Shown here in pieces: positions 1 to 64,000 of a stretch of DNA of 64,000 bases (positions are counted from its first letter, which is position 1; each line of letters begins with the position of its first letter). A program made the translations under genes and the position numbers. This stretch comes from Bombella saccharophila (GTDB lineage Bacteria; Pseudomonadota; Alphaproteobacteria; Acetobacterales; Acetobacteraceae): contig NZ_JANIDW010000002.1 in assembly GCF_026385475.1 (NCBI RefSeq), forward strand, positions 1 through 64,000, in the 5' to 3' direction. The notes below the pieces were generated by a model. That model made no database searches. It was not told the DNA's origin and saw only the letters and a list, made by a program, of their open reading frames with translations.

Positions 1-24
1 AATGAAAAAAAGTTTTCCTTCCTC

Positions 25-999
25 TCAAAATGGTGAATTTTGTGTAAACCACCTCCCAAATCGCTCCACACCCTCCTCCAACGATATTTGCGGAATCCAT
101 GAGGTTTGTTGACGTAGCAATGCTGTATCGGCCCATGTTGTTAAGACATCTTCAACGGGTTTGGGGGCTTTATGAATAAGAGCATCCCGCGCTAAAGCAC
201 GCTCCAACCCTCTAACAAGATCCACCACATAACGAGGCTTACCATAACCAATATTGAAGGTGCGATTCGTCCCTTCTTCTAAGGGACCCTCCATCAATAA
301 AAGGATGGCCTCTACGACGTCATCTATATAAGTGAAGTCGCGAGCAAGGCCTACCTCTTCCCATAATGTTAGGGGAGTGCCATCTCGGATGGCACGAGCG
401 AACTTATAACAGGCCATATCAGGCCGCCCTAATGGGCCGTACACTGTAAAAAAACGTAAGGCTGTCTGTGTAAACCCATAAAGATGGCTGTAGGTGTGCG
501 CTGTCAGCTCATTCATCCGTTTGGTTGTTGCATAAAAAGAAGCTTGCCCTTCCACTCGCGCTGCTTCAGAAAAAGGCAACGGTGTAGATGGCCCATATAC
601 GGAAGAAGAGGAGGCATATAAAATATGCCGCAAATGCGGTAAAATACGGCATGCTTCTAATAACGAGACCTGGCCTTCTATATTGTCTTTTATATAAGCA
701 TGCGGGTTAATGCGTGATTGTCGCACGCCCGCCCGGGCAGCGAAATGCAACACAACATCAATATTTTTATGCTCTGCCAAAACGGCCGTAAGAGCCTCTT
801 GGTCACACACATCCATCTTGATGTAATGAAACTTTTCCTCCTCCTGCAAGGAAGTCAATCTTAAAGGAACTAACGGGGGGGCCGCTTGCTCTGTATCAAT
901 CCCAAGAACGCTCCACCCTCGCGCAAGTAAGGCTTGTGCTACATGAGACCCAATAAAACCTGCCACGCCCGTTATAAAAGCTGCCCGTGATGCTCTCAC
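25..999 (-). CDS. NAD-dependent sugar epimerase (UDP-glucuronate 4-epimerase-like)
   Basis: An extended short-chain dehydrogenase/reductase of 324 residues. The Rossmann glycine motif TGVAGFIG is at residues 10-17 and the catalytic pair Y156-x3-K160 (YATTK) follows a serine-rich stretch at 130-133. The best family match from memory is UDP-glucuronate 4-epimerase, a cytosolic NAD+ enzyme that supplies nucleotide sugars for surface polysaccharide. Its start overlaps the end of the upstream DUF192 gene by 4 bases (ATGA), so the two are probably co-translated. The exact nucleotide-sugar substrate cannot be read from the sequence; another UDP-sugar epimerase or dehydratase is possible. Confidence 0.8.
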   Translation of the reverse strand: MRASRAAFITGVAGFIGSHVAQALLARGWSVLGIDTEQAAPPLVPLRLTSLQEEEKFHYIKMDVCDQEALTAVLAEHKNIDVVLHFAARAGVRQSRINPHAYIKDNIEGQVSLLEACRILPHLRHILYASSSSVYGPSTPLPFSEAARVEGQASFYATTKRMNELTAHTYSHLYGFTQTALRFFTVYGPLGRPDMACYKFARAIRDGTPLTLWEEVGLARDFTYIDDVVEAILLLMEGPLEEGTNRTFNIGYGKPRYVVDLVRGLERALARDALIHKAPKPVEDVLTTWADTALLRQQTSWIPQISLEEGVERFGRWFTQNSPF

Positions 1000-1496
1000 T
1001 TGACTGGACTCGGCAGAGCAGAGCTTACGACATGATCGCCCACTACAATCCCCATGGACTCAGTGGTGCCGGCGGGAAGCTCTAACACAGCACGGACAGG
1101 GCCATGACTGCTAATAATACCTTCACTCAATGGTATTGTATGTTCTTCTATCGCATGAATGCGATTCTGCTCATCTATAAAGATGATATCTAATGGAACA
1201 TAAGTATTCTTCATCCACATAGCCGATTCTTGAGCAGCCGGCCAAATAAATAACATACCATGATGAGCAGGAATTTCTTTACGGAACATCTCCCCTATCT
1301 CTTGCTCACGCGGTGTTTTAGCAAGCTCTACAGTAAAGAGATAATCCTGCTTTTTGTGATCTGTAATCGTCAAAGAAACCGAAGGTAATGGCGGTTGCGC
1401 TTGCGTTATCGGCTCCTCCGCATATCCAAGAGGAAACCCCAAGCTACAACATCCTATCAACAGAACTAAACGGCCTACCCAACCCCTTAATCTCAT
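996..1496 (-). CDS. DUF192 family secreted protein
   Basis: A 166-residue protein with an N-terminal signal peptide (hydrophobic core about residues 8-25, ending near YAEE). The body matches the DUF192 family, with the typical stretches GMLFIWP, MWMKNTYVPLDIIFID and AVLELPAG. DUF192 proteins are small periplasmic or extracellular beta proteins of no established biochemical function. The gene lies upstream of, and overlaps by 4 bases, the sugar epimerase gene, which suggests one transcript. The family call is solid; the role is unknown. Confidence 0.8.
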   Translation of the reverse strand: MRLRGWVGRLVLLIGCCSLGFPLGYAEEPITQAQPPLPSVSLTITDHKKQDYLFTVELAKTPREQEIGEMFRKEIPAHHGMLFIWPAAQESAMWMKNTYVPLDIIFIDEQNRIHAIEEHTIPLSEGIISSHGPVRAVLELPAGTTESMGIVVGDHVVSSALPSPVK

Positions 1497-1535
1497 GCGC
1501 TTCCTCCTTTTTTAACCCTCGTCAAAATAAACCAC

Positions 1536-2183
1536 TTACTGTTGAAACGCAGGGTTATGCCGGCGTTCTTCCCCAATTGTGGTAGGCAGGCCATGCCCAG
1601 GCAAAACAATTGTCTCATCAGGAAGACAGAAAAGCCGCTCCCAAATACCTTCCAATAACTGGCGTTCATTCCCGTAGGGGAAATCTGTCCGCCCGACAGT
1701 CCCCCGAAACAACGTATCCCCTGTTAAAGCAATTTTTTCTTCAGGCAGCAAAAACACCACATGCCCCGGTGTGTGACCCGGAATATGCGCAACCTCGAAC
1801 TCACACCCTAAGAAGGACAAAACTTCCCTATCTTTTAAAAAGCGATCCGGCTTTACATTTTTCATCCCTCCCAATCCTAGGGATGCGGCTTGTTCTTCAA
1901 CATGTTGAAGCAGGAACAAATCATCCTTTACCGGCCCTAAAATCGGCACTTCGTTGCTCTGGCGCGCCTCCAATAAGCGTTTGAGCTCCGCCGCACCGCC
2001 GACATGGTCCAAATGACCATGCGTTAGAAGAATAGCCTCCACGTGCAAGGCCTCAGCCTCTTGCGCAAGCCGCGTACTCTCCCCGCCGGGATCAATAATA
2101 ACAGCGCGACCCAGCTGATTTGACAAAATAGTGCAATTTTGCCGAATCGGTGTGACTGTTACTTTCTTCAACGTTAACTTCAT
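1536..2183 (-). CDS. MBL-fold metallo-hydrolase (glyoxalase II-like)
   Basis: A 215-residue metallo-beta-lactamase fold hydrolase. The metal motif THGHLDH is at residues 54-60, followed by IPGHTPGH, TGDTLF, GRTD and a late LPGHG, which together supply the ligands of a two-metal site. Family members are cytosolic thioesterases of the glyoxalase II group, often acting on glutathione or related thioesters. I start at the second ATG (MKLTLKK) because a GGATG element lies just upstream; a start 12 bases further upstream (2195) is also open. The substrate is not determined. Confidence 0.8.
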   Translation of the reverse strand: MKLTLKKVTVTPIRQNCTILSNQLGRAVIIDPGGESTRLAQEAEALHVEAILLTHGHLDHVGGAAELKRLLEARQSNEVPILGPVKDDLFLLQHVEEQAASLGLGGMKNVKPDRFLKDREVLSFLGCEFEVAHIPGHTPGHVVFLLPEEKIALTGDTLFRGTVGRTDFPYGNERQLLEGIWERLFCLPDETIVLPGHGLPTTIGEERRHNPAFQQ

Positions 2184-2595
2184 GAAAACATCCATGATTT
2201 ACATTATGTGTAAATTATTATGTACAATTCTACGCAACACCCGGCAAGAAACCATTCATCAAAGCTCACCTTCAACGTAATTCTAACTCTCCTTTAGAGT
2301 ATTAACGATAGATTAACACTTAAAACAGCCGGATATACCCTCACCGGGTAAAATACATCACCTTCTATAAGAGATTCCCTTTGTTCTTGTGGTGTTTTTA
2401 GTATTTTTCAATCTATACTTTATTAAAAAAGGTTTCCATATTATTTATATTTACTCCTATTAAATCCTGTTTAGATTTTATCTCCTTCTCTTGTTAATAT
2501 TTAACTTGCCATAACCCCAACTTATCTGATATTCCCCGTGATCATTGAATAGAGTAAGGCCTTTTCGGTCAATTTTAGCAACGGGAAGATGCATT
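2184..2595. other. AT-rich intergenic region between divergent genes
   Basis: This 412-bp stretch separates the divergent MBL hydrolase and CHAP genes, so both promoters must lie here. It is AT-rich, especially 2380-2500, and holds two small inverted repeats: ACTCT-ccttt-AGAGT near 2287 and TACCC-tcacc-GGGTA at 2336-2350. I see no convincing -35/-10 pair, no coding sequence and no RNA gene. Confidence 0.5.
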
Positions 2596-3243
2596 ATGAG
2601 CCGCACTGGTCAACGGTTCTTTTTATCATGTTTGGTTTTTTCTGCCGCGGCATTCTGCGCTCCTAAAGCGGAGGCGCGCCACCATACGCGTCATACAGGC
2701 CGCCTTGCTAGAGCAGGCCATAAGACAGCTCATCATTTCGGGCATGGGCATGTCATACAATGTGTAGCCTATGTTCGCCAAAGTACGAATTTTAATATTC
2801 GTGGTAATGCGCGCGACTGGTGGGGGCGTGCTGAGGGTCTTTATGCCCGCGGGCAATTACCAGAAGAAGGAGCTGTACTTAGCTTCCGCCCTACACGCCG
2901 TATGCCTCTTGGTCATGTCGCTGTGGTTCGCAAACAGATTGATAGCCGCACCATCCTCATTGACCAATCCCATTGGAACTCTAACGGAATTAGCCGTAAT
3001 GTTCGCGTTGTGGATGTCTCCCCTGCGAATGATTGGTCGGCTGTACGTGTTGCTCTTGCCAGTAATGATGGCCGCTTGGGTAGCATTTATCCAACACACG
3101 GCTTCATTTATGCTCGTGCAGAAGGGACACGCCCCGTTCGTGCACCGATTCGTAATGTTTTGGCCAAGAACGACGCTATAGAGACTGCATCTATCCCTAG
3201 TGAGGTTTTTGGAGATGAGGCACCGAGCCGCTCTCTCCAATAA
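2596..3243 (+). CDS. Secreted CHAP-domain amidase/peptidase
   Basis: A 215-residue protein with a Sec signal peptide (residues 1-27, ending AEA) and a His-rich linker, followed by a CHAP domain. The likely catalytic cysteine is C56 in QCVAYV and the histidine H107 in GHVAVV; D123 and H126 (DQSHWN) follow. CHAP enzymes cleave peptidoglycan cross-bridges or the amide bond to muramic acid, so this is probably a periplasmic or exported wall-remodelling enzyme. The ATG at 2596 is preceded by GGAAG; an in-frame TTG at 2545 would add 17 residues ahead of the signal peptide and is unlikely. It stands alone as a plus-strand gene among minus-strand genes. Confidence 0.75.
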   Translation: MSRTGQRFFLSCLVFSAAAFCAPKAEARHHTRHTGRLARAGHKTAHHFGHGHVIQCVAYVRQSTNFNIRGNARDWWGRAEGLYARGQLPEEGAVLSFRPTRRMPLGHVAVVRKQIDSRTILIDQSHWNSNGISRNVRVVDVSPANDWSAVRVALASNDGRLGSIYPTHGFIYARAEGTRPVRAPIRNVLAKNDAIETASIPSEVFGDEAPSRSLQ

Positions 3244-3288
3244 GGTTTTTGTAAAGCGGACTCTCCATAAAGGCCGGATGCTTCCAAA

Positions 3289-3744
3289 TTAGGGACGTCC
3301 GGCTTTATGATACGGATGCCCCGTTTGAATCGCTTGCGCCCGAAAAAGCTGCTCTGCGAGCATCACACGCACAAGCATATGAGGCCATGTCAACTTGCCT
3401 AGCGAGAAAAGAGCATCAGCACGCTGAATAATAGCGGCATCTAGCCCTTCTGCCCCGCCAATCATGAAGCACACAAGTCGGCCTGTTTCCTGCCATTGCT
3501 GTAGCTTTGCAGCAAAAACGGGACTATCCATCAGCGGGCCGCCTTCATCCAGCACAATAACAAACGCATTATCGGGACAGGCGGCTAAAAGAGCCTCTGC
3601 CTCTCGCCGTTTTTGTTCAGTAGGGGAGCCACGCCCTTGGGGAACTTCGACAACCTCAAGCTTAGGCCGCAGCCGCGCCCTATAACGTGCGAGTAACTCT
3701 TGCTCTGGCCCAGCTTTTAACTTCCCAACGGCGATGAGTTTCAT
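3289..3744 (-). CDS. rlmH: 23S rRNA (pseudouridine-1915-N3)-methyltransferase RlmH
   Basis: A SPOUT-class methyltransferase of 151 residues, the normal RlmH length. It methylates the pseudouridine at position 1915 in helix 69 of 23S rRNA, using S-adenosylmethionine, on assembled 70S ribosomes. The knot region with FMIGGAEGL and the C-terminal end [19 protein letters not shown] are diagnostic. It is the last gene of the nadD-rsfS-rlmH group, an order common in bacteria, 27 bases after rsfS. Confidence 0.95.
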
Positions 3745-3771
3745 ACCATATGCCCCACGCCTTGTTGTCTC

Positions 3772-4161
3772 TTACTCAACGGCGATTTCTTCATCCGCGT
3801 GGTCAAAATCGCCGCCCCACATGCGCTCTAACGCGTAAAGCTCCCGGCTTTCTGGCATAAAGAGATGTACCACAACATCGCCAGCATCCAACAAAACCCA
3901 ATCGCTCCCTTGTTCCCCTTCAATCTGCGGGCGAGCTAGCGACTCTTCTTTTAAACGGGTTTCTAAATGGTGCGCCATAGCGGAAATCTGACGCTCAGAC
4001 ACACCAGAGGCAATGATCATACGCTCTGCAAATCCAGCACGGCCTGTTAAATCCAATGTGACAATATTCTCAGCTTTATCCTTATCCAAACTCTCGGTAA
4101 TGACGGATAAAAGACGGGCGAGCCGTGCCTCATGAGACGAAGGGGAGGAGGATTTAGTCAT
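3772..4161 (-). CDS. rsfS: Ribosomal silencing factor RsfS
   Basis: A 129-residue protein of the RsfS/DUF143 family. RsfS binds ribosomal protein L14 (uL14) on the 50S subunit and blocks subunit joining when nutrients fall. Conserved elements are MIIASGVSERQISAMA and the central GSDWVLLDAGDVVVHLF block. The start overlaps the end of nadD by 8 bases, so it is translationally coupled, and rlmH follows. The last residues are an acidic tail. Confidence 0.93.
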   Translation of the reverse strand: MTKSSSPSSHEARLARLLSVITESLDKDKAENIVTLDLTGRAGFAERMIIASGVSERQISAMAHHLETRLKEESLARPQIEGEQGSDWVLLDAGDVVVHLFMPESRELYALERMWGGDFDHADEEIAVE

Positions 4162-4768
4162 GGTGATAATCGTTTTTACTCCTAATGGCGCGTAAAGCCG
4201 TTGATGAAATAGCGTTTTGAGGGGCTAGTAAAAAGGTCCAGCCCGGCCCCCCTTCTGCTTTTAGCAAAAGAGACGCCCTCCTGCCATCATGACGATACCG
4301 CCGCAAAACAGAACTCGCGCGCCCTTTTAGCGCAGGGATGACACTCCCCGGCCGCGGTAATACCGCTATGGGGACCAAATGAGCCAGCTTCCGCCAACCA
4401 CGCCAACGGGAGAATTGCGCTAGGCCATCCGACCCCATAAGCCATATAAAACGACAATGAGGGAAACGCTGCTTGAGCAACGCCACTGTCTTAACCGTAA
4501 AATGCTGGCCTAATTGATGCTCAATATCCACAGCGATGATGCGCCGCCCATCAGCAAGATGCCGCGCACTGGCTAAACGCTGCGCAAAAGGGGCCATCCC
4601 TATGCGGGATTTTAGCGGATTCCCCGGCGAGACCATCAGCCAAACTTGGTCTAGCTGCAAATGTGCCAAAGCTTTACGGGCAAGTTGAATATGCCCTTCA
4701 TGCGCTGGATTAAACGACCCCCCAAGGAGACCAATGCGCATATGCCGCCCATCGCCGAATCGCGACAT
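4154..4768 (-). CDS. nadD: Nicotinate-nucleotide adenylyltransferase NadD
   Basis: Transfers AMP from ATP to nicotinate mononucleotide to make deamido-NAD, in the cytosol; the window also holds nadE, the next enzyme. The nucleotidyltransferase signature GGSFNPAHEGH (HxGH) lies at about residues 16-26 and the C-terminal ISSTALR motif is present. I start at the ATG preceded by AGGGG (residue sequence MSRFGDG), giving 204 residues; an upstream ATG at 4822 and a TTG at 4831 are also open. The gene follows ychF closely and overlaps rsfS. Confidence 0.88.
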   Translation of the reverse strand: MSRFGDGRHMRIGLLGGSFNPAHEGHIQLARKALAHLQLDQVWLMVSPGNPLKSRIGMAPFAQRLASARHLADGRRIIAVDIEHQLGQHFTVKTVALLKQRFPHCRFIWLMGSDGLAQFSRWRGWRKLAHLVPIAVLPRPGSVIPALKGRASSVLRRYRHDGRRASLLLKAEGGPGWTFLLAPQNAISSTALRAIRSKNDYHHD

Positions 4769-4831
4769 TGCTGCCCCTAAAGGACGCTTACGCGATAAGC
4801 GATGAACGGTCTGTGCCTTCATCAATAACAA

Positions 4832-5926
4832 TCACACATTAAAGCGGAAGAGCAGCACATCGCCATCTTGTACGACATAATTCTTGCCCTCTACGCGCAA
4901 TTTACCGGCCTCACGCGCACCAGCCTCGCCTTTATAGGTCACATAATCATCATAAGCGATGGTCTCACACGCAATGAAGCCACGCTCAAAATCATTATGA
5001 ATCACGGCCGCGGCTTGGGGAGCTTTAGTGCCCGCGGTGATTGTCCAAGCGCGTGTCTCTTTTGGCCCAACAGTAAAATAGGTTTGTAGGCCCAAAAGCC
5101 GATAGCCAGCAGCAATTACGCGGTCTAACCCGCTATCTTTCAGCCCCAAACCATCGAGGAACTCAATGCGCTCCTCCTCCTCAAGCTGGCTGACTTCTGC
5201 CTCAATCGCCGCAGAAACAATCACAACGCCCGCCCCCTCTGCCTCGGCGCGTTTTTTCACCTTTTCTGAAAGGGCATTACCGGTGGAAGCCGCAGCCTCC
5301 TCCACATTACACACATAAAGAACAGGCTTTGTTGTCATGAGCTGAAGGCGCGCAACTTCGACCTCCTTCCCCGCAGGGATGGCCGTGCGGGCTGGTTTGC
5401 CTGCTTGCAACGCCGCTAATAGAGGCTCCATAAGCTCTAGCTGCTCTTTCGCCTCACGATCATTGCCACGGGCGCGCTTTTCCAAACCTGTTTTGCGGCG
5501 TTCTAAGCTTTCTAAATCCGCCAACATTAATTCTGTCTCGATGATGTCAGCATCACGCACAGGGTCCACACCACCCTCTACATGGGTAATGTCATCATCT
5601 TCAAAACAACGCAGCACATGGATGATGGCGTCCACCTCACGAATATTCGCAAGGAACTGATTGCCAAGCCCTTCCCCTTTGGAGGCCCCCCGCACCAGAC
5701 CAGCAATATCCACAAACTCTAGGCTCGTGGGTAAAATACGCTGGGACTGCCCCACTTTAGCGAGGACCTCTAGCCGCTCATCAGGCACAGCCACGCGGCC
5801 CGTATTAGGCTCGATCGTGCAGAAAGGATAATTCGCCGATTGCGCCGAGGCCGTTTGCGTCAACGCATTAAACAAGGTGGATTTGCCAACATTGGGGAGG
5901 CCCACGATCCCACAATTGAACCCCAT
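4832..5926 (-). CDS. ychF: Redox-regulated ATPase YchF (OLA1 family)
   Basis: A 364-residue Obg-like P-loop protein, full length. The G1 motif GLPNVGKST is at residues 9-17, DIAGLV provides the G3 region, and a coiled-coil insert (about 130-170) precedes the C-terminal TGS domain. YchF prefers ATP over GTP, associates with ribosomes and is tied to the oxidative stress response. It lies downstream of pth, a neighbour it has in many proteobacteria, and upstream of nadD. Confidence 0.95.
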   Translation of the reverse strand: MGFNCGIVGLPNVGKSTLFNALTQTASAQSANYPFCTIEPNTGRVAVPDERLEVLAKVGQSQRILPTSLEFVDIAGLVRGASKGEGLGNQFLANIREVDAIIHVLRCFEDDDITHVEGGVDPVRDADIIETELMLADLESLERRKTGLEKRARGNDREAKEQLELMEPLLAALQAGKPARTAIPAGKEVEVARLQLMTTKPVLYVCNVEEAAASTGNALSEKVKKRAEAEGAGVVIVSAAIEAEVSQLEEEERIEFLDGLGLKDSGLDRVIAAGYRLLGLQTYFTVGPKETRAWTITAGTKAPQAAAVIHNDFERGFIACETIAYDDYVTYKGEAGAREAGKLRVEGKNYVVQDGDVLLFRFNV

Positions 5927-6007
5927 GCACTCTCTCCCATTTTCCTAAAATGCCGCTGTTTTATGGTCTGCCTTTATCCCATAGCAACGCGCATATTACA
6001 ATTTACC

Positions 6008-6577
6008 TTAGCTCCGCCACAGAGCTGTCTTTGTCATAAAGGCTTCTGGCTCATCCTGCGCGAGTAATGGAGTCGCATCGGCCAGCTCATCTAACCATCG
6101 CTCTAAATCTGGCCGCTCCGTGCTAGAGAAGTCCCCCAACACATGGCCATGCACCCGCTCCCGGCTACCGGGATGGCCAATGCCTAGACGCACCCGCCAA
6201 TAATTAGGGCTAGGCAATGCTTTATCCATAGAGCGCAACCCATTATGGCCCGCTGCACCGCCCCCTTGCTTGACGCGCATCTTCCCAAAAGCGAGGTCCA
6301 ACTCGTCATGGAAAACAGTCATATCCTCAAGGGGGATTTTATAAAAATGCGCGGCTTGCTGCACGCTCTCGCCAGAGAGATTCATGTAGGTCAGCGGCTT
6401 GAGGAGAAGAATCTTCTGCCGCCCGACCATGCCTTCTGCCGTCTCCCCGCGGAAACGCTTACGCCACGGACTAAAACCGTGGCGTAGCGCAATCGCATCA
6501 ACAGCCATAAAGCCGATATTATGCCGGTTGCGGCTCATTGATGCGCCCGGGTTACCGAGTCCGATCCAGAGCTTCAC
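6008..6577 (-). CDS. pth: Peptidyl-tRNA hydrolase
   Basis: A 189-residue monomeric esterase that frees tRNA from peptidyl-tRNA dropped by stalled ribosomes. The N-terminal GLGNPG motif (residues 6-11) and the catalytic histidine H19 in RHNIGF are present, as is FHDELDL with the conserved aspartate and the GGGAAGHNGLRS loop. It sits 15 bases after rplY, forming the usual rplY-pth-ychF cluster. Confidence 0.95.
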   Translation of the reverse strand: MKLWIGLGNPGASMSRNRHNIGFMAVDAIALRHGFSPWRKRFRGETAEGMVGRQKILLLKPLTYMNLSGESVQQAAHFYKIPLEDMTVFHDELDLAFGKMRVKQGGGAAGHNGLRSMDKALPSPNYWRVRLGIGHPGSRERVHGHVLGDFSSTERPDLERWLDELADATPLLAQDEPEAFMTKTALWRS

Positions 6578-6592
6578 AACCGTTCAACCTCT

Positions 6593-7222
6593 TTATTTGG
6601 ACTCAGCTGCGGCGGCTTCACCCTCGCCCTCAGCAGTATCCTCTGGCTCTTCATCCACTGTTGGTGGAGCGATAGAGGCAATCACGAAGTTAGGGATATG
6701 CAACGTCGGTGTTGCATGCTCCGTACCTTGGAGGTCATCCCAACGCACATTGTCGTTGATGTCCAGCTTGCTGAGGTCCACAGTGAAATGCTCTGGAATA
6801 TTCTCAACAGGTACTTCCACATCCACAGAGTGACGGGCAATGTTCAACACACCACCGCGCTTAATGCCGGGGGCGTCTTCCTCACCGGTAAAGGTGATGC
6901 CAACCTGCACATGCACGCTCTGGCCGGGGACCAAACGCAGGAAGTCGATATGAATCGGCGCATCAGACACCGGATGGAACTGAATATCACGAATCAGCGC
7001 GTGAACTTGCTCACCACCAATATTGAACTGATAAAGGCGGGACTGCCAGCTACCGCGATGCAGCTCCTTCATGATGATGCGGGGGTCGATGGAGACGAGG
7101 GCCGGCTCCTTCTTACCACCATATACCACGCCAGGGACGAGCCCTTCACGTCGTGTAGCGCGCGCTGCCCCCTTACCTGCTTTGGCGCGCTGGGAGATCT
7201 CCAGTGTCGTTATTTTCGCCAC
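6593..7222 (-). CDS. rplY: 50S ribosomal protein L25 / general stress protein Ctc
   Basis: A 209-residue L25 of the long (CTC/TL5) form. An N-terminal 5S rRNA-binding domain (residues 1-95, including [10 protein letters not shown]) is followed by the beta-rich C-terminal domain and an acidic Glu/Ala-rich tail. It binds 5S rRNA on the 50S subunit. It heads the rplY-pth-ychF group; its promoter presumably lies in the 105-bp gap before pgeF. The acidic tail is usual in alphaproteobacteria. Confidence 0.93.
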
Positions 7223-7327
7223 GTTATACGCTCCTGCGTTCTAAAAATGAGTATAACCGTACGGCCTCCAGGGGTGCCTACGGCTGCTCTGCCCTAGCCG
7301 AAAAATACATAAAAGACAATTTTTTTA

Positions 7328-8122
7328 TCACGATGATGGTGTAATTGCTCGAATAATAGAAAGCTGCCGCCCTGTTCGCCCATCACCTCTCAATGTGGCC
7401 CGGCGATGGCTGAAGAAGCATGTTTCCGCTGCGGTATCACGCTCTACCCACTCTGCGCGCACATGAAGAGCCTCTAACCGCGCAAGACAAAATGCAGGAA
7501 GGTCGAACTGGTAATGCCCAGTACGTGCAGCCGGTGTAAAGAACCTCCCCCCAGAGGACTCATGAGCGGGATCATGAGCCAATACAGCGCACCGCATATC
7601 CTCACCGACCTCGTAAGAAGCAGACGCAATGCACGGGCCAATCACGGCGCGAATCCCCTCGGCCCCCAAAGCGCGCATCTGCTGTACCGTAGCTTCCAAC
7701 ACACCAGCTACAGCCCCGCGCCACCCCGCATGAGCAGCCCCAACAACACGCCCATCATGCGAGGCAAATAACACAGGCGCGCAATCTGCTGTGGCAATCC
7801 CTAGTGCAATGGTGGGGCAGTCCGTCACCAGGCCGTCCCCTTCTGGTAAGGCACCATAAGAGAAGGACGGCACATCTTCAGAGCCTCGCAACGTCACGAC
7901 CTCTGCCCCATGCACTTGTTGGAGGGCGGCAAGATGCACCTCCTCCACCCCCACAAGCGCGGCAATACGCTGTCTATTTGCCTGCACATAGGTAGGGTCA
8001 TCCTGCGTATTGACCCCGCCATTCAAACTCTCATAAGGCGCGCGGGACACGCCGCCTTGCCGCAAGCAAAAGCCATGCGGGACAGGCAATAAAGATGAAT
8101 GAATGACCGGAGGCAAACTCAT
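7328..8122 (-). CDS. pgeF: Peptidoglycan editing factor PgeF (laccase-domain YfiH family)
   Basis: A 264-residue protein of the Cu-oxidase_4/YfiH family, described as removing mis-incorporated L-Ser in place of L-Ala from peptidoglycan precursors. Metal-site hallmarks are VHGAEV, TADCAPVLF, HAGWRGAVAG and GPCI. The ATG at 8122 overlaps the lgt stop codon as ATGA, showing coupling, so the longer reading frame from 8134 is not needed. It ends the hldD-lgt-pgeF operon. Confidence 0.88.
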   Translation of the reverse strand: MSLPPVIHSSLLPVPHGFCLRQGGVSRAPYESLNGGVNTQDDPTYVQANRQRIAALVGVEEVHLAALQQVHGAEVVTLRGSEDVPSFSYGALPEGDGLVTDCPTIALGIATADCAPVLFASHDGRVVGAAHAGWRGAVAGVLEATVQQMRALGAEGIRAVIGPCIASASYEVGEDMRCAVLAHDPAHESSGGRFFTPAARTGHYQFDLPAFCLARLEALHVRAEWVERDTAAETCFFSHRRATLRGDGRTGRQLSIIRAITPSS

Positions 8123-8946
8123 GACGTTACCCAATCACGCTCCTGCGCAGGACGGCGGAAGGCATAGACCATCAGCGCAATCCCCGCGATGGCCATAGGC
8201 ACACAGAGCAACTGCCCCATTGTGGTGCCCCCAGCAAGGAAGCCGATATTATCATCAGGCTGACGGAACAGCTCACAAAAGGCGCGTGCGCACGCATAAC
8301 CAAAAAGGAACAAGCCAGAGAGAAAGCCCGCTCGTGCCCGCAAAACAGGCCGCCCTACGGCAATCAACATAATGATGAATAATAAAAGCCCCTCTGTTAG
8401 GGCCTCATATAACTCAGAAGGATGGCGCGGCTCTGGCCCAACGGCTGGGAAAATCATCGCCCATGGCACCGCATGGACTACAGGCCGGCCCCATAATTCC
8501 CCATTGATGAAATTAGCACAACGGCCTAGCCCCAACCCAATGGGCACCACCACGACAATCCGATCTGCAAAGGCAAGGAAGTTCAGACGCCGCCGCCACG
8601 TAAACCAAGCCAGCGCGATAATGACCCCTGCTGCCCCACCATGAAAGGACATGCCGCCCCGCCATGTTGCAAAAATCTGCAACGGATGAGCCAGGAAGAA
8701 AAGAGGGCGATAAAAAAGGACATAGCCTAAACGCCCCCCCACCAATACGCCAAGCACGGCATAGACGAGGAAGTCATCCACCGCTGTACGAGACGCAACC
8801 TTCGGCCCTAATTGAACCAACTTCCGTGCGATAGGTAAGGCTATAAGAAATGCCGTTATATAAGCAAGCGCATACCAACGGACCACCAATGGCCCTAAAT
8901 GAAACGCCACCGGGTCCAACCCCGGAAAGATAAGCGGTTGTGTCAC
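8119..8946 (-). CDS. lgt: Prolipoprotein diacylglyceryl transferase
   Basis: A 275-residue polytopic inner-membrane enzyme that moves diacylglycerol from phosphatidylglycerol to the lipobox cysteine of prolipoproteins. About seven membrane segments are visible. The Lgt signature RCANFINGELWGR and the MSFHGG histidine motif are present. It is coupled by 4-base ATGA overlaps to both hldD upstream and pgeF downstream. A lipoprotein substrate candidate, the PqiC-like protein, is encoded at 27.5 kb. Confidence 0.95.
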   Translation of the reverse strand: MTQPLIFPGLDPVAFHLGPLVVRWYALAYITAFLIALPIARKLVQLGPKVASRTAVDDFLVYAVLGVLVGGRLGYVLFYRPLFFLAHPLQIFATWRGGMSFHGGAAGVIIALAWFTWRRRLNFLAFADRIVVVVPIGLGLGRCANFINGELWGRPVVHAVPWAMIFPAVGPEPRHPSELYEALTEGLLLFIIMLIAVGRPVLRARAGFLSGLFLFGYACARAFCELFRQPDDNIGFLAGGTTMGQLLCVPMAIAGIALMVYAFRRPAQERDWVTS

Positions 8947-9923
8947 AAATACGGCCTTCCTGATGCCAGATAATCTTCAATATAACAGCGGATACCATCT
9001 TCTAAGCTGGTAAAGGGTGCATCATACCCCGCTTTACGCAGTGCCTTCATATCCGCCTGCGTAAAAGATTGATACTGCCCCTGTAAGCTTTCTGGCATGG
9101 GGATATACTCTATATTTACCCTTTTCCCTGCCGCATCGCATACAGCCCGCGCAAGGGATTCATAAGAGCGTACCTGCCCTGTCCCGCAGTTAAACAACCC
9201 ACTGACTGTAGGATGCTCCAGCAGCCAGAGCAGCACCTTCACCACATCCCCAACCCAGATGAAATCCCGCTTCTGCTCGCCATCGGCTAAGCCGGGTTTA
9301 TCTGATTGAAAGAGCCGCACAGGGTTGCCAGCCATGAGCTCATCATATTTTACCTTAATGACCGAAATCATCCGCCCTTTATGATATTCATTCGGCCCAT
9401 AGACGTTAAAGAACTTCAACCCCGCCCATTGCGGGGGAGTAGGCTCGCCTGCCTCTATCGTCCGCTTTACCCAGAGGTCGAACGCGTGCTTAGACCAGCC
9501 ATATAAATTGAGTGGTTGGAGTGCCTCGATAGACTCCAACCCATCCTGAAAGAGGGCGGGTTGGTCTGCCGCGCCATAGGTCGCTGCGGAAGATGCGTAG
9601 AGAAAGGGAACTCCCTGCTCTGCACACCACCGCCATAACTGCTGAGAGAGAGCAACATTACTCTGCCATACAAGGTCACCATCCCGCGCTGTAGTCTCGC
9701 TAATGGCCCCCATATGAATGACAGCCTCCACCCCCTTCGCCTCTGCCAAAAACGCCGTTAAGCCCTCTGGTGGGACAATGCAATGAGGAGGGTGCGTAGC
9801 AAGGTTACGCCATTTGCCTTGGTCGTGAAGATAATCCACAATAACAGTCCGCCGCCCCTGCTGAAACAAAGCCTGATGCAGACAAGACCCAATAAATCCG
9901 GCTCCACCGGTGACGATAATCAT
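8943..9923 (-). CDS. hldD: ADP-glyceromanno-heptose 6-epimerase
   Basis: A 326-residue extended SDR. It converts ADP-D-glycero-beta-D-manno-heptose to the L-glycero form for the lipopolysaccharide inner core. The Rossmann motif TGGAGFIG is at the very N-terminus, the SSAATYG segment and Y-x3-K (YGWSK) make the active site, and FFNVYGPNEYHKGRM is typical of RfaD/HldD. I start at the ATG opening MIIVTGG; the 16 residues before it in frame are not conserved. It leads the hldD-lgt-pgeF operon and is divergent from ubiK across 152 bp. Confidence 0.92.
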   Translation of the reverse strand: MIIVTGGAGFIGSCLHQALFQQGRRTVIVDYLHDQGKWRNLATHPPHCIVPPEGLTAFLAEAKGVEAVIHMGAISETTARDGDLVWQSNVALSQQLWRWCAEQGVPFLYASSAATYGAADQPALFQDGLESIEALQPLNLYGWSKHAFDLWVKRTIEAGEPTPPQWAGLKFFNVYGPNEYHKGRMISVIKVKYDELMAGNPVRLFQSDKPGLADGEQKRDFIWVGDVVKVLLWLLEHPTVSGLFNCGTGQVRSYESLARAVCDAAGKRVNIEYIPMPESLQGQYQSFTQADMKALRKAGYDAPFTSLEDGIRCYIEDYLASGRPYL

Positions 9924-10075
9924 TCTTCCTGTATAGTCTGGTAGAAAGCGGCATCCAACATAAGAACGCACAGAAATGAGGGAGAATTGGTTGACAGACC
10001 TACCTTTGCTTCTGAAAGAATTGCGACAGACAGATAGGTCCGTTTTAAAAGACCACCTATAAAGGAGTTGATCAT

Positions 10076-10360
10076 ATGGCTACACGCCCCCGTTTTTTTG
10101 ACGATATAGCCGGCTTTGCTGGGACGGCGTTCTCTGCTGCGACTGGTGTACGCGAGGAGATTCATACGCTTATTCGCAGCCAGATTAACGAGATTCTTTT
10201 CTCCCTCAATCTTGTACGCCGTGATGAGTTTGAGGCCGTGCAAGAAATGGCAAGCCACGCTCGCCTCGCCCAAGAAAAGGCCGAGCATCGCCTCGCTGCG
10301 TTAGAAGCCCGCTTAGACGAGTTAGAGCAAAGCCTTACTGCTCCTCCCTCACAGCGTTAA
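10076..10360 (+). CDS. ubiK: Ubiquinone biosynthesis accessory factor UbiK
   Basis: A 94-residue protein of the BMFP/UbiK family: an N-terminal amphipathic part followed by a C-terminal coiled coil (about residues 50-85, AALEARLDELEQSL). UbiK works with UbiJ to help aerobic ubiquinone assembly at the membrane. A strong AAAGGAG precedes the ATG. It is followed by proC and then by a COQ9-like gene, another ubiquinone factor family, which may mean a shared transcript. Confidence 0.85.
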   Translation: MATRPRFFDDIAGFAGTAFSAATGVREEIHTLIRSQINEILFSLNLVRRDEFEAVQEMASHARLAQEKAEHRLAALEARLDELEQSLTAPPSQR

Positions 10361-10382
10361 TCCACCCCTTTAGGAATTCGTT

Positions 10383-11195
10383 ATGACCATCCCTACACTT
10401 CTTCTCGTTGGTTGCGGCAAAATGGGCGGGGCTCTTATGCGTGGGTGGGTGAGCAGCCCAATCCCGCCACGCATCTTTATCCTGGACCGCAAGCTCCAAG
10501 ACGCCCCAGCAGGATGCACCATCTTCCGCACGCCAGAGGAGATTACGCCTGACGTAAAACCCGATATTATCGTGCTGGCCGTTAAACCTGCGGGGGCAGA
10601 GGCGATGCTCTCATCCCTTAAAACCGTTTTGGGCGAGCGGATGAATCATACAGCTCTCCTCTCTGTCATGGCTGGTAAGAGCTGCGAAAAACTAGCAAGC
10701 TGGTGTGGCCGTGCGGATATGCCTGTCATTCGCACCATGCCCAATACGCCATCCTGCGTTGGGGCTGGGGCAACGGGGCTTTATGCCTCCCCCCATGTCA
10801 GCCAAGTGCAAAAGGACCTCGCTATCCGCTTGATGGAACAAGTGGGTACCGTTGTCCCCGTCCCGCATGAGGAGGACCTCCGTACCGTCATTGCCATTGC
10901 TGGCTCTGCCCCGGCTTATATATTCTACCTTGCTGAATTGCTGGAGAAAGTCGGGCAAGATTTCGGCTTAGACGCTCATGCTTCACGTGCTCTTGTCCGC
11001 GGCATGATTTATGGTGTTGGCAAGATGCTCCATGAACTTCCTGAAGATGCAGAAACACTCCGCAAAAACGTCACCAGCCCCAACGGCACAACCGCTGCGG
11101 CTTTAAGCGTCTTTATGAAGGAAGAGCATTGGCCACGCCTCATCCCTGAAGCGGCCAAAGCTGCAATTAAACGCTCACGCGAGCTTGATGATTAA
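10383..11195 (+). CDS. proC: Pyrroline-5-carboxylate reductase
   Basis: A 270-residue cytosolic enzyme that reduces 1-pyrroline-5-carboxylate with NAD(P)H, the last step of proline synthesis. The N-terminal dinucleotide-binding motif GCGKMGGALMRGW and the C-terminal signature with DAETLRKNVTSPNGTTAAAL are clear. It starts 22 bases after ubiK and is followed by the COQ9-like gene after 72 bases. Confidence 0.95.
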   Translation: MTIPTLLLVGCGKMGGALMRGWVSSPIPPRIFILDRKLQDAPAGCTIFRTPEEITPDVKPDIIVLAVKPAGAEAMLSSLKTVLGERMNHTALLSVMAGKSCEKLASWCGRADMPVIRTMPNTPSCVGAGATGLYASPHVSQVQKDLAIRLMEQVGTVVPVPHEEDLRTVIAIAGSAPAYIFYLAELLEKVGQDFGLDAHASRALVRGMIYGVGKMLHELPEDAETLRKNVTSPNGTTAAALSVFMKEEHWPRLIPEAAKAAIKRSRELDD

Positions 11196-11267
11196 CCATC
11201 CCATCGGACCGGTGGAACATAACCCGCTCTATCGGTCCATCTCACACGCTTAGGCATAAAACGCATA

Positions 11268-11930
11268 ATGATGACCAATTCCCCCCACGACCCTTCTTTT
11301 GACAGGGCGATGATTGATGCCACGTTACAGCTTACTCAACAGCATGGTTGGCAGCGTACCTCCCTCGTAGAGGCAGCGCGCGAGGCGGGGTTACCCCTCG
11401 CCCGTATACGCCAACGCTTCCCCTTTAAAGCGATGGTTTTATTACGCCTGAATCGCCAAATTGATGAGGCCGCCCTCTGCGGGGAAAGCTATGGCACAAC
11501 CGTACGGGACCGACTTTTTGACCTCCTCATGCGCCGGTTTGATGCGATGCAGGATTATCGCCCGGGCCTATGCGCTGTCATGCACACTCTCCCCCGTGAC
11601 CCAGCCCTAGCAGCCTTCCTCGCTGCAACGACTATGGAGAGCCTACGCTGGATTGCCGATGCAGCCGGGCTAGAGTGCCGCGGCTTAGGGGGCATCATCC
11701 GCCAAAATGCTCTACTCGCCTTATGGTCTCGTGCCCTTGTCAGTTGGGAAAAAGATAATTCGCCGGATCTCTCTGCGACCATGCAAACACTTGACCAAGC
11801 CCTTACCCGTGCGGAACGGCTAAGCTTGCTCAAAGGCGCATCAAACGCTCATCCTGTCGATGCCCCCGCAGATGCAGAGGGAGGCTTGCCCGACCACATT
11901 ATCTCCAAAGATGAGGATGAGACCCTATAA
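11268..11930 (+). CDS. COQ9-like / TetR-fold protein
   Basis: A 220-residue helical protein. The N-terminal 50 residues look like a TetR helix-turn-helix (ATLQLTQQHGWQRTSLVEAAREAG), and the C-terminal part resembles COQ9, with the WSRALVSWEKDNSPDLSATMQTLDQ pattern broken here as WEKDNSPDLSATM near residue 175. COQ9 proteins share the TetR fold but bind lipids and help COQ7 in ubiquinone synthesis rather than DNA. The ubiK gene two positions upstream favours the COQ9 reading. A true TetR regulator remains possible. Two consecutive ATG codons open the frame. Confidence 0.6.
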   Translation: MMTNSPHDPSFDRAMIDATLQLTQQHGWQRTSLVEAAREAGLPLARIRQRFPFKAMVLLRLNRQIDEAALCGESYGTTVRDRLFDLLMRRFDAMQDYRPGLCAVMHTLPRDPALAAFLAATTMESLRWIADAAGLECRGLGGIIRQNALLALWSRALVSWEKDNSPDLSATMQTLDQALTRAERLSLLKGASNAHPVDAPADAEGGLPDHIISKDEDETL

Positions 11931-12003
11931 GAACTAAGATAAAAAAAATATCTTAACCGCTCTTTACCCATCCTTCCGTTCAGGATAATAAGGGGGCCAG
12001 CGT

Positions 12004-12078
12004 TGGGGCGTAGCCAAGCGGTAAGGCAGCGGATTTTGATTCCGCCATGCGGAGGTTCGAATCCTCCCGCCCCAGCCA
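12004..12078 (+). tRNA. tRNA-Gln (UUG)
   Basis: A full cloverleaf of 75 nt with encoded CCA. The acceptor TGGGGCG pairs with CGCCCCA, discriminator G. The anticodon stem GCGGA/TCCGC encloses the loop TTTTGAT, with anticodon TTG at 12036-12038. The T arm contains GGTTCGAATCC. Starting T at position 1 is usual for glutamine tRNA. Confidence 0.97.
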
Positions 12079-12110
12079 ATATTTTCCCTAGATAATCAAA
12101 CAAAAAAATA

Positions 12111-12136
12111 CCGCCTCTTTAGAGGGCGGCGTTTTA
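12111..12136 (+). terminator. Intrinsic terminator after tRNA-Gln
   Basis: The inverted repeat CCGCCTC-tttag-AGGGCGG is followed by GTTTT, 32 bases after the tRNA. Confidence 0.7.
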
Positions 12137-12150
12137 TGCACTACTCTATA

Positions 12151-12182
12151 AAAAATCGCCCCTTTTAAAGGGGCGATTTTTA
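12151..12182 (-). terminator. Intrinsic terminator of the RTX-like gene
   Basis: A long palindrome, AAAATCGCCCC-tttt-AAAGGGGCGATTTT, ends directly at the stop codon of the minus-strand RTX-like gene. A U-run follows on the minus strand. It may also act on the plus strand behind tRNA-Gln. Confidence 0.8.
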
Positions 12183-13046
12183 TCAGAATTTGTGGAAGTC
12201 TTTTGGATGAAGCTGCTGCTGATCCAAGAAGGTGATTTGACCCTGATCATTCGGTAGATCAACCGTCACATTACCACCTGTGATAGTCTGATGCTCCAAC
12301 ATCTGACCAATCTCTTGCTGGGTAGCTTTAAGCCCAACCTGATTGCCAGCGGCCTTCCCAAAATCAGCGATGGTGTAATGACCACCCTTATTATTTAGGA
12401 ATTGGAAGAGATTGGCAGACCCGCTACCACCACTCAACGTCGCACCAGCATTTGTTCCATCAACTGTGTTCTGCACCGAAATTGTATCGGCAGCAGTCCC
12501 ACCTTTGATTGTATCCCCAACACCAGCAAAAGCATCAAGCGACTGGTGAGAATTTGATGCATCGAAGAGGATATTATCAGCCCCTGGTGCATTCCCATAA
12601 AACTCAGGGCGGAATACACTCTCACCAGACGTCCCCTGCTGCGCATAATGATACACGCTATTGGCCGTCCCAAAGATCGTAGCATTGTCCCCGACTGTAC
12701 GAGTCCCAGAGCCAACACCGCCTAGGAAGCTTAATGTCCCACCAAGCGAAAGCTGGCTAGAACTCGCACCAATCCCATCCCCAGCAGCAGAAATAGTATC
12801 CTGCCCCGCTAGAAAACTAGCTTGAGGTGCATCATCCTCCGCGTCGAACCCCATGCGTAAATCAATTACGCCGTTGTTCAGACCATTAGACAGGGATGAC
12901 ATCCCACCTTCATAATCACCAAGGCCAGAACGCCCCAGCAGCGACTGAAATGAGCTTGCGAACATCGCGTCAAGAGACTGAGCCCCCTGACCAGGAAGGC
13001 ACACATGACACTGCTGATTCGAACCAGGAATCGTTGGAATTGCCAA
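12183..13046 (-). CDS. RTX-like glycine-rich protein, probable type I secretion substrate
   Basis: A 287-residue, Gly/Ser/Asn/Asp-rich protein with no Sec signal peptide. The half from about residue 140 has degenerate RTX-like pieces: GADNILFDAS, GVGDTIKGGTAADTI, LSGGSGSANLFQF and HYTIADF, like the calcium-binding beta-roll edges of type I secreted proteins. It is acidic overall. Two cysteines near the N-terminus (C13 and C16, in QCHVC) are unusual for RTX proteins. No type I ABC transporter or membrane fusion gene is nearby. Function is unknown; adhesion or surface-layer roles would be guesses. It has its own terminator and a 386-bp upstream gap, so it is a single-gene unit. Confidence 0.6.
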   Translation of the reverse strand: MAIPTIPGSNQQCHVCLPGQGAQSLDAMFASSFQSLLGRSGLGDYEGGMSSLSNGLNNGVIDLRMGFDAEDDAPQASFLAGQDTISAAGDGIGASSSQLSLGGTLSFLGGVGSGTRTVGDNATIFGTANSVYHYAQQGTSGESVFRPEFYGNAPGADNILFDASNSHQSLDAFAGVGDTIKGGTAADTISVQNTVDGTNAGATLSGGSGSANLFQFLNNKGGHYTIADFGKAAGNQVGLKATQQEIGQMLEHQTITGGNVTVDLPNDQGQITFLDQQQLHPKDFHKF

Positions 13047-13432
13047 GAGACTACACCTTACACAACACGATCACATTTACTCAGACAGGCGACTAACTAC
13101 CCCTCAACTGAGGCTTCATCACCCTTCCTAAGCACTAGGAAGAATTACTAACCTTAATGGCTCCCTCACGTCAGAATTGAGGAAACATTATGGCAATTCA
13201 AAAGCCTCTAACCGAGAGATAGATGCCAGAAAAGCCAATGCAATCTGCACCATATCGCATGAATGAGTAACAGAATAATTAACTAATCACAAACAATTTG
13301 TTTTCGATTCTTTTTTTTATGTCGCACTCAACTATACGCCAAATTCTGCGGGTGAGAATCGCAAGATTCCGGCAGCTATCGTCCCTGTAAACGGATACAA
13401 CACTCAATATGCTCTTAAAAATCTATTTATAA
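13047..13432. other. Intergenic region upstream of the RTX-like gene
   Basis: A 386-bp gap between the nadE stop and the RTX-like start, both on the minus strand, so it should hold the nadE 3' end and the RTX promoter. It is AT-rich around 13270-13320. A small perfect hairpin GAATC-gcaa-GATTC sits at 13356-13369, about 65 bases past the nadE stop; without a U-run it is a weak terminator candidate. No coding or RNA gene seen. Confidence 0.45.
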
Positions 13433-15469
13433 TTACAATAAGTTCGACTCGAGTAATTCAAGTTCTTTTGACCATAGAGTCGCCGTACCGTCCGATGGCG
13501 CACGCCAATCGCCCCGAGGCGATAAGCTCCCCCCTGCAACAACTTTCGGGCCGTTAGGCATGGCCGACCGCTTAAATTGGCTTGTGCCAAAGAATCGCTT
13601 TAGAAAAACGCGACTCCAATGGATGATTGTTGGCAGATCATAAGCAATACGGTCTTGCTCTGGGTAATTAAGGGGCCACTCACCCTTTTTTGCATCGCCC
13701 CACGCATGTAATTGCAAGAAGGCAATCTTCTTGGGTGCGAATCCATAACGCAGAACATAATAAAGCGTGAAATCTTGCAACGCGTATGGGCCAATCATTT
13801 GTTGGGTACTTTGCACACCCTGCCCCTGATTCGGCACAAGCTCTGGGCTAATCTCTGCTGCGACAATCGACTCCAACACCGCACGCGCTGCCGGAGATAC
13901 GCTCTTATCATGACCCGAGGCCCAGCGAATCACATGCTGGATGAGCGTCTTAGGCAGGCCCGCATTAACATTATAATGAGCCATCTGGTCACCGACTCCA
14001 TAGGTACACCAGCCCAAAGCTAGCTCGGACATATCGCCCGTACCGATGACCAACCCTTGATGATGATTGGCTAAACGGAAAAGAAAATCCGTCCTTAACC
14101 CTGCCTGTACATTCTCAAAGGTAATGTCATATACAGCTTCGCCACGCCCATAAGGGTGATCAATCGCTGCCAACATGGCCTGCGCGGTCGGCCGGATATC
14201 CAGCTCTCCAGCACGCACCCCCAAACTCTCCATCAAGCCATGCGCTAACGCGAGGGACTCGCCACCTGTGGCAAAGCCGGGCATGGTCCGGGCGATAATT
14301 TGCGTCCGCTCCCAGCCAAGACAATCCGCCGCTTTAACAGCCACCAAGAGGGCCAGCGCACTATCTAACCCACCTGACACGCCAATAATCATTGTTTTGG
14401 CATGAGCGGCTTTTAACCGCTGGCACAAAGCATGGACCTGAATATTCCATGCTTCCCGGCAATCTTGCTCACATAAAGCGGGGCGCGAAGGCACAAAGGG
14501 GAAGCGTGGCACCTCACGCTTTAACCCCCAATCCTTAAGAGGAGGATTTACGGCAAAGCGAATCCGGCGAAAGTTTTTCGCTTGAGTTGATGCGAAATAC
14601 CCCGTCTGGAGTCGCTCCTGCCGCAAACGGTCGAGGTCTATATCAGCGACCACCATATCCCCTTTCGGGGCAAAACGGTCTGATTGGGCAAGGCACTCCC
14701 CGGCCTCATAAATCAAAAGCTGCCCATCCCATGCGAGGTCCGTTGTCGATTCCCCCACCGTGGCAGCGGCATAAAGATACGCACTACTCGTCCGCATAGA
14801 CTGTGCAGCACATAATAAAGCGCGATGCTCGGCGCGCCCAACCGTTACGGGAGAGGCAGAAAGATTCGCAATAACGGTCGCCCCAGCCACCGCCAAAGCC
14901 CCGCTTGGTGGTTGCGGTGCCCAGAGGTCCTCACAAATCTCCACCCCGAGGGTTAAACCGGCAATATCCTCTGCCTCAAAAAGCAAATCGGCCCCAAAAG
15001 GCACCTCTTGCGTACCAAGCCTGATCGTACCAGAACAACCCGCCCCGCTGGTGAAATGCCGTGTTTCGTAAAACTCGCGATAACGTGGGAGCATAATCTT
15101 CGGCACAACGCCCAAAATACGGCCTTTATGAAAGATAACCGCGCAATTATAGAGGCTATCCCCCCAGCGCAATGGCATCCCAACAATGCCAACGCTCATG
15201 AGGTGAGCCGTGCGCTCCACCAAGGCTAACAAAGCCTCTTGGCTGCGCTCTAACATCAGTTGCTGGAAGAACAAATCCTCCAACGTATAGCCTGTCAGCC
15301 CTAATTCTGGGAAAACCGCAATCGCAACCGCTTGCTCATGGCACCGCTCTAACCATTGCTGAATCACTATGGCGTTATGATGAGGCTCGCCCAGCGTAAT
15401 CGGCGTTGTACATGCAGCAACCCGTGCAAAGCCTTGCCGGTATAAGCATAAGAACTCATCTAAAGCCAT
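13433..15469 (-). CDS. nadE: Glutamine-dependent NAD+ synthetase
   Basis: A 678-residue two-domain enzyme that amidates deamido-NAD with ammonia taken from glutamine. The N-terminal nitrilase-type domain has the triad E55, K124 and C179 (in VEICEDLW). The C-terminal synthetase domain has the ATP pyrophosphatase loop SGGLDSALAL at about residue 365. The length matches the long bacterial and mycobacterial form. It is upstream of nothing obviously related; dsbB lies 32 bases upstream of its start on the same strand and may share its transcript. Confidence 0.95.
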   Translation of the reverse strand: MALDEFLCLYRQGFARVAACTTPITLGEPHHNAIVIQQWLERCHEQAVAIAVFPELGLTGYTLEDLFFQQLMLERSQEALLALVERTAHLMSVGIVGMPLRWGDSLYNCAVIFHKGRILGVVPKIMLPRYREFYETRHFTSGAGCSGTIRLGTQEVPFGADLLFEAEDIAGLTLGVEICEDLWAPQPPSGALAVAGATVIANLSASPVTVGRAEHRALLCAAQSMRTSSAYLYAAATVGESTTDLAWDGQLLIYEAGECLAQSDRFAPKGDMVVADIDLDRLRQERLQTGYFASTQAKNFRRIRFAVNPPLKDWGLKREVPRFPFVPSRPALCEQDCREAWNIQVHALCQRLKAAHAKTMIIGVSGGLDSALALLVAVKAADCLGWERTQIIARTMPGFATGGESLALAHGLMESLGVRAGELDIRPTAQAMLAAIDHPYGRGEAVYDITFENVQAGLRTDFLFRLANHHQGLVIGTGDMSELALGWCTYGVGDQMAHYNVNAGLPKTLIQHVIRWASGHDKSVSPAARAVLESIVAAEISPELVPNQGQGVQSTQQMIGPYALQDFTLYYVLRYGFAPKKIAFLQLHAWGDAKKGEWPLNYPEQDRIAYDLPTIIHWSRVFLKRFFGTSQFKRSAMPNGPKVVAGGSLSPRGDWRAPSDGTATLWSKELELLESNLL

Positions 15470-15501
15470 AACCGCCTCTCCCGCGCTTGCTATCTATAAT
15501 C

Positions 15502-16032
15502 TCATGCGTCCACTTGTTGCCGCACAAAGCGGAATAACCGCCATGTTTCCCACAGTGCGAGAACAAACACACCAAACGCATAAAGAGCCGCAAGACTCGT
15601 CAGTGACACAGGCAAACCCAACGGGTAATCGGGCTGGTCGCAAGGTTTAGTCGGATGAGCGGGTAAATGTGCCATCCAGTCTTTAAAATCATGCGCTTCG
15701 ACAGGGGTCACTTGGCATTCCGCCGCGGGGCTGGGCCAAAGCCCATGCTCTACGCCCACATGCAAAATACCTAACCCCACACTCACCAACAAACACACCA
15801 ACCCTATACAAGCAAGCCAACGCGCATAACGCGGGGAAAAGACTAGAACCAACACGCCAATCCCTATCAGCACCCGCCACGGCCCACGCTCCCACAAGCA
15901 CAGCTCACAAGGGACCATATGCAAGAAATTTTCCGCAATGAAGGCAATAAGAAGAGCAAAGAGGGCGGATAGAATATAAAGCCCTCCAACACGCCATACA
16001 GCACGTATCTGTTGTTTATCCGTAAACAGCAT
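15502..16032 (-). CDS. dsbB: Disulfide bond formation protein B (DsbB family)
   Basis: A 176-residue inner-membrane protein with four predicted membrane segments. It passes electrons from the periplasmic thiol oxidase DsbA to quinone. The first periplasmic loop has C42-E-L-C45 (PCELCLWERGPWR) and the second loop has C106 and C131, the two redox pairs required. No dsbA is adjacent. It precedes nadE by 32 bases. Confidence 0.9.
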   Translation of the reverse strand: MLFTDKQQIRAVWRVGGLYILSALFALLIAFIAENFLHMVPCELCLWERGPWRVLIGIGVLVLVFSPRYARWLACIGLVCLLVSVGLGILHVGVEHGLWPSPAAECQVTPVEAHDFKDWMAHLPAHPTKPCDQPDYPLGLPVSLTSLAALYAFGVFVLALWETWRLFRFVRQQVDA

Positions 16033-16124
16033 GCCCCTCTCCTTCTTTTATAAACATCACGATGCTTCCATCCACCATACCCCTATGGGGTGGAAAAAGC
16101 ACTTCATCCCCTCACACCATCCCC

Positions 16125-16793
16125 TTAGGGCTGCGTCCCTTCACCCTGCCCAGCCTGCGGTGCTGGGGCAGGTGTTGGCGGTAATAAAGAGACGGGCCCA
16201 GATGCCCCATTATCCCCTTGATGAACATTCTGCCCTGCCGTGGGAGAGGAGGACTTGCCCTCGCCATCGGCCTCCACATGTGGGGCCCCTGCTGTTGCAA
16301 CCGACGGTACAGATGGATGGGGCAACGGCCCTACCATAGGGGCCACAGCATCACCATCGCATGAGACGACCTGCACATCATATAACGCCCCAGCATAAGC
16401 CCCTAAAGCGGGGTCATTGGTAAACATCCATCCCTCAAATGTAGGGCTGCCAGCCTCTTGGTTTTCCTCAATCTTTACCTGCGCTGCGGCTTGGGCGGGA
16501 AGGCCTTCAGGTTTTTGCAAGCAACGCTCTAACGTTAAGGACAAAGTGCCATATTGCACCACCTCCCCAACATGCAGCGAGACAAGCCCGACATGAGAAT
16601 CCAACCGCCGCATAATGCGCATCACCGCCTGATTACGCCCCTGCCAACTTGTTGCGGGATACATCGCAGGAGGGGCTACAGCACGCACACCCTCAGCATG
16701 GAGAGCAGGAAGTCCCCCACCTAGCACACTCCCCACAAGGCACGCCATCATCCCCCGCAGATGCAGCTTTACCGACTCTATACTAATCATCAT
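16125..16793 (-). CDS. DUF2155 domain-containing exported protein
   Basis: A protein of about 222 residues with an N-terminal signal peptide and a DUF2155 domain, seen in VQYGTLSLTLERCLQK and FEGWMFTNDPALGA. The C-terminal 70 residues are a low-complexity Pro/Ala/Gly/Ser tail. DUF2155 is an alphaproteobacterial family of unknown function often found next to mlaD. I start at the ATG at 16793, inside the last codons of the upstream 89-residue gene, giving translational coupling; the open frame continues to 16835. Confidence 0.75.
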   Translation of the reverse strand: MMISIESVKLHLRGMMACLVGSVLGGGLPALHAEGVRAVAPPAMYPATSWQGRNQAVMRIMRRLDSHVGLVSLHVGEVVQYGTLSLTLERCLQKPEGLPAQAAAQVKIEENQEAGSPTFEGWMFTNDPALGAYAGALYDVQVVSCDGDAVAPMVGPLPHPSVPSVATAGAPHVEADGEGKSSSPTAGQNVHQGDNGASGPVSLLPPTPAPAPQAGQGEGTQP

Positions 16794-17052
16794 TCCCCAA
16801 CGCCTCCCCACCAGCAGCCCCTGCTCTGCTGTCACTCTTTACGGCTTCACTCAACATTTCGGCCATGAGCTGCTCCATACGCTGGCGTAAATAACCCGGA
16901 GCCACACCCATCAGTAAAGCATCCATGCAAGCCTCTTTTATAACCTGCCTTAATTCCTCTTCATTCTCACGCAGAACACGCAACTTGCTCGTACAATGAA
17001 TAGGCAGACCACCACCATCGAGCCATTCTTGTGCTTCTAAAGGTAATGTCAC
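16783..17052 (-). CDS. Conserved-position small protein of unknown function (89 aa)
   Basis: I do not recognise this family. The product is 89 residues, mostly helical and charged (LRENEEELRQVIKEACMDAL, RQRMEQLMAEMLSEAV), without a signal peptide or membrane segment. Its start overlaps the mlaD stop as ATGA, and its end overlaps the DUF2155 start, so it is locked into the mlaD operon at both ends. That arrangement is the main evidence that it is a real gene. A role linked to lipid transport is only an inference from position. Confidence 0.6.
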   Translation of the reverse strand: MTLPLEAQEWLDGGGLPIHCTSKLRVLRENEEELRQVIKEACMDALLMGVAPGYLRQRMEQLMAEMLSEAVKSDSRAGAAGGEALGNDD

Positions 17053-17612
17053 GGTCCTGGAGCCACATGCGCAGGGGCAGCATCACTCCCTGCGGAGGGC
17101 GCTGCGCTAGGTGGTGTCTTTTTCTGCAACGAATCTGTGACGGAGAAAATAAACTTGCTCAGGAGTTGCTCCAAACTAATCGCCCCTTGCGTTTCCCCAA
17201 TCACACCATCTGCCTTAAGCATAGACGTCTCCCCCCCTGGGGTAAGAGCGATATATTTCCCCCCCAATAAGGAGTCCGAGGTAATAATGGCGCCACTATC
17301 AGCAGGTAATTGAATATTCGGCGCAACTGTGAAGGTAACATCTGCTTGAAAATTATGCGGGTCCACCTGCAAATGCCGCACATGGCCAACCGTCACACCC
17401 GCTAGACGTACGTCGGAGCCTACGCCTAGCCCATCAATATGACTAAAAGCAGCATGAAGTGGATAACCTTGGTCCTGCGGATGCTGCCGCCCAATAAAGG
17501 CTATAACAATCAATACAGCTAATATGGCCACTGCCACTAGTCCGACAACAAGCTCTAGCCGGTCTCGCCCTGTTCGCCTTATAGACATATCACCCGCGCT
17601 ACCCAAAGCCAT
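17049..17612 (-). CDS. mlaD: MlaD-type MCE-domain lipid transport protein
   Basis: A 187-residue protein with one N-terminal membrane helix (about residues 18-40) and one MCE domain (GYPLHAAFSHIDGLGVGSDVRL region, broken as DGLGVGSDVRLAGV near residue 65). MlaD hexamers bridge the periplasm side of the MlaFEDB complex that moves phospholipid between the membranes. A GGAAGGGG ribosome-binding site supports the ATG at 17612. No mlaE or mlaF is adjacent here; a separate mlaE-mlaF-MCE operon lies at 24.6-28.1 kb. Confidence 0.85.
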   Translation of the reverse strand: MALGSAGDMSIRRTGRDRLELVVGLVAVAILAVLIVIAFIGRQHPQDQGYPLHAAFSHIDGLGVGSDVRLAGVTVGHVRHLQVDPHNFQADVTFTVAPNIQLPADSGAIITSDSLLGGKYIALTPGGETSMLKADGVIGETQGAISLEQLLSKFIFSVTDSLQKKTPPSAAPSAGSDAAPAHVAPGP

Positions 17613-17839
17613 TACATTCCCCTTCCTGCCATAAACCCATTACACATAGCATGATCTCTAACGCTCTAGCGGACTCCACGTGCTACGTCCAATACCATGC
17701 ACATATGCTGCTATTTTTTTCTCTACCCCTCACCGCTAAAAAGTTATCCCCTATATCCCCGCTTTCTCAGCAGCTTATGCCCGTTATCCCCTTTTGATGA
17801 TGGTTCCCTCCTTACAAGTTCCCCACTAAATTTAACCCT

Positions 17840-19372
17840 ATGAAAGCGCATCTTCACTGGAATGGCGTTCATATGAGAACGCTACAAACAAGCATAGACC
17901 CGGACAGCGCAAACCTGCGTTCGGTCACCATTCCCTCTGTATGGAGTGATGATGCCGCTCAGGCACTCATCCAACTCACGACAACGGAGGGCGGGGCACT
18001 CCGCCTTGCTACCGAAGCTGCACGATGGGTTGACCTCATAGATTCCACACCACCCTTGCCTCATAGTGCAGAGGAAACATCATCCATTGGGCGCAGCCTG
18101 TCCTGCTTGCTCCTTATGCAACATATGGCTCCCAATGCCGCTTTATGGCGTGCTGACCCCGACGAGCAGGCTGGTTTTATCGTTAAATTATCAAGCTTTG
18201 TACAAGATGGTCTTTTCGCCACTGAACATTTCGCCGCCTGCTTAAAACTCGCTTGCGATAGTCTGAGACGTTTAGACGCAGCGCAACGGCCTTATCGTAG
18301 CGGGGAATTGCCCCTTTTTGATGACCCAGCCCCTTTCCATCACGATAATACCCCTGTTGGCCTCCTCTTATTGACCGACCTTGATGCCTGCCTTGCTGCT
18401 CTCGGTATGGATTATGACAGCCCAGAAGGGCGTGATTTTGCAAAGGCCATAAGCCAGCTTACGCGCCTCATCACACATTCGGGCACCTCAAAGCCAGCAA
18501 CATGTTTTGAGTGCCCACAATTTCCAGATATCGAAAAAACAGCCATAGCCATTAGCAGCGCAACGCAGGGTATCACAGGCCTTGCCCCTCTTGAGACAGG
18601 CTTCTCCACCCCCGGGGCGGTTGATGCTCTCTTAGATGTCGAAGCCTGTGGCATCGGGCCTATCTTCTCGCTTGTCGGCCCTAATGGTACCTTACGGGCC
18701 TCCACCTTAAACCGCCTTGCTCATAAAGGGCTTTCGCCAGAATCTGCCTTAGCCCTTGTGCTAGATGGGCAAAACCCCCTTCATCCCGCAGGAGCGGAAG
18801 CTCATGCTCGTATGCATGAGGCTGTCCTTCCTTTTTGTGATCATCTCCCTGCTTTACCAGAGCCTGAAATAGATGACCTAAAAGATAAGCTAGGCCGTGG
18901 CGTCCGCCGCCCCTTACCAATGCGCCAAAGTGGATTTAGCCAACGCACCTCCATTGGTGGGCATCGCCTCTTTATGAGAACGAGCGAATTTGAAGATGGC
19001 AGCCTCGCCGCGCTCTCCCTTACCCCACCGCGTGAAAGCCCCATGGCACGGGGCCTTATGGAATGTTTTAGTCAGGCTGTTAGCATCGGTCTGCAATGTG
19101 GCGTGCCTTTAAATACTTTTGTGGAGCAATTTGCTTATTCTCGCTTCGGTGCGTGCGGCACGGTTGAGGGCGATGATGTTGCTCGTTATGCAACATCCAT
19201 GCTGGATTATGCCTTCCGTGCGTTATCGGATGCTTATCTAGGCCAGCGCATGCCCGATGCCCCAGCAGAGCCCCATGATGAGCCCAAAGCTCCCCCTATG
19301 CTTCCATTTGGCCCGGAGCAGCATAAACCATCATCCCGCTCTAAAAATCACACGTTACGTCTTGTAAGTTAA
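17840..19372 (+). CDS. TSCPD-domain protein related to the C-terminus of class II ribonucleotide reductase
   Basis: A 510-residue protein. Residues 356-470 match the TSCPD domain found at the C-terminus of B12-dependent ribonucleotide reductase NrdJ (LPMRQSGFSQRTSIGGH, AVSIGLQCGVPLNTFVEQF, TSMLDYAFRALSDAYLG). Residues about 260-350 (DVEACGIGPIFS, HKGLSPESALALVLDGQNPL) also look like the NrdJ segment before TSCPD. The catalytic ten-stranded barrel, with its radical cysteine and substrate cysteines, is absent: the protein is far shorter than NrdJ (about 1,200 residues). So it cannot itself be a reductase. It may be a paralogue reduced to a regulatory or nucleic-acid-binding part. A second ATG at 17873 has a better GGA-type upstream element. 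It is divergent from mlaD and precedes the ATP synthase genes. Confidence 0.6.
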   Translation: MKAHLHWNGVHMRTLQTSIDPDSANLRSVTIPSVWSDDAAQALIQLTTTEGGALRLATEAARWVDLIDSTPPLPHSAEETSSIGRSLSCLLLMQHMAPNAALWRADPDEQAGFIVKLSSFVQDGLFATEHFAACLKLACDSLRRLDAAQRPYRSGELPLFDDPAPFHHDNTPVGLLLLTDLDACLAALGMDYDSPEGRDFAKAISQLTRLITHSGTSKPATCFECPQFPDIEKTAIAISSATQGITGLAPLETGFSTPGAVDALLDVEACGIGPIFSLVGPNGTLRASTLNRLAHKGLSPESALALVLDGQNPLHPAGAEAHARMHEAVLPFCDHLPALPEPEIDDLKDKLGRGVRRPLPMRQSGFSQRTSIGGHRLFMRTSEFEDGSLAALSLTPPRESPMARGLMECFSQAVSIGLQCGVPLNTFVEQFAYSRFGACGTVEGDDVARYATSMLDYAFRALSDAYLGQRMPDAPAEPHDEPKAPPMLPFGPEQHKPSSRSKNHTLRLVS

Positions 19373-19515
19373 AGGCTGATTTTCCACAGGAAATTAACAG
19401 CTCTTCGCTCAGCGGGCAGGAGGGATGCATGCGCAGCGTTGACAGAATGACGTAGCCCTGTCTAGCTTCTTCCATTCGGCCCGCAATAATGCGGGGCGTT
19501 TTGGGGTATTGTAGC

Positions 19516-19875
19516 GTGAGTCACCACGACACAACCAAAGCTAGCCAGTTTGATGAGCGCCTTGCTCATATGGAGCAAAAGCTGACCCCAAAAAACACCC
19601 CCAAAAAAACAGCTGCCTTATCCGAAGATTCTGCATTGGGAATGGCCTTCCGTATTGCAAGCGACCTTATTGCTGGTGTTGTCGTCGGTTTAGGTATTGG
19701 TTATGAACTTGACCAATGGACAGGACGCAAGCCTGTGTTTATGATTGTGTTCACCATGCTTGGCATGGCAGCCGGCTTTCGGAATGTTTGGCGTATTGTG
19801 AATGTTTCAGATGTCCCTGCTACGGGGGCACATAAAAACGGGAGAGACCAGCGTGGCCAGCGGATCGAAGATTGA
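19516..19875 (+). CDS. atpI: ATP synthase assembly protein AtpI/AtpZ family
   Basis: A small protein with two membrane helices (SDLIAGVVVGLGIGYELDQW and VFMIVFTMLGMAAGFRNVW regions, both cut here to 20 residues or fewer) and a Lys-rich N-terminus, typical of AtpI at the head of alphaproteobacterial F0 operons. AtpI helps assemble the c-ring and may carry Mg2+. I choose the GTG at 19516; an ATG at 19489 and one at 19570 are alternatives. It overlaps atpB by 23 bases. Confidence 0.8.
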   Translation: MSHHDTTKASQFDERLAHMEQKLTPKNTPKKTAALSEDSALGMAFRIASDLIAGVVVGLGIGYELDQWTGRKPVFMIVFTMLGMAAGFRNVWRIVNVSDVPATGAHKNGRDQRGQRIED

Positions 19876-20602
19876 CGCGCTCGGGCAGTTTGAACTGCAT
19901 CCGATTTTGGGTTCCTTCGGTGAGACACTGAAGCTGTCCCAATCCCCGCTATTTATGGTGATCTCTGCCGCTGTTGTGTTGGCATTCCTTTATATCGGGA
20001 TGAAACCCAAGGCTGTTGTCCCGGGCCGTCTGCAAGCTGCGGCTGAAGTAAGCTACGACTTCATCCACGGTTTAGCCGTCGATACTATCGGAGAAGCTGG
20101 AACGAACTTTTTCCCCTTTGTATTTGCGCTCTTCTTTTTCATCCTCGCGGGGAATTACATCGGCCTGTTGCCTTTCTCTTTTACCTTCACCAGCCATATT
20201 GTTGTTACGCTGGCGATGGCAATGGCCGTGTTCATCCTCTGCATCGTGACCTCTTTACGGGTTCAAGGGTTGGATTTCTTTAAGCACTTCATGCCCGAGG
20301 GAGCCCCGATGGCTCTTTCTCCACTGCTTGTCCCTATTGAGATCCTCTCCTACATCTCCCGGCCTATCAGCCTATCCATTCGTCTTTTTGCGAATATGGT
20401 TGCTGGGCATGTGTTGCTGGAGGTTTTTGCAAGTTTTACGATCATGCTTGCCGGTCTTGGCGTTGTCGGCGATGTGCTGGCAATTACCCCTGTTGTACTC
20501 AACATTGCTTTGACGGCACTTGAGCTGCTGGTAGGGCTTTTACAGGCTTATGTTTTTGCCATCCTTACCTGCATTTACCTGCGTGAGGCTGTTGCTCATT
20601 AA
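19853..20602 (+). CDS. atpB: F0F1 ATP synthase subunit a
   Basis: A 249-residue integral membrane subunit forming the two proton half-channels beside the c-ring. Five to six membrane segments are visible; the essential arginine lies in SLSIRLFANMVAGH. The GTG at 19853 is preceded by GGGAGAG and gives the start VASGSKIDALGQFELHP, which fits the family; the longer open frame from 19802 is not needed. It overlaps atpI by 23 bases and leads to atpE. Confidence 0.95.
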   Translation: MASGSKIDALGQFELHPILGSFGETLKLSQSPLFMVISAAVVLAFLYIGMKPKAVVPGRLQAAAEVSYDFIHGLAVDTIGEAGTNFFPFVFALFFFILAGNYIGLLPFSFTFTSHIVVTLAMAMAVFILCIVTSLRVQGLDFFKHFMPEGAPMALSPLLVPIEILSYISRPISLSIRLFANMVAGHVLLEVFASFTIMLAGLGVVGDVLAITPVVLNIALTALELLVGLLQAYVFAILTCIYLREAVAH

Positions 20603-20660
20603 CATGGGCGATATGTCTCCACGTTTCTCTTTGTCCTGTCCTTATAAAGGAAGCTGAACC

Positions 20661-20888
20661 ATGGATCTTCTTCATCCCGCTCGTGAGATTGGTGCCGGTC
20701 TTGCCGTGATTGCTCTCGCCGGTGTTGGTGCTGGTATCGGTAACATCTTTGCTGCTTTGGTAAACTCCATCGCCCGCAATCCCGCTTCCCGTCCGCATGT
20801 GTTCGGCCTGGGTATGCTTGGCTTCGCCCTGACAGAGGCTATCGCTCTCTTTGCTCTGCTAATCGCCTTCCTTATTCTCTTCGTCTGA
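20661..20888 (+). CDS. atpE: F0F1 ATP synthase subunit c
   Basis: A 75-residue hairpin of two membrane helices that forms the rotor ring. The proton-carrying carboxylate is E59 in [10 protein letters not shown], and the polar loop has ARNPASRP. There is no sodium-binding pattern (the Gln/Ser-Thr ligands are lacking), so a proton-driven enzyme is expected. An AAAGGAAG site precedes the ATG. Confidence 0.96.
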
Positions 20889-20899
20889 GGGCAGGACCA

Positions 20900-21484
20900 A
20901 TGCGCCTTACGCCTCGTTTCCTCCTGTCTGCCGCTGCCCCCCTTGCGGCCTTGCCGGGCCGGGCCGTGGCAGAAGGCATGCCCCAGCTCCACTTTAATGA
21001 CCCTTACGTACAGGGCCAGGTGGTCTGGGGTGCCATTATCTTCTTCATATTCTACTTGCTATTGAGCCGTTCTGCGCTGCCGCGTGTCGCTAATGTGCTC
21101 AAAGCACGTGATCAACGCATCAAAAGCGACTTGGACCTTGCCCGCCGTGCTAAGCAAAATGCGGACCAAGCCCAGCATGAACTCTGTGAAGCCCGAGATA
21201 AAGCTTTTGATGACGCTCATGCCATCATCCAAGAGATTCGTGATTCTGCTAAAAAGAATATTCAACAGCAGGTACACGAAACAATGGCACGCCTTAACGC
21301 AGAGATTCAGAACGCCGAGTCTCGCATCGCGCTATCCCGCAGCAAAGCTCTCAGCCATGTTAATGAGATTGCTACGAGTACGGCTACCGCACTTGTGGAG
21401 CATCTCGTCGGCAAAGCCGATCATCAAACGATCGCTTCTGCTGTAGAGCGCGCTCACGTTACAGGAGATGATCATGTTGCATGA
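20900..21484 (+). CDS. atpG: F0F1 ATP synthase subunit b'
   Basis: A 194-residue peripheral-stalk subunit: an N-terminal signal-like segment, a membrane helix (VVWGAIIFFIFYLLL, about residues 40-57) and a long alpha-helical coiled coil. Alphaproteobacteria and phototrophs have two different b subunits, b' and b; this is the first. It overlaps the next gene by 17 bases. F1 genes are not in the window, as expected where F0 and F1 operons are split. The symbol for b' varies (atpF', atpX, atpG). Confidence 0.88.
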   Translation: MRLTPRFLLSAAAPLAALPGRAVAEGMPQLHFNDPYVQGQVVWGAIIFFIFYLLLSRSALPRVANVLKARDQRIKSDLDLARRAKQNADQAQHELCEARDKAFDDAHAIIQEIRDSAKKNIQQQVHETMARLNAEIQNAESRIALSRSKALSHVNEIATSTATALVEHLVGKADHQTIASAVERAHVTGDDHVA

Positions 21485-21974
21485 ACCCCGCTTTTGGTCA
21501 TCTCTCGCCTTCGTTCTGTTTTTTGTCATTTTCGGACGGAAGCTATGGGCGGTTATAACCTCCAAGCTTGATGAACGCGCAGATGAAATCCGCAAAAACT
21601 TAGATGAGGCAACGCGCCTTCGGCGTGAAGCAGAGCAAATGCTTGAAGATTCTAAGCGTGATCTCAAACACGCGCAGGAAGAGGCACAGCAACTCATCGC
21701 GTCATCCAGCCTAGAGGCTCAAAATCTGCGTGCTCAAGCTGAACGTGATGTGGATGATATGGTCGCACGGCATGAGAAAATGGCCCGCGAGCGCATCCAT
21801 GTGGCCGAGCAAATGGCTCTCCGTGATATTCGTGAGCAAGCGACGGCTCTAGCCCTTGCTGCGGCAAAGGATATCCTTCGTCAACAAATTACGGAAGATA
21901 CCGACCTTGCCCATAAGCTCATCACCGATGGATTAAAACAACTTCCGCAGGCCCTTGGTGATAAAGCTGCATAA
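21468..21974 (+). CDS. atpF: F0F1 ATP synthase subunit b
   Basis: The second peripheral-stalk subunit, 168 residues. One N-terminal membrane helix (FWSSLAFVLFFVIFGRKLW, residues 9-27) is followed by a charged coiled coil to the end. It is encoded immediately after b' with a 17-base overlap, so the two are made in equal amounts for the b/b' heterodimer. It closes the F0 operon; a glycosyltransferase follows 11 bases later. Confidence 0.93.
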   Translation: MIMLHEPRFWSSLAFVLFFVIFGRKLWAVITSKLDERADEIRKNLDEATRLRREAEQMLEDSKRDLKHAQEEAQQLIASSSLEAQNLRAQAERDVDDMVARHEKMARERIHVAEQMALRDIREQATALALAAAKDILRQQITEDTDLAHKLITDGLKQLPQALGDKAA

Positions 21975-21985
21975 GATACGACATA

Positions 21986-22747
21986 ATGACAGCCAGTAAG
22001 CCATACAGTCCCTTACTGGCTGTCGTTGTTACCGTTTTTAATGAATGCGACAATATTCTGCCTGTCTGCGAAGAGATCCGCTCTGCTTTAAAAGAGCTCC
22101 CTTCGGCGGAAGTTATTTTCGTTAATGATGGCAGCACAGATAACACCCAACAAAAACTCTTAGAAGCTAGGGCTCATCTGCTTCCCAATTTGCGCATTCT
22201 AGCGCACCCTAACCGTTTAGGGAAATCCACAGCACTGCGTACGGCCATCCGTGCTGCGCGTGCTCCATGGATCGCAACCATGGATGGCGATGGCCAAGAT
22301 GACCCCGCCTTTATTAAGACTATGCTTTTGGCCGTCCAGCCATACGAAACCACAGAACAAGATAATGCCCCCTTCCCGCTGGTTGTTGGGGTTCGTTGTA
22401 AACGACGCGATCCCCCTTCCCGCCGTTTTGCCACATGGTTTGCAAATACCCTCCGCCAACGGCTGCTACACGATAATTGTCCCGATACAGGTGGGCCTCT
22501 AAAGCTCTTCCGGCGGGAGTTATTCCTCTCCCTGCCCCATTTTGAGGGTATGCACCGTTTCCTACCCGCTTTGATGCAAAGCTATGGTGCTCCTCTCATC
22601 TGTATAGCCACACAACATCGCGCGCGGCTGCATGGTTACTCCAAATATAATAATATGAATCGCGCTCTTGTTGGTATTCGAGACCTCTTAGGCGTATTGT
22701 GGCTCCGCAAACGGACGCACCGCCCCCCACCGTTTATAGAACTCTGA
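21986..22747 (+). CDS. Family 2 glycosyltransferase (DPM1/ArnC-like)
   Basis: A 253-residue GT-A fold transferase. VTVFNECDNI opens the domain, NDGSTDNTQ binds the nucleotide and MDGDGQDDP carries the metal-binding DxD. It resembles dolichyl- or undecaprenyl-phosphate sugar transferases, but it lacks the C-terminal membrane helices seen in ArnC, so it is likely a peripheral membrane enzyme of the DPM1 type. The next gene is a GT39 membrane transferase, which would use the lipid-linked sugar; the pair probably decorates lipid A or another surface glycan. It starts 11 bases after atpF and could be read from the F0 transcript. Confidence 0.8.
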   Translation: MTASKPYSPLLAVVVTVFNECDNILPVCEEIRSALKELPSAEVIFVNDGSTDNTQQKLLEARAHLLPNLRILAHPNRLGKSTALRTAIRAARAPWIATMDGDGQDDPAFIKTMLLAVQPYETTEQDNAPFPLVVGVRCKRRDPPSRRFATWFANTLRQRLLHDNCPDTGGPLKLFRRELFLSLPHFEGMHRFLPALMQSYGAPLICIATQHRARLHGYSKYNNMNRALVGIRDLLGVLWLRKRTHRPPPFIEL

Positions 22748-22771
22748 CCTCCCTACAAGCCCAGCTTCTTC

Positions 22772-24433
22772 ATGACCCTCTCTTTCCGTCATTATATTCT
22801 GCTCGGCTTGGTCGCTTTCCTCGTAGCCCTACCAGGGCGGCTCAGCCTCCCCCCTTTAGACAGGGACGAGCCCCGCTATATGCAAGCCACCGCGCAAATG
22901 CTTGCATCAGGTAATTTTCTTGATATCCGCTTCCAAGACCAACCTCGCTATCATCAACCAATCGGCATCTATTGGTTGGAGGCTGGAGCTGTCAAAACAG
23001 TAGAATTTATCACGCACAATACCACATTACGCCATAAGGCATGGCCTTATCGAATCCCCAGCCTCCTCGCATGCATAGGCAGCATTCTTCTCACAGCATG
23101 GATTGGCGCACGTCTTTTTGACAAACATACGGGGCTGTTAGCTGCTGGCTTTCTCCTTGTTGCTCCCCTTTTTACGGCGGAAAGCCGGATGGCCACGATT
23201 GATAGTGTCCTCCTCCTCAATATTTTATGCGTACAAGCCCTTCTCCTCCGCCATTTTGACGATGCTCGCGCGGGACGCAAAACACCCGCTCGCTATTCAT
23301 GCCTTTATTGGTGCGGCTTAGGCATTGGGTTAATGCTCAAAGGCCCTATCATCCTCATTCCAAGCTTTGGGACACTCTTTGCCCTATGTCTAACCACACG
23401 CAGCCTCGCTGTGTGGCGACAATTACAACCCCGATGGGGATGGATGATCAGCATAGCCATCGTGCTTCCTTGGTGCCTTAGCATTGCTTGGGTCAGCCAT
23501 GGTGAATTCTTCCGCCGTGCCATAGGGCATAATTTGCTCGGGAAAGTCGCTAACGCGCAAGAAGCACATGGCTTCCCCCCCGGTTATTATGTACTTACCT
23601 TCCTATTCGCCTTCTGGCCCTGCGCTTTATATGTCGTACGTGCCATTCCGGCCATCTGGCAAAGACGGCATCAGACAAATACAACCTTCCTCCTCTGTTG
23701 GATTATTCCCCATTGGTTGTTTTTTGAATGTTTAGCAACCAAGCTGCCCCATTACGTTCTTCCCACCTATCCTGCTATCGCCATCCTCACCGCAGCAAGC
23801 CTACTAAAATGGCCTTTTATCCCACTTCGTACATTATGGGCACGTTTAGGCCTTGGGGTTTATGCCTCTCTCTGGCTGGGTGTTGGGTGTCTCTTATCAG
23901 CGGCAGTCCCCTTGCTGCTCTATCACATGGAAGGCCGCATTTTTACCGATACCTACCTCCCACTATGCGGTAGCCTCCCATTAATAGCAGCCACTGGATG
24001 GTTATTATGGAAACAACGCTGGCGTGAAGGCGCTTACTGCTCCATAGGAGCCGCCTTGATAAGTGAGATGGGCGTGTTCCTCTGTTTAATCCCCCATCTC
24101 AATAGTATCCAACTTGCCCCTCATATTGCCCGCAGTTTTGAGCAGCTCCGCCCCTGCCAAGAGAGCCCCTTACTCTCCCCCTCTTATAAAGAACCAAGCC
24201 TTATCTTCCTTACAGGGGGAGCAACACATAGCCTCTCCCCCATACAAGCAGCACAAACCCTACATGATAACGCCCGCTGTGCTCTCGCCCTCATAGACAA
24301 ACGAGATGAGCCTATTTTCCAAAAAACATTCGCCCAATTTGGAACAACCTTGATTCTTTATGATCAATTTGAAGGGGTTAATTATTCCAATGGTCGAAAA
24401 ATGCATCTTCGCCTTTATGCAGCCCATGAATAA
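22772..24433 (+). CDS. ArnT-like GT39 membrane glycosyltransferase
   Basis: A 553-residue polytopic protein of the PMT/ArnT family. The acidic RDEPRYMQATAQML motif in the first periplasmic loop is the catalytic hallmark (the aspartate-glutamate pair), and about 11-13 membrane segments follow, with a soluble C-terminal part from about residue 440. Such enzymes move a sugar from undecaprenyl phosphate to lipid A or other acceptors on the periplasmic face. It lies 24 bases after the GT2 gene that would make its donor. The sugar and the acceptor cannot be read from sequence. Confidence 0.8.
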   Translation: MTLSFRHYILLGLVAFLVALPGRLSLPPLDRDEPRYMQATAQMLASGNFLDIRFQDQPRYHQPIGIYWLEAGAVKTVEFITHNTTLRHKAWPYRIPSLLACIGSILLTAWIGARLFDKHTGLLAAGFLLVAPLFTAESRMATIDSVLLLNILCVQALLLRHFDDARAGRKTPARYSCLYWCGLGIGLMLKGPIILIPSFGTLFALCLTTRSLAVWRQLQPRWGWMISIAIVLPWCLSIAWVSHGEFFRRAIGHNLLGKVANAQEAHGFPPGYYVLTFLFAFWPCALYVVRAIPAIWQRRHQTNTTFLLCWIIPHWLFFECLATKLPHYVLPTYPAIAILTAASLLKWPFIPLRTLWARLGLGVYASLWLGVGCLLSAAVPLLLYHMEGRIFTDTYLPLCGSLPLIAATGWLLWKQRWREGAYCSIGAALISEMGVFLCLIPHLNSIQLAPHIARSFEQLRPCQESPLLSPSYKEPSLIFLTGGATHSLSPIQAAQTLHDNARCALALIDKRDEPIFQKTFAQFGTTLILYDQFEGVNYSNGRKMHLRLYAAHE

Positions 24434-24606
24434 TTTATCTTCTAAAACCACCCAAAATCATAGACAAAATCTTACACCCTCTTCCTCCTCCCCCTCGCTT
24501 TTAACAAAAATTTGTTATAGGGTCCGTTCATGAGACGCTTTACCGGCATAAGAATGGTGCATTCCATACACTGGATCATGCCCAAGGCACATCAAGGATC
24601 GGTTTT

Positions 24607-25779
24607 ATGCCCATGACGGAGACGCGTGCTCGCGCCATGCCTCAGACATCATCCTCTGCTCCCTCTTGGTCTCTGCAAGAGAGTAAGGATACTCTGTGTC
24701 TTGCCCTCAAAGGTACATGGGACATTCACACACAAAATGGTGCGCGTTTTCCACAGGATGGTTTCTCTTCAGCCTCCTCTACTGTTGGCAAAACTCTTAT
24801 TGTCGATACGTCTGCTCTCCAAAACTGGGATGTTAGTCTCATCTCTTTTTTATGGAGTGTAAAACGAGCCGCCTCGCAAGTATCACTGCCACTGGATGAG
24901 AAAAGCCTACCAGCCTCAGCACAGCGGCTACTTGCTCTCTTACCAGACAAGCCGCCCGAAGTTACGCCACGTCCACAAAATAAAGAGCGTCTCCTATCTC
25001 GTATGGGGGGTAAATGCCTTAATAGTCTGACAGAAGTTGGCACTATGGCATCCCTAGCGATGGACGTTGCCCGTGGGGCAGCGCGTGCTATGCATGGTAA
25101 AAGTGCCATGCGCCTTAAGGATCTCCTCGTCGATATATGGAACGCTGGTCCCTCTGCGCTCTTAATTGTGAGTATTGTGAATTTCCTTGTTGGCTCTATT
25201 CTAGCCTTTGTAGGATTAATTGAGCTACGCAAATTCGCAGCAGAGATTTACGTCACCAACTTAGTGGGTATTGCCTCTGCGCGTGAAATTTCTGCCATTA
25301 TGACAGCCATCATCATGGCAGGCCGTACAGGTGGGGCTTATGCTGCGCGCATCTCTACTATGCTCGGCAATGAGGAAATTGACGCCCTGCAAGTAACGGG
25401 GATTCCTGTCTCTGGTTATATTTTACTTCCTTCCATCCTATCCCTCGTGATCATGATGCCGTTGCTATACCTTTATGGCACGGTAGTCTCCATATTTGGT
25501 GGCTTTGTCGTCTCCATGAGTATGATGGATATCTCTCCTGTTGGATATTGGTTAGCCACTTTTGATGGTGTTGACCTCAATCAGTTTATTTTTGGGTTTA
25601 TTAAATCACTTTTCTTTGCCGCCTTTATAGCACTCGCTGCTTGCCGCGTTGGCCTAAAGGCAGGGCGTAGTGCGGCAGATGTCGGTATTGCAGCCACACG
25701 CGCCGTTGTTATCGGCATTGTTGGCATCATCGCTTTAGATGCTGTTTTTGCTATCATCGCTAATGCCATCGGGATCTGA
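24607..25779 (+). CDS. mlaE: MlaE-family ABC permease with N-terminal STAS-like domain
   Basis: A 390-residue permease. Residues 15-115 look like a STAS domain (LIVDTSALQNWDVSLISFLW), and the rest is the MlaE permease with five or so membrane segments and the family motif RTGGAYAARISTMLGNEEID. The fused STAS part probably replaces a separate MlaB. The permease extracts or inserts phospholipid in the inner membrane. It opens an operon with the ATPase, an MCE protein and a lipoprotein; the next coding start follows directly. Confidence 0.9.
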   Translation: MPMTETRARAMPQTSSSAPSWSLQESKDTLCLALKGTWDIHTQNGARFPQDGFSSASSTVGKTLIVDTSALQNWDVSLISFLWSVKRAASQVSLPLDEKSLPASAQRLLALLPDKPPEVTPRPQNKERLLSRMGGKCLNSLTEVGTMASLAMDVARGAARAMHGKSAMRLKDLLVDIWNAGPSALLIVSIVNFLVGSILAFVGLIELRKFAAEIYVTNLVGIASAREISAIMTAIIMAGRTGGAYAARISTMLGNEEIDALQVTGIPVSGYILLPSILSLVIMMPLLYLYGTVVSIFGGFVVSMSMMDISPVGYWLATFDGVDLNQFIFGFIKSLFFAAFIALAACRVGLKAGRSAADVGIAATRAVVIGIVGIIALDAVFAIIANAIGI

Positions 25780-25782
25780 TTG

Positions 25783-26577
25783 ATGTCTGCTCAAGAAACA
25801 CTCATCTCCGTCCGTAATTTACAATTATCCTTCGGGCCAAAGATCATCCAACAGGAAGTTTCTTTCGACCTTAAGCGTGGTTCCATCTTTGCGGTTATGG
25901 GCGGGTCTGGTTGCGGGAAGAGCACATTGCTTCGTAGCATCGTCGGCCTGCTCCGCCCAACAGCTGGGCAAATTATGGTTGGGGGAGAGGATTATTGGGC
26001 TCAACCTGATGACCGTCGTACGGCTATTAATCGCCGCTATGGTGTTCTCTTCCAAGGTGGAGCGTTGTGGAGCTCCATGACTGTTGGGGAGAATGTTGCC
26101 CTCCCCTTAGAGATGTTTACCTCTCTCACCCCAGATGAAATTACCGAGCTGGTCCGCCTCAAACTTGGTCTTGTGGGTATGGAACATGCTATTGATCTTT
26201 TCCCTTATGAAATATCCGGCGGTATGTGCAAACGTGCTGGCCTTGCCCGTGCCATTGCCCTAGAGCCTGATATTTTATTTTTTGATGAACCATCCGCTGG
26301 GTTAGACCCCATTACATCTGCCCGTTTGGATGATCTTATCCTCAGCTTACGCGATGGGCTTGGCGCCACAATTGTGATTGTAAGCCACGAGCTTCCAAGC
26401 CTCCTTACCATCGCTGATGATGGCATCTTCTTAGATGCAAAAACGCACAGACCCATTACCCATGGCTCGCCACGTGCGCTACTTGATAATTGTACGATTC
26501 CGGAGGTGACAGCCTTTATGCACCGCTCTGCCACCATCCCTTCCCAGACAGAACAGAAGGCCGAACAGCATGTCTGA
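25783..26577 (+). CDS. mlaF: MlaF-type ABC transporter ATPase
   Basis: A 264-residue ATPase. Walker A is GGSGCGKST, the signature region is EISGGMCKRAGLARA (ISGGM instead of LSGGQ, as in other MlaF/Mkl proteins), and Walker B is ILFFDEPSAGLD. It powers the lipid transport complex with the MlaE permease encoded just upstream. The true start is the ATG at 25783, 3 bases after the permease stop. It overlaps the following MCE gene by 8 bases. Confidence 0.93.
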   Translation: MSAQETLISVRNLQLSFGPKIIQQEVSFDLKRGSIFAVMGGSGCGKSTLLRSIVGLLRPTAGQIMVGGEDYWAQPDDRRTAINRRYGVLFQGGALWSSMTVGENVALPLEMFTSLTPDEITELVRLKLGLVGMEHAIDLFPYEISGGMCKRAGLARAIALEPDILFFDEPSAGLDPITSARLDDLILSLRDGLGATIVIVSHELPSLLTIADDGIFLDAKTHRPITHGSPRALLDNCTIPEVTAFMHRSATIPSQTEQKAEQHV

Positions 26578-27505
26578 TAGCACAAACAAAAAAACCCAAA
26601 TCGGCGCGTTTGTGATCCTTGGCAGCGTGCTGCTTCTCTTCATCATCATGACATTTGGGCATTTAAGGCTTTTTTCTTCATCTAAAGATGTTGCTGTGGT
26701 GTTCCAAAACTCCATCTCCGGCCTCTCTGTAGGGGCACCGGTTAATTTTCGTGGTGTGAAGGTCGGCTCAGTAAAAAGCATTACCCTGCATTTCGATCCT
26801 GCGGACCGGAAAGCCTATATCCCTGTCATTATCACGTTGGAACCCGGACAAATGCACGTTGTCCGCGACGTACCGGGACAAACCCGTGTCAGCTTCCAAG
26901 AGATGATTGATAATGGTCTACGCGCTGGGTTAAATCTGCAAAGCCTTGTCACCGGGCAGTCCGATATTGAGCTTGATTTCGACAAATCTGTCCCTGCTGT
27001 TTTTCATCCTCGGATTACAGAGCTTCCTGAAATTCCCGTACGCTTATCGGCTATGGAGAAATTGAAAAACACGCTAGAGCAAATTCCTATCAAGGATATC
27101 AGCCAACATGCTGATACGGCTCTCCTATCCATTACCGCATTAAGCGAAACGCTCCGTCAGAAATTACCGCCTTTGATTGACCATGCTCAGGATACGGCCA
27201 TCGCCGCAACCGATACAATCAAGGACCTCCATACGCAGCTAGATGAAACGTTGCTGAAAATGAATCACCTCCTTGATGCTGGCACGAGTGAGCTAGACCA
27301 ACGTGGGACAGACCTGCATCTCACCCTCTCCTCAGCCACAAAAACGCTGAACGCCTTGCAGGATATCCTTTCAGAGCGTTCTGCCGACCGCGCCAATCTT
27401 GATGCCGCCTTGCGTGATATTGCTGTGACAGCGGCCTCGCTTCGCGGTTTTGCAAGCGATGTGGAACGTAACCCTCAACTTCTACTTATGGGACGTAAGC
27501 CATGA
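26570..27505 (+). CDS. MCE-domain substrate-binding protein (MlaD/PqiB-like)
   Basis: A 311-residue protein with an N-terminal membrane anchor (about residues 10-30), one MCE domain (about 40-120, SGLSVGAPVNFRGVKVGSV) and a long helical C-terminal region with many amphipathic turns (170-300). The helical tail is longer than in the other MlaD of this window and is like MCE proteins that form tunnels across the periplasm. It overlaps mlaF upstream and the lipoprotein gene downstream by a few bases, so all four genes are coupled. Confidence 0.88.
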   Translation: MSDSTNKKTQIGAFVILGSVLLLFIIMTFGHLRLFSSSKDVAVVFQNSISGLSVGAPVNFRGVKVGSVKSITLHFDPADRKAYIPVIITLEPGQMHVVRDVPGQTRVSFQEMIDNGLRAGLNLQSLVTGQSDIELDFDKSVPAVFHPRITELPEIPVRLSAMEKLKNTLEQIPIKDISQHADTALLSITALSETLRQKLPPLIDHAQDTAIAATDTIKDLHTQLDETLLKMNHLLDAGTSELDQRGTDLHLTLSSATKTLNALQDILSERSADRANLDAALRDIAVTAASLRGFASDVERNPQLLLMGRKP

Positions 27506-28092
27506 TGTTTCCTTTCCGTCGCACCGCTCTCGCCCTTTTAGGGGGCTGCGCTCTCCTTGCTGGCTGCTCTTCCCCTGCTTTGCGCCTCTATACATTGGGG
27601 ATTCCTGCTCATAGCGATAATAAGTCCTTCCAAGTATCTCCTCATGCGACCATCGTCGCCATCGACCGCGTCGTCATGCCTGATTATCTGGATTGCCAGG
27701 ACATCATCTCCCGTAATGGAGAGGAGATTCGCCGCAGCCCAAATGCACGATGGGTGACACGTCTCTCCCTTGGTGTGACCGACCTTATTACGAACGAGAT
27801 CGCTGCCACCCAACCGCATATGCTCTTTACCGATCAACCTTTGGTCAAAGCAGCAAATATGCGTGTGATTATCGCAATTTCAGAGTTTGATATTGATATA
27901 AATGGCCATGCTGTATTGAATGCTCATTGGGCTGTTGTCCCGCGTGATGCAGCAAAACCCATTGAACAAAATATTGTTCATCTCTCTACAGAGGGGCCAG
28001 CGAAAACAGATGCGGATGTCGCAGCCCTTATGCGCAACCTTGTCGTGCAACTGGCGGATCACATTTCCCGCTCTATCCCAACAACACCATAA
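27502..28092 (+). CDS. ABC-type transport auxiliary lipoprotein (PqiC/LetA-partner family)
   Basis: A 196-residue outer-membrane lipoprotein candidate. The lipobox LLAGC places the modified cysteine at residue 22, after a short hydrophobic signal. The rest matches the PqiC/DUF330 family (YTLGIPA, VAIDRVVMPDYLD). PqiC forms a ring at the outer membrane that meets MCE tunnels. It ends the mlaE-mlaF-MCE operon and overlaps the MCE gene by 4 bases, so the whole locus can run from inner to outer membrane. Confidence 0.85.
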   Translation: MMFPFRRTALALLGGCALLAGCSSPALRLYTLGIPAHSDNKSFQVSPHATIVAIDRVVMPDYLDCQDIISRNGEEIRRSPNARWVTRLSLGVTDLITNEIAATQPHMLFTDQPLVKAANMRVIIAISEFDIDINGHAVLNAHWAVVPRDAAKPIEQNIVHLSTEGPAKTDADVAALMRNLVVQLADHISRSIPTTP

Positions 28093-28192
28093 CAACCCTC
28101 GATCGTCCTTCTCCTGCACAAAAAGGAGGAGGGCGATGGCGTGTAGTCGCCCACCCTTACCAAAACAGACCATTTATCAAAAAGGAAAATCA

Positions 28193-28268
28193 TGGTGGAG
28201 CTAAGGGGATTCGAACCCCTGGCCTCCTCATTGCGAACGAGGCGCTCTCCCAACTGAGCTATAGCCCC
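28193..28268 (-). tRNA. tRNA-Ala (CGC)
   Basis: A complete 76-nt cloverleaf on the minus strand with encoded CCA. The acceptor GGGGCTA pairs with TAGCTCC (one G-U), discriminator A. The anticodon loop TTCGCAA gives anticodon CGC, reading GCG alanine codons. The D arm AGCTCAGTTGGGAGAGC and T arm GGTTCGAATCC are standard. Confidence 0.95.
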
Positions 28269-28404
28269 ATGATGTCTGCCCTCTAAACACCATGTAGGCT
28301 CTTACCTGTCAAGGTAAAAGAGGCTAAATAGCCACATCGCCAGCTTTGAGGAAATCTGCTAGGTGAGAGACACTTAGCTTGTAAAATCAGGAACACACCC
28401 CTTT

Positions 28405-28728
28405 ATGACTGCCGCTAATCTTTATATGTTTATCGTCAATCTTATTTTGATGGTGCTGGATATTTATACATGGATCATCCTTGCTTATTGCTTAGCCACC
28501 ATGGCAGTTGGCTTTGGTGTCATTGATATCCGCTCTAACAGTTTTATACAGGGCCTTGTTGAGATGCTAGCTCGGTTAGTAGAGCCTGTATTGCAGCCCA
28601 TTCGTAATATCCTACCTTCTACCGGGATGATGGATTTTTCACCTCTGATTTTATTACTCGCTATCCAATATGGGATCCCTTTTATCTTTAAAATTGTCTT
28701 CAAATTAGTCTTCTTAACACATGCCTAA
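28405..28728 (+). CDS. YggT family membrane protein
   Basis: A 107-residue protein with two membrane segments (about residues 10-35 and 80-105) around the family motif LVEPVLQPIRNILP. YggT/YlmG proteins occur near cell division and ProC genes and are linked to osmotic or division functions in other bacteria, but their biochemical role is not settled. The gene stands alone, divergent from tRNA-Ala and followed by a terminator. Confidence 0.8.
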   Translation: MTAANLYMFIVNLILMVLDIYTWIILAYCLATMAVGFGVIDIRSNSFIQGLVEMLARLVEPVLQPIRNILPSTGMMDFSPLILLLAIQYGIPFIFKIVFKLVFLTHA

Positions 28729-28736
28729 TACAAAAA

Positions 28737-28768
28737 CCCCCTCGTTTTATGTTAAACGGGGGGGCTTT
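28737..28768 (+). terminator. Intrinsic terminator after yggT-family gene
   Basis: The inverted repeat with arms CCCCCTCGTTT and AAACGGGGGG is followed by a short CTTT tract. It sits between the convergent YggT and outer-membrane protein genes. Confidence 0.65.
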
Positions 28769-28787
28769 CACCAATATCACCATGTCA

Positions 28788-29915
28788 TTAAAACACAGCG
28801 AACACCGCAACCTGTGGGGAAATAGAACGAGACGTATTATGCCCTGCCACCGGTAGAATCACACCAACGATTCCCCCAATGCTTGACGTCCAGTTATATT
28901 CAATCCCCGGGCCTACGTTAAACGCACCGGACCAACCTGTCCGATAATGGATATTTTTATTCGTATAACGGTTATATCCATTTACCGAATTAGACGTGGA
29001 CCAAACATGGTACAGGTCTAAAGCAAAGACCCATTTTTTTGTAATCCCTAGCTCTACAGAGCCACCTTCATTCCCATATGGGCCAGCATGGCCGCGGCCT
29101 GTGAAGCCTTTTTCTGTCCCATAGCTAGTAATGTTCCGCAGTTTTGTACTAGCCACGGGGTGACGCACCTGCGCCCAAAGACGCACACGCATCGCATGCT
29201 TAAAGAAAGGAAGCGCAAACTGGCTATGCACACCGTAACGCAACGCCCAAACACCTTGCCCCACACCCTCTGATGCATTGGAGAGGTTTTTATAATCCCC
29301 TGTTGGGGTATTCACACCAAAATAAAGCGTAATGGATGGCGTATAATGCGGCGTTAAACGATACTGAAACTCCACCGGAAGGTCATTAAACTTCAAACCG
29401 GAATGTTTTTGATGGTCACCCCAGCTATAGCTATAAGTCGGCAATAGATAGATCGACAGATGGTCGGTAATCCCATATTTTGCCAAGGAGAACTGACTAA
29501 TAGAGTGCTGTCCCCCCGCCCCTTTGCGGGTATTTAAGTGACCATTGGAGTCAAACGCACCAGCAGGTAAACCAGCTGCTACATACGGCTCCACCGCAAT
29601 CATCCCCGGGACAGGCAAAGCAGGAGAAGGGGAGTAAAGCGAGCCCGTATACCACTGCTCTGGCAATGGTTTAGAGGCTGGTTTTTCAGCACTCTCTGTA
29701 GCAAGTGGCTTTGGTGCAGCTACTTGCGCTGCTCCCCCAGAAGGTGCCGTTTGGGCTGTTTTGTCTGCTTTTTTAGCAGACTTCGTCTTTTCATCAGCCA
29801 TGGTGCCAACGCTAGTAGCCCCTGCTACATCTGCAGCATAAAGTTGTGCAGAGACACTATACGTGCCTGCCACGAGGCTGGAGAGAAGGGCTGCGTAACG
29901 CACGGACTTCTTCAT
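28788..29915 (-). CDS. Outer-membrane beta-barrel protein, putative transporter family
   Basis: A 375-residue exported protein: a signal peptide (residues 1-28, ending YAAD), an Ala/Lys/Pro-rich linker to about residue 85, then a region rich in alternating hydrophobic and aromatic residues ending in AVFAVF, a C-terminal phenylalanine typical of barrels inserted by BamA. It resembles the MetA-pathway/transporter-like outer-membrane family (PFAM-type phenol-degradation MetA), in which substrates are undefined. It has no partner gene here. Annotation as transporter is by family resemblance only. Confidence 0.65.
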   Translation of the reverse strand: MKKSVRYAALLSSLVAGTYSVSAQLYAADVAGATSVGTMADEKTKSAKKADKTAQTAPSGGAAQVAAPKPLATESAEKPASKPLPEQWYTGSLYSPSPALPVPGMIAVEPYVAAGLPAGAFDSNGHLNTRKGAGGQHSISQFSLAKYGITDHLSIYLLPTYSYSWGDHQKHSGLKFNDLPVEFQYRLTPHYTPSITLYFGVNTPTGDYKNLSNASEGVGQGVWALRYGVHSQFALPFFKHAMRVRLWAQVRHPVASTKLRNITSYGTEKGFTGRGHAGPYGNEGGSVELGITKKWVFALDLYHVWSTSNSVNGYNRYTNKNIHYRTGWSGAFNVGPGIEYNWTSSIGGIVGVILPVAGHNTSRSISPQVAVFAVF

Positions 29916-30092
29916 AGCGATGCACCATCAAAAATTGTTGATGCAAAAACATTACGACAGCAAAAAGATACTTTGCAATAGTGTAATGAGAAATATTTAT
30001 ATCTGAAACATATTCCATTTGTTTTATCTATGCCCTCTTAAAAAGAAGAACACACAGAATAACACACCGTAATATACTGTTTTTAAAAGATT

Positions 30093-31580
30093 CTAAGTGG
30101 CCGTTCCGCCGATGGTCAGCCCGCTCACTTTTATCATCGGCTGCCCCACACCAACAGGCACACCCTGCCCCGCCTTACCGCATGTCCCTATACCGGGGTC
30201 TAATGCCATCTCTGGCCCAATCATACTGATTTGCTGCATGACATCGGCACCACTACCAATCAAAGTAGCACCACGCACAGGGGCTGTAATGCGTCCCTCC
30301 TCAATCATATAAGCCTCTGACGCCGCAAAGACGAACTTGCCGGAGGTAATATCAACCTGCCCACCGCCAAAATTACGCGCATAAAGCCCTCTTTTGGTGG
30401 AGCGAATCATCTCCTCCTCCGAGGCCTGACCGCCTGCCATGATGGTATTGGTCATACGCGGCATAGGCGCATGCGCATAAGATTGACGCCGCCCATTGCC
30501 CGTAGGGGCAACACCCGTCAAACGAGCATTGAGCCGGTCCTGCATATAGCCTTGCAGAATGCCATCCTCAATCAACATAGTGCGTCTTGTCGGGGTGCCT
30601 TCATCATCCATCATTAACGACCCCCGGCGTTCTGGCAATGTCCCATCATCCAACACCGTAACGCCCGGCGCGGCAATGCGCTGGCCCACACAGCCGGAGA
30701 AAACGGATGTCCCTTTCCGGTTGAAATCCCCTTCCAACCCATGACCTACGGCCTCATGCAACAAAATACCAGGCCAGCCAGCCCCTAGCACCACGGGCAT
30801 CTCCCCCGCTGGGGCTGCAACGGCCTCCAGATTCACCAAAGCCTCCCGCAAGGCTTCTTGCGTCATCGCCTGCCAACAAGATGGTGCCATCAAACGGGCC
30901 AGCGCATAACGGCCCCCTTGGCCCATACGCCCACTTTCTCGCCGTCCTCCTTGCTCCACCATCACGGAAATATCCAACCGCACAAGCGGGCGAATATCCA
31001 CCAGCGGGCCAGTCTCCCCACGGCACAAAGCCTCAGGGCGAAGAATCCGTACGACCTGCCATTGCGTGTTCAATGTGGCATTTACTTGCACGACCCGGCT
31101 ATCTAGCCCACGGCCATACGCGTCAATCTCGCGCAATAAATCCGCCCGCTGGGCAAAGCGGCTCCCCTCTAGCGGATGCGTCCCGCTATACAAGGCTATT
31201 TCATGCCGTCTATCCACCCCTGATACAGTACCTTGCGGGGCAGAGTTGGTGGGTGGTAACGCCGCAACCTCTATATGACGGAACCCTTCTGCCGCGCGTT
31301 GTAACGAGTCCATCCCCAAAAGGTCCGAATGGGAAAAGAGGGTCTGACTCCCCACAACGCCACGCAACCCAAAACCAGAAGATTGCGTAAAGCCAACATT
31401 CCGCAATAGGCCATTCTCCAGCCCAAGCGTTTCATCCTCACGATATTCGAGAAACAATTCCCCATCATCCATGCCAGCAAGACTATGGGTGAGTTGTTTG
31501 TTCACGTCATCGTGATTCCATGAAAAACCATCATGAAAAAAGAGGGCATCGGATATTTGTAGGGGTGAGGCGTTAGACAT
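30093..31580 (-). CDS. tldD: Metalloprotease TldD
   Basis: A 495-residue zinc metallopeptidase of the TldD/PmbA family. The HExxxH metal site is H275-E276...H280 (LLHEAVGHGLEGDF), and the C-terminal half has the conserved GTCGKAGQGVPVGVGQP block. TldD acts as a heterodimer with TldE (PmbA), which is not encoded beside it, and processes small peptides and modified peptides. The ATG at 31580 has GGTGG upstream; the TTG at 31589 is less likely. It is divergent from glnA. Confidence 0.92.
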   Translation of the reverse strand: MSNASPLQISDALFFHDGFSWNHDDVNKQLTHSLAGMDDGELFLEYREDETLGLENGLLRNVGFTQSSGFGLRGVVGSQTLFSHSDLLGMDSLQRAAEGFRHIEVAALPPTNSAPQGTVSGVDRRHEIALYSGTHPLEGSRFAQRADLLREIDAYGRGLDSRVVQVNATLNTQWQVVRILRPEALCRGETGPLVDIRPLVRLDISVMVEQGGRRESGRMGQGGRYALARLMAPSCWQAMTQEALREALVNLEAVAAPAGEMPVVLGAGWPGILLHEAVGHGLEGDFNRKGTSVFSGCVGQRIAAPGVTVLDDGTLPERRGSLMMDDEGTPTRRTMLIEDGILQGYMQDRLNARLTGVAPTGNGRRQSYAHAPMPRMTNTIMAGGQASEEEMIRSTKRGLYARNFGGGQVDITSGKFVFAASEAYMIEEGRITAPVRGATLIGSGADVMQQISMIGPEMALDPGIGTCGKAGQGVPVGVGQPMIKVSGLTIGGTAT

Positions 31581-31738
31581 GACCACCAAATGGGCTTTTT
31601 AGCCTAGAATTGCAAATATTATAAAAAGTAGGAGCGAAATTGTCTCATAAAAGGAAGTTTATACGCAAACACTCGACAGAAGGCTCTTTGTCCCGTAATC
31701 GTTTTGGTATCAGTCCAAAATATGCGAGGCATGCAGCC

Positions 31739-33199
31739 ATGGCGAAAAAACCAGCATCCACTCCTTCCACACAACGCCCTTCCCCTCAAAAAGCCGCCAT
31801 CAAGCGTGTTTTTGAGCTGATTGAAGAGCATGGCATTGAGTTTGTCGACCTCCGCTTTACCGACACAAAAGGCAAATGGCAGCATACCACACAGACTGTC
31901 CGCACGATTGAGGAAGATAGTTTTACAGACGGCTTCATGTTTGATGGATCCTCCATCCAAGGGTGGAGAGCCATCAATGAATCCGACATGGTCCTTCTCC
32001 CCGACCCTGAGACCGCTGTGGTGGACCCTTTCTCCGCCCGCCCTCAGCTCATCCTCATCTGCGATATTATCGACCCAAAAACCAACGGCTATTACAACCG
32101 CGACCCACGCGCTACAGCCAAACAAGCGGAAGAATACCTCAAAAAAAGTGGCCTTGGGGATACCGCCTTCTTTGGCCCAGAGGCAGAGTTCTTCATCTTT
32201 GATAGTGTCCGCTTTGGTACGGGGGAGAATTACGGCTCCTACCACCTCGACAGCATCGAGGGGCCAGAAGCTTCCATGAAAGATTATCCTGAAGGGAATA
32301 TGGGCCATCGCCCTGCCCGTAAAGGCGGTTATTTCCCCGTCCCACCGGTTGATAGTGAAAGCGACCTACGCGCCGAAATGCTCGCCACAATGGGTGAGAT
32401 GGGCCTGCCGATTGAAAAACACCATCACGAAGTCGCCCGCAGCCAGCATGAATTAGGCACGGCTTTTGCAACACTTGTTAAATCTGCTGACTTTATGCAG
32501 ATTTACAAATATTGCGTGCATAATGTGGCTCATTCCTACGGCAAAACAGCAACCTTTATGCCAAAGCCTATCTATGGTGATAACGGCACAGGCATGCATG
32601 TTCATCAATCCGTTTGGAAGGATGGCAAGCCGCTTTTTGCTGGTAACCGCTATGCTGACCTCTCTGATGAAGCTTTGTATTACATCGGTGGGATTATCAA
32701 ACATGCCAAGGCTCTTAATGCCTTTACCAATCCTTCCACCAACTCTTACAAGCGTCTGATCCCGGGCTTTGAGGCCCCTGTGCTGCTGGCTTATTCCTCT
32801 GCTAACCGTTCGGCTTCTTGTCGTATCCCCCATGCAACGAGCCCCAAAGCAAAACGTGTGGAGGTTCGCTTCCCCGACCCAACAGCGAACCCTTACCTCG
32901 CCTTTAGTGCCATGCTGATGGCAGGCTTGGATGGTATCCGCAATAAAATCCATCCGGGTGAAGCGATGGATAAAGACCTCTACGAGCTTCCCCCTGAGGA
33001 GCTGAACATGATCCCAACGGTCTGCGGCTCCCTGCGTGAAGCTTTGGAAGCCTTGAAGACCGACCACGCCTTCTTGCTGGAAGGGGATGTCTTCACCAAG
33101 GATCAGATTGAGAGCTACATCACCCTCAAGATGCAGGATGTGTATCGCTTTGAGCATACACCTCACCCTGTTGAATTTGAGATGTATTACTCCGTCTAA
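31739..33199 (+). CDS. glnA: Type I glutamine synthetase
   Basis: A 486-residue dodecameric enzyme that makes glutamine from glutamate, ammonia and ATP. Key motifs are FDGSSIQGW, the metal site [12 protein letters not shown], the [16 protein letters not shown] catalytic block and NRSASCRIP. The adenylylation tyrosine is in [10 protein letters not shown], so activity is likely controlled by covalent AMP. I start at the ATG opening MAKKPAST; an upstream TTG would add 33 unconserved residues. The 15-residue N-terminal extension beyond the usual start is Ser/Thr/Pro-rich. No glnB (PII) gene precedes it. Confidence 0.95.
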
Positions 33200-33244
33200 T
33201 ATAACGGACGCACTGCTCTGCCCCCCCTGGCAGAGCAAGCTCAT

Positions 33245-33283
33245 AAAAAACCGCCCGCTCTATAACAGAACGGGCGGTTTTTT
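33245..33283. terminator. Bidirectional terminator between glnA and ROK kinase
   Basis: A 13-bp stem, AAAAAACCGCCCG and CGGGCGGTTTTTT, lies between the convergent glnA and ROK genes, with A- and T-tracts on both sides so it can stop both transcripts. Confidence 0.9.
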
Positions 33284-33316
33284 ATAAAATGACGCTGGTA
33301 CGTTTAGTCCGACTTA

Positions 33317-34270
33317 CTATGTATGCGTCACGCCGCTCTCACTCACATCCCACAGCCATGCCGCACCACGCACGCCAGAGCTATCGCCATGGCGGTTCTG
33401 CACAATCGGGGTTGTGCAAGGTGACGTGATAACATGACGTGGCAGCAATTTCGGCACACGCTCATAAATGCAGGCTAAGTTAGACACCCCACCACCCAAC
33501 ACAATCACATCTGGGTCTAGGAAGTTCACAGCCTGTGCGCAGGCCCGCGCAAAACGATCCATATAAAGGTCTAATGCGCGAATCGCGGCCTCATCACCAT
33601 TACGCGCGGCTTCCTCAATCCCATTAGGGGAGCGATTGCCTTCGCCTTTCCACTCCGCCCCAAGGACCGGGCCACAGAGATAACGCTCCTGACATCCCTC
33701 ATTCCCGCAGAAGCATTTCCGCATCGGGAAATCTTCTTGCTTAGCCCATGGCAGAGGAATATGGCCCCATTCCCCAGCAATATGATGCCGCCCGGGGAGA
33801 ATACGGCCATTAGCAACAATGCCTCCACCCATGCCGGTGCCGATAATAACACCCAACACCGTGGCATAGCCTTCCCCCGCACCATCGGCCGCTTCGGAAA
33901 GGGCAAAACAATTCGCATCATTTTCCACCCGCACAGGGCGGCCAAGGCTTTCCTCCACATCCCGCTTAAAGGGATGGTTGTTCAGCCATGTTGCGTTGGA
34001 GTTCCGTACAAGCCCTGTCTCTGGGGACATAGAGCCGGGGATACCAATGCCCAACGTGGAGGTTAGTTGCGTCCCCGTAATACGATGAGCAGGAACACAA
34101 CCAATCTGCTCATCCGCTTTACGGACTAAATCCCGGATGGCCTCAATGGCCTTATCATAGACACCAGGATTAGGGATACGCTCACGCAATACCTCCTGCC
34201 CCTTGCGGTCCAACGCCATGATCTCGATTTTTGTTCCACCAAAATCAATGCCTAAACGATAATCAGCCAT
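33317..34270 (-). CDS. ROK-family sugar kinase (fructokinase/mannokinase type)
   Basis: A 317-residue ATP-dependent sugar kinase. The phosphate-binding DFGGTKIE motif is at the N-terminus, and the ROK signature with the zinc site HIPLPW and CFCGNEGCQE is present. In acetic acid bacteria such kinases phosphorylate fructose or mannose for entry to the pentose phosphate route. The zinc cysteines and length suit the fructokinase (Mak) group, but glucose or N-acetylglucosamine kinase cannot be excluded. It is followed (transcript order) by the glnA-facing terminator; the monooxygenase-type gene lies upstream. Confidence 0.85.
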   Translation of the reverse strand: MADYRLGIDFGGTKIEIMALDRKGQEVLRERIPNPGVYDKAIEAIRDLVRKADEQIGCVPAHRITGTQLTSTLGIGIPGSMSPETGLVRNSNATWLNNHPFKRDVEESLGRPVRVENDANCFALSEAADGAGEGYATVLGVIIGTGMGGGIVANGRILPGRHHIAGEWGHIPLPWAKQEDFPMRKCFCGNEGCQERYLCGPVLGAEWKGEGNRSPNGIEEAARNGDEAAIRALDLYMDRFARACAQAVNFLDPDVIVLGGGVSNLACIYERVPKLLPRHVITSPCTTPIVQNRHGDSSGVRGAAWLWDVSESGVTHT

Positions 34271-34295
34271 TGAGTTACACTCCTTATTCTACCGC

Positions 34296-34598
34296 TTACG
34301 AGGCGGGATGCAGTGGCACCTGGCGAATAACTTCCAGCTCTGCACCATGTTCCTTGGCAAAATCCGCTAATGCGCCAAAATGATCAGTCGCAAGATGTGC
34401 CTCAAAGCCCTCTTGGCTGGCCCAAATCTCGCTCACAGTAAAGCGGCCTTCATTCTCAGCATCACGCGAAATTTCGTAACGCTTGCAAGCTTTCTCTTGC
34501 AGGGAGTGCTTCGCACATTCCTGCACGACTTTTTCCAACTCTGCCGCTTTGCCCTTAGCAATTGTCGCTAAGGCTAGAATATGAACAGCCTCGCTCAT
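34296..34598 (-). CDS. Antibiotic biosynthesis monooxygenase-domain protein (YgiN-like)
   Basis: A 100-residue protein with the dimeric ferredoxin-like ABM fold (VHILALATIAKGKAAELEKV, FTVSEIWASQEGFEAH). Family members include quinol monooxygenase YgiN and heme-degrading enzymes, but many have no known substrate. I start at the second methionine (MSEAVH); 5 residues upstream in frame are open. It lies 25 bases before the ROK kinase start and may share its transcript. Confidence 0.75.
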   Translation of the reverse strand: MSEAVHILALATIAKGKAAELEKVVQECAKHSLQEKACKRYEISRDAENEGRFTVSEIWASQEGFEAHLATDHFGALADFAKEHGAELEVIRQVPLHPAS

Positions 34599-34727
34599 CA
34601 CAACCCTCCTCAAACGTCTTACACCCTACACCTCACTATGTAGGGATACCTACAAAGCCTCACTCAAAAAAGACGTTCCGTAAAGCCCTATTAAGGAAGA
34701 GCGGCTATGTTTAATAGGCCGAGCCAA

Positions 34728-35870
34728 TCAACGCTCTGCAAAGGGGACAAAAGGCAGAGCCGCCACCGTGATAGGCTGCATAGTACCGTCATCCATCTTG
34801 GCAAAAATCTGACTATCCACCTCCGCATGAGCGGGTGTGACATAGCCCATGCCAATCATAACCCGCAATGTCGGGCTTAAACAGCTTGAGGTAACACGGC
34901 CAATACGGTCCTGCCCTTCAGCATCAGAGAAAATCTCCGCCCCATTGGGGAGGGATGTTTCATCACGCGGCTTCAGCCCTACACGCTGGCGATAAATCCC
35001 ATGCTCTAATTGCCCTGCAATGGTCTCCGCACCGGGGTAGCCTCCCGCGCGCTCACCACCGGGTCTGCGGCATTGTGCAATATTATTGGCAAGTGCGGCC
35101 TCTACCGGGGAGGTCGTTTTATCAATATCCGTCCCATAAAGGCATAACCCCGCCTCCAAACGTAACGTATTACGCGCGAGCATACCCGCTGGCTCCACCT
35201 CTGGATGCTCCAAAAGGCGGCGTGCAAAAACCTCTGCGAGATTTGCTGGCAGGCAAATATCAAACCCATCCATCCCCGTATAGCCAAAGCGCGCAACCGT
35301 GATGGTTCCATTCTCCCACGGCATATCGTGACAATCACGATAACGCATCTCACTAATAGCATTTACCCCTAGGACGCGCCCCAAAACATCGGCAGCCTCG
35401 GGGCCTTGTAGGCTCACCATCGCCCGGTCGAACTCACGGCTTACTTTGCAATCCTCACCAAGGACATTCTCAATATAATCCGCATTGCTTTCGCGATTAC
35501 GCCCGTTGAGGATCAATAAAAAATCTTCTTCTTGCCGGGAGATGACGAGGTCATCACGGATGCCGCCTTGATCTGTTGTGAGGAGACCATAAAGCATTCG
35601 GTTTTTTTCCAACCCTATAACATTGGTTGGCAAAAGCTGTTCTAAGGCCTCAGCCACGATGGCAAGATTCCCCTCCTTAGAGCGCACCCGCACTTGGCCT
35701 AAAAAGGAGATATCAAACAAACCAGCCTGTTTGCGCGTATGAAGATGCTCTACCTCAGCCCCGGAGGGATATTGTGCTGGCAATTCGTACCCATCAAACC
35801 CTTCCATCTGAGCTTTAAGCTCCTCATGGAGTGCCCGAAGGGGGCTAGGCTGTATTGTCTCATCCATCAT
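34728..35870 (-). CDS. gcvT: Glycine cleavage system aminomethyltransferase (T protein)
   Basis: A 380-residue tetrahydrofolate-dependent enzyme. It takes the aminomethyl group from the H protein and releases ammonia and 5,10-methylene-tetrahydrofolate. Conserved blocks include GLFDISFLGQVRV, TDQGGIRDDLVI, RFGYTGMDGFDI and LRLEAGLCLYG. I start at the ATG opening MMDETIQPS. The H and P genes (gcvH, gcvP) are not adjacent, which departs from the usual gcvTHP operon. panB lies upstream. Confidence 0.9.
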   Translation of the reverse strand: MMDETIQPSPLRALHEELKAQMEGFDGYELPAQYPSGAEVEHLHTRKQAGLFDISFLGQVRVRSKEGNLAIVAEALEQLLPTNVIGLEKNRMLYGLLTTDQGGIRDDLVISRQEEDFLLILNGRNRESNADYIENVLGEDCKVSREFDRAMVSLQGPEAADVLGRVLGVNAISEMRYRDCHDMPWENGTITVARFGYTGMDGFDICLPANLAEVFARRLLEHPEVEPAGMLARNTLRLEAGLCLYGTDIDKTTSPVEAALANNIAQCRRPGGERAGGYPGAETIAGQLEHGIYRQRVGLKPRDETSLPNGAEIFSDAEGQDRIGRVTSSCLSPTLRVMIGMGYVTPAHAEVDSQIFAKMDDGTMQPITVAALPFVPFAER

Positions 35871-35937
35871 GTCTATCTTTATTCCTGCAAGACAGGGAAA
35901 AACGGCACTTTGCCAGCTTCCCCCCTCTCTGACAATC

Positions 35938-36768
35938 TCACTCCGCTGTAAGAGCGGCCAAAATATCGGGGGCCATACTGACACTCTGCGCCTTTGTGGG
36001 GAAAGAACCTTCCTCCACCTGCTTTACATAATGAGATAAAGCCCCAACCATCTGCGCCCCAATTTCTGCAAAACGATGCGCATGACGAGGCGATTTCCCC
36101 TCAAACAGCCCTAGCACATCATGCCAGACTTGGACCTGCCCATCGCACCCCGCACCAGCCCCAATGCCGATTGTGGGAATACGCACCTCTTTAGAGACCA
36201 AAGCCGCTAAATCTGCCGGGATAACCTCTAGCACAATCCCAAAAGCACCAGCTTCCTCTAACGCACGCGCATCATCAAGTAATTTACGCGCTGCCCGCAC
36301 CTCTTTTGCCTGAGCGCGCAAGCCGATTTGATGTTGCGCTTGTGGCGTAAGCCCCAAATGACCCATCACCGGCACGCCCATTGCTGTTAAACGCTGCACT
36401 ATCGGGACAATCTCACGCCCGCCCTCCAATTTAAGGGCTTGGCCGCCCCCCTCTTGCATAACGCGCCGTGCTGCATCCACCGCATCTTGCTCTGTCGCGT
36501 AAGACAGAAAAGGCAAATCCACCACCACAAGGGCTTTACGGCTCCCGCGCATGACCATGCGGGCATGGTAGATCATATCCTCTACACGCACAGGTAAGGT
36601 TGTATCCTGCCCCTGCATAACCATGCCGAGGGAATCCCCTACCAAAATAGCCGGCACGCCCGCTTGCTCCGCAATTAAAGCCGAGGCGTAATCATAGGCT
36701 GTCACCATGGCGATGGGCCGGCCTTCATCCTTCATCTTCTGGAAGTCCGCAAGTGTCATCCGGCGCAT
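35938..36768 (-). CDS. panB: 3-methyl-2-oxobutanoate hydroxymethyltransferase
   Basis: A 276-residue decameric TIM-barrel enzyme that adds a hydroxymethyl group from methylene-tetrahydrofolate to ketoisovalerate, the first step of pantothenate synthesis. Diagnostic blocks are MVTAYDYASALIAEQAG, LVGDSLGMVMQGQDTTLPV, MGHLGLTPQ and the metal-site GIGAGAGCDGQVQV. The neighbour gcvT makes methylene-tetrahydrofolate, its one-carbon donor, and ilvC/ilvB nearby make its keto acid substrate; these links are suggestive, not proof of co-regulation. Confidence 0.95.
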   Translation of the reverse strand: MRRMTLADFQKMKDEGRPIAMVTAYDYASALIAEQAGVPAILVGDSLGMVMQGQDTTLPVRVEDMIYHARMVMRGSRKALVVVDLPFLSYATEQDAVDAARRVMQEGGGQALKLEGGREIVPIVQRLTAMGVPVMGHLGLTPQAQHQIGLRAQAKEVRAARKLLDDARALEEAGAFGIVLEVIPADLAALVSKEVRIPTIGIGAGAGCDGQVQVWHDVLGLFEGKSPRHAHRFAEIGAQMVGALSHYVKQVEEGSFPTKAQSVSMAPDILAALTAE

Positions 36769-36791
36769 GGTAGGGGTCCTTCTCTATACCA

Positions 36792-37691
36792 TTATGAGCG
36801 TGGGAGGTTTTGGGCGATATAAGGCGGAAGGCTGAAAGAGGCAATATGCACCTCTGGCGTCCAATACTGGCAGCTTTCCGCAATCCCGCTTTCTTGCGCT
36901 CTTTTTTGTAACGTCGCTAGCTCTAACTTATGCGGTGCGGTGCCCTTTTTCGCCATCCCAAGGGTCATAAAACCGCCAACATAAGTCGGCACTGCCGCAA
37001 GATAGGCCGTCACATGCGGGAAGAACTTCGCCCGCCGTGCTGTGGTCTCCCGCAGCTCATCCGCCTGTTGGAAGGGCACACCGCATTGATTCACGATAAT
37101 CCCTTCATCTGAGAGGATGCGCGCGCAATTCTTATAAAAATCATCCGTAAAGAGTACATCACCCACGCCGATAGGGTCTGTACTATCAACGATGATGACA
37201 TCAAACGCCCCATCATCAGCTTTTTTAACGTAATCAATCCCATCCCCCACGATGACATCAGCCCGCGGGTTATCCCACGCATCCTTGCCGAACATCGGCA
37301 GGTGTTGTTTGGAAAGTTCGATCACATCGCCATCAATCTCCACCATGACGGCTTTTTCCACCGTTTTATGTTGGAGGACACGGCGCAACACCCCGCCATC
37401 ACCTGCGCCGATGATTAAAACGCGCTTAGGGTGCGGATGCATGAAAAGTGGCACATGAGCCAGCATTTCTTGATAAATAAACTCATCACGCTCGGTAATT
37501 TGGATGATGCCATCCAACACCAAAACACGGCCGTGGCTGCTGCTCTCAAAGATACGAATATCTTGGAAAGGCGAGCGTTTATGCACAAGCTCTTTCACCA
37601 CTTTAAAGCGTTGGCCCCAATCAGGATATAAAGCCTCGTTAAACCACGCCTCGGAAGATATGCCAGAAGACACGGCCCATCCTTTCATCAT
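36792..37691 (-). CDS. speE: Spermidine synthase (polyamine aminopropyltransferase)
   Basis: A 299-residue aminopropyltransferase that makes spermidine from putrescine and decarboxylated S-adenosylmethionine. Motifs LDGIIQITERDEFIYQEML, GAGDGGVLRRVLQH and the catalytic D in VDSTDPIG are present. I start at MMKGWAV; the open frame continues 15 residues upstream. The decarboxylase SpeD that feeds it is encoded 141 bases upstream on the same strand. Confidence 0.95.
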   Translation of the reverse strand: MMKGWAVSSGISSEAWFNEALYPDWGQRFKVVKELVHKRSPFQDIRIFESSSHGRVLVLDGIIQITERDEFIYQEMLAHVPLFMHPHPKRVLIIGAGDGGVLRRVLQHKTVEKAVMVEIDGDVIELSKQHLPMFGKDAWDNPRADVIVGDGIDYVKKADDGAFDVIIVDSTDPIGVGDVLFTDDFYKNCARILSDEGIIVNQCGVPFQQADELRETTARRAKFFPHVTAYLAAVPTYVGGFMTLGMAKKGTAPHKLELATLQKRAQESGIAESCQYWTPEVHIASFSLPPYIAQNLPRS

Positions 37692-37832
37692 GTCATCACC
37701 TAGCCATGGATGCGTGCCCAAAATAAGCACGCTCATAGCCAGCTATGCCCCGCTGCCTTACAAAATGCAGGGGCCTATAACCTTTTATTGTAGGGAAATT
37801 GGGAAGACGCCTAAACCCCTTCCCCGCTCGGC

Positions 37833-38312
37833 TTACCGCCCTGTATGCCTTGTCGCACTGACACGCCCACGCTTGAACGCATCTATCTCCACACGGCCAG
37901 CTTGAAAAAGCTCCTGCATAACAGGGACCGACCGGTTAGGGTCGCACACACCACACATGAAGATATCCACCGCTGCGAAGTGACGCTCCGGCCATGTATG
38001 GATGGAAATATGGCTCTCAGCCAAAACAATCACGCCAGAAACCCCACCATTTGGCGTAAAATGATGGAAATGGCCATGAAGAATCGTTGCCCCTGCTGCC
38101 TTTGCAGCCCGCCTTAACGTAGCGTCTATTTGTTCGGGGTCGTCCAGATTTCTGGCATTCCAGAAATCAACAAGCAGATGATTACCTGCATAGGTCTCAC
38201 CACCTTGCTTGATAAAAAAGTCCTTACAGTCTTCGACTGCGTGAATTGCCTCAGTGTTCTGGATATCTCTCGGAAGGTCCGATTCCATCCCCAGTCGAGC
38301 AAGTGCGTCCAT
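37833..38312 (-). CDS. speD: S-adenosylmethionine decarboxylase proenzyme
   Basis: A 159-residue prokaryotic-type proenzyme. It cleaves itself between E99 and S100 in LAESHISIHTWPE, and the serine becomes the pyruvoyl cofactor. The histidine and cysteine expected for processing and catalysis lie just after (H105 region, and C120 in FMCGVC). It produces decarboxylated SAM for spermidine synthase, its downstream neighbour. Its length is a little above the usual 120-140, with the extra residues at the N-terminus. Confidence 0.9.
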   Translation of the reverse strand: MDALARLGMESDLPRDIQNTEAIHAVEDCKDFFIKQGGETYAGNHLLVDFWNARNLDDPEQIDATLRRAAKAAGATILHGHFHHFTPNGGVSGVIVLAESHISIHTWPERHFAAVDIFMCGVCDPNRSVPVMQELFQAGRVEIDAFKRGRVSATRHTGR

Positions 38313-38450
38313 AACGTACTCCTGAACCAGCAGATTATCGCCCCCCTTCCCGAATGAAGGAGTGTCGAACCCGTTTTCTAAGAAAATATAACGCTAAACG
38401 CAACTGTTTTTTAAATTTCTAATGAAAAACGACGATAATACTCCATAAAA

Positions 38451-38473
38451 ATGGGGAGGAAAATCCTCCCCAT
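38451..38473 (-). terminator. Intrinsic terminator after ilvC
   Basis: A perfect 10-bp stem, ATGGGGAGGA-aaa-TCCTCCCCAT, with a U-run on the minus strand, lies 43 bases beyond the ilvC stop codon. Confidence 0.85.
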
Positions 38474-38515
38474 TAAACCATAACATCACTGTGATTATAA
38501 AAATCGCAGGCTTTA

Positions 38516-39580
<1,065 letters not shown>

Positions 39581-39605
39581 TTAGGCAGCCCGTAAAACCC
39601 ATCTC

Positions 39606-41384
39606 TCAAACGAGGCGTTTGCCTTCTTCTGTCAGCTTCGCCCCGCCAAACACACGCCCCGGCCCTAGGAGCATCTGGTCATGGCTGGCCCCAGAGGGAA
39701 TCATGGGGAAGCAACATTCCTCTTGCGCTACATGGACATCCACCAACACCGGCCCATCATGCGCCAACATAGTGGTAATGGCCTCATCCAACCCGCCCAG
39801 CGTCTCAACCCGCAACCCACGGATACCAAACGACTCCGCCAGCTTCACAAAATCCGGCAAAGCTGCACTGTAAGACTGAGAATAGCGGGATTCATGCACT
39901 AGCTCCTGCCATTGGCGTACCATCCCCATATAATGATTATTGAGGATGAAGATTTTCACCGGCAGGCGATATTGGGCGATTGTTCCTAACTCCTGAATAT
40001 TCATCAGGGTAGAGGCCTCACCGGCAATATCAATCACTAAAGCATCAGGATGAGCAATCTGCGCGCCTTCTGCTGCTGGCAGGCCATAGCCCATTGTACC
40101 TAGCCCACCGGAGGTCAACCAATGGTTAGGCTCATCAAAACCGAAATATTGCGCCGCCCACATTTGATGCTGCCCAACCTCGGTCGTAACAAAACAATCC
40201 CGCCCGCTAGCCTTCACCTTTTCATACAAGCGGCTTAACGCATATTGCGGCTTAATAATGGCTGTATCGGCTTTATCTTGCTCAAAGCCAAAGCCCTCAA
40301 CAGCGCGCCATTGGGCAATCTCCTGCCACCAGCTGGAAAGGTCCGCTGCTTGCGTATCCCCCCATTCTGCCAGCAAGGCCTTTAAAGTCGCCTTGAGGTC
40401 CCCCTGCAAAGCGACATCAACCTTTACAATCTTACCAAACTCACGCGGGTCAATATCCGCCTGAATCTTGAAGGAATGAGGGGAGAACCCATCCACACGG
40501 CCCGTTACCCGGTCATCAAACCGTGCCCCAAGGGCTACCAGCACGTCACAATCATGCGCGGCCATATTCGCTTCAACCGCCCCATGCATCCCCAACATGC
40601 CTAAAAACGGCTCACTAGAGGACGGATACGCCCCTAAACCCATCAGAGTAGAGGTCACAGGGAAGCCCGTTTTCTCCGCTAACTGACGTAGCAATTTTGC
40701 GGCTTCCGGCCCGGCATTAATAACGCCACCCCCCACATAAAGCAGCGGCTTACGGGCGTTCTTCATTGCCTCAATCGCACGCTTTACCGCATGCCCCTCC
40801 AGAGATGGCCCCGCCTCTTTACAAGCAGGTTGTGCCGGGCGCGGCGGCAAGGGGGCTTCCGAGACTGTGATATTCTTAGGTAAATCCACCAAAACCGGGC
40901 CGGGCCTGCCAGAACGCGCTACGGCAAAGGCCTCGCGAATCGTAGGGGCTAAAGCCGCAGCCTCACGCACTTGGACGCTCTGCTTCGTAGCGGGGCGCGT
41001 AATGCTCACCATATCCGCCTCTTGGAAGGCATCCTTCCCGATTAAAGGGACAGGCACCTGCCCAGCCAAACAAACAAGCGGGATGGAATCCATCTTCGCA
41101 TCCATCAGACCTGTTACGGCATTGGTTGCACCGGGGCCGGATGTCACCAACACCACACCCACTTTACCTGTGGAGCGTGCATAAGCTTCCGCCGCATGGG
41201 TTGCCGCTTGCTCATGCCGGACGAGAATATGACGGACCGCCTTTTGCTTAAAAAGCGCATCATAGATAGGGAGGACCGCACCACCAGGATAGCCGAAAAT
41301 GACATCCACGCCTTCTTCTTCAAGAACGCGTAAAATGACCTCAGCACCTGTTGCCATCATCGGAGCTGTCTCGCTGGCAGGCAT
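39606..41384 (-). CDS. ilvB: Acetolactate synthase large (catalytic) subunit
   Basis: A 592-residue thiamine diphosphate enzyme that condenses two pyruvates (or pyruvate and 2-ketobutyrate), the first committed step of branched-chain amino acid synthesis. The catalytic glutamate is in [15 protein letters not shown], the ThDP-binding GDG-like motif is [14 protein letters not shown] (with GEA where GDG is common), and [10 protein letters not shown] and GSGG-like FAD regions are present. The small subunit ilvN normally lies between ilvB and ilvC; here only 70 bases separate them. Confidence 0.92.
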
Positions 41385-41423
41385 GGCGTATATCCTCTCG
41401 CCGGTTAACGCAACGCTTCTGCT

Positions 41424-42407
41424 CTATCGCTCTAAACCGGCTCCGTCAATTCTAGATGATATAAAATATTCAATTTCGCGCATTTTTTCACTCAAAAAGA
41501 ACTCTTTTCCGCTCGTTCTGTGAAATATTATTTCGCCATCTCCATCTTTGCTAAGAGCATGATGGCGGAACCATGTCGCTTGGCGGCGCGTATAACGGCC
41601 AATGGCGCGGGTCGCTTGTAGGCGAGCTTCATCAAGGCTCCATTGTCCCTCTAGCACTTGTCCTAACTCTGGCACACCATGCGCCCGCATAGCAGGGAGG
41701 CCCTCAGGGAGGTTCTGACGTCGTAGCGCGGCGACTTCCTCCATCGCCCCAGCCTCCAGCATGGCATCAAAGCGTTGAGCAATGGCAGAACGTAACTCAT
41801 CACGCGGAGGATCCAGCATGAGGGATATAAACCGGTAAGGTGCTGCCGGTAGGCCCTCCGCCGCCCTCCATGAGGCTAAACCCCGGCCTGTTCCCATCAG
41901 CACTTCCCAAGCCCGACTCACACGTTGAGAATCTTGTGGGTGAAGATGAGAGGCTGTTTGAGGGTCTGCCTTCATCAATTTTTCGTGTAACGCTTCAGGC
42001 CCAATCTCCATAAGCAGGGCGCGGGCTTGTTGGCGTGCCTCTGCCCCGGGGTCGGGGACTTCCACAAGGCCATCGGTCAAGGCGCGTAGATACATACCCG
42101 TCCCCCCGCAGAGGATAGGCAACCGCCCTGCGGCGCGGCATTCTGCCATTATAGCGAGGGCCTGCTTACGCCACCATGCAACACTACCTGCTGTAGCCGC
42201 AGGCAAAACCCCATATAAACGATGCGGAATCGCCTCCTCCTCCGCCTCACTTGGGCGGGCAGTAAGGATGCGTAACTCCCGGTAAACCTGCATAGAATCC
42301 GCATTAATGACCGTACCACAATACAGGTCTGCCAAATGAAAGGCCAAAGCTGACTTGCCCGAACAGGTCGGTCCGGCCACAATAAGGGCGTTTTCAGAAG
42401 AGCTCAT
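41424..42407 (-). CDS. miaA: tRNA dimethylallyltransferase
   Basis: A 327-residue enzyme that adds a dimethylallyl group to A37 of tRNAs reading UNN codons. The P-loop GPTCSGKSALA is near the N-terminus, followed by the DSMQVYREL and TGMYLRAL motifs and the C-terminal ATRAIGRYTRRQATWFRHH element. It is divergent from serB by 44 bases and is upstream of ilvB, an order seen in other alphaproteobacteria. Confidence 0.95.
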   Translation of the reverse strand: MSSSENALIVAGPTCSGKSALAFHLADLYCGTVINADSMQVYRELRILTARPSEAEEEAIPHRLYGVLPAATAGSVAWWRKQALAIMAECRAAGRLPILCGGTGMYLRALTDGLVEVPDPGAEARQQARALLMEIGPEALHEKLMKADPQTASHLHPQDSQRVSRAWEVLMGTGRGLASWRAAEGLPAAPYRFISLMLDPPRDELRSAIAQRFDAMLEAGAMEEVAALRRQNLPEGLPAMRAHGVPELGQVLEGQWSLDEARLQATRAIGRYTRRQATWFRHHALSKDGDGEIIFHRTSGKEFFLSEKMREIEYFISSRIDGAGLER

Positions 42408-42451
42408 ACACTTATTCTGCCATATCTTCTGATGTTTTAGCGAGAGATGTC

Positions 42452-43348
42452 ATGTCCCTACCTTGTGTTCTGACTCTTGTTGCCAATCGCCGCAATGGGA
42501 CCCTTCCCAAAGAGGCGATCGACATTGCCCGCAATCTTGTCAAAGGTGAACCGCCGGTCGTGCTGTCCGAGGGTGAAGCCGTTGATATTTTTTGCCCGCC
42601 TCCCGGCCCCGGTGATGCCACGCCTGCAACAATCCGTGCCGCCCTTGCCCCTTATAAGGTCGATGCTATCCTCACCAAGACGCGTGGCCGCCGTAAGGCT
42701 GTCCTCGTCTCCGATATGGATAGCACCATCTTTGATGGCGAAACGCTGGATGACCTCGCCAAGGCCACCGGCACAGGTGACTATGTCGCCGAGATTACCA
42801 AACGCGCGATGAATGGCGAGATGGAGTTTGATGAATCCCTCCGCAAACGGACCATCGGGCTAAAAGGCCATCCTGAATCCTTGCTAAAGGACGTGCTAGA
42901 GAAGCTCCCCTTCACCGATGGGATTAAAGAGCTTGTCCAGACCATGAAGGCCAATGGCGCACGCACGGCTCTCATCTCCGGTGGGTTTGACTGGTTCACC
43001 GAGCGTGCGGCTAAAAAGCTCGGCTTTGATGAGCATTACGGCAATCTCCTTGAGATTAAAGACGGAATCATCACAGGTCAGCTCATTGGCGATATTCTCG
43101 GCCCAGATGCTAAGAAGAAACATCTTGAGCAAATTTGTGCCGAGCGTGGTGTTCAGCTCTCTGCCAGCATCACAACTGGTGATGGGGCTAATGACATCCC
43201 CATGCTCCAAGCCGCGGGGCTTGGCATTGCCTATCATGCAAAGCCAAATGTCCGCCAAGTGGTGGAGCAACAAGTCAACTTCACAGGGATGCGGACGCAT
43301 CTCTTTGCCCAAGGCTATAAAGCCTCCGACATTGTCGGCGGGGAGTAA
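42452..43348 (+). CDS. serB: Phosphoserine phosphatase
   Basis: A 298-residue HAD phosphatase that makes serine from phosphoserine. The nucleophile motif DMDSTIFDGE, the SGGFDWF motif II and the GDGANDIPML motif IV are present. The N-terminal 80 residues form the small ACT-like domain typical of proteobacterial SerB. A GAGAG element precedes the ATG. It is divergent from miaA. Confidence 0.93.
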   Translation: MSLPCVLTLVANRRNGTLPKEAIDIARNLVKGEPPVVLSEGEAVDIFCPPPGPGDATPATIRAALAPYKVDAILTKTRGRRKAVLVSDMDSTIFDGETLDDLAKATGTGDYVAEITKRAMNGEMEFDESLRKRTIGLKGHPESLLKDVLEKLPFTDGIKELVQTMKANGARTALISGGFDWFTERAAKKLGFDEHYGNLLEIKDGIITGQLIGDILGPDAKKKHLEQICAERGVQLSASITTGDGANDIPMLQAAGLGIAYHAKPNVRQVVEQQVNFTGMRTHLFAQGYKASDIVGGE

Positions 43349-43438
43349 CCTTCCCCTCACCCCTATGCCTTCGGCATCTCCATAACGGAGAGCCGGGGTC
43401 TAGGGCTTCTCCTTATGCATCTTATATTTTAGGCAAGC

Positions 43439-43969
43439 CTAAAAACGCCTCTCGCGTTTCGCGCCTTGTTTTTTTGCCAAAACATGACTGCCTAGACGCT
43501 CCAACACTTCTTTAAGTGATTCATCATCTATACCCTCCACTGCGATGGACGCCCCATTGCATTGCTTAGGGCGAGGGGGGGATTTTCTCTTTGGTTGGAC
43601 CGGGCGATCCTGCAATAATTTAATCTGCGTTAGAGCATCTGCCCCCGATAAACCACAAGCTGTATTAATATTGGCCAAAATACGCGGGGCTGCATATTGC
43701 ATCTCCACCGCTGCGGGGCCACAACATCGTATCGTCAATACACCCGGCCGCAAACGGCATGGCTCGCTCACCTCTGCCAAGGCTGTCCCTACAAGCGTCT
43801 CCCACTCCATAAGCAGACGCACATAAAGGGGCGATTTTTTACGGAAGATTGGCTGGGTTAATCGTGGTAAAAGCGCACCTATCATCCGCCCCCCAACCCG
43901 GCGATACTCTGTCTTATCCGCTTTCTTTGTCTTTTTTTCCGATGAATCTTCCGTCATATACTGCCCCAT
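43439..43969 (-). CDS. DUF721 (DciA-family) protein
   Basis: A protein of about 176 residues with a DUF721/DciA core (LYVRLLMEWETLVGTALAE, LTIRCCGPAAVEMQYAAP). DciA is the ancestral DnaB helicase loader of many bacteria; the core is a KH-like fold. A basic Arg/Lys-rich tail follows, and the N-terminus is also basic. The gene is divergent from mutY, as in other alphaproteobacteria. The first open ATG (44002) would leave 1 base between the two genes, so I prefer an inner start (43969, or 43957). Activity as a loader is inferred from family. Confidence 0.7.
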   Translation of the reverse strand: MGQYMTEDSSEKKTKKADKTEYRRVGGRMIGALLPRLTQPIFRKKSPLYVRLLMEWETLVGTALAEVSEPCRLRPGVLTIRCCGPAAVEMQYAAPRILANINTACGLSGADALTQIKLLQDRPVQPKRKSPPRPKQCNGASIAVEGIDDESLKEVLERLGSHVLAKKQGAKRERRF

Positions 43970-44003
43970 TATTCCCCCTTCATCATAGCGTACTAAGCCC
44001 ATC

Positions 44004-45089
44004 GTGACACCTAATTCCGCCCAACTTCTCCAATGGTATGACCGCCACCGCCGTAACCTCCCATGGCGTGCAGCCCCCGGCCAGCAAGCAGAGCCTTACC
44101 ATGTCTGGCTCAGTGAAATCATGCTCCAGCAGACTGTCGCGCAAACAGTCATCCCTTATTATGAGCGTTTTTTAGAGCATTTCCCCACAATTGATGCTCT
44201 CGCCGCTGCCCCCTTAGAGACAGTCCTCCAACTTTGGGCGGGGCTTGGTTATTATGCACGGGCCCGTAACTTACATGCATGTGCCAAAGCGGTTCACGAG
44301 ATAGGAGGATTTCCCCGTAATATTGAAGCCCTACAAAAACTCCCCGGCATTGGGGCTTATACCTCCCGTGCAATTGCGGCCATTGCTTTTAATATTCCCA
44401 CCGTGCCTGTTGATGGCAATGTGGAGCGCATCACAGCACGGCTCAATGCTGTGGAGGAACCTTTACCCGCCTCGCGCCCGCTTTTAGCTCAGCTTGCCAG
44501 CCATCTAAATGATGACCCCGCCGCACAAGCGCGCCCTTCCGATTTTGCACAAGCTTTGTTCGACCTCGGGGCTAGCCTATGCTCTCCCCGTTCGCCCTCC
44601 TGCTTAACCTGCCCATGGCATGAAGAGTGCCTCGCCCGAATACACAATCTAGCCCCCCTGCTCCCTGCACGGGAGAAGAAAAAACCACGCCCCACGCGCC
44701 ATGCCATTCTTTTTCGCATCATTGATGCCCAAGGCCGCGTCTTACTCCGCCCCCGTCCTCCATCAGGCTTATTAGGTGGCACAGATGAACTCCCCGGCAC
44801 GCCATGGGCGGATGACAAAATAACCCCCTCCCTTACACAGCTTAAAAAAACAGCTTTTACACATGATGCGCCCTTCCCCACCCAATGGGAGCATTGCGGG
44901 GAGGTGAAGCATATTTTCAGCCATTTCACCTTAATGGTCCATATTTATGGTTGCACCTTACCGGCTAAGAGCAACTACCCTATCCCTGCCTCTTATGGTC
45001 GTTTTCTCCCCTTTAAAGAGGCCATTCTCTCTAGCGTGATGAGGAAGTGCCTCCTCATCGGGACACAGCATAAACCTGTTATGCGCTAA
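44004..45089 (+). CDS. mutY: A/G-specific adenine glycosylase
   Basis: A 361-residue base-excision repair enzyme that removes adenine mispaired with 8-oxoguanine. The helix-hairpin-helix LPGIGAYTSRAI, the catalytic aspartate in VDGNVERI, and the [4Fe-4S] cysteines in CSPRSPSCLTCPWHEEC (spacing C-x6-C-x2-C-x5-C) are intact. A C-terminal NUDIX-like domain recognises the oxidised guanine. Translation starts at GTG; the conserved YDRHRRNLPWR begins soon after, so no inner start works. No ribosome-binding site is visible. Confidence 0.93.
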   Translation: MTPNSAQLLQWYDRHRRNLPWRAAPGQQAEPYHVWLSEIMLQQTVAQTVIPYYERFLEHFPTIDALAAAPLETVLQLWAGLGYYARARNLHACAKAVHEIGGFPRNIEALQKLPGIGAYTSRAIAAIAFNIPTVPVDGNVERITARLNAVEEPLPASRPLLAQLASHLNDDPAAQARPSDFAQALFDLGASLCSPRSPSCLTCPWHEECLARIHNLAPLLPAREKKKPRPTRHAILFRIIDAQGRVLLRPRPPSGLLGGTDELPGTPWADDKITPSLTQLKKTAFTHDAPFPTQWEHCGEVKHIFSHFTLMVHIYGCTLPAKSNYPIPASYGRFLPFKEAILSSVMRKCLLIGTQHKPVMR

Positions 45090-45091
45090 AT

Positions 45092-45107
45092 TGTTTCACA
45101 TGAAACA
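45092..45107. promoter_or_regulatory. parS-like ParB-binding site
   Basis: TGTTTCACATGAAACA matches the bacterial chromosomal parS consensus TGTTTCACGTGAAACA at 15 of 16 positions; the one change is at the centre. It is a palindrome lying just past the mutY stop. parS sites cluster near replication origins, and a candidate origin lies about 10 kb to the right. ParB binding itself is not shown. Confidence 0.65.
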
Positions 45108-45121
45108 TAGAGACATAAAAA

Positions 45122-45144
45122 GGGAGGCTAGACCCCAGCCTCCC
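45122..45144 (-). terminator. Intrinsic terminator after wrbA
   Basis: The stem GGGAGGCT-agacccc-AGCCTCCC is followed by a U-run on the minus strand, 30 bases past the wrbA stop codon. Confidence 0.8.
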
Positions 45145-45173
45145 TTCCCTCATAAGGTCACATGCCAGCAAAA

Positions 45174-45770
45174 TTAGGCAAGCTTCTTTACCAGCCCTGC
45201 CACATGCTGCCCGAGGAAGCGCGCACCCTCTAGCTCTGTCTCACTTGGCTGACGAGAGCCATCACCCGAGGCAATTGTCGTCGCCCCATAAGGTGCACCA
45301 CCGGTAATCTCATCATTACGCATCTGCCCTTGGAAGCTATAAGGCAGCCCACTAATCACTAAGCCATGATGCAACAAGTTAGACATCAAAGAATAAAGCG
45401 TTGTCTCCTGCCCACCATGCTGGGTCGCTGTGGAGGTAAAAACAGCACCGACCTTACCAATCAATGCCCCTTTTGCCCAAAGACCACCCGTTTGGTCCCA
45501 GAAATTGGCCATCTGCGCTGGTAAACGCCCAAAGCGCGTAGGTGCCCCAACAATAATACCATCATAATGAACCAAATCATCAGGCGAGGCGATTGGGGCT
45601 TTTTGATCCACTTTAAAATGATGCGCCTTCGCCGCCTCTTCGGGCACTAATTCCGGCACACGTTTTACATCTACCTCTAGCCCAGCTTTGCGCACACCCT
45701 CTGCAATATTATAGGCCATTGTCTCTACATGACCATAAGAGGAATAATAAAGAACAAGAATCTTCGACAT
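45174..45770 (-). CDS. wrbA: NAD(P)H:quinone oxidoreductase WrbA
   Basis: A 198-residue flavodoxin-like FMN enzyme that reduces quinones by two electrons, limiting redox cycling. The FMN phosphate loop [12 protein letters not shown], the [20 protein letters not shown] loop and the later TATQHGGQE are typical of WrbA. It is encoded 105 bases downstream of a LysR gene whose divergent neighbour is a pirin gene, an arrangement often seen for electrophile or quinone stress. Confidence 0.93.
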
Positions 45771-45874
45771 ATTATGCCACCTCCCGCGTGGCCTTCTCCA
45801 TTAGAAGGCATCTCACCCCGCACACTAACGCACAGCCCTTAACGCGCATAGAACAAAAACGGAAAGGAAGCTTT

Positions 45875-46804
45875 TCAGCTTTCCCTATTATTCCGCCATG
45901 AAGGAGCTTCAAAATGGCGTATGAGATGCTCCATCAACAACGTAACGCGTTGTGGGCGCAAAGCCCGCCCCGTTGTGACAAGATACAACCCTACATCCTC
46001 CACATGCCAACCAGGGAGAAGCCCCACCAATCGCCCTGCCTTCAACGCGTCACTTACTAAAAACTCTGGTAAAAGACTAAAGCCTAACCCCGCTTCTAAA
46101 GCCGGGAGAAAACCCTCTACATTATCTGATTGAAGGCGCGCCTTTTGGGAGAGCATATAAACCTCCCCTTTATGCACCCCCTCCCCCATAAGGCGAATCA
46201 TCCCCGGTGCCACACCATTGCTATAAATAAAGCTCTTTTGGCCTTCTAAATCCCGTGGGTGTGTTATCCCCCCTAAAGAGGCCGCATAGGAAGGGGCTGC
46301 AACAAGCAACCGCCGCACGGTACACAACTTCCGCGCAGTTAGCGCGGAATCAGCTAGCCGGGTAATACGAATTGCAAGGTCATAACCTTCGGCAATCAGA
46401 TCCACAAAAGAATCACTAAAATTAACCATAAGGTCAATTTCTGGATATTCTTTCAAAAATGAAGGGAGAATAGGCGAAATATGCCGAATACCGAAAATCG
46501 TAGGGGCTGTTATTTTAATAAGGCCAGAAGGCTGAACCTTCCCCCCACGCGCTTCAGCCTCTGCTAACTCCGCTTCTAAAAAGATGCGATTTGCCCGCTC
46601 CAACACCATATGCCCAGCTTGTGTGATAGATATATGCCGAGAATTGCGGCTGAATAACGACACACCTAAAGACTGCTCTAAACGACTCACCGCTTTAGAG
46701 ACAGTCGGCGGGGAGAGTTGCAGTTCCTTCGCTGCCTGCGAGAAAGAGCCATATTCAGCCACTTTGGCAAAAATAGCCCATGCTTCAAAGTCTGGTAATT
46801 TCAT
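45875..46804 (-). CDS. LysR-family transcriptional regulator
   Basis: A 309-residue regulator. The N-terminal winged helix-turn-helix spans about residues 5-65 (FSQAAKELQLSPPTVSKAVSRL broken as SPPTVSKAVSRLEQ near 32-45), followed by a substrate-binding domain from about residue 90. It is divergent from a pirin gene across 150 bp and upstream of wrbA, so it probably controls one or both. Its effector is unknown. Confidence 0.88.
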   Translation of the reverse strand: MKLPDFEAWAIFAKVAEYGSFSQAAKELQLSPPTVSKAVSRLEQSLGVSLFSRNSRHISITQAGHMVLERANRIFLEAELAEAEARGGKVQPSGLIKITAPTIFGIRHISPILPSFLKEYPEIDLMVNFSDSFVDLIAEGYDLAIRITRLADSALTARKLCTVRRLLVAAPSYAASLGGITHPRDLEGQKSFIYSNGVAPGMIRLMGEGVHKGEVYMLSQKARLQSDNVEGFLPALEAGLGFSLLPEFLVSDALKAGRLVGLLPGWHVEDVGLYLVTTGRALRPQRVTLLMEHLIRHFEAPSWRNNRES

Positions 46805-46954
46805 AATCTCTTATATCCTTCATATTAAGCACAACCAAAAGCAAAACTAAAAAGCCATCTTTTATGGAAACGAAATCTTTCATTTCTTTCTATATAAAGC
46901 ATCTTTATCACATCCTACAGTCCCTCCATCTATTAATGAGGGAGTATCAACATC

Positions 46955-47656
46955 ATGATTGAGAATCGTCCTTTTGCAACATTAGGTCATGCCGATCACG
47001 GGTGGTTAGACGCCCATCATCATTTTTCCTTTGCTCAATATATGGACCCTAAGCGTATGAATTGGGGTCATCTCCGCGTATGGAATGATGATGTTATCGC
47101 CCCCGGTACAGGGTTTGACACCCACCCTCATCGGGATATGGAGATCATCACCTATGTCCGTGAGGGGGCTATTACCCATAAAGATAGCCTCGGCAATAGC
47201 GGCCGGACGGAAGCTGGTGATGTACAAGTGATGTCTGCTGGGACAGGGATATTCCATAGTGAATATAATCTTGAGGCCATCCCTACCAAAATATTCCAAA
47301 TATGGATCATCCCCACATCCAAAGGTCATGCGCCCTCCTGGGGGACGCGTCATTTTCCCAAAAATGACCAAACAAGCCAAATGAGCATCCTCGCCTCCGG
47401 CTATACTGAGGACGAGGGGGCTTTACCTATCCACGCAGATGCCCGTGTAGTTGGCTTCAATTTACAAAAAGGTCACGATATCCGCTATCAATTAGGGAAA
47501 GACCGGCTGGGCTATCTCGTCCCCGCTAAGGGCAGCCTTCTCCTTAATGGGCAAAGCATCACATCCCGCGCTGGGGCCGCCATCACCCAACAAGATGCTA
47601 TAACGATAAAAGCCTTAGAGGATACAGAAGTGATTTTAGTCGATACAATCGCCTAA
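46955..47656 (+). CDS. Pirin family protein
   Basis: A 233-residue bicupin. The N-terminal cupin has the metal-binding residues in FDTHPHRDMEIITYV and the later HSEYN (His and Glu ligands); LVPAKGSLLLNG lies in the second domain. Bacterial pirins such as YhhW oxidise quercetin or act in redox control; substrates for this one are unknown. It is divergent from the LysR gene, with which it is probably regulated. Confidence 0.88.
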   Translation: MIENRPFATLGHADHGWLDAHHHFSFAQYMDPKRMNWGHLRVWNDDVIAPGTGFDTHPHRDMEIITYVREGAITHKDSLGNSGRTEAGDVQVMSAGTGIFHSEYNLEAIPTKIFQIWIIPTSKGHAPSWGTRHFPKNDQTSQMSILASGYTEDEGALPIHADARVVGFNLQKGHDIRYQLGKDRLGYLVPAKGSLLLNGQSITSRAGAAITQQDAITIKALEDTEVILVDTIA

Positions 47657-47700
47657 TCCCAAACCTACCACATAAGACGATTTTATGGTTTCATCTAGAA

Positions 47701-47716
47701 TGTTTCCCGTGAAACC
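47701..47716. promoter_or_regulatory. Second parS-like site
   Basis: TGTTTCCCGTGAAACC matches the parS consensus at 14 of 16 positions, including the central CG pair. It lies in the short gap after the pirin gene, 2.6 kb from the first parS-like site. It is weaker than the first, but two in one region is the usual parS pattern. Confidence 0.5.
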
Positions 47717-47751
47717 TATAAGCCTATAGTGCGTTGCAACAGGATTAATTT

Positions 47752-48429
47752 ATGCTTCATGACCCTATATCTGACAAAGCTGCACCAATGATTACACATA
47801 ATCTCTATCTCCTTGGCGCAACAGGTCAGATAATGGGGCATGATAGCCTCGCTGATGAGATTATCCTTCAACCTTTTAATGTGCATCAACTTCCAGGGCT
47901 TATGATGCGTCTTAATGAGCCGCTTTCAGCCCCGGTCTTATCATATGAGACGGCAGATGCTCTTAAAGCGCGGTTTCACAAACGCATCTCTCTGCCCTTT
48001 CCACTACCAGAGAGTGAGCTTACACCTACGGATCATGGTGTAATAACCCTCCGTAATACCGAAACAAACCACCATTGGCTTACCCTTACAGATAAAGCGA
48101 ATACGCTTGATTTTACGGTAAATCGTCAAGAAGAAGCATATCCTTTTCTCCCCTTAACGATAGAGAGCTATAAAGGGCTTGCACGCCTCATCGACCAAAA
48201 CCAAGCCGAGATACGCGCATTAAATCAACATGCTGTTGGTGCAGCTCATTTTTCATCAGAGGTGCCCTTCCATCTCCATATTGGAGAGATTGACATTCCC
48301 CTTCCTAAAAATCTTGCTGAATTAACACGCCTTGGGCAACTCCCCGCCGGACAACAAGATGTCATCACCTTACAACAAGGTGATGATCCCTCCCTTGCCT
48401 CTACCTTCATCATCCATATCCACACATAA
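47752..48429 (+). CDS. Hypothetical protein (225 aa)
   Basis: I do not recognise this family. The protein is 225 residues, soluble, without signal peptide or membrane segments, and mildly acidic. It has mixed beta-rich character with repeated short hydrophobic strands (GVITLRNTE, DFTVNRQEE, PFHLHIGEIDIPLP). It has its own downstream terminator and a parS-like site upstream, so it is a single-gene unit. No motif gives a function. Confidence 0.6.
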   Translation: MLHDPISDKAAPMITHNLYLLGATGQIMGHDSLADEIILQPFNVHQLPGLMMRLNEPLSAPVLSYETADALKARFHKRISLPFPLPESELTPTDHGVITLRNTETNHHWLTLTDKANTLDFTVNRQEEAYPFLPLTIESYKGLARLIDQNQAEIRALNQHAVGAAHFSSEVPFHLHIGEIDIPLPKNLAELTRLGQLPAGQQDVITLQQGDDPSLASTFIIHIHT

Positions 48430-48434
48430 AAAAA

Positions 48435-48465
48435 CCCCCTGCGTTATATACGCAGAGGGCTTTTC
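48435..48465. terminator. Bidirectional terminator between the hypothetical gene and katA
   Basis: The inverted repeat CTGCGT-tatat-ACGCAG is extended by CCC/GGG arms and flanked by A- and T-tracts, so it can stop both convergent genes. Confidence 0.8.
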
Positions 48466-48494
48466 CCTAGTTTAGCGTAGGCGCTTAAACCAGC

Positions 48495-49937
48495 TTAGCA
48501 GCCTTTTAGAGCCTTACGGACCCCTTCGGCATAGGCAGGGTCAACCTTCTCAAACAGAGCAAGCTGACGGTCGATGATATTTTGCGGCACACCAGCCATA
48601 GCCCCTGCGATATTGTTGAACAGACGCTGCTTCTGCCCCGCATCAAACAGATGGAACAAAGCACGCGGCTGAGCGAAGTCGTCACCATCCTTACGATGCT
48701 CGTAATAGGTGGCATCCCCACTGACACGTAGCGGCGGCTCCATCGCTGCTAAATCCTCTACCGGGCCACCAAAAGAGTTTGGCTCATAATAATCGCCATC
48801 GCCACGCTTTGGCACATCATGGAGCATCGGCCCATCAAGATGATAATTCTTCACCTTGATTTTAGGACGGTTAATCGGCAATGCCTCATAATGCGTCCCA
48901 ACACGGTAGCGATGCGCATCTGCATAGGCGAAGATACGCCCCTGCAACATACGATCAGGAGAGAAACCAATACCCGGCACAATATTGGATGGAGAGAACG
49001 AAGCCTGCTCAACCTCAGCGAAGTAATTCTCTGGGTTGCGGTTAAGCTCTAGCTCACCAACCTCAATCAACGGATAATCCTTATGAGACCAAACCTTGGT
49101 TACATCAAACGGATTAAAGTTGACGCGCTCGGCCTCTTCTTCTTCCATCACCTGGATATAGAACGTCCATTTGGGGAAGTTCCCCTTCTCGATGTTCTCA
49201 TACAGGTCTTCTTGTGTGGACTCACGGGTCTTAGCAACAACCTCGGCCGCTTCCTCAGTTGTGTAGAACTCATGACCTTGCTGGGTCTTGAAGTGGAACT
49301 TCACCCAGAAGCGCTCACCTTTCGCATTCCACATGGAGTAGGTATGGCTGCCATACCCGTTCATGTTACGGATGCCTTTAGGGATACCACGATCAGACAT
49401 CAGGATAGTGACCTGATGCAAGCTCTCTGGGCTAAGAGACCAGAAGTCCCACATCGCTGTAGCAGAGCGCAGATTGGTGCGTGGATGACGCTTTTGCGTA
49501 TGGATGAAGTCCGGGAACTTGATCGGATCACGGATGAAGAAGACCGGCGTGTTATTACCCACCAAATCCCAGTTACCGTCATCGGTATAGAACTTCAGCG
49601 CCCAACCGCGTACGTCACGCTCGGCATCAGCAGCCCCGCGCTCACCAGCAACGGTGGAAGCCCGCAAGAACATCTCCGTCTTTTTCCCAACCTTGGAGAA
49701 AAGAGACGCACATGTGTATTTCGTGATGTCCTTTGTGACAGTCAATGTCCCATGGGCACCAACACCCTTGGCATGGACGGTACGCTCTGGGATACGCTCA
49801 CGGTTCTGATGAGCCAGCTTTTCAATTAGCTGATAATTTTCCAGCAGCAACGGACCACGAGGACCAGCAGATTTACTGTCCTGATTGCTCACCCAAGGGG
49901 CACCAGCTGTTGTGCGAATGATGTTTTTATCAGACAT
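48495..49937 (-). CDS. katA: Heme catalase (small-subunit, clade 3 type)
   Basis: A 480-residue monofunctional catalase that converts hydrogen peroxide to water and oxygen. The distal histidine is in [12 protein letters not shown], the asparagine in [19 protein letters not shown] (shown here in part as [11 protein letters not shown]), and the proximal heme tyrosine in [12 protein letters not shown]. The length fits the NADPH-binding small-subunit group. An AAGGAGT site precedes the ATG. Two sites for regulation lie upstream (a TAGGTA-G-TACCTA repeat and a Fur-like box). Confidence 0.95.
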
Positions 49938-49974
49938 TTAAAGGACTCCTTCCTTACTATCTGATGTCAGAAAA

Positions 49975-49987
49975 TAGGTAGTACCTA
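49975..49987. promoter_or_regulatory. Inverted repeat upstream of katA, possible operator
   Basis: TAGGTA-G-TACCTA is a perfect 6-bp inverted repeat with one central base, 38-50 bases before the katA start, where a repressor or activator could act. The regulator is not known. Confidence 0.4.
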
Positions 49988-50167
49988 CGGAAAAAGGAAA
50001 ATGATTAATCCTGTTTCTCTAATAAACAGTCCCAATTTACCCCGGTACCAACCCTTGGTTAAAGAGGCTAAGCAAGTTTGAGGATACTGTCTATCCCCTT
50101 TTTCTTTAAAAAAAGACACAATATCGTTTCATAACTATCTCTTATGTAAGATAATCATCTTTTCTTA

Positions 50168-50185
50168 TGAGAATGATTTTCAATA
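50168..50185. promoter_or_regulatory. Fur-like box upstream of katA
   Basis: TGAGAATGATTTTCAATA differs from a Fur-type palindrome (TGATAATGATTATCATTA) at three positions. It is about 230 bases before the katA start. Fur or Irr control of a heme enzyme is plausible; only a motif is seen. Confidence 0.35.
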
Positions 50186-50259
50186 ACATCCTATCGTTAT
50201 TTCAATTATAATAAAAATATATCAAACTATTCCCAAAACATAGGCTGTTTCTATGTTTT

Positions 50260-51348
50260 TTAAAATAACCGAGCAATTTTCATAAAAATAAAGGTCACGG
50301 CCATAGCAGCCACACATAGCCCACCAGCAAAGATGGTACCTAACCCACCAGAAGCTAAAAACATACCGCCAGTATTCATCCCAAAGAAGCCCGTTACTAA
50401 CGTGGCAGGGAGCATAAGGGTCGTCACAATAGAGACGATGCACAGGCGGCGGTTTGTTTCTTCAGCTTGACTAGAGGCAAGCTCATCTTGCAGCGAGCGC
50501 GCGCGGTCTTGCAAAGCGATGAGGTCATCCAACGCAGCATGAATCTGCCGCTCGGCACGGTCGCGCAAATCATCCTCTGCCCAATCGGGGAGGTCGAGAT
50601 CTTCATCACGCAATACACGGTCAATCGGCATGACAACGCGCCGCAGCTCTGTCGCACGGCGGCGCACTTTACCTACAATCCCACCGAGATGCCCAAGGTC
50701 GGAGCCATGCTCAATAGCTAAGAGGACATCTTCCGCACGGTCTAATTCATCATCAAGCTGGCCCAGTTGGCGGCGTACCGTCCCAGTAAAATCCCTCAAA
50801 ACACGGTCTATAACCCCAGCGGGATTACGCGGGACACCTTGTGTTTGTAAGGACCGATAAGCCGAACCTAAAACAGGGATAGGCGTACGGCGTGTGGTGA
50901 TGAGCAAATTTTGCCGCATCGCAAACCGCCATGCACAAATCTCGCGATCTTCCTCCGCCAACGCATCATCAAAAGCCGGTAAGGCCCCCCAAACCGTATC
51001 ATCCGCGGCTTCCAACGCAATGCCGTAATCCGTCTCTGCTAACATCATGCCGACATCTTCTGGCATACCAGGCAAACGCCCCACATGGCTGCGTGCAGAG
51101 CGATGAACCGTATCAAAATGCAGCCAACACCATGAGTTAGCCTCTAACAACACATCATTTTCTGGGTCTCCCACACCGGGAGATTGCAAAATACGTTGGA
51201 CCTCATCAGCCTCCAACGGGGTGATGCCCTTCCCCGGCACAGCCTCAATCGCCCAAACAAGCCCCTTAATGCGTGGGACGGAATGAGCCTCCTTTAAAGC
51301 AGGGTCCAGCACTGTAAAGGAAAAATTTGGAACAGTATTGTCGGGCAT
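50260..51348 (-). CDS. CorA-family divalent metal transporter (ZntB/CorA-like)
   Basis: A 362-residue protein with a large cytosolic N-terminal domain, a long coiled-coil helix (about residues 180-290) and two C-terminal membrane helices. The pore motif GMN is intact in GFFGMNTGG between the helices. Family members move Mg2+, Co2+, Ni2+ or Zn2+. The N-terminal domain looks like the ZntB side (SWCWLHFD). I start at the second methionine, preceded by GGGGGTGG; 4 residues upstream are open. The ion cannot be set from sequence. Confidence 0.85.
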   Translation of the reverse strand: MPDNTVPNFSFTVLDPALKEAHSVPRIKGLVWAIEAVPGKGITPLEADEVQRILQSPGVGDPENDVLLEANSWCWLHFDTVHRSARSHVGRLPGMPEDVGMMLAETDYGIALEAADDTVWGALPAFDDALAEEDREICAWRFAMRQNLLITTRRTPIPVLGSAYRSLQTQGVPRNPAGVIDRVLRDFTGTVRRQLGQLDDELDRAEDVLLAIEHGSDLGHLGGIVGKVRRRATELRRVVMPIDRVLRDEDLDLPDWAEDDLRDRAERQIHAALDDLIALQDRARSLQDELASSQAEETNRRLCIVSIVTTLMLPATLVTGFFGMNTGGMFLASGGLGTIFAGGLCVAAMAVTFIFMKIARLF

Positions 51349-51587
51349 AACCACCCCCATTACAGTTTTTAACCTGGACCAAAGCCAACGGACCTCCCCT
51401 CCTAGAGGAGGAATAAAACCACGCCAAAGAAAAGCGTGCCCTGTTCTCTGACACGTTGCTAAATAGGACGCAATATAGGGAGGCTTATTTTCTAACAGAA
51501 ACTCTTAGTAACCTCTCCTTCCCACCGCTTGTGCAACACTCTATAAGTTATGAGGTCCAAAAACAGCAAAAAGCTGAGGAACAATAA

Positions 51588-52886
51588 ATGAGTAAACAGG
51601 ATTACAAAGTCCGCGATATGTCCCTTGCCGATTGGGGCCGTAAGGAAATCTCTATCGCAGAAGGGGAAATGCCGGGCCTGATGGCTCTGCGTGCCGAATA
51701 TGGCAAAAGCCAGCCGCTTAAAGGCGCGCGGATTGCTGGCTGCCTGCATATGACCATTCAAACCGCTGTCCTTATTGAGACACTCATCGCCCTTGGGGCA
51801 ACGGTCCGTTGGTCCTCTTGCAATGTCTTCTCCACACAAGACCAAGCCGCCGCAGCCATTGCTGCAGCAAATATCCCCGTTTTCGCGTGGAAGGGGATGA
51901 ATGAGGAGGAGTTCATTTGGTGTATTGAGCAGACCATCAAAGGCCCTGATGGCTGGACACCTAATATGATCCTTGATGATGGGGGAGACCTTACAACCCT
52001 CATGCACGAAAAATACCCCGACCTTCTCAAAGAGGTTCGCGGTATCTCTGAAGAAACCACAACAGGCGTGCATCGCCTTTGGGAGATGGAACGCAAAGGG
52101 CTGCTGAAAGTCCCTGCTATTAATGTCAATGACAGCGTGACGAAATCGAAGTTCGATAACCTTTATGGGTGCCGCGAGAGCTTGGTTGATGCCATCCGCC
52201 GCGGGACTGATGTTATGATGGCTGGCAAAGTCGCTGTCGTGGCTGGTTATGGTGATGTGGGTAAAGGCTCTGCCGCCTCTCTGCGAAGTGCTGGCTGCCG
52301 TGTGCTTGTCACAGAGGTGGATCCAATCTGCGCCCTTCAAGCTGCTATGGAAGGGTATGAAGTCGTCACGATGGAAAATGCCGCTCCGCGTGGGGATATT
52401 TTCGTCACTTGCACCGGTAATGAGGACATCATCACCATTGAGCATATGCGTGAGATGAAAGACCGGGCCATTGTCTGCAATATCGGACATTTTGATAGTG
52501 AGATTCAGGTCTCTGCCCTGCGCAACCATAAATGGACCAATATTAAACCACAGGTTGATGAGATTGAGCTTGCCCCTAACCGCCGCTTAATCCTCCTCTC
52601 TGAAGGGCGTTTGGTGAATCTTGGTAATGCAACAGGTCATCCCTCTTTTGTGATGTCTGCCTCCTTTACCAATCAAACCCTTGCACAGATTGAACTTTGG
52701 AACGCTAAACCCGGCCAATATAAGGCGGGGAAAGTGTACACATTGCCAAAGATTCTTGATGAAAAAGTCGCTGCCTTGCATCTCGCAAAGGTCGGAGCCA
52801 CTCTCTCTAAGATGACGCAAGCGCAAGCTGATTATATCGGTGTTTCCCCAACAGGGCCGTTTAAGCACGACCTGTACCGGTATTAA
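51588..52886 (+). CDS. ahcY: Adenosylhomocysteinase
   Basis: A 432-residue NAD+-containing hydrolase that splits S-adenosylhomocysteine to adenosine and homocysteine, clearing the product inhibitor of methyltransferases. The [17 protein letters not shown] block (residues about 125-142), the NAD motif [15 protein letters not shown] and the C-terminal [14 protein letters not shown] and PFKHDLYRY are all present. A long open reading frame runs on the opposite strand but is a shadow. No SAH riboswitch is seen upstream. Confidence 0.96.
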
Positions 52887-52983
52887 TCACTGCCATTTAT
52901 CATGCTCTCTCTGCCTTCATCTCATATGAAAGCAGGGGGCGTGATAAAATCTTTTCACGCCTATTTTAAGGAAGGACTACATC

Positions 52984-53358
52984 ATGGGTCTTTTTAACGA
53001 CATCGTCTCCAAAGTCTCGCACTTTGCCAAAAGCCTGCTTGGCACGTCCCCTGCGGAAGCCGCTGACAATGCTGCACCATCTGCCACGCCTTCTGTTGCG
53101 CAAGTCGATGTAGATGCTGTTCTAAAAGAGCTGGCTGCTAAGGCAGGACAGCCTTTAAATTATAAAGAATCGATTGTTGATCTTCTCAAGCTCCTAGGGC
53201 TCGACAGCTCCTTACAGGCTCGTCAATCCCTAGCTGATGAGCTGCATTATACAGGCGATAAAAACGATACCGCCACGATGAATGTATGGCTCATTAAGCA
53301 AGTTTACACAGAACTTGCTAACAATGGTGGCAAAATCCCCGCTGGTTGGGGCCATTGA
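52984..53358 (+). CDS. DUF3597 domain-containing protein
   Basis: A 124-residue protein of the DUF3597 family, with an N-terminal amphipathic helix (MGLFNDIVSKVSHFAKSLL), an Ala/Pro linker and a helical core (SIVDLLKLLGLDSSLQARQSLADEL, LAD broken here) ending in the motif IPAGWGH. The family has no known function and is common in alpha- and gammaproteobacteria. It stands alone, 97 bases after ahcY, with a strong bidirectional terminator behind it. Confidence 0.75.
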   Translation: MGLFNDIVSKVSHFAKSLLGTSPAEAADNAAPSATPSVAQVDVDAVLKELAAKAGQPLNYKESIVDLLKLLGLDSSLQARQSLADELHYTGDKNDTATMNVWLIKQVYTELANNGGKIPAGWGH

Positions 53359-53393
53359 TAGCCAACACCCCCTTATAACCTTACCTCTCTAAC

Positions 53394-53430
53394 AAAACCC
53401 CCTCTATCCAATCAGAATAGAGGGGGTTTT
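53394..53430. terminator. Bidirectional terminator between DUF3597 gene and odhB
   Basis: The arms AAAACCCCCTCTAT and ATAGAGGGGGTTTT form a 14-bp stem with T-runs on both strands, between convergent genes. Confidence 0.9.
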
Positions 53431-53450
53431 CTGTACCAATTAGCTTAGGG

Positions 53451-54560
53451 TCAAATATCCAAAAGCAAACGGCGTGGGTCTTCAATCAACTCTTTTAACC
53501 GCACGAGGAAGCTTACCGCCTCACGTCCATCAACAAGCCGATGATCGTAAGAGAGGGCCACATACATCATAGGCCGGATGACCACCTGCCCATTGCGGGC
53601 AACAGGCCGCTCCTGAATTGCATGCATACCCAACACCCCAGATTGCGGGGCATTAAGAATGGGCGTGGAGAGCAACGAACCAAAGATTCCACCATTCGTG
53701 ATGGTAAAGCTCCCCCCTTCTAACTCTTTAAGAGCAAGACCACCTTTACGGGCCCGTTTCCCATAATCGGCAATGCGTTTCTCTAGCTCCGCAAAACTCA
53801 ACGTCTCTGCATGACGCAGAACAGGCACCACCAAGCCGCGCTCTGTTCCCACAGCAATGCCAAGATTAACATGATCCCGATAAACAATCTCTTGGCCGTC
53901 AATCTGTGCATTTAGGATAGGATAGTCCTTTAAAGCCCCTATAACAGCGCGAGCAAAAAAGGACATAAAGCCCAATCGGGCACCTTCATGCTTCTTCTCA
54001 AACAAATCCCGATATTGAGCGCGCAATTCCTTCACCGCGCTCATATCAACCTCATTAAAGGTTGTAAGAATAGCCGCGTTATTTTGCGCCGCCTTTAAAT
54101 TACGGGCGATGGTTTGGCGAAGGCGGCTCATCGGTACGCGCCGTTCCCCTTCATTCCCCCCAGCCACATGCTCTATGAAAGGTTCTTTCTCTTGCCTATC
54201 ATCCTTCACAGATACAGCCTCTTGAGGGGCGGGAGAGGCCGGTGGGGCATCATCAACCACCGCAGGCGTAGGCTCTGGGGCGTGTTCATCCACCGTCTCT
54301 TTTGGAGCAACGCGCGGTGGTGGTGCTGTCTCATCAATAAGAGCGACAACCTGCCCGACATCAACATCAATGCCCTCGGCAAGGTCATATGTTAATTGCC
54401 CTGCCGCTGGTGCGGGGACATCTAGGGTCACTTTATCCGTCTCTAGCTCTAAAATCGTTTCTCCAGCCTGTACATACGTACCAGACTGCTTGAGCCAACG
54501 TGCCACGGTTGCCTGATTTAGGCTCTCCCCAAGCACAGGGACCTTAATTTCAACCGTCAC
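53451..54560 (-). CDS. odhB: Dihydrolipoyllysine-residue succinyltransferase (E2), lacking the PSBD
   Basis: A 369-residue E2 of the 2-oxoglutarate dehydrogenase type. Residues 1-77 are one lipoyl domain with lipoyl-lysine K43 ([13 protein letters not shown]). Residues about 78-135 are a Pro/Ala/Glu linker, and the catalytic domain begins at about 140 ([16 protein letters not shown]) and includes the active-site HRLVDG. The small peripheral-subunit-binding domain that docks E1 and E3 is absent: no segment in the linker resembles it. That explains a length about 40-50 residues below usual. No sucA or lpd lies beside it. The assignment to OdhB rather than another acyltransferase E2 is by catalytic-domain similarity. 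Confidence 0.82.
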
Positions 54561-54711
54561 CTTATGTCTCCTGCTTTTTTAGAACTTGAAAAACGGGTTT
54601 TACCCCCCACTTGCCAGAAAAGGCCTCGCATTTCATTCCCTTATATCTCCTGATGAGACAATAGGGTAAAGCCTTCTCTTACTTTTTTCATCTTTCTTAT
54701 AGGAAAAGACC

Positions 54712-55344
54712 ATGCCACGCACACCCCCTGATTTCCTTCAATCAGACCATATATCAGCCCGCACGCGCTCTGCGCTGTTACAACGTATGGAGGATGAACA
54801 AGGCAAGAGAGAGCATCTCTCTGCATCGTCTTTTCATTGTTTAGAGCAAGTTTGCGATGATATTTTGCCACAAAGCTCTCTGCTTGGTGATGTTCACCTT
54901 AACCTTGCTGTTATGATTGATAAAACCCTCGCCGGGCCGGGTGATGGATGGCGTTTTGCCGACCTCCCAACTGACTTAAAAGCTTGGGAGATGGGCCTAG
55001 CTTCTCTTAATGATTACGCTCAGCATCTTTTTGGCTCCTCTTATACAGCCTTAAAGGCTGAAGATCGTGGCTCTCTGCTTGATGATGCTTTTGCAGGCAC
55101 ATTACCAGCTTGCTCTTCCGCTGCTTTTTCCCCTGCCCAGATGGCTTTGTGGAGTGGGGATATGCGCACGGCGATTGTATCGTCTTTTCTGGCGCATCCT
55201 ATAGCGCAAGATAAGCTTGGTATTTCTGCCAATATGACCGGTGGAGATAAGGAAATACAAGGATTTTCGGCTCATAGCTTAGAGCAAAAAGAAGCGTTTG
55301 AGCCTGAAAATGAACGCCGTTTTTTGAATCGGAATCATCCATAA
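54712..55344 (+). CDS. Gluconate 2-dehydrogenase subunit 3-family protein
   Basis: A 210-residue helical protein matching the small (gamma-type) subunit of FAD-dependent gluconate/sugar dehydrogenases: SSFHCLEQVCDDILP, FADLPTDLKAWEMGLASL and MALWSGDMRTAIVSSF. In the membrane enzymes this subunit usually carries the Tat signal that exports the large subunit. Here the N-terminus (MPRTPPDFLQ) has no twin arginine or hydrophobic core, so the complex may stay in the cytosol. The large GMC-type subunit is encoded downstream after a 419-bp gap that contains the origin candidate. Confidence 0.75.
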   Translation: MPRTPPDFLQSDHISARTRSALLQRMEDEQGKREHLSASSFHCLEQVCDDILPQSSLLGDVHLNLAVMIDKTLAGPGDGWRFADLPTDLKAWEMGLASLNDYAQHLFGSSYTALKAEDRGSLLDDAFAGTLPACSSAAFSPAQMALWSGDMRTAIVSSFLAHPIAQDKLGISANMTGGDKEIQGFSAHSLEQKEAFEPENERRFLNRNHP

Positions 55345-55763
55345 AACATGGTGGGATAAAGGGCTATATGTGAGAGAAAAGTTCCATCCGTAGAGGGTTC
55401 AGCTTTAAAGCGAAAATGACGTGAAATCATAGCGTGCGTGAGAAGAAAGACCGACAACACAACATTTTAATTTATAAAATTATAAATTGATGATGTGGTT
55501 AAACCCTGTGAAAACTGGGGTACCCGGCTTTCTAAAAATGTACCCCAGCTTACTCACACTGTGTACAACTTCACTAAGCAAGAAGACTCAAGGCCTCTAG
55601 GATGTTATCCTTCTTTTTCCACAATGGGCCTGTGTACAATCCCCTTTTTATAAGGGGGTACAGTACCGTCCCCAGTACTCGGTACCGCTCTCATAAAAGC
55701 CCGTACAATCCCCATGTACCCCAACCTAAACCACTTTATCCATAAGGTGATGGACATAGTTTG
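55345..55763. other. Candidate chromosomal replication origin (oriC)
   Basis: This gene-free region has the features expected of an origin. An AT-rich run of about 40 bases (55461-55495) could unwind. DnaA-box-like 9-mers are TTTTCCACA (55615-55623, fits TTWTNCACA), TGTGGTTAA (55494-55502, one mismatch), TTATCCATA (55736-55744, one mismatch) and two TGTGTACAA (55560, 55631). Top-strand base skew switches from C-rich to G-rich around here, and rho, mnmE and mnmG follow. No dnaA gene is seen. The evidence is compositional; initiation is not shown. Confidence 0.45.
55515..55720. repeat. GTAC-rich hairpin array
   Basis: Ten GTAC tetramers occur between 55520 and 55719, where fewer than one is expected. 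They are arranged as: CTGGGGTAC/GTACCCCAG (9-bp perfect arms, 55515-55523 and 55540-55548), GTACCG/CGGTAC (55663-55668 and 55680-55685), and TGTAC...GTACA enclosing CCCCTT/AAGGGG (55633-55662). GTACAATCCCC occurs twice (55634 and 55703). It may be binding sites at the origin or operators for the following gene. Confidence 0.7.
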
Positions 55764-57308
55764 ATGACGCAGAACATGATGAATGATGTTTCACAACAAA
55801 TTGCTGATGTTGTTGTTATCGGTACAGGGGCCGGTGGTGCCCCTCTTATAGCGCGGCTGGCCCAAGCAGGGCGAAAGGTCGTAGCGTTGGAAGCAGGACC
55901 GGCTTTTCAAGCGCGGTCCCATACGCCTGATGAGCCAACCGCGCAGGAGCTTTATTGGCTGCATGAGCGGCTCTCCGGTGGGAAGACCCCACAAGCCTTT
56001 GGTGGCAATAATAGCGGGACGGGCCTTGGGGGCTCTTTGCTTCATTACGGGGCATTTTTACCACGAATGGATAAGCGGGAGTTTCATCTCCATAGTGAGA
56101 CCGGCCAAGGGGTTGATTGGCCCTTCGGTGCTGAGGAGATTCAACCTTATATAGAGGAGGTTGAACGCTTTATCGGGGTTAGCGGCCCAGCGCATTATCC
56201 GTGGGATGAAAGCCGCCATTATGCCTATCCTCCTTTGGCCCCTAATGCAGCAGCCCTTAAAATGCGGAAAGCGTGCGATAATGTAGGGTTACGCCATGCG
56301 GATGGGCCTGTAGCTGTGATTTCGCAAGGGCGTGAGCAGCCTCATTTTGGTCATCGTGAAGGGTGTGTTAATTGCGGGGCCTGCCATCAAGGTTGCCGCA
56401 ATGGGGCGAAATCAGGTGTTGATAATACCTATTTACCGTTAGCTTGCGCTCATGGGGCGGAGTTGCGTCCCGGTTGTATGGCAACAGCTTTTGAGCGTGA
56501 TAGTCAGGGGCGGATTACAGCTGTCATTTATGTAAAAGATGGGCGAGAAGAACGGCAAAAATGTAAGGCTGTTGTTCTTGCCGCTGGGGCGGTGGAGACG
56601 GCTCGCTTATTACTGCATAATGGTCTGGCCAATAGCTCCGGCCAAGTGGGGCGGAATTACATGACACATGTCTCCACCCAAGTGTGGGGCGTGTTTGATG
56701 AGGAAATCCGGCCGAATAAAGGATACCCATCTCTTACGATTACTGAGGATATGCTCCGGCCTAAGGATGCGGATTTTGCGGGGGGTTATTTGCTACAATC
56801 CCTTGGTATGATGCCTCTGACATGGGCGGCAAATCTTGTGCGTGCTGATGGGCGGCGTGGTGAAGCTTTAAGCCAAACTTTGGCCGCCTATAATTATAGT
56901 GCCGGTATTGGGATGCATGGGGAGAGCCTCCCACGGGAGGAAAACCGCGTAACCCTCTCGGAGGAGAAAGACGCTTTTGGTCTGCCAAAACCGCGCATTG
57001 ATTACAGTTATGGCCCTAATGAGGAGGCCATGCACCGCCATGCTACCCGTCTGATGGTGAAGATGTGGGAGTCGATCGGGGCGAAGGATATACGGGTCAT
57101 AAGCCGTGCTGCCCATATGATTGGCACATGCCGTATGGGTAAAGATGCAGGCTCTGCGGTGGTTAATCCCTATGGCCGTAGTTTTGATATTGAGAATCTA
57201 TGGATAAGCGATCACTCTACCTTCCCTAGCTCTGGGGCGGCTAATCCTGCTTTGACCATTATGGCACTTTCCTTACGAACAGCGGATGCGCTGCTAAAGG
57301 TTGTGTAA
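55764..57308 (+). CDS. GMC-family FAD-dependent dehydrogenase
   Basis: A 514-residue flavoprotein of the GMC oxidoreductase group that oxidises sugars, sugar acids or alcohols. The FAD motif GTGAGG is at residues 20-25, and the C-terminal His-containing segments AHMIGTCRMG and DHSTFPSSGAANPALT are present. A cysteine cluster C201-x2-C204-x2-C207-x3-C211 (CVNCGACHQGC) recalls the iron-sulfur site of bacterial FAD-glucose dehydrogenase. There is no signal peptide, and no cytochrome c subunit gene follows. The small-subunit gene lies upstream. Electron acceptor and substrate are unknown. Confidence 0.8.
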   Translation: MTQNMMNDVSQQIADVVVIGTGAGGAPLIARLAQAGRKVVALEAGPAFQARSHTPDEPTAQELYWLHERLSGGKTPQAFGGNNSGTGLGGSLLHYGAFLPRMDKREFHLHSETGQGVDWPFGAEEIQPYIEEVERFIGVSGPAHYPWDESRHYAYPPLAPNAAALKMRKACDNVGLRHADGPVAVISQGREQPHFGHREGCVNCGACHQGCRNGAKSGVDNTYLPLACAHGAELRPGCMATAFERDSQGRITAVIYVKDGREERQKCKAVVLAAGAVETARLLLHNGLANSSGQVGRNYMTHVSTQVWGVFDEEIRPNKGYPSLTITEDMLRPKDADFAGGYLLQSLGMMPLTWAANLVRADGRRGEALSQTLAAYNYSAGIGMHGESLPREENRVTLSEEKDAFGLPKPRIDYSYGPNEEAMHRHATRLMVKMWESIGAKDIRVISRAAHMIGTCRMGKDAGSAVVNPYGRSFDIENLWISDHSTFPSSGAANPALTIMALSLRTADALLKVV

Positions 57309-57587
57309 GTATGATGATGTTAAGTGAGAGGGGGCGTCTTGACAGTATCGGCCCCTTTCACTTAATGAGGGGTCGGACCTTATGGAGGCGGCGTCCTGCC
57401 TAGCCTGCCGGGTCATTCCCTTCGCACCGGAAGGCAGTTTTGCCAGTCTTTCTTTAGAGAAACGTCATTTTGCTTGTCTCTATTGATTGGTAGTATTTGG
57501 GGGCCTTTATCGGCCCTTAGTCTGGACTTCCGTTTTCTTTCCTATTTTCACCCTTCGTGAGAGGGGCTTATCAAGGCGCATCATTTC
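57309..57587. promoter_or_regulatory. Leader region of rho
   Basis: The 279-bp gap before rho includes the hairpin GGGGCC-tttatc-GGCCC at about 57500 and a GC-rich stretch (57385-57450) with CTGCC and GGCAG arms. Rho is autoregulated by premature termination in other bacteria, and this long leader would allow that. No riboswitch class is recognised and no promoter pair is certain. Confidence 0.4.
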
Positions 57588-58898
57588 ATGCATCTCGCCG
57601 AATTGAAGAAGAAATCTCCCGCTGATCTATTGGCTTTTGCTGAAGAATTGGAGGTTGAGAATGCCTCATCCCTGCGGAAGCAGGATATGATGTTCGCTAT
57701 TCTCAAAACTCTTGCCGAGCGTGAACAGGCTATTTACGGCGAGGGCACTCTTGAGATTTTGCCGGATGGTTTTGGCTTCCTTCGTAGCCCAGAGGCAAAC
57801 TACCTTCCCGGCCCTGATGATATTTACGTCTCCCCTGCGCAAGTGCGGCGTTTTGCCTTGCGGCCGGGTGATACGGTGGAAGGGGAAATCCGCGCCCCAC
57901 GGGATGGCGAGCGTTATTTTGCCCTGCAAAATGTCAATACGATCAATTTTGAAGCCCCAGAGCAAGTCCGCACGCGGATTAATTTTGATAACCTAACACC
58001 GCTCTTTCCTGAGCGTCCTTTGCGGATGGAGACAGAGCAGCAAGATGCTGTTAATGCCGCCCCTGCCCCAGCAAAAAGCAAGGGACGGGACCGTAAAGAC
58101 CAAAAAGATTATACCTCCCGCGTGATTGACCTTGTCGCTCCTATTGGGATGGGCCAGCGTGCGTTGATTGTCGCCCCCCCGCGGACGGGTAAGACGGTCA
58201 TGCTGCAAAGCATTGCGGCCTCTATCTCGGCAAATCATCCTGATGTGTTCCTCATTGTTCTGCTTATTGATGAGCGACCTGAGGAAGTGACAGACATGGC
58301 CCGCTCTGTGCGCGGTGAGGTTGTGTCCTCCACCTTTGATGAACCCGCTCATCGCCATGTGCAGGTGACGGAAATGGTGTTGGAGAAAGCCAAACGTCTT
58401 GTTGAGCATAAGCGCGATGTGGTCATCTTGTTAGATTCCATCACACGTCTTGCGCGTGCCTATAACACGGTTGTGCCGTCATCTGGTAAGGTGTTGACCG
58501 GTGGTGTGGATGCTAATGCCCTCCAACGGCCTAAACGCTTCTTCGGTGCGGCGCGTAATATTGAGGAAGGCGGCTCCCTTACCATTATCGCTACAGCCTT
58601 GATTGATACAGGCTCCCGTATGGATGAGGTCATCTTCGAAGAGTTTAAGGGTACAGGTAACTCCGAGCTGATGTTGGATCGTAAATTGGCTGATAAGCGG
58701 ACCTTCCCCGCTATCGACATCACCAAGTCCGGCACGCGTAAGGAGGAGCTATTGGTGGATCGTGCCTCCCTCTCCAAAATGTGGGTCCTTCGCCGTATCT
58801 TGGCTCCCATGGGCACGATGGATGCTATGGACTTCCTGCTTGATAAGCTGCGCTATAGCAAGACAAATCAGGATTTCTTCGATGCGATGAATAACTAG
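57588..58898 (+). CDS. rho: Transcription termination factor Rho
   Basis: A 436-residue hexameric RNA helicase that ends transcription at Rho-dependent sites. The N-terminal RNA-binding domain has [16 protein letters not shown] and the cold-shock-like GFGFLRSP; the ATPase core has Walker [11 protein letters not shown], Walker [17 protein letters not shown] and the Q-loop/R-loop [15 protein letters not shown]. The protein is full length without inserts. It is followed by a bidirectional terminator, so it stands alone. Confidence 0.97.
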
Positions 58899-58923
58899 AT
58901 TATTATAGTTAGTAAGTTGCTGC

Positions 58924-58961
58924 AAAAAAGGCAGGCCTTCATTAAGGGGCCTGCCTTTTTT
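58924..58961. terminator. Bidirectional terminator between rho and the cyd operon
   Basis: The arms AAAAAAGGCAGGCC and GGGCCTGCCTTTTTT form a stable stem with T-runs on both strands between the convergent rho and cydX-like genes. Confidence 0.9.
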
Positions 58962-58990
58962 ATAACGGGTCTATGTTAGTGGGCTGTCCT

Positions 58991-59140
58991 TCAATGAGGG
59001 ATCAACATATGGAGCAGGCTGGCCACCAGAATAATGGTGACCGTGCCCGCTATCCAGAGGCTGAGGAACCAGCCTAGACGCTTACAAAAAGAAGTGGGAA
59101 CCTTTTTTGCATCATATGTGATGAATTTAGTGATATCCAT
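58991..59140 (-). CDS. DUF2474-family small subunit of the bd-type oxidase (CydX-like)
   Basis: A 49-residue single-membrane-helix protein. A short N-terminal cytosolic part (MDITKFITYDAKK) is followed by RRLGW-like RLGWFLSLWIAGTVTI and a helix to residue 45, matching the DUF2474 family that sits behind cyanide-insensitive oxidase genes. The start overlaps the cydB end by 14 bases, so it is made with CydAB; such subunits steady the heme region. A longer frame from 59227 lies inside cydB and is not needed. Confidence 0.75.
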   Translation of the reverse strand: MDITKFITYDAKKVPTSFCKRLGWFLSLWIAGTVTIILVASLLHMLIPH

Positions 59141-60146
59141 CGGCTTTGGTGACCTTTCCACGGAAGAGATAGTAAGAATAAATTGAGTATCCTGTAATGA
59201 TAGGGAGTAAGATAACGGTCCCAACAAGTTGGAAGAGCTGGCTGGGAACAGGTGATGCTACATCCCACAGGGTTAATGTTGGGGGAACAGCGTAGGGCCA
59301 GATGGTGATAGCTAGCCCCACCAAACTTAGTAGGAACCATCCTATAGTGCAGAGGAAGGGTGTAATAGTGTGGTCTTTATCCAAACTGTGCCACATCATA
59401 AACCCAAATAGGGCTACGAGTAGCGGGACAGGCAGGCCGAATAGAATGTTCGGGAAAGCAAGCCAGTGATGAAGATAGGGCGCATGGAGGAAAGGCGTCC
59501 AACAGCTAACGGCAATGATGCAAAGAAGCATTAGGATAGATAGCCGTTTAGACCAACGGCGGCATTGTGCTTCTAGCTCATCGGATGTGCGCCAGACCAA
59601 CCATGTTGTGCCTAAAAGGGCATAGCCGATGATGACAGAGAGGCCACAAAGAACACTAAAGGGTGTTAGCCAATCCATTGGGCCACCGGCAAAAGCACCG
59701 TCATGAGTGTGGATTCCTTGGACATAGCCTCCAAGAATACATCCTTGGCAAAAGGATGCGAGCATGGAGCCTGCCATGAAGCCCTTGTTCCAGAATGTCC
59801 GGTAACCGGGGGAGTGCGCCATGATGCGGAACTCAAAGGCAACACCACGGAAGATTAGGGCACCCAGCATTATGATGATGGGAATATAAAAAGCGGGTAG
59901 TAATGTACTGTAAGCACCGGGGAAAACACCAAATAATGTTGCACCCCCTAAAACCATCCATGTCTCATTACCATCCCAGACAGGGGCAATGGTGTTGATC
60001 ATAACATCGCGGTGCTCTGGCTTTTTCTCAAAAGCAAAGAGCATACCAATGCCTAAGTCAAAACCATCCAGAATGACATAGATAGAGATGGCTAGAATGA
60101 CGATGAAAGCCCAGATGAAGGGCAAATAATAAGCAAGACCGGACAT
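59127..60146 (-). CDS. cydB: Cytochrome bd-type ubiquinol oxidase subunit II
   Basis: A 339-residue membrane subunit with eight or nine helices. It contains WAFIVILAISIYVILDGFDLG and the conserved GNETWMV that define subunit II. It pairs with CydA to reduce oxygen to water without pumping protons. The operon order is cydA-cydB-small subunit; the gap to cydA is 1 base. The cyanide-insensitive (CIO) group is likely from the DUF2474 partner. Confidence 0.93.
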   Translation of the reverse strand: MSGLAYYLPFIWAFIVILAISIYVILDGFDLGIGMLFAFEKKPEHRDVMINTIAPVWDGNETWMVLGGATLFGVFPGAYSTLLPAFYIPIIIMLGALIFRGVAFEFRIMAHSPGYRTFWNKGFMAGSMLASFCQGCILGGYVQGIHTHDGAFAGGPMDWLTPFSVLCGLSVIIGYALLGTTWLVWRTSDELEAQCRRWSKRLSILMLLCIIAVSCWTPFLHAPYLHHWLAFPNILFGLPVPLLVALFGFMMWHSLDKDHTITPFLCTIGWFLLSLVGLAITIWPYAVPPTLTLWDVASPVPSQLFQLVGTVILLPIITGYSIYSYYLFRGKVTKADGYH

Positions 60147-60147
60147 G

Positions 60148-61563
60148 TCAGGGCACCTCTTTGTTATGAGAGACCGTATGGTGATGACTACCTAGAATCA
60201 TGGTGTCATCATGAGTGTTATCGGTGGCTTCTGGGGCGGTTCTGAGCAGACGGACGAGCATGAGAAGGCCAGAGCCAAAGACAAAAACATAAATCACGAC
60301 AAAAAAGAGCATGGAGAAAGACAGGCTAGAGAGAGCAAGGGGTGAGGCACTGTCTTCTGTGCGGAGTAAGCCGTACACAGTCCATGGTTGGCGGCCTACC
60401 TCGGTGGTGACCCAGCCGCAGAGCAATGCAACAAAGCCGGCCGGGGCCATGATGAGCATTACCCGCAAGAAGAGTGGATGTGTAAAAAACCGTCCCCTAT
60501 GGCGTAGCCAGAGTGACCATAAACCACAGAGCAGCATAATCCCTCCCAAGGCAACCATGATGCGGAAGGAGAAGAATACAATTGGCGAGGGGGCCCGTTG
60601 GTCTGCTGGATAATCTTTTAACCCGGGGACTTTGCCATTAATGTCATGGGTAAGGATGAGAGAGCCAAGTAGTGGGACACTTATGGCATAATCTGTATGC
60701 TCGGTCTTCATGTTCGGGATGCCAAAGAGCAGTTCGGGAGCCCGTCTCTCACTTATCCAGTCTCCTTCTATCGCTGCAACCTTAGCGGGTTGATATTTCA
60801 GGGTATTTAGCCCGTGCATATCACCTGCCAAGATTTGGAGCGGGGCTGTGGCGACAATCATCCAAAGGGAGAGGGAGAACATAAGGCGGACTGTACCATC
60901 AGCCTGTATTTTGTTCTTTTTCGCTTTGAGCAGATGCCACGCTCCAGCCGCCGCTACAGTAAAGGCGACAGAGAGCATAGCGGCCAGTCCCATATGGATG
61001 ATCCGATAGGGGAATGACGGATTAAAAATAATGGCCAGCCAATCTTTTGGTAAAAAATGGCCGGTTTTAGGGTCGATGATATAGCCTTGCGGGGTTTGCA
61101 TCCATGAGTTTGACGCAAGGATCCATGTCATGGAGATGAGTGTTCCCGTGGTGACAGCACAAGTGGCAAAGAAGTGCATTTTGCGCCCAACTCGGTTTAG
61201 CCCGAAAAGCATAACACCAAGGAAGCCTGCCTCCATGAAGAAGGCTGTCATAACCTCATAGGAGAGTAGAACACCGGTGATCGGTCCTGCTTTGGCGGAG
61301 AATCTAGCCCAGTTTGTGCCGAATTCGTAAGCCATAACGATCCCGGAGACGACACCCATCCCAAAGACGATTGAAAAGACCTTCAACCAATATTTAAAGA
61401 GATTTAAATAACGATTATCAGTCGTTCTTAACCACATCCCTTCAAGAAATGTGAGAAAAACAGATAGTCCGATTGAAAATGCAGGAAATATTATATGTAC
61501 GCCAACGGTAAGTGCAAATTGTATTCGTGCGATTATCAGGGGTATATTATGGTCGGTAACCAT
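60148..61563 (-). CDS. cydA: Cytochrome bd-type ubiquinol oxidase subunit I
   Basis: A 471-residue subunit that oxidises ubiquinol and carries hemes b558, b595 and d. The heme ligand histidine is H23 in GVHIIFPAFS; a second histidine follows in RIIHMGLAAML. The quinol-binding Q-loop contains LAGDMHGLNTLKYQ and is short, as in the CIO-type enzymes of Gluconobacter and Pseudomonas. The start ATG (MVTDHN) is preceded by a 226-bp AT-rich gap where the oxygen- or redox-linked promoter must lie. Confidence 0.94.
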   Translation of the reverse strand: MVTDHNIPLIIARIQFALTVGVHIIFPAFSIGLSVFLTFLEGMWLRTTDNRYLNLFKYWLKVFSIVFGMGVVSGIVMAYEFGTNWARFSAKAGPITGVLLSYEVMTAFFMEAGFLGVMLFGLNRVGRKMHFFATCAVTTGTLISMTWILASNSWMQTPQGYIIDPKTGHFLPKDWLAIIFNPSFPYRIIHMGLAAMLSVAFTVAAAGAWHLLKAKKNKIQADGTVRLMFSLSLWMIVATAPLQILAGDMHGLNTLKYQPAKVAAIEGDWISERRAPELLFGIPNMKTEHTDYAISVPLLGSLILTHDINGKVPGLKDYPADQRAPSPIVFFSFRIMVALGGIMLLCGLWSLWLRHRGRFFTHPLFLRVMLIMAPAGFVALLCGWVTTEVGRQPWTVYGLLRTEDSASPLALSSLSFSMLFFVVIYVFVFGSGLLMLVRLLRTAPEATDNTHDDTMILGSHHHTVSHNKEVP

Positions 61564-61789
61564 AAATAATCGTTCCTTTCCGTTAAATTAGGAAGACTCC
61601 ATAGTTTTTCGTTATTGGACTTATGAGACATTATAAAATTGGTTTTATTTTTTCTGTGATAGGTATTGTTTACGTAATGGGTATTGGTACTTGTTAAATG
61701 CCCGTTTTTGGCAGATGAGGCAGGTATGGAAAAGCTATTATTACAATTTTTTATGGAGTTTATAGGGTATGTTTTATAACAGTCCGTTT

Positions 61790-62251
61790 TTACGGGGTGA
61801 GCATCTCGCGCTCTAAGTCGAGCAGGAAGGCTTTGCTCTCGGCTCCTTCAAAACCGCTATAATCGCCGTAGTTTTTGCCATGAGAGGGTAATACGCGATG
61901 GCAGGGGATGAGGATAAGCAACGGGTTGCGCGCTACGGCTTGGCCGATGGATTGCGGGCTACCGCCGATGCTGCGGGCTAGCTCGGCATAGCTGCGGGTT
62001 TGGCCATGGGGAATTGTGCGTAAGGCAGCCCATACGCGCTCTTGATAGGCTGTACCACACAGCATGAGCGGGATGGATTGGAAATCCACCACTTTGCCAT
62101 CAAAATAATCCTGCATCATGTCTCGTACCTGAAGCAGGAGTGGGGTTTCACTCTGGTCGCGTCCCCAGCCTTCATCAAGGGAGACGATGCGCCCGTCCTC
62201 TTCGCTAAGAGTGAGGGCACCAAGGGGGGAATGAAAAGAAAGCTGTGGCAT
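61790..62251 (-). CDS. ogt: Methylated-DNA--[protein]-cysteine S-methyltransferase
   Basis: A 153-residue suicide repair protein that takes the methyl group from O6-methylguanine onto its own cysteine. The acceptor motif IPCHRVL and the helix-turn-helix [15 protein letters not shown] are intact. The ATG at 62251 gives the family start ([15 protein letters not shown]); a TTG start at 62287 is less likely. It is divergent from mnmE. Confidence 0.9.
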
Positions 62252-62327
62252 AAGCTCTAAGCTGCCTGTTTTAGTGATGAGCGTCAATTCTTTCTACAAA
62301 ACGCTGCTTTTCTGGCAGGAGTGCTGT

Positions 62328-63632
62328 ATGAAAGGCGGCATGAACATATCTGGCGCATCCACTCACACAATTTTTGCTATAGCGACAGGCTCCGTGCAGG
62401 GGGCGATTGCGGTTATGCGGGTAAGCGGGCCGGAGAGTGGTAAGATTTTAAAGGCATTATGCGGGGTTTTACCGCCGCCGCGTCATGCTAGCGTGCGGGC
62501 CTTAACATATGAGGGGGATGTGTTAGACCATGCCCTTATCTTATGGTTGCCGGGGCCGCGCTCTTATACAGGGGAAGATAGTTTTGAGCTGCACCTCCAT
62601 GCTGGCCCGGCGATTATAGAGGCCGTAGCGCAGGCTCTTGTGCATCTTGGTGGCCGCCCTGCTGAGCCGGGGGAGTTTACCCGCAGGGCTGTCCAAGCGG
62701 GGCGGATGGATATTCTCCAAGCGGAAGCGATTGCGGATTTAATTGAGGCGGAAACACAAGCGCAGCGTCATCAAGCCTTGCGGCAAGCTGATGGGGCATT
62801 AAGCCAGCTTTATACAGGATGGGCAGCGCGATTGCGGCAGATTTTAGCCCAACAGGAAGCGTTGATTGACTTCCCCGATGAGGAGCTTCCCCCAGAGGTG
62901 GAGGGTGCCCTTATAGAAGATTGTCGGGTTTTAGCGCAGGAGATGCAGGCTCATCTTGCTGATGAGCGGGGCGAGATTGTGCGGGACGGGTTGAAGATTG
63001 TGCTCGCTGGGGCCCCAAATGTCGGGAAGTCGAGTTTGCTTAATGCTCTTAGTGGGCAGGATGCAGCCATCGTGACGCAAAAAGCTGGCACAACGAGGGA
63101 TGCGATAAGTGTTGAGTGGATGATTGAGGGGATTCGGGTTCGCTTGATTGATACAGCAGGGTTACGCGAGACAGAGGATGAGATTGAGGCTGAAGGCATC
63201 CGCCGGACCATGCAGCATGTGGAGAAGGCGGATGTATTGTTTCATCTCGTCGGGCCGGGGGATGAGACGCCTTTGCTCGCCCCCCATGCTGTAAAATTAC
63301 GCACTAAAACAGACCTGACTCCGGCTCAAGGAGGTGAACTTGGGGTGCATACGCAGGATGAGGCCGGTTTAACCCCCTTGCGTGAATGGCTAAAAGCACA
63401 TCTTGCCACGCTTATGGCACAACGTGGCACACCGCCTTTAACGCGGGCGCGCCATCGTGCAGGGTTGCAGGAGGCGCAGCAGCATCTTACCCATGCGTTG
63501 GAGGCCTCATGGCCGGAGGTACGCGGGGAGGAGTTGCGCTTAGCAATGCAGGCTATAGGGCGGCTGACAGGCCATGTGGATGTAGAGGCCCTGCTCGATA
63601 CAATTTTCGGCCAGTTTTGTATAGGAAAGTAA
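62328..63632 (+). CDS. mnmE: tRNA uridine-5-carboxymethylaminomethyl modification GTPase MnmE
   Basis: A 434-residue GTPase that, with MnmG, modifies the wobble uridine of several tRNAs. An N-terminal folate-binding domain ([20 protein letters not shown]) is followed by a helical domain and the G domain with P-loop GAPNVGKSS. The C-terminal CIGK motif is intact. An AGGAG lies 6 bases before the ATG at 62328, so I prefer it to a farther-upstream start (62274) or to the ATG at 62340. mnmG follows 9 bases later, as is usual. Confidence 0.95.
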
Positions 63633-63641
63633 CATTACGGC

Positions 63642-64000
63642 ATGAGTACATCACATACGCAACGCTATGATGTTATCGTCGTGGGGGGCGGCCATGCAGG
63701 GACGGAAGCCGCCGCCGCCGCGGCCCGTTTTGGGGCAGACACATTGCTTTTAACCCATAAGCTGGACACGATAGGCAGCATGTCGTGCAACCCAGCGATT
63801 GGGGGCATTGGTAAAGGCCATCTCGTGCGGGAGATTGATGCCTTTGATGGCCTGATGGGCAAAGCAGCGGACCAAGCGGGGATTCATTTTAAGCTGCTTA
63901 ATCGCTCCAAAGGGCCGGCGGTGCATGGCCCGCGTGCGCAGGCGGATCGGTCCTTATACCGGGCGGCGATTCAGGGGCTTTTGGCCCAAACCCCTCATCT
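63642..64000 (+). CDS. mnmG: tRNA uridine-5-carboxymethylaminomethyl modification enzyme MnmG, partial
   Basis: The first 119 residues of MnmG (GidA), cut by the window end. The FAD motif [12 protein letters not shown] is at about residues 14-25 and the conserved [15 protein letters not shown] segment follows. It works with MnmE to install the carboxymethylaminomethyl group on wobble uridine. In alphaproteobacteria rsmG, parA and parB commonly follow it, and the pair lies near the origin. Confidence 0.95.

Follow-up and report, generated by a model that had tools for sequence, protein, structure and literature searches.

The usual description of bacterial replication origins has them staying put next to long-standing neighbour genes, and in the alphaproteobacteria the origins of the Caulobacter crescentus type were reportedly described by Brassinga in 2001 as linked to hemE. 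In the excerpts available of the sources concerned, the origins of Caulobacter and Rickettsia lie between hemE and COG1806 (PMC1914354), that of Sphingopyxis is hemE-linked (PMC4741004), and hemE linkage is the described state of alphaproteobacterial origins (PMC1914354; PMC4741004); for Neorickettsia, a second origin candidate away from hemE is also listed (PMC1914354). For acetic acid bacteria, two genome papers, in the passages available, assign oriC to the vicinity of dnaA, in Acetobacter pasteurianus 386B (PMC3751514) and in A. cerevisiae KSO5, where the site lies at the GC skew maximum (PMC13209655). In the parts of the open-licence literature consulted, no hemE-linked or relocated origin was found for acetic acid bacteria, and the combination of Bombella and oriC gave matches only through the genus name Oricola.

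The DNA analysed here, referred to as the window, is a stretch of 64,000 nucleotides from Bombella saccharophila. According to the list of its open reading frames, 419 bp at 55345–55763 are without genes, since the dehydrogenase small-subunit frame ends at 55344 and the GMC oxidoreductase frame starts at 55761 or later (TTG at 55761, or ATG at 55764, 55776 or 55779). An earlier note had put this gap forward as a candidate origin, and on the evidence of sequence it is very probably the chromosomal oriC of this Bombella-type bacterium. The genes and sites around it are as follows:

45092–45107, plus strand: parS-like site with one mismatch (motif scan)
47701–47716, plus strand: parS-like site with two mismatches (motif scan)
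54712–55344, plus strand: dehydrogenase small-subunit gene, left half of a split operon (Pfam Gluconate_2-dh3, E = 1.1e-13)
55764–57308, plus strand: GMC oxidoreductase gene, right half of the split operon (Pfam GMC_oxred_N and GMC_oxred_C)
57588–58898, plus strand: rho (NCBIfam TIGR00767, above cut-off)
62274–63632, plus strand: mnmE (NCBIfam NF003661, above cut-off)

The skew switch at the gap, the parS-like sites to its left and the rho–mnmE–mnmG order to its right, all of which the earlier note had described, are borne out. GC skew is minus across the left 56 kb of the window and plus to the right, with the change of sign between 54–56 and 56–58 kb and the cumulative minimum at 55138, approximately 370 bp left of the conserved core (55505–55723). 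The two parS-like sites compare with 0.2 expected in the window. On the right flank, rsmG and parB also score above their NCBIfam cut-offs, the matches of the ParA-like ATPase fall below the family cut-offs, and the gene called mnmG is a probable one by its sequence. A third parS-like site, with two mismatches, lies at contig position 65521 (L273:1521–1536), beside parAB-like genes. A scan for promoters and terminators gave matches at chance level only.

Within the gap, the following features can be distinguished, from left to right:

55461–55495, no strand: AT-rich stretch, 89% AT, candidate DNA-unwinding element
55494–55502, minus strand: DnaA-like box TTAACCACA, one mismatch, not conserved in the genus alignment
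55505–55723 (219 bp), plus strand: conserved putative origin core (model R1, E = 3.6e-45; 30-genome alignment A2)
55507–55515, minus strand: DnaA-like box GTTTTCACA, one mismatch, at the conserved CTGTGGAT word by the left end of the core
55517–55546, no strand: inverted pair GGGGTAC ... GTACCCC (GGTAC/GTACC, five pairs invariant in 30 of 30)
55550–55558, plus strand: DnaA-like box TTACTCACA, one mismatch, conserved in part in the 30-genome alignment
55560–55568, minus strand: DnaA-like box TTGTACACA, one mismatch, its GTGTACA part invariant in 30 of 30
55615–55623, plus strand: DnaA box TTTTCCACA, exact TTWTNCACA, without change in all 10 genomes aligned for the genus
55631–55639, minus strand: DnaA-like box TTGTACACA, one mismatch, TGTGTACAA invariant in 30 of 30
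55655–55723, no strand: GTAC-rich right half, with GTAC at 55658, 55663, 55675, 55682, 55703 and 55716
55669–55674 and 55709–55714, no strand: TCCCCA, the Caulobacter W-box word, within 55655–55723
55736–55744, plus strand: DnaA-like box TTATCCATA, one mismatch, outside the core

The one exact TTWTNCACA and the several one-mismatch boxes first reported for the gap are confirmed, six 9-mers of the latter kind being counted, and so is the AT-rich run. These seven boxes (at most one mismatch) stand against a mean of 1.18 in 2000 dinucleotide shuffles (P = 0.001), and no second 419-bp stretch of the window holds seven; the exact box alone is not significant (seven in the window vs 4.6 expected; P = 0.06 within the gap). 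The stretch 55461–55495, with 89% AT vs 49% for the window, has an AT count that is reached by 14 of the 63,966 35-mers of the window, at three places. In all 30 aligned genomes, an AT-rich 35-mer (69–91% AT) is present within 70 bp to the left of the core, each time ranking in the top 2% of its own locus of approximately 3 kb, and the letters of this block differ in the window's genus from those of the other aligned genomes.

The four-letter word GTAC, which the earlier note had not listed, occurs ten times in the gap (window 55520–55719) vs a shuffle mean of 1.87, a count that none of 2000 shuffles reached, and the same is true of the four copies of GTACCCC/GGGGTAC (0 of 2000). Every one of the 30 cores carries between 6 and 11 GTAC words, and over the whole window GTAC keeps to its expected frequency (104 vs 106). 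The word TCCCCA, a weak DnaA word (W-box) of Caulobacter according to the available part of the source (PMC4285127), is in weak excess in the gap (2 vs 0.39 expected, P = 0.05) and is found in the last 30 letters of 27 of the 30 cores, being absent from three. The G-box TGATCCACA was found neither in the 30 cores nor among the boxes of the gap, and the gap has no CtrA site of the form TTAA-N7-TTAA.

The earlier note had tied its reading to conservation of the gap in related genomes, and the gap is indeed conserved in the window and nine genus mates. The gene order ahcY, sucB, small subunit, gap, GMC, rho is the same in all nine mates (DUF3597, between ahcY and sucB, being matched in eight of them). 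The left part of the gap aligns poorly, and the right part, from about 55455, is strongly conserved, with blocks that are identical across all ten genomes; the adjoining small-subunit protein is 63–73% identical in eight of the nine mates and 98.6% in the nearest relative (G009); the Rho proteins of G009 and the window are 100% identical.

Beyond the genus, when 55455–55740 was used as a DNA query, 62 of 200 family genomes gave a match at E <= 1, the weakest of these matches including chance ones. Thirty elements, with loci from this search, make up the alignment A2, from which the sequence-only model R1 was built; matches of R1 to these 30 elements exist by construction. With R1, matches at E <= 0.01 were obtained in 53 of the 200 family genomes and in none of the other 147; 51 of the 53 have a single match, which is weak or partial in some, and two have an additional weak one. 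In the window's own genome, the core is the sole match at E <= 10. A pattern derived from A2 and applied to genomes of 84,980 species gave 101 matching stretches with one match each, all of them titled Acetobacteraceae or its genera (two genera were checked for membership and the rest compared with the family list). The titles comprise Acetobacter, Gluconobacter, Gluconacetobacter, Komagataeibacter, Novacetimonas (which we take to be a genus of this family), Asaia, Swaminathania, Commensalibacter, Neokomagataea, Acidomonas, Brytella, Tanticharoenia, Lichenicoccus, Saccharibacter, Bombella and Parasaccharibacter, plus Acetobacteraceae bacteria.

The place of the element in these genomes is informative. 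In 87 of the 101 loci, hemE lies 76–212 bp left of the pattern and is always divergent, with maf on the right in 79 of the 87; the L223 locus has its left end cut and maf on the right. The remaining 13 loci, from Bombella species, three Saccharibacter, Parasaccharibacter apium, a MAG and an Acetobacteraceae bacterium, have the small-subunit gene on the left instead of hemE, and GMC on the right in 11 of them (the other two end before the GMC position). Positions agree with this: hemE adjoins the core in 33 of 37 genomes compared and is 19–24 kb away in four (the window genome G000, G009, and Saccharibacter G133 and G189), a distance that is 21–32 kb in eight further genus mates, P. apium and S. 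floricola. In all seven diverged members with a match (G010, G088, G103, G118, G132, G188 and G195), the match is beside hemE; the look-up covered the R1-matching genomes with the exception of seven of the 53 (G084, G143, G163, G178, G194, G211 and G219). The order hemE, core, maf was read directly in G102 and G167, and in G210 the core adjoins hemE, the stretch read there giving no match to maf. The origin reading of the earlier note is supported, but it had missed that the site is not the ancestral one and that the origin apparently stood beside hemE before.

In the window's genus, the conserved element is located directly upstream of the GMC gene, and it might be proposed that it is a regulatory region or a structured leader of the GMC dehydrogenase operon. 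That the same element adjoins hemE in 87 of 101 species loci, that the spacer of the operon is only 20–68 bp in relatives, and that the covariation term of the alignment is −0.04 kcal/mol make this proposal extremely improbable. A regulatory RNA is not supported either, and an RNA element was rejected: besides this lack of covariation, the one Rfam match up to E 1 is to a eukaryotic lncRNA family (19.8 bits vs a cut-off of 48) and lies outside the gap.

How the element came to be where it is can be approached from both the old and the new site. In the window species, hemE is 21 kb from the core, to the right and in inverted relation, which is what a breakpoint at oriC would give if the origin had stayed in place and hemE and maf had been carried away by inversion or deletion. 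However, hemE and maf, which occupy opposite flanks of the origin in relatives, have kept their facing arrangement both in the window species and in Saccharibacter (in the former, the Maf-like gene, just below the family cut-off, is at 76061–76651 on the minus strand and hemE begins at 76805 on the plus strand, 153 bp apart), and for this reason the inversion model for hemE is rejected. The remnant between hemE and maf in Saccharibacter, and the interruption, at the new site, of an operon whose genes lie close together in other genomes, also speak against a stationary origin, which is therefore judged very unlikely.

The remnant was detected in Saccharibacter, which we assume to be a close relative of Bombella. 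G189 and G133 have the full core between the small-subunit and GMC genes and, in addition, a partial core match in the hemE–maf gap of approximately 350 bp (E = 4.1e-6 in G133 and 4.6e-4 in G189; R1, 188 kb), with scores that none of 200 shuffles reached in either case. A third partial match, approximately 120 bp from hemE in S. floricola (G234), has an E of 0.096, which is chance level by itself and worse than two non-remnant matches in Bombella (E = 0.025 for one in G007, antisense over the core of that genome, and E = 0.028 for one in G008:C7), so that its assignment depends on its place and on its covering the same part of the model. The three remnants (L275:10204–10302, L277:13055–13156 and G234:C3:182868–182966) are among the additional weak matches carried by five of the 15 relocated-clade handles (14 distinct genomes), all 15 of which have one full R1 match. 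The DnaA-like words TTACCCACAG and TTTTTCCACA are retained in the Saccharibacter remnant. The remnants of G189 and G133 share 58 of 94 positions (62% identity) and their full cores 186 of 222 (84%), as would be expected if the remnant is less constrained. In the three genus genomes read (window species, G007 and G006), the hemE–maf gap shows no trace of the core. This gap is 910 bp long in the MAG G006 (L279:10512–11422), far longer than that of the window species, and has no core match.

At the landing site, the spacer between the small-subunit and GMC genes, measured between aligned ends, is 366, 369, 385 and 440 bp in the four relocated genomes tested, vs 20–68 bp in all 11 relatives that have the closest homologue pair and the core beside hemE; the origin thus lies between two genes that are normally close. 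The search covered 24 genomes, nine of which have no GMC match at E <= 1e-60, and the count omits a second, more distant pair in G034, G078, G117 and G180 (GMC 41–43% identical), whose aligned ends are 211–220 bp apart, partly since the small-subunit alignment stops approximately 37 residues early. Left of the relocated origin in G133, a small-subunit match with an in-frame TGA (G133:C12:41499–42089) is perhaps a frameshift or a pseudogene. The remnant beside hemE and the split host operon together indicate that the origin was apparently copied, over approximately 21 kb, into the operon of the GMC dehydrogenase, and that the old copy decayed. Conservation, position, remnant, split operon and skew are direct observations; the order of copying and decay we infer from them.

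Skew in relatives was read from 20-kb samples. Of five relatives, two show a tight agreement with the core (G009 and Acetobacter G200) and two a loose one (G157 and G034), while Gluconacetobacter diazotrophicus PA1 5 (G230) is uninformative, with several sign changes that do not single out the core. In G009, the skew is minus to 48.0 kb and plus from 60.5 kb, and the cumulative minimum of this 12.5-kb stretch is at 55.55 kb, 367 bp left of the core (55.92 kb); the skew minimum, to which the earlier note had also tied its reading, accordingly lies next to the gap in the window and next to its counterpart in this relative. In G200, read in steps of 2 kb, the sign switches between 2486 and 2488 kb, and the core is at 2488.5 kb. 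G157 has minus skew at 1.60–1.62 Mb and weakly plus skew at 1.64–1.66 Mb, which puts the switch approximately 10–50 kb left of the core (1.65 Mb), and in G034 it falls between 1.72 and 1.865 Mb, approximately 10–150 kb left of the core (1.874 Mb).

An origin is usually linked to dnaA, which in the window's own genome is on contig C1, at approximately 609 kb, and whose product retains DHTTV, presumably the motif of the DNA-binding domain. If the origin were there, the gap would be something else. However, in 15 of 17 near-closed chromosomes the distance from the core to dnaA is 0.66–1.00 of the half-circle (median 0.92), where for several the main contig of a multi-contig genome was treated as a circle; the genomes are related and not independent, and those with core and dnaA on different contigs (such as G103 and G118) are omitted from the count. 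In G132 and G188, from another genus, dnaA is approximately 185 kb from a weak core match, which would suit an origin near dnaA. The same may be said of a second, seven-box cluster of G009 at approximately 1.074 Mb (L285:13778–14197), some 25 kb from dnaA, although it lies almost wholly inside two adjacent ORFs and was therefore treated as chance; of 27 stretches totalling 503 kb, from the own genome and G009, the gap of G009 ranks first with eight boxes, followed by seven in the next best. Around dnaA itself, at most two boxes cluster in the own 3.5 kb and three in the 20 kb of G009, and the skew of G009 turns from plus to minus there (G009:C1:1048112), which is a terminus pattern. G166, G230 and G031 have six to nine extra weak DnaA-domain matches each, mostly frames of approximately 300 residues, which we take to be IstB-like transposase helpers.

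By the usual convention, the GC-skew maximum marks the terminus. The two Acetobacter genome papers favour an origin at dnaA in the excerpts available (PMC3751514; PMC13209655), but the second itself sets its site at the skew maximum, and the core and skew of G200 put the origin at hemE. The core is present in other strains of both species (A. pasteurianus LMG 1262, L185; A. cerevisiae LMG 1625, L223). Since dnaA is far from the core, towards the terminus, and the skew maximum corresponds to the terminus, the dnaA-based calls for 386B and KSO5 are probably misplaced, as judged from other genomes, and we regard an origin beside dnaA in the window's genome as having next to no likelihood. These results suggest that Acetobacter origins annotated by proximity to dnaA lie nearer the terminus; in most acetic acid bacteria examined, dnaA is located towards the terminus, unlike the usual dnaA–oriC linkage.

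Taken together, there is high confidence that the right 265 bp or so of the gap are oriC, copied from the hemE site into the operon, with subsequent decay of the old copy. By analogy with oriC elsewhere, from which we infer DnaA binding, unwinding and the course that follows, DnaA would bind TTTTCCACA and the two TTGTACACA boxes, and probably also the weaker GTACCCC and TCCCCA words, filled cooperatively. The filament would then grow leftward and melt the AT-rich 55461–55495, and helicase loading would give rise to two forks, with bidirectional replication. As for its history, the ancestor would have had the same element beside hemE; its copying into the GMC dehydrogenase operon, approximately 21 kb away, would have taken place in the lineage of Bombella and Saccharibacter, and the old copy would have decayed beside hemE, leaving the partial remnant still seen in Saccharibacter. 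A more speculative proposal, to which we assign a rather low probability, is that there was a stage with two origins approximately 20 kb apart, of which the copy in the transcribed operon won, that the remnant still binds DnaA and titrates it or acts as a back-up, and that GTAC constitutes a family-specific origin code comparable to GATC in E. coli; its words may be recognised by some other factor, or may serve DnaA itself as weak boxes.

The donor site, the landing site, the unsplit operon in relatives and the decaying remnant are all visible, which makes the relocation of an origin directly testable, and the core provides a sequence signature for locating oriC across the acetic acid bacteria. 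With regard to known origins, that of Escherichia coli has DnaA boxes beside an AT-rich unwinding region and a strongly over-represented GATC palindrome. The present element resembles it in having boxes beside an AT-rich region and an over-represented four-letter palindrome, GTAC here vs GATC there, and differs from it in location and sequence. The likeness to Cori and the other hemE-linked origins of alphaproteobacteria, as given in the excerpts available, includes DnaA boxes, an AT-rich run and a length of approximately 400 bp (PMC1914354; PMC4741004), to which may be added that the relatives of the window element adjoin hemE and that TCCCCA, in weak excess in the gap, is known as a W-box. 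Unlike that type, the copy in the window lies within an operon, 21 kb away from hemE, and in contrast with Caulobacter Cori, the G-box and TTAA-N7-TTAA are lacking from the sequences searched for them, and ten GTAC words are present in 200 bp. Rearrangements near alphaproteobacterial origins are also described for Wolbachia and Neorickettsia in the available part of the source, where the proposed origins stayed at hemE and synteny was lost (PMC1914354); here it is the origin that left hemE. The relocation in the Acetobacteraceae, unlike those cases, is accompanied by a remnant and by an identifiable landing site.
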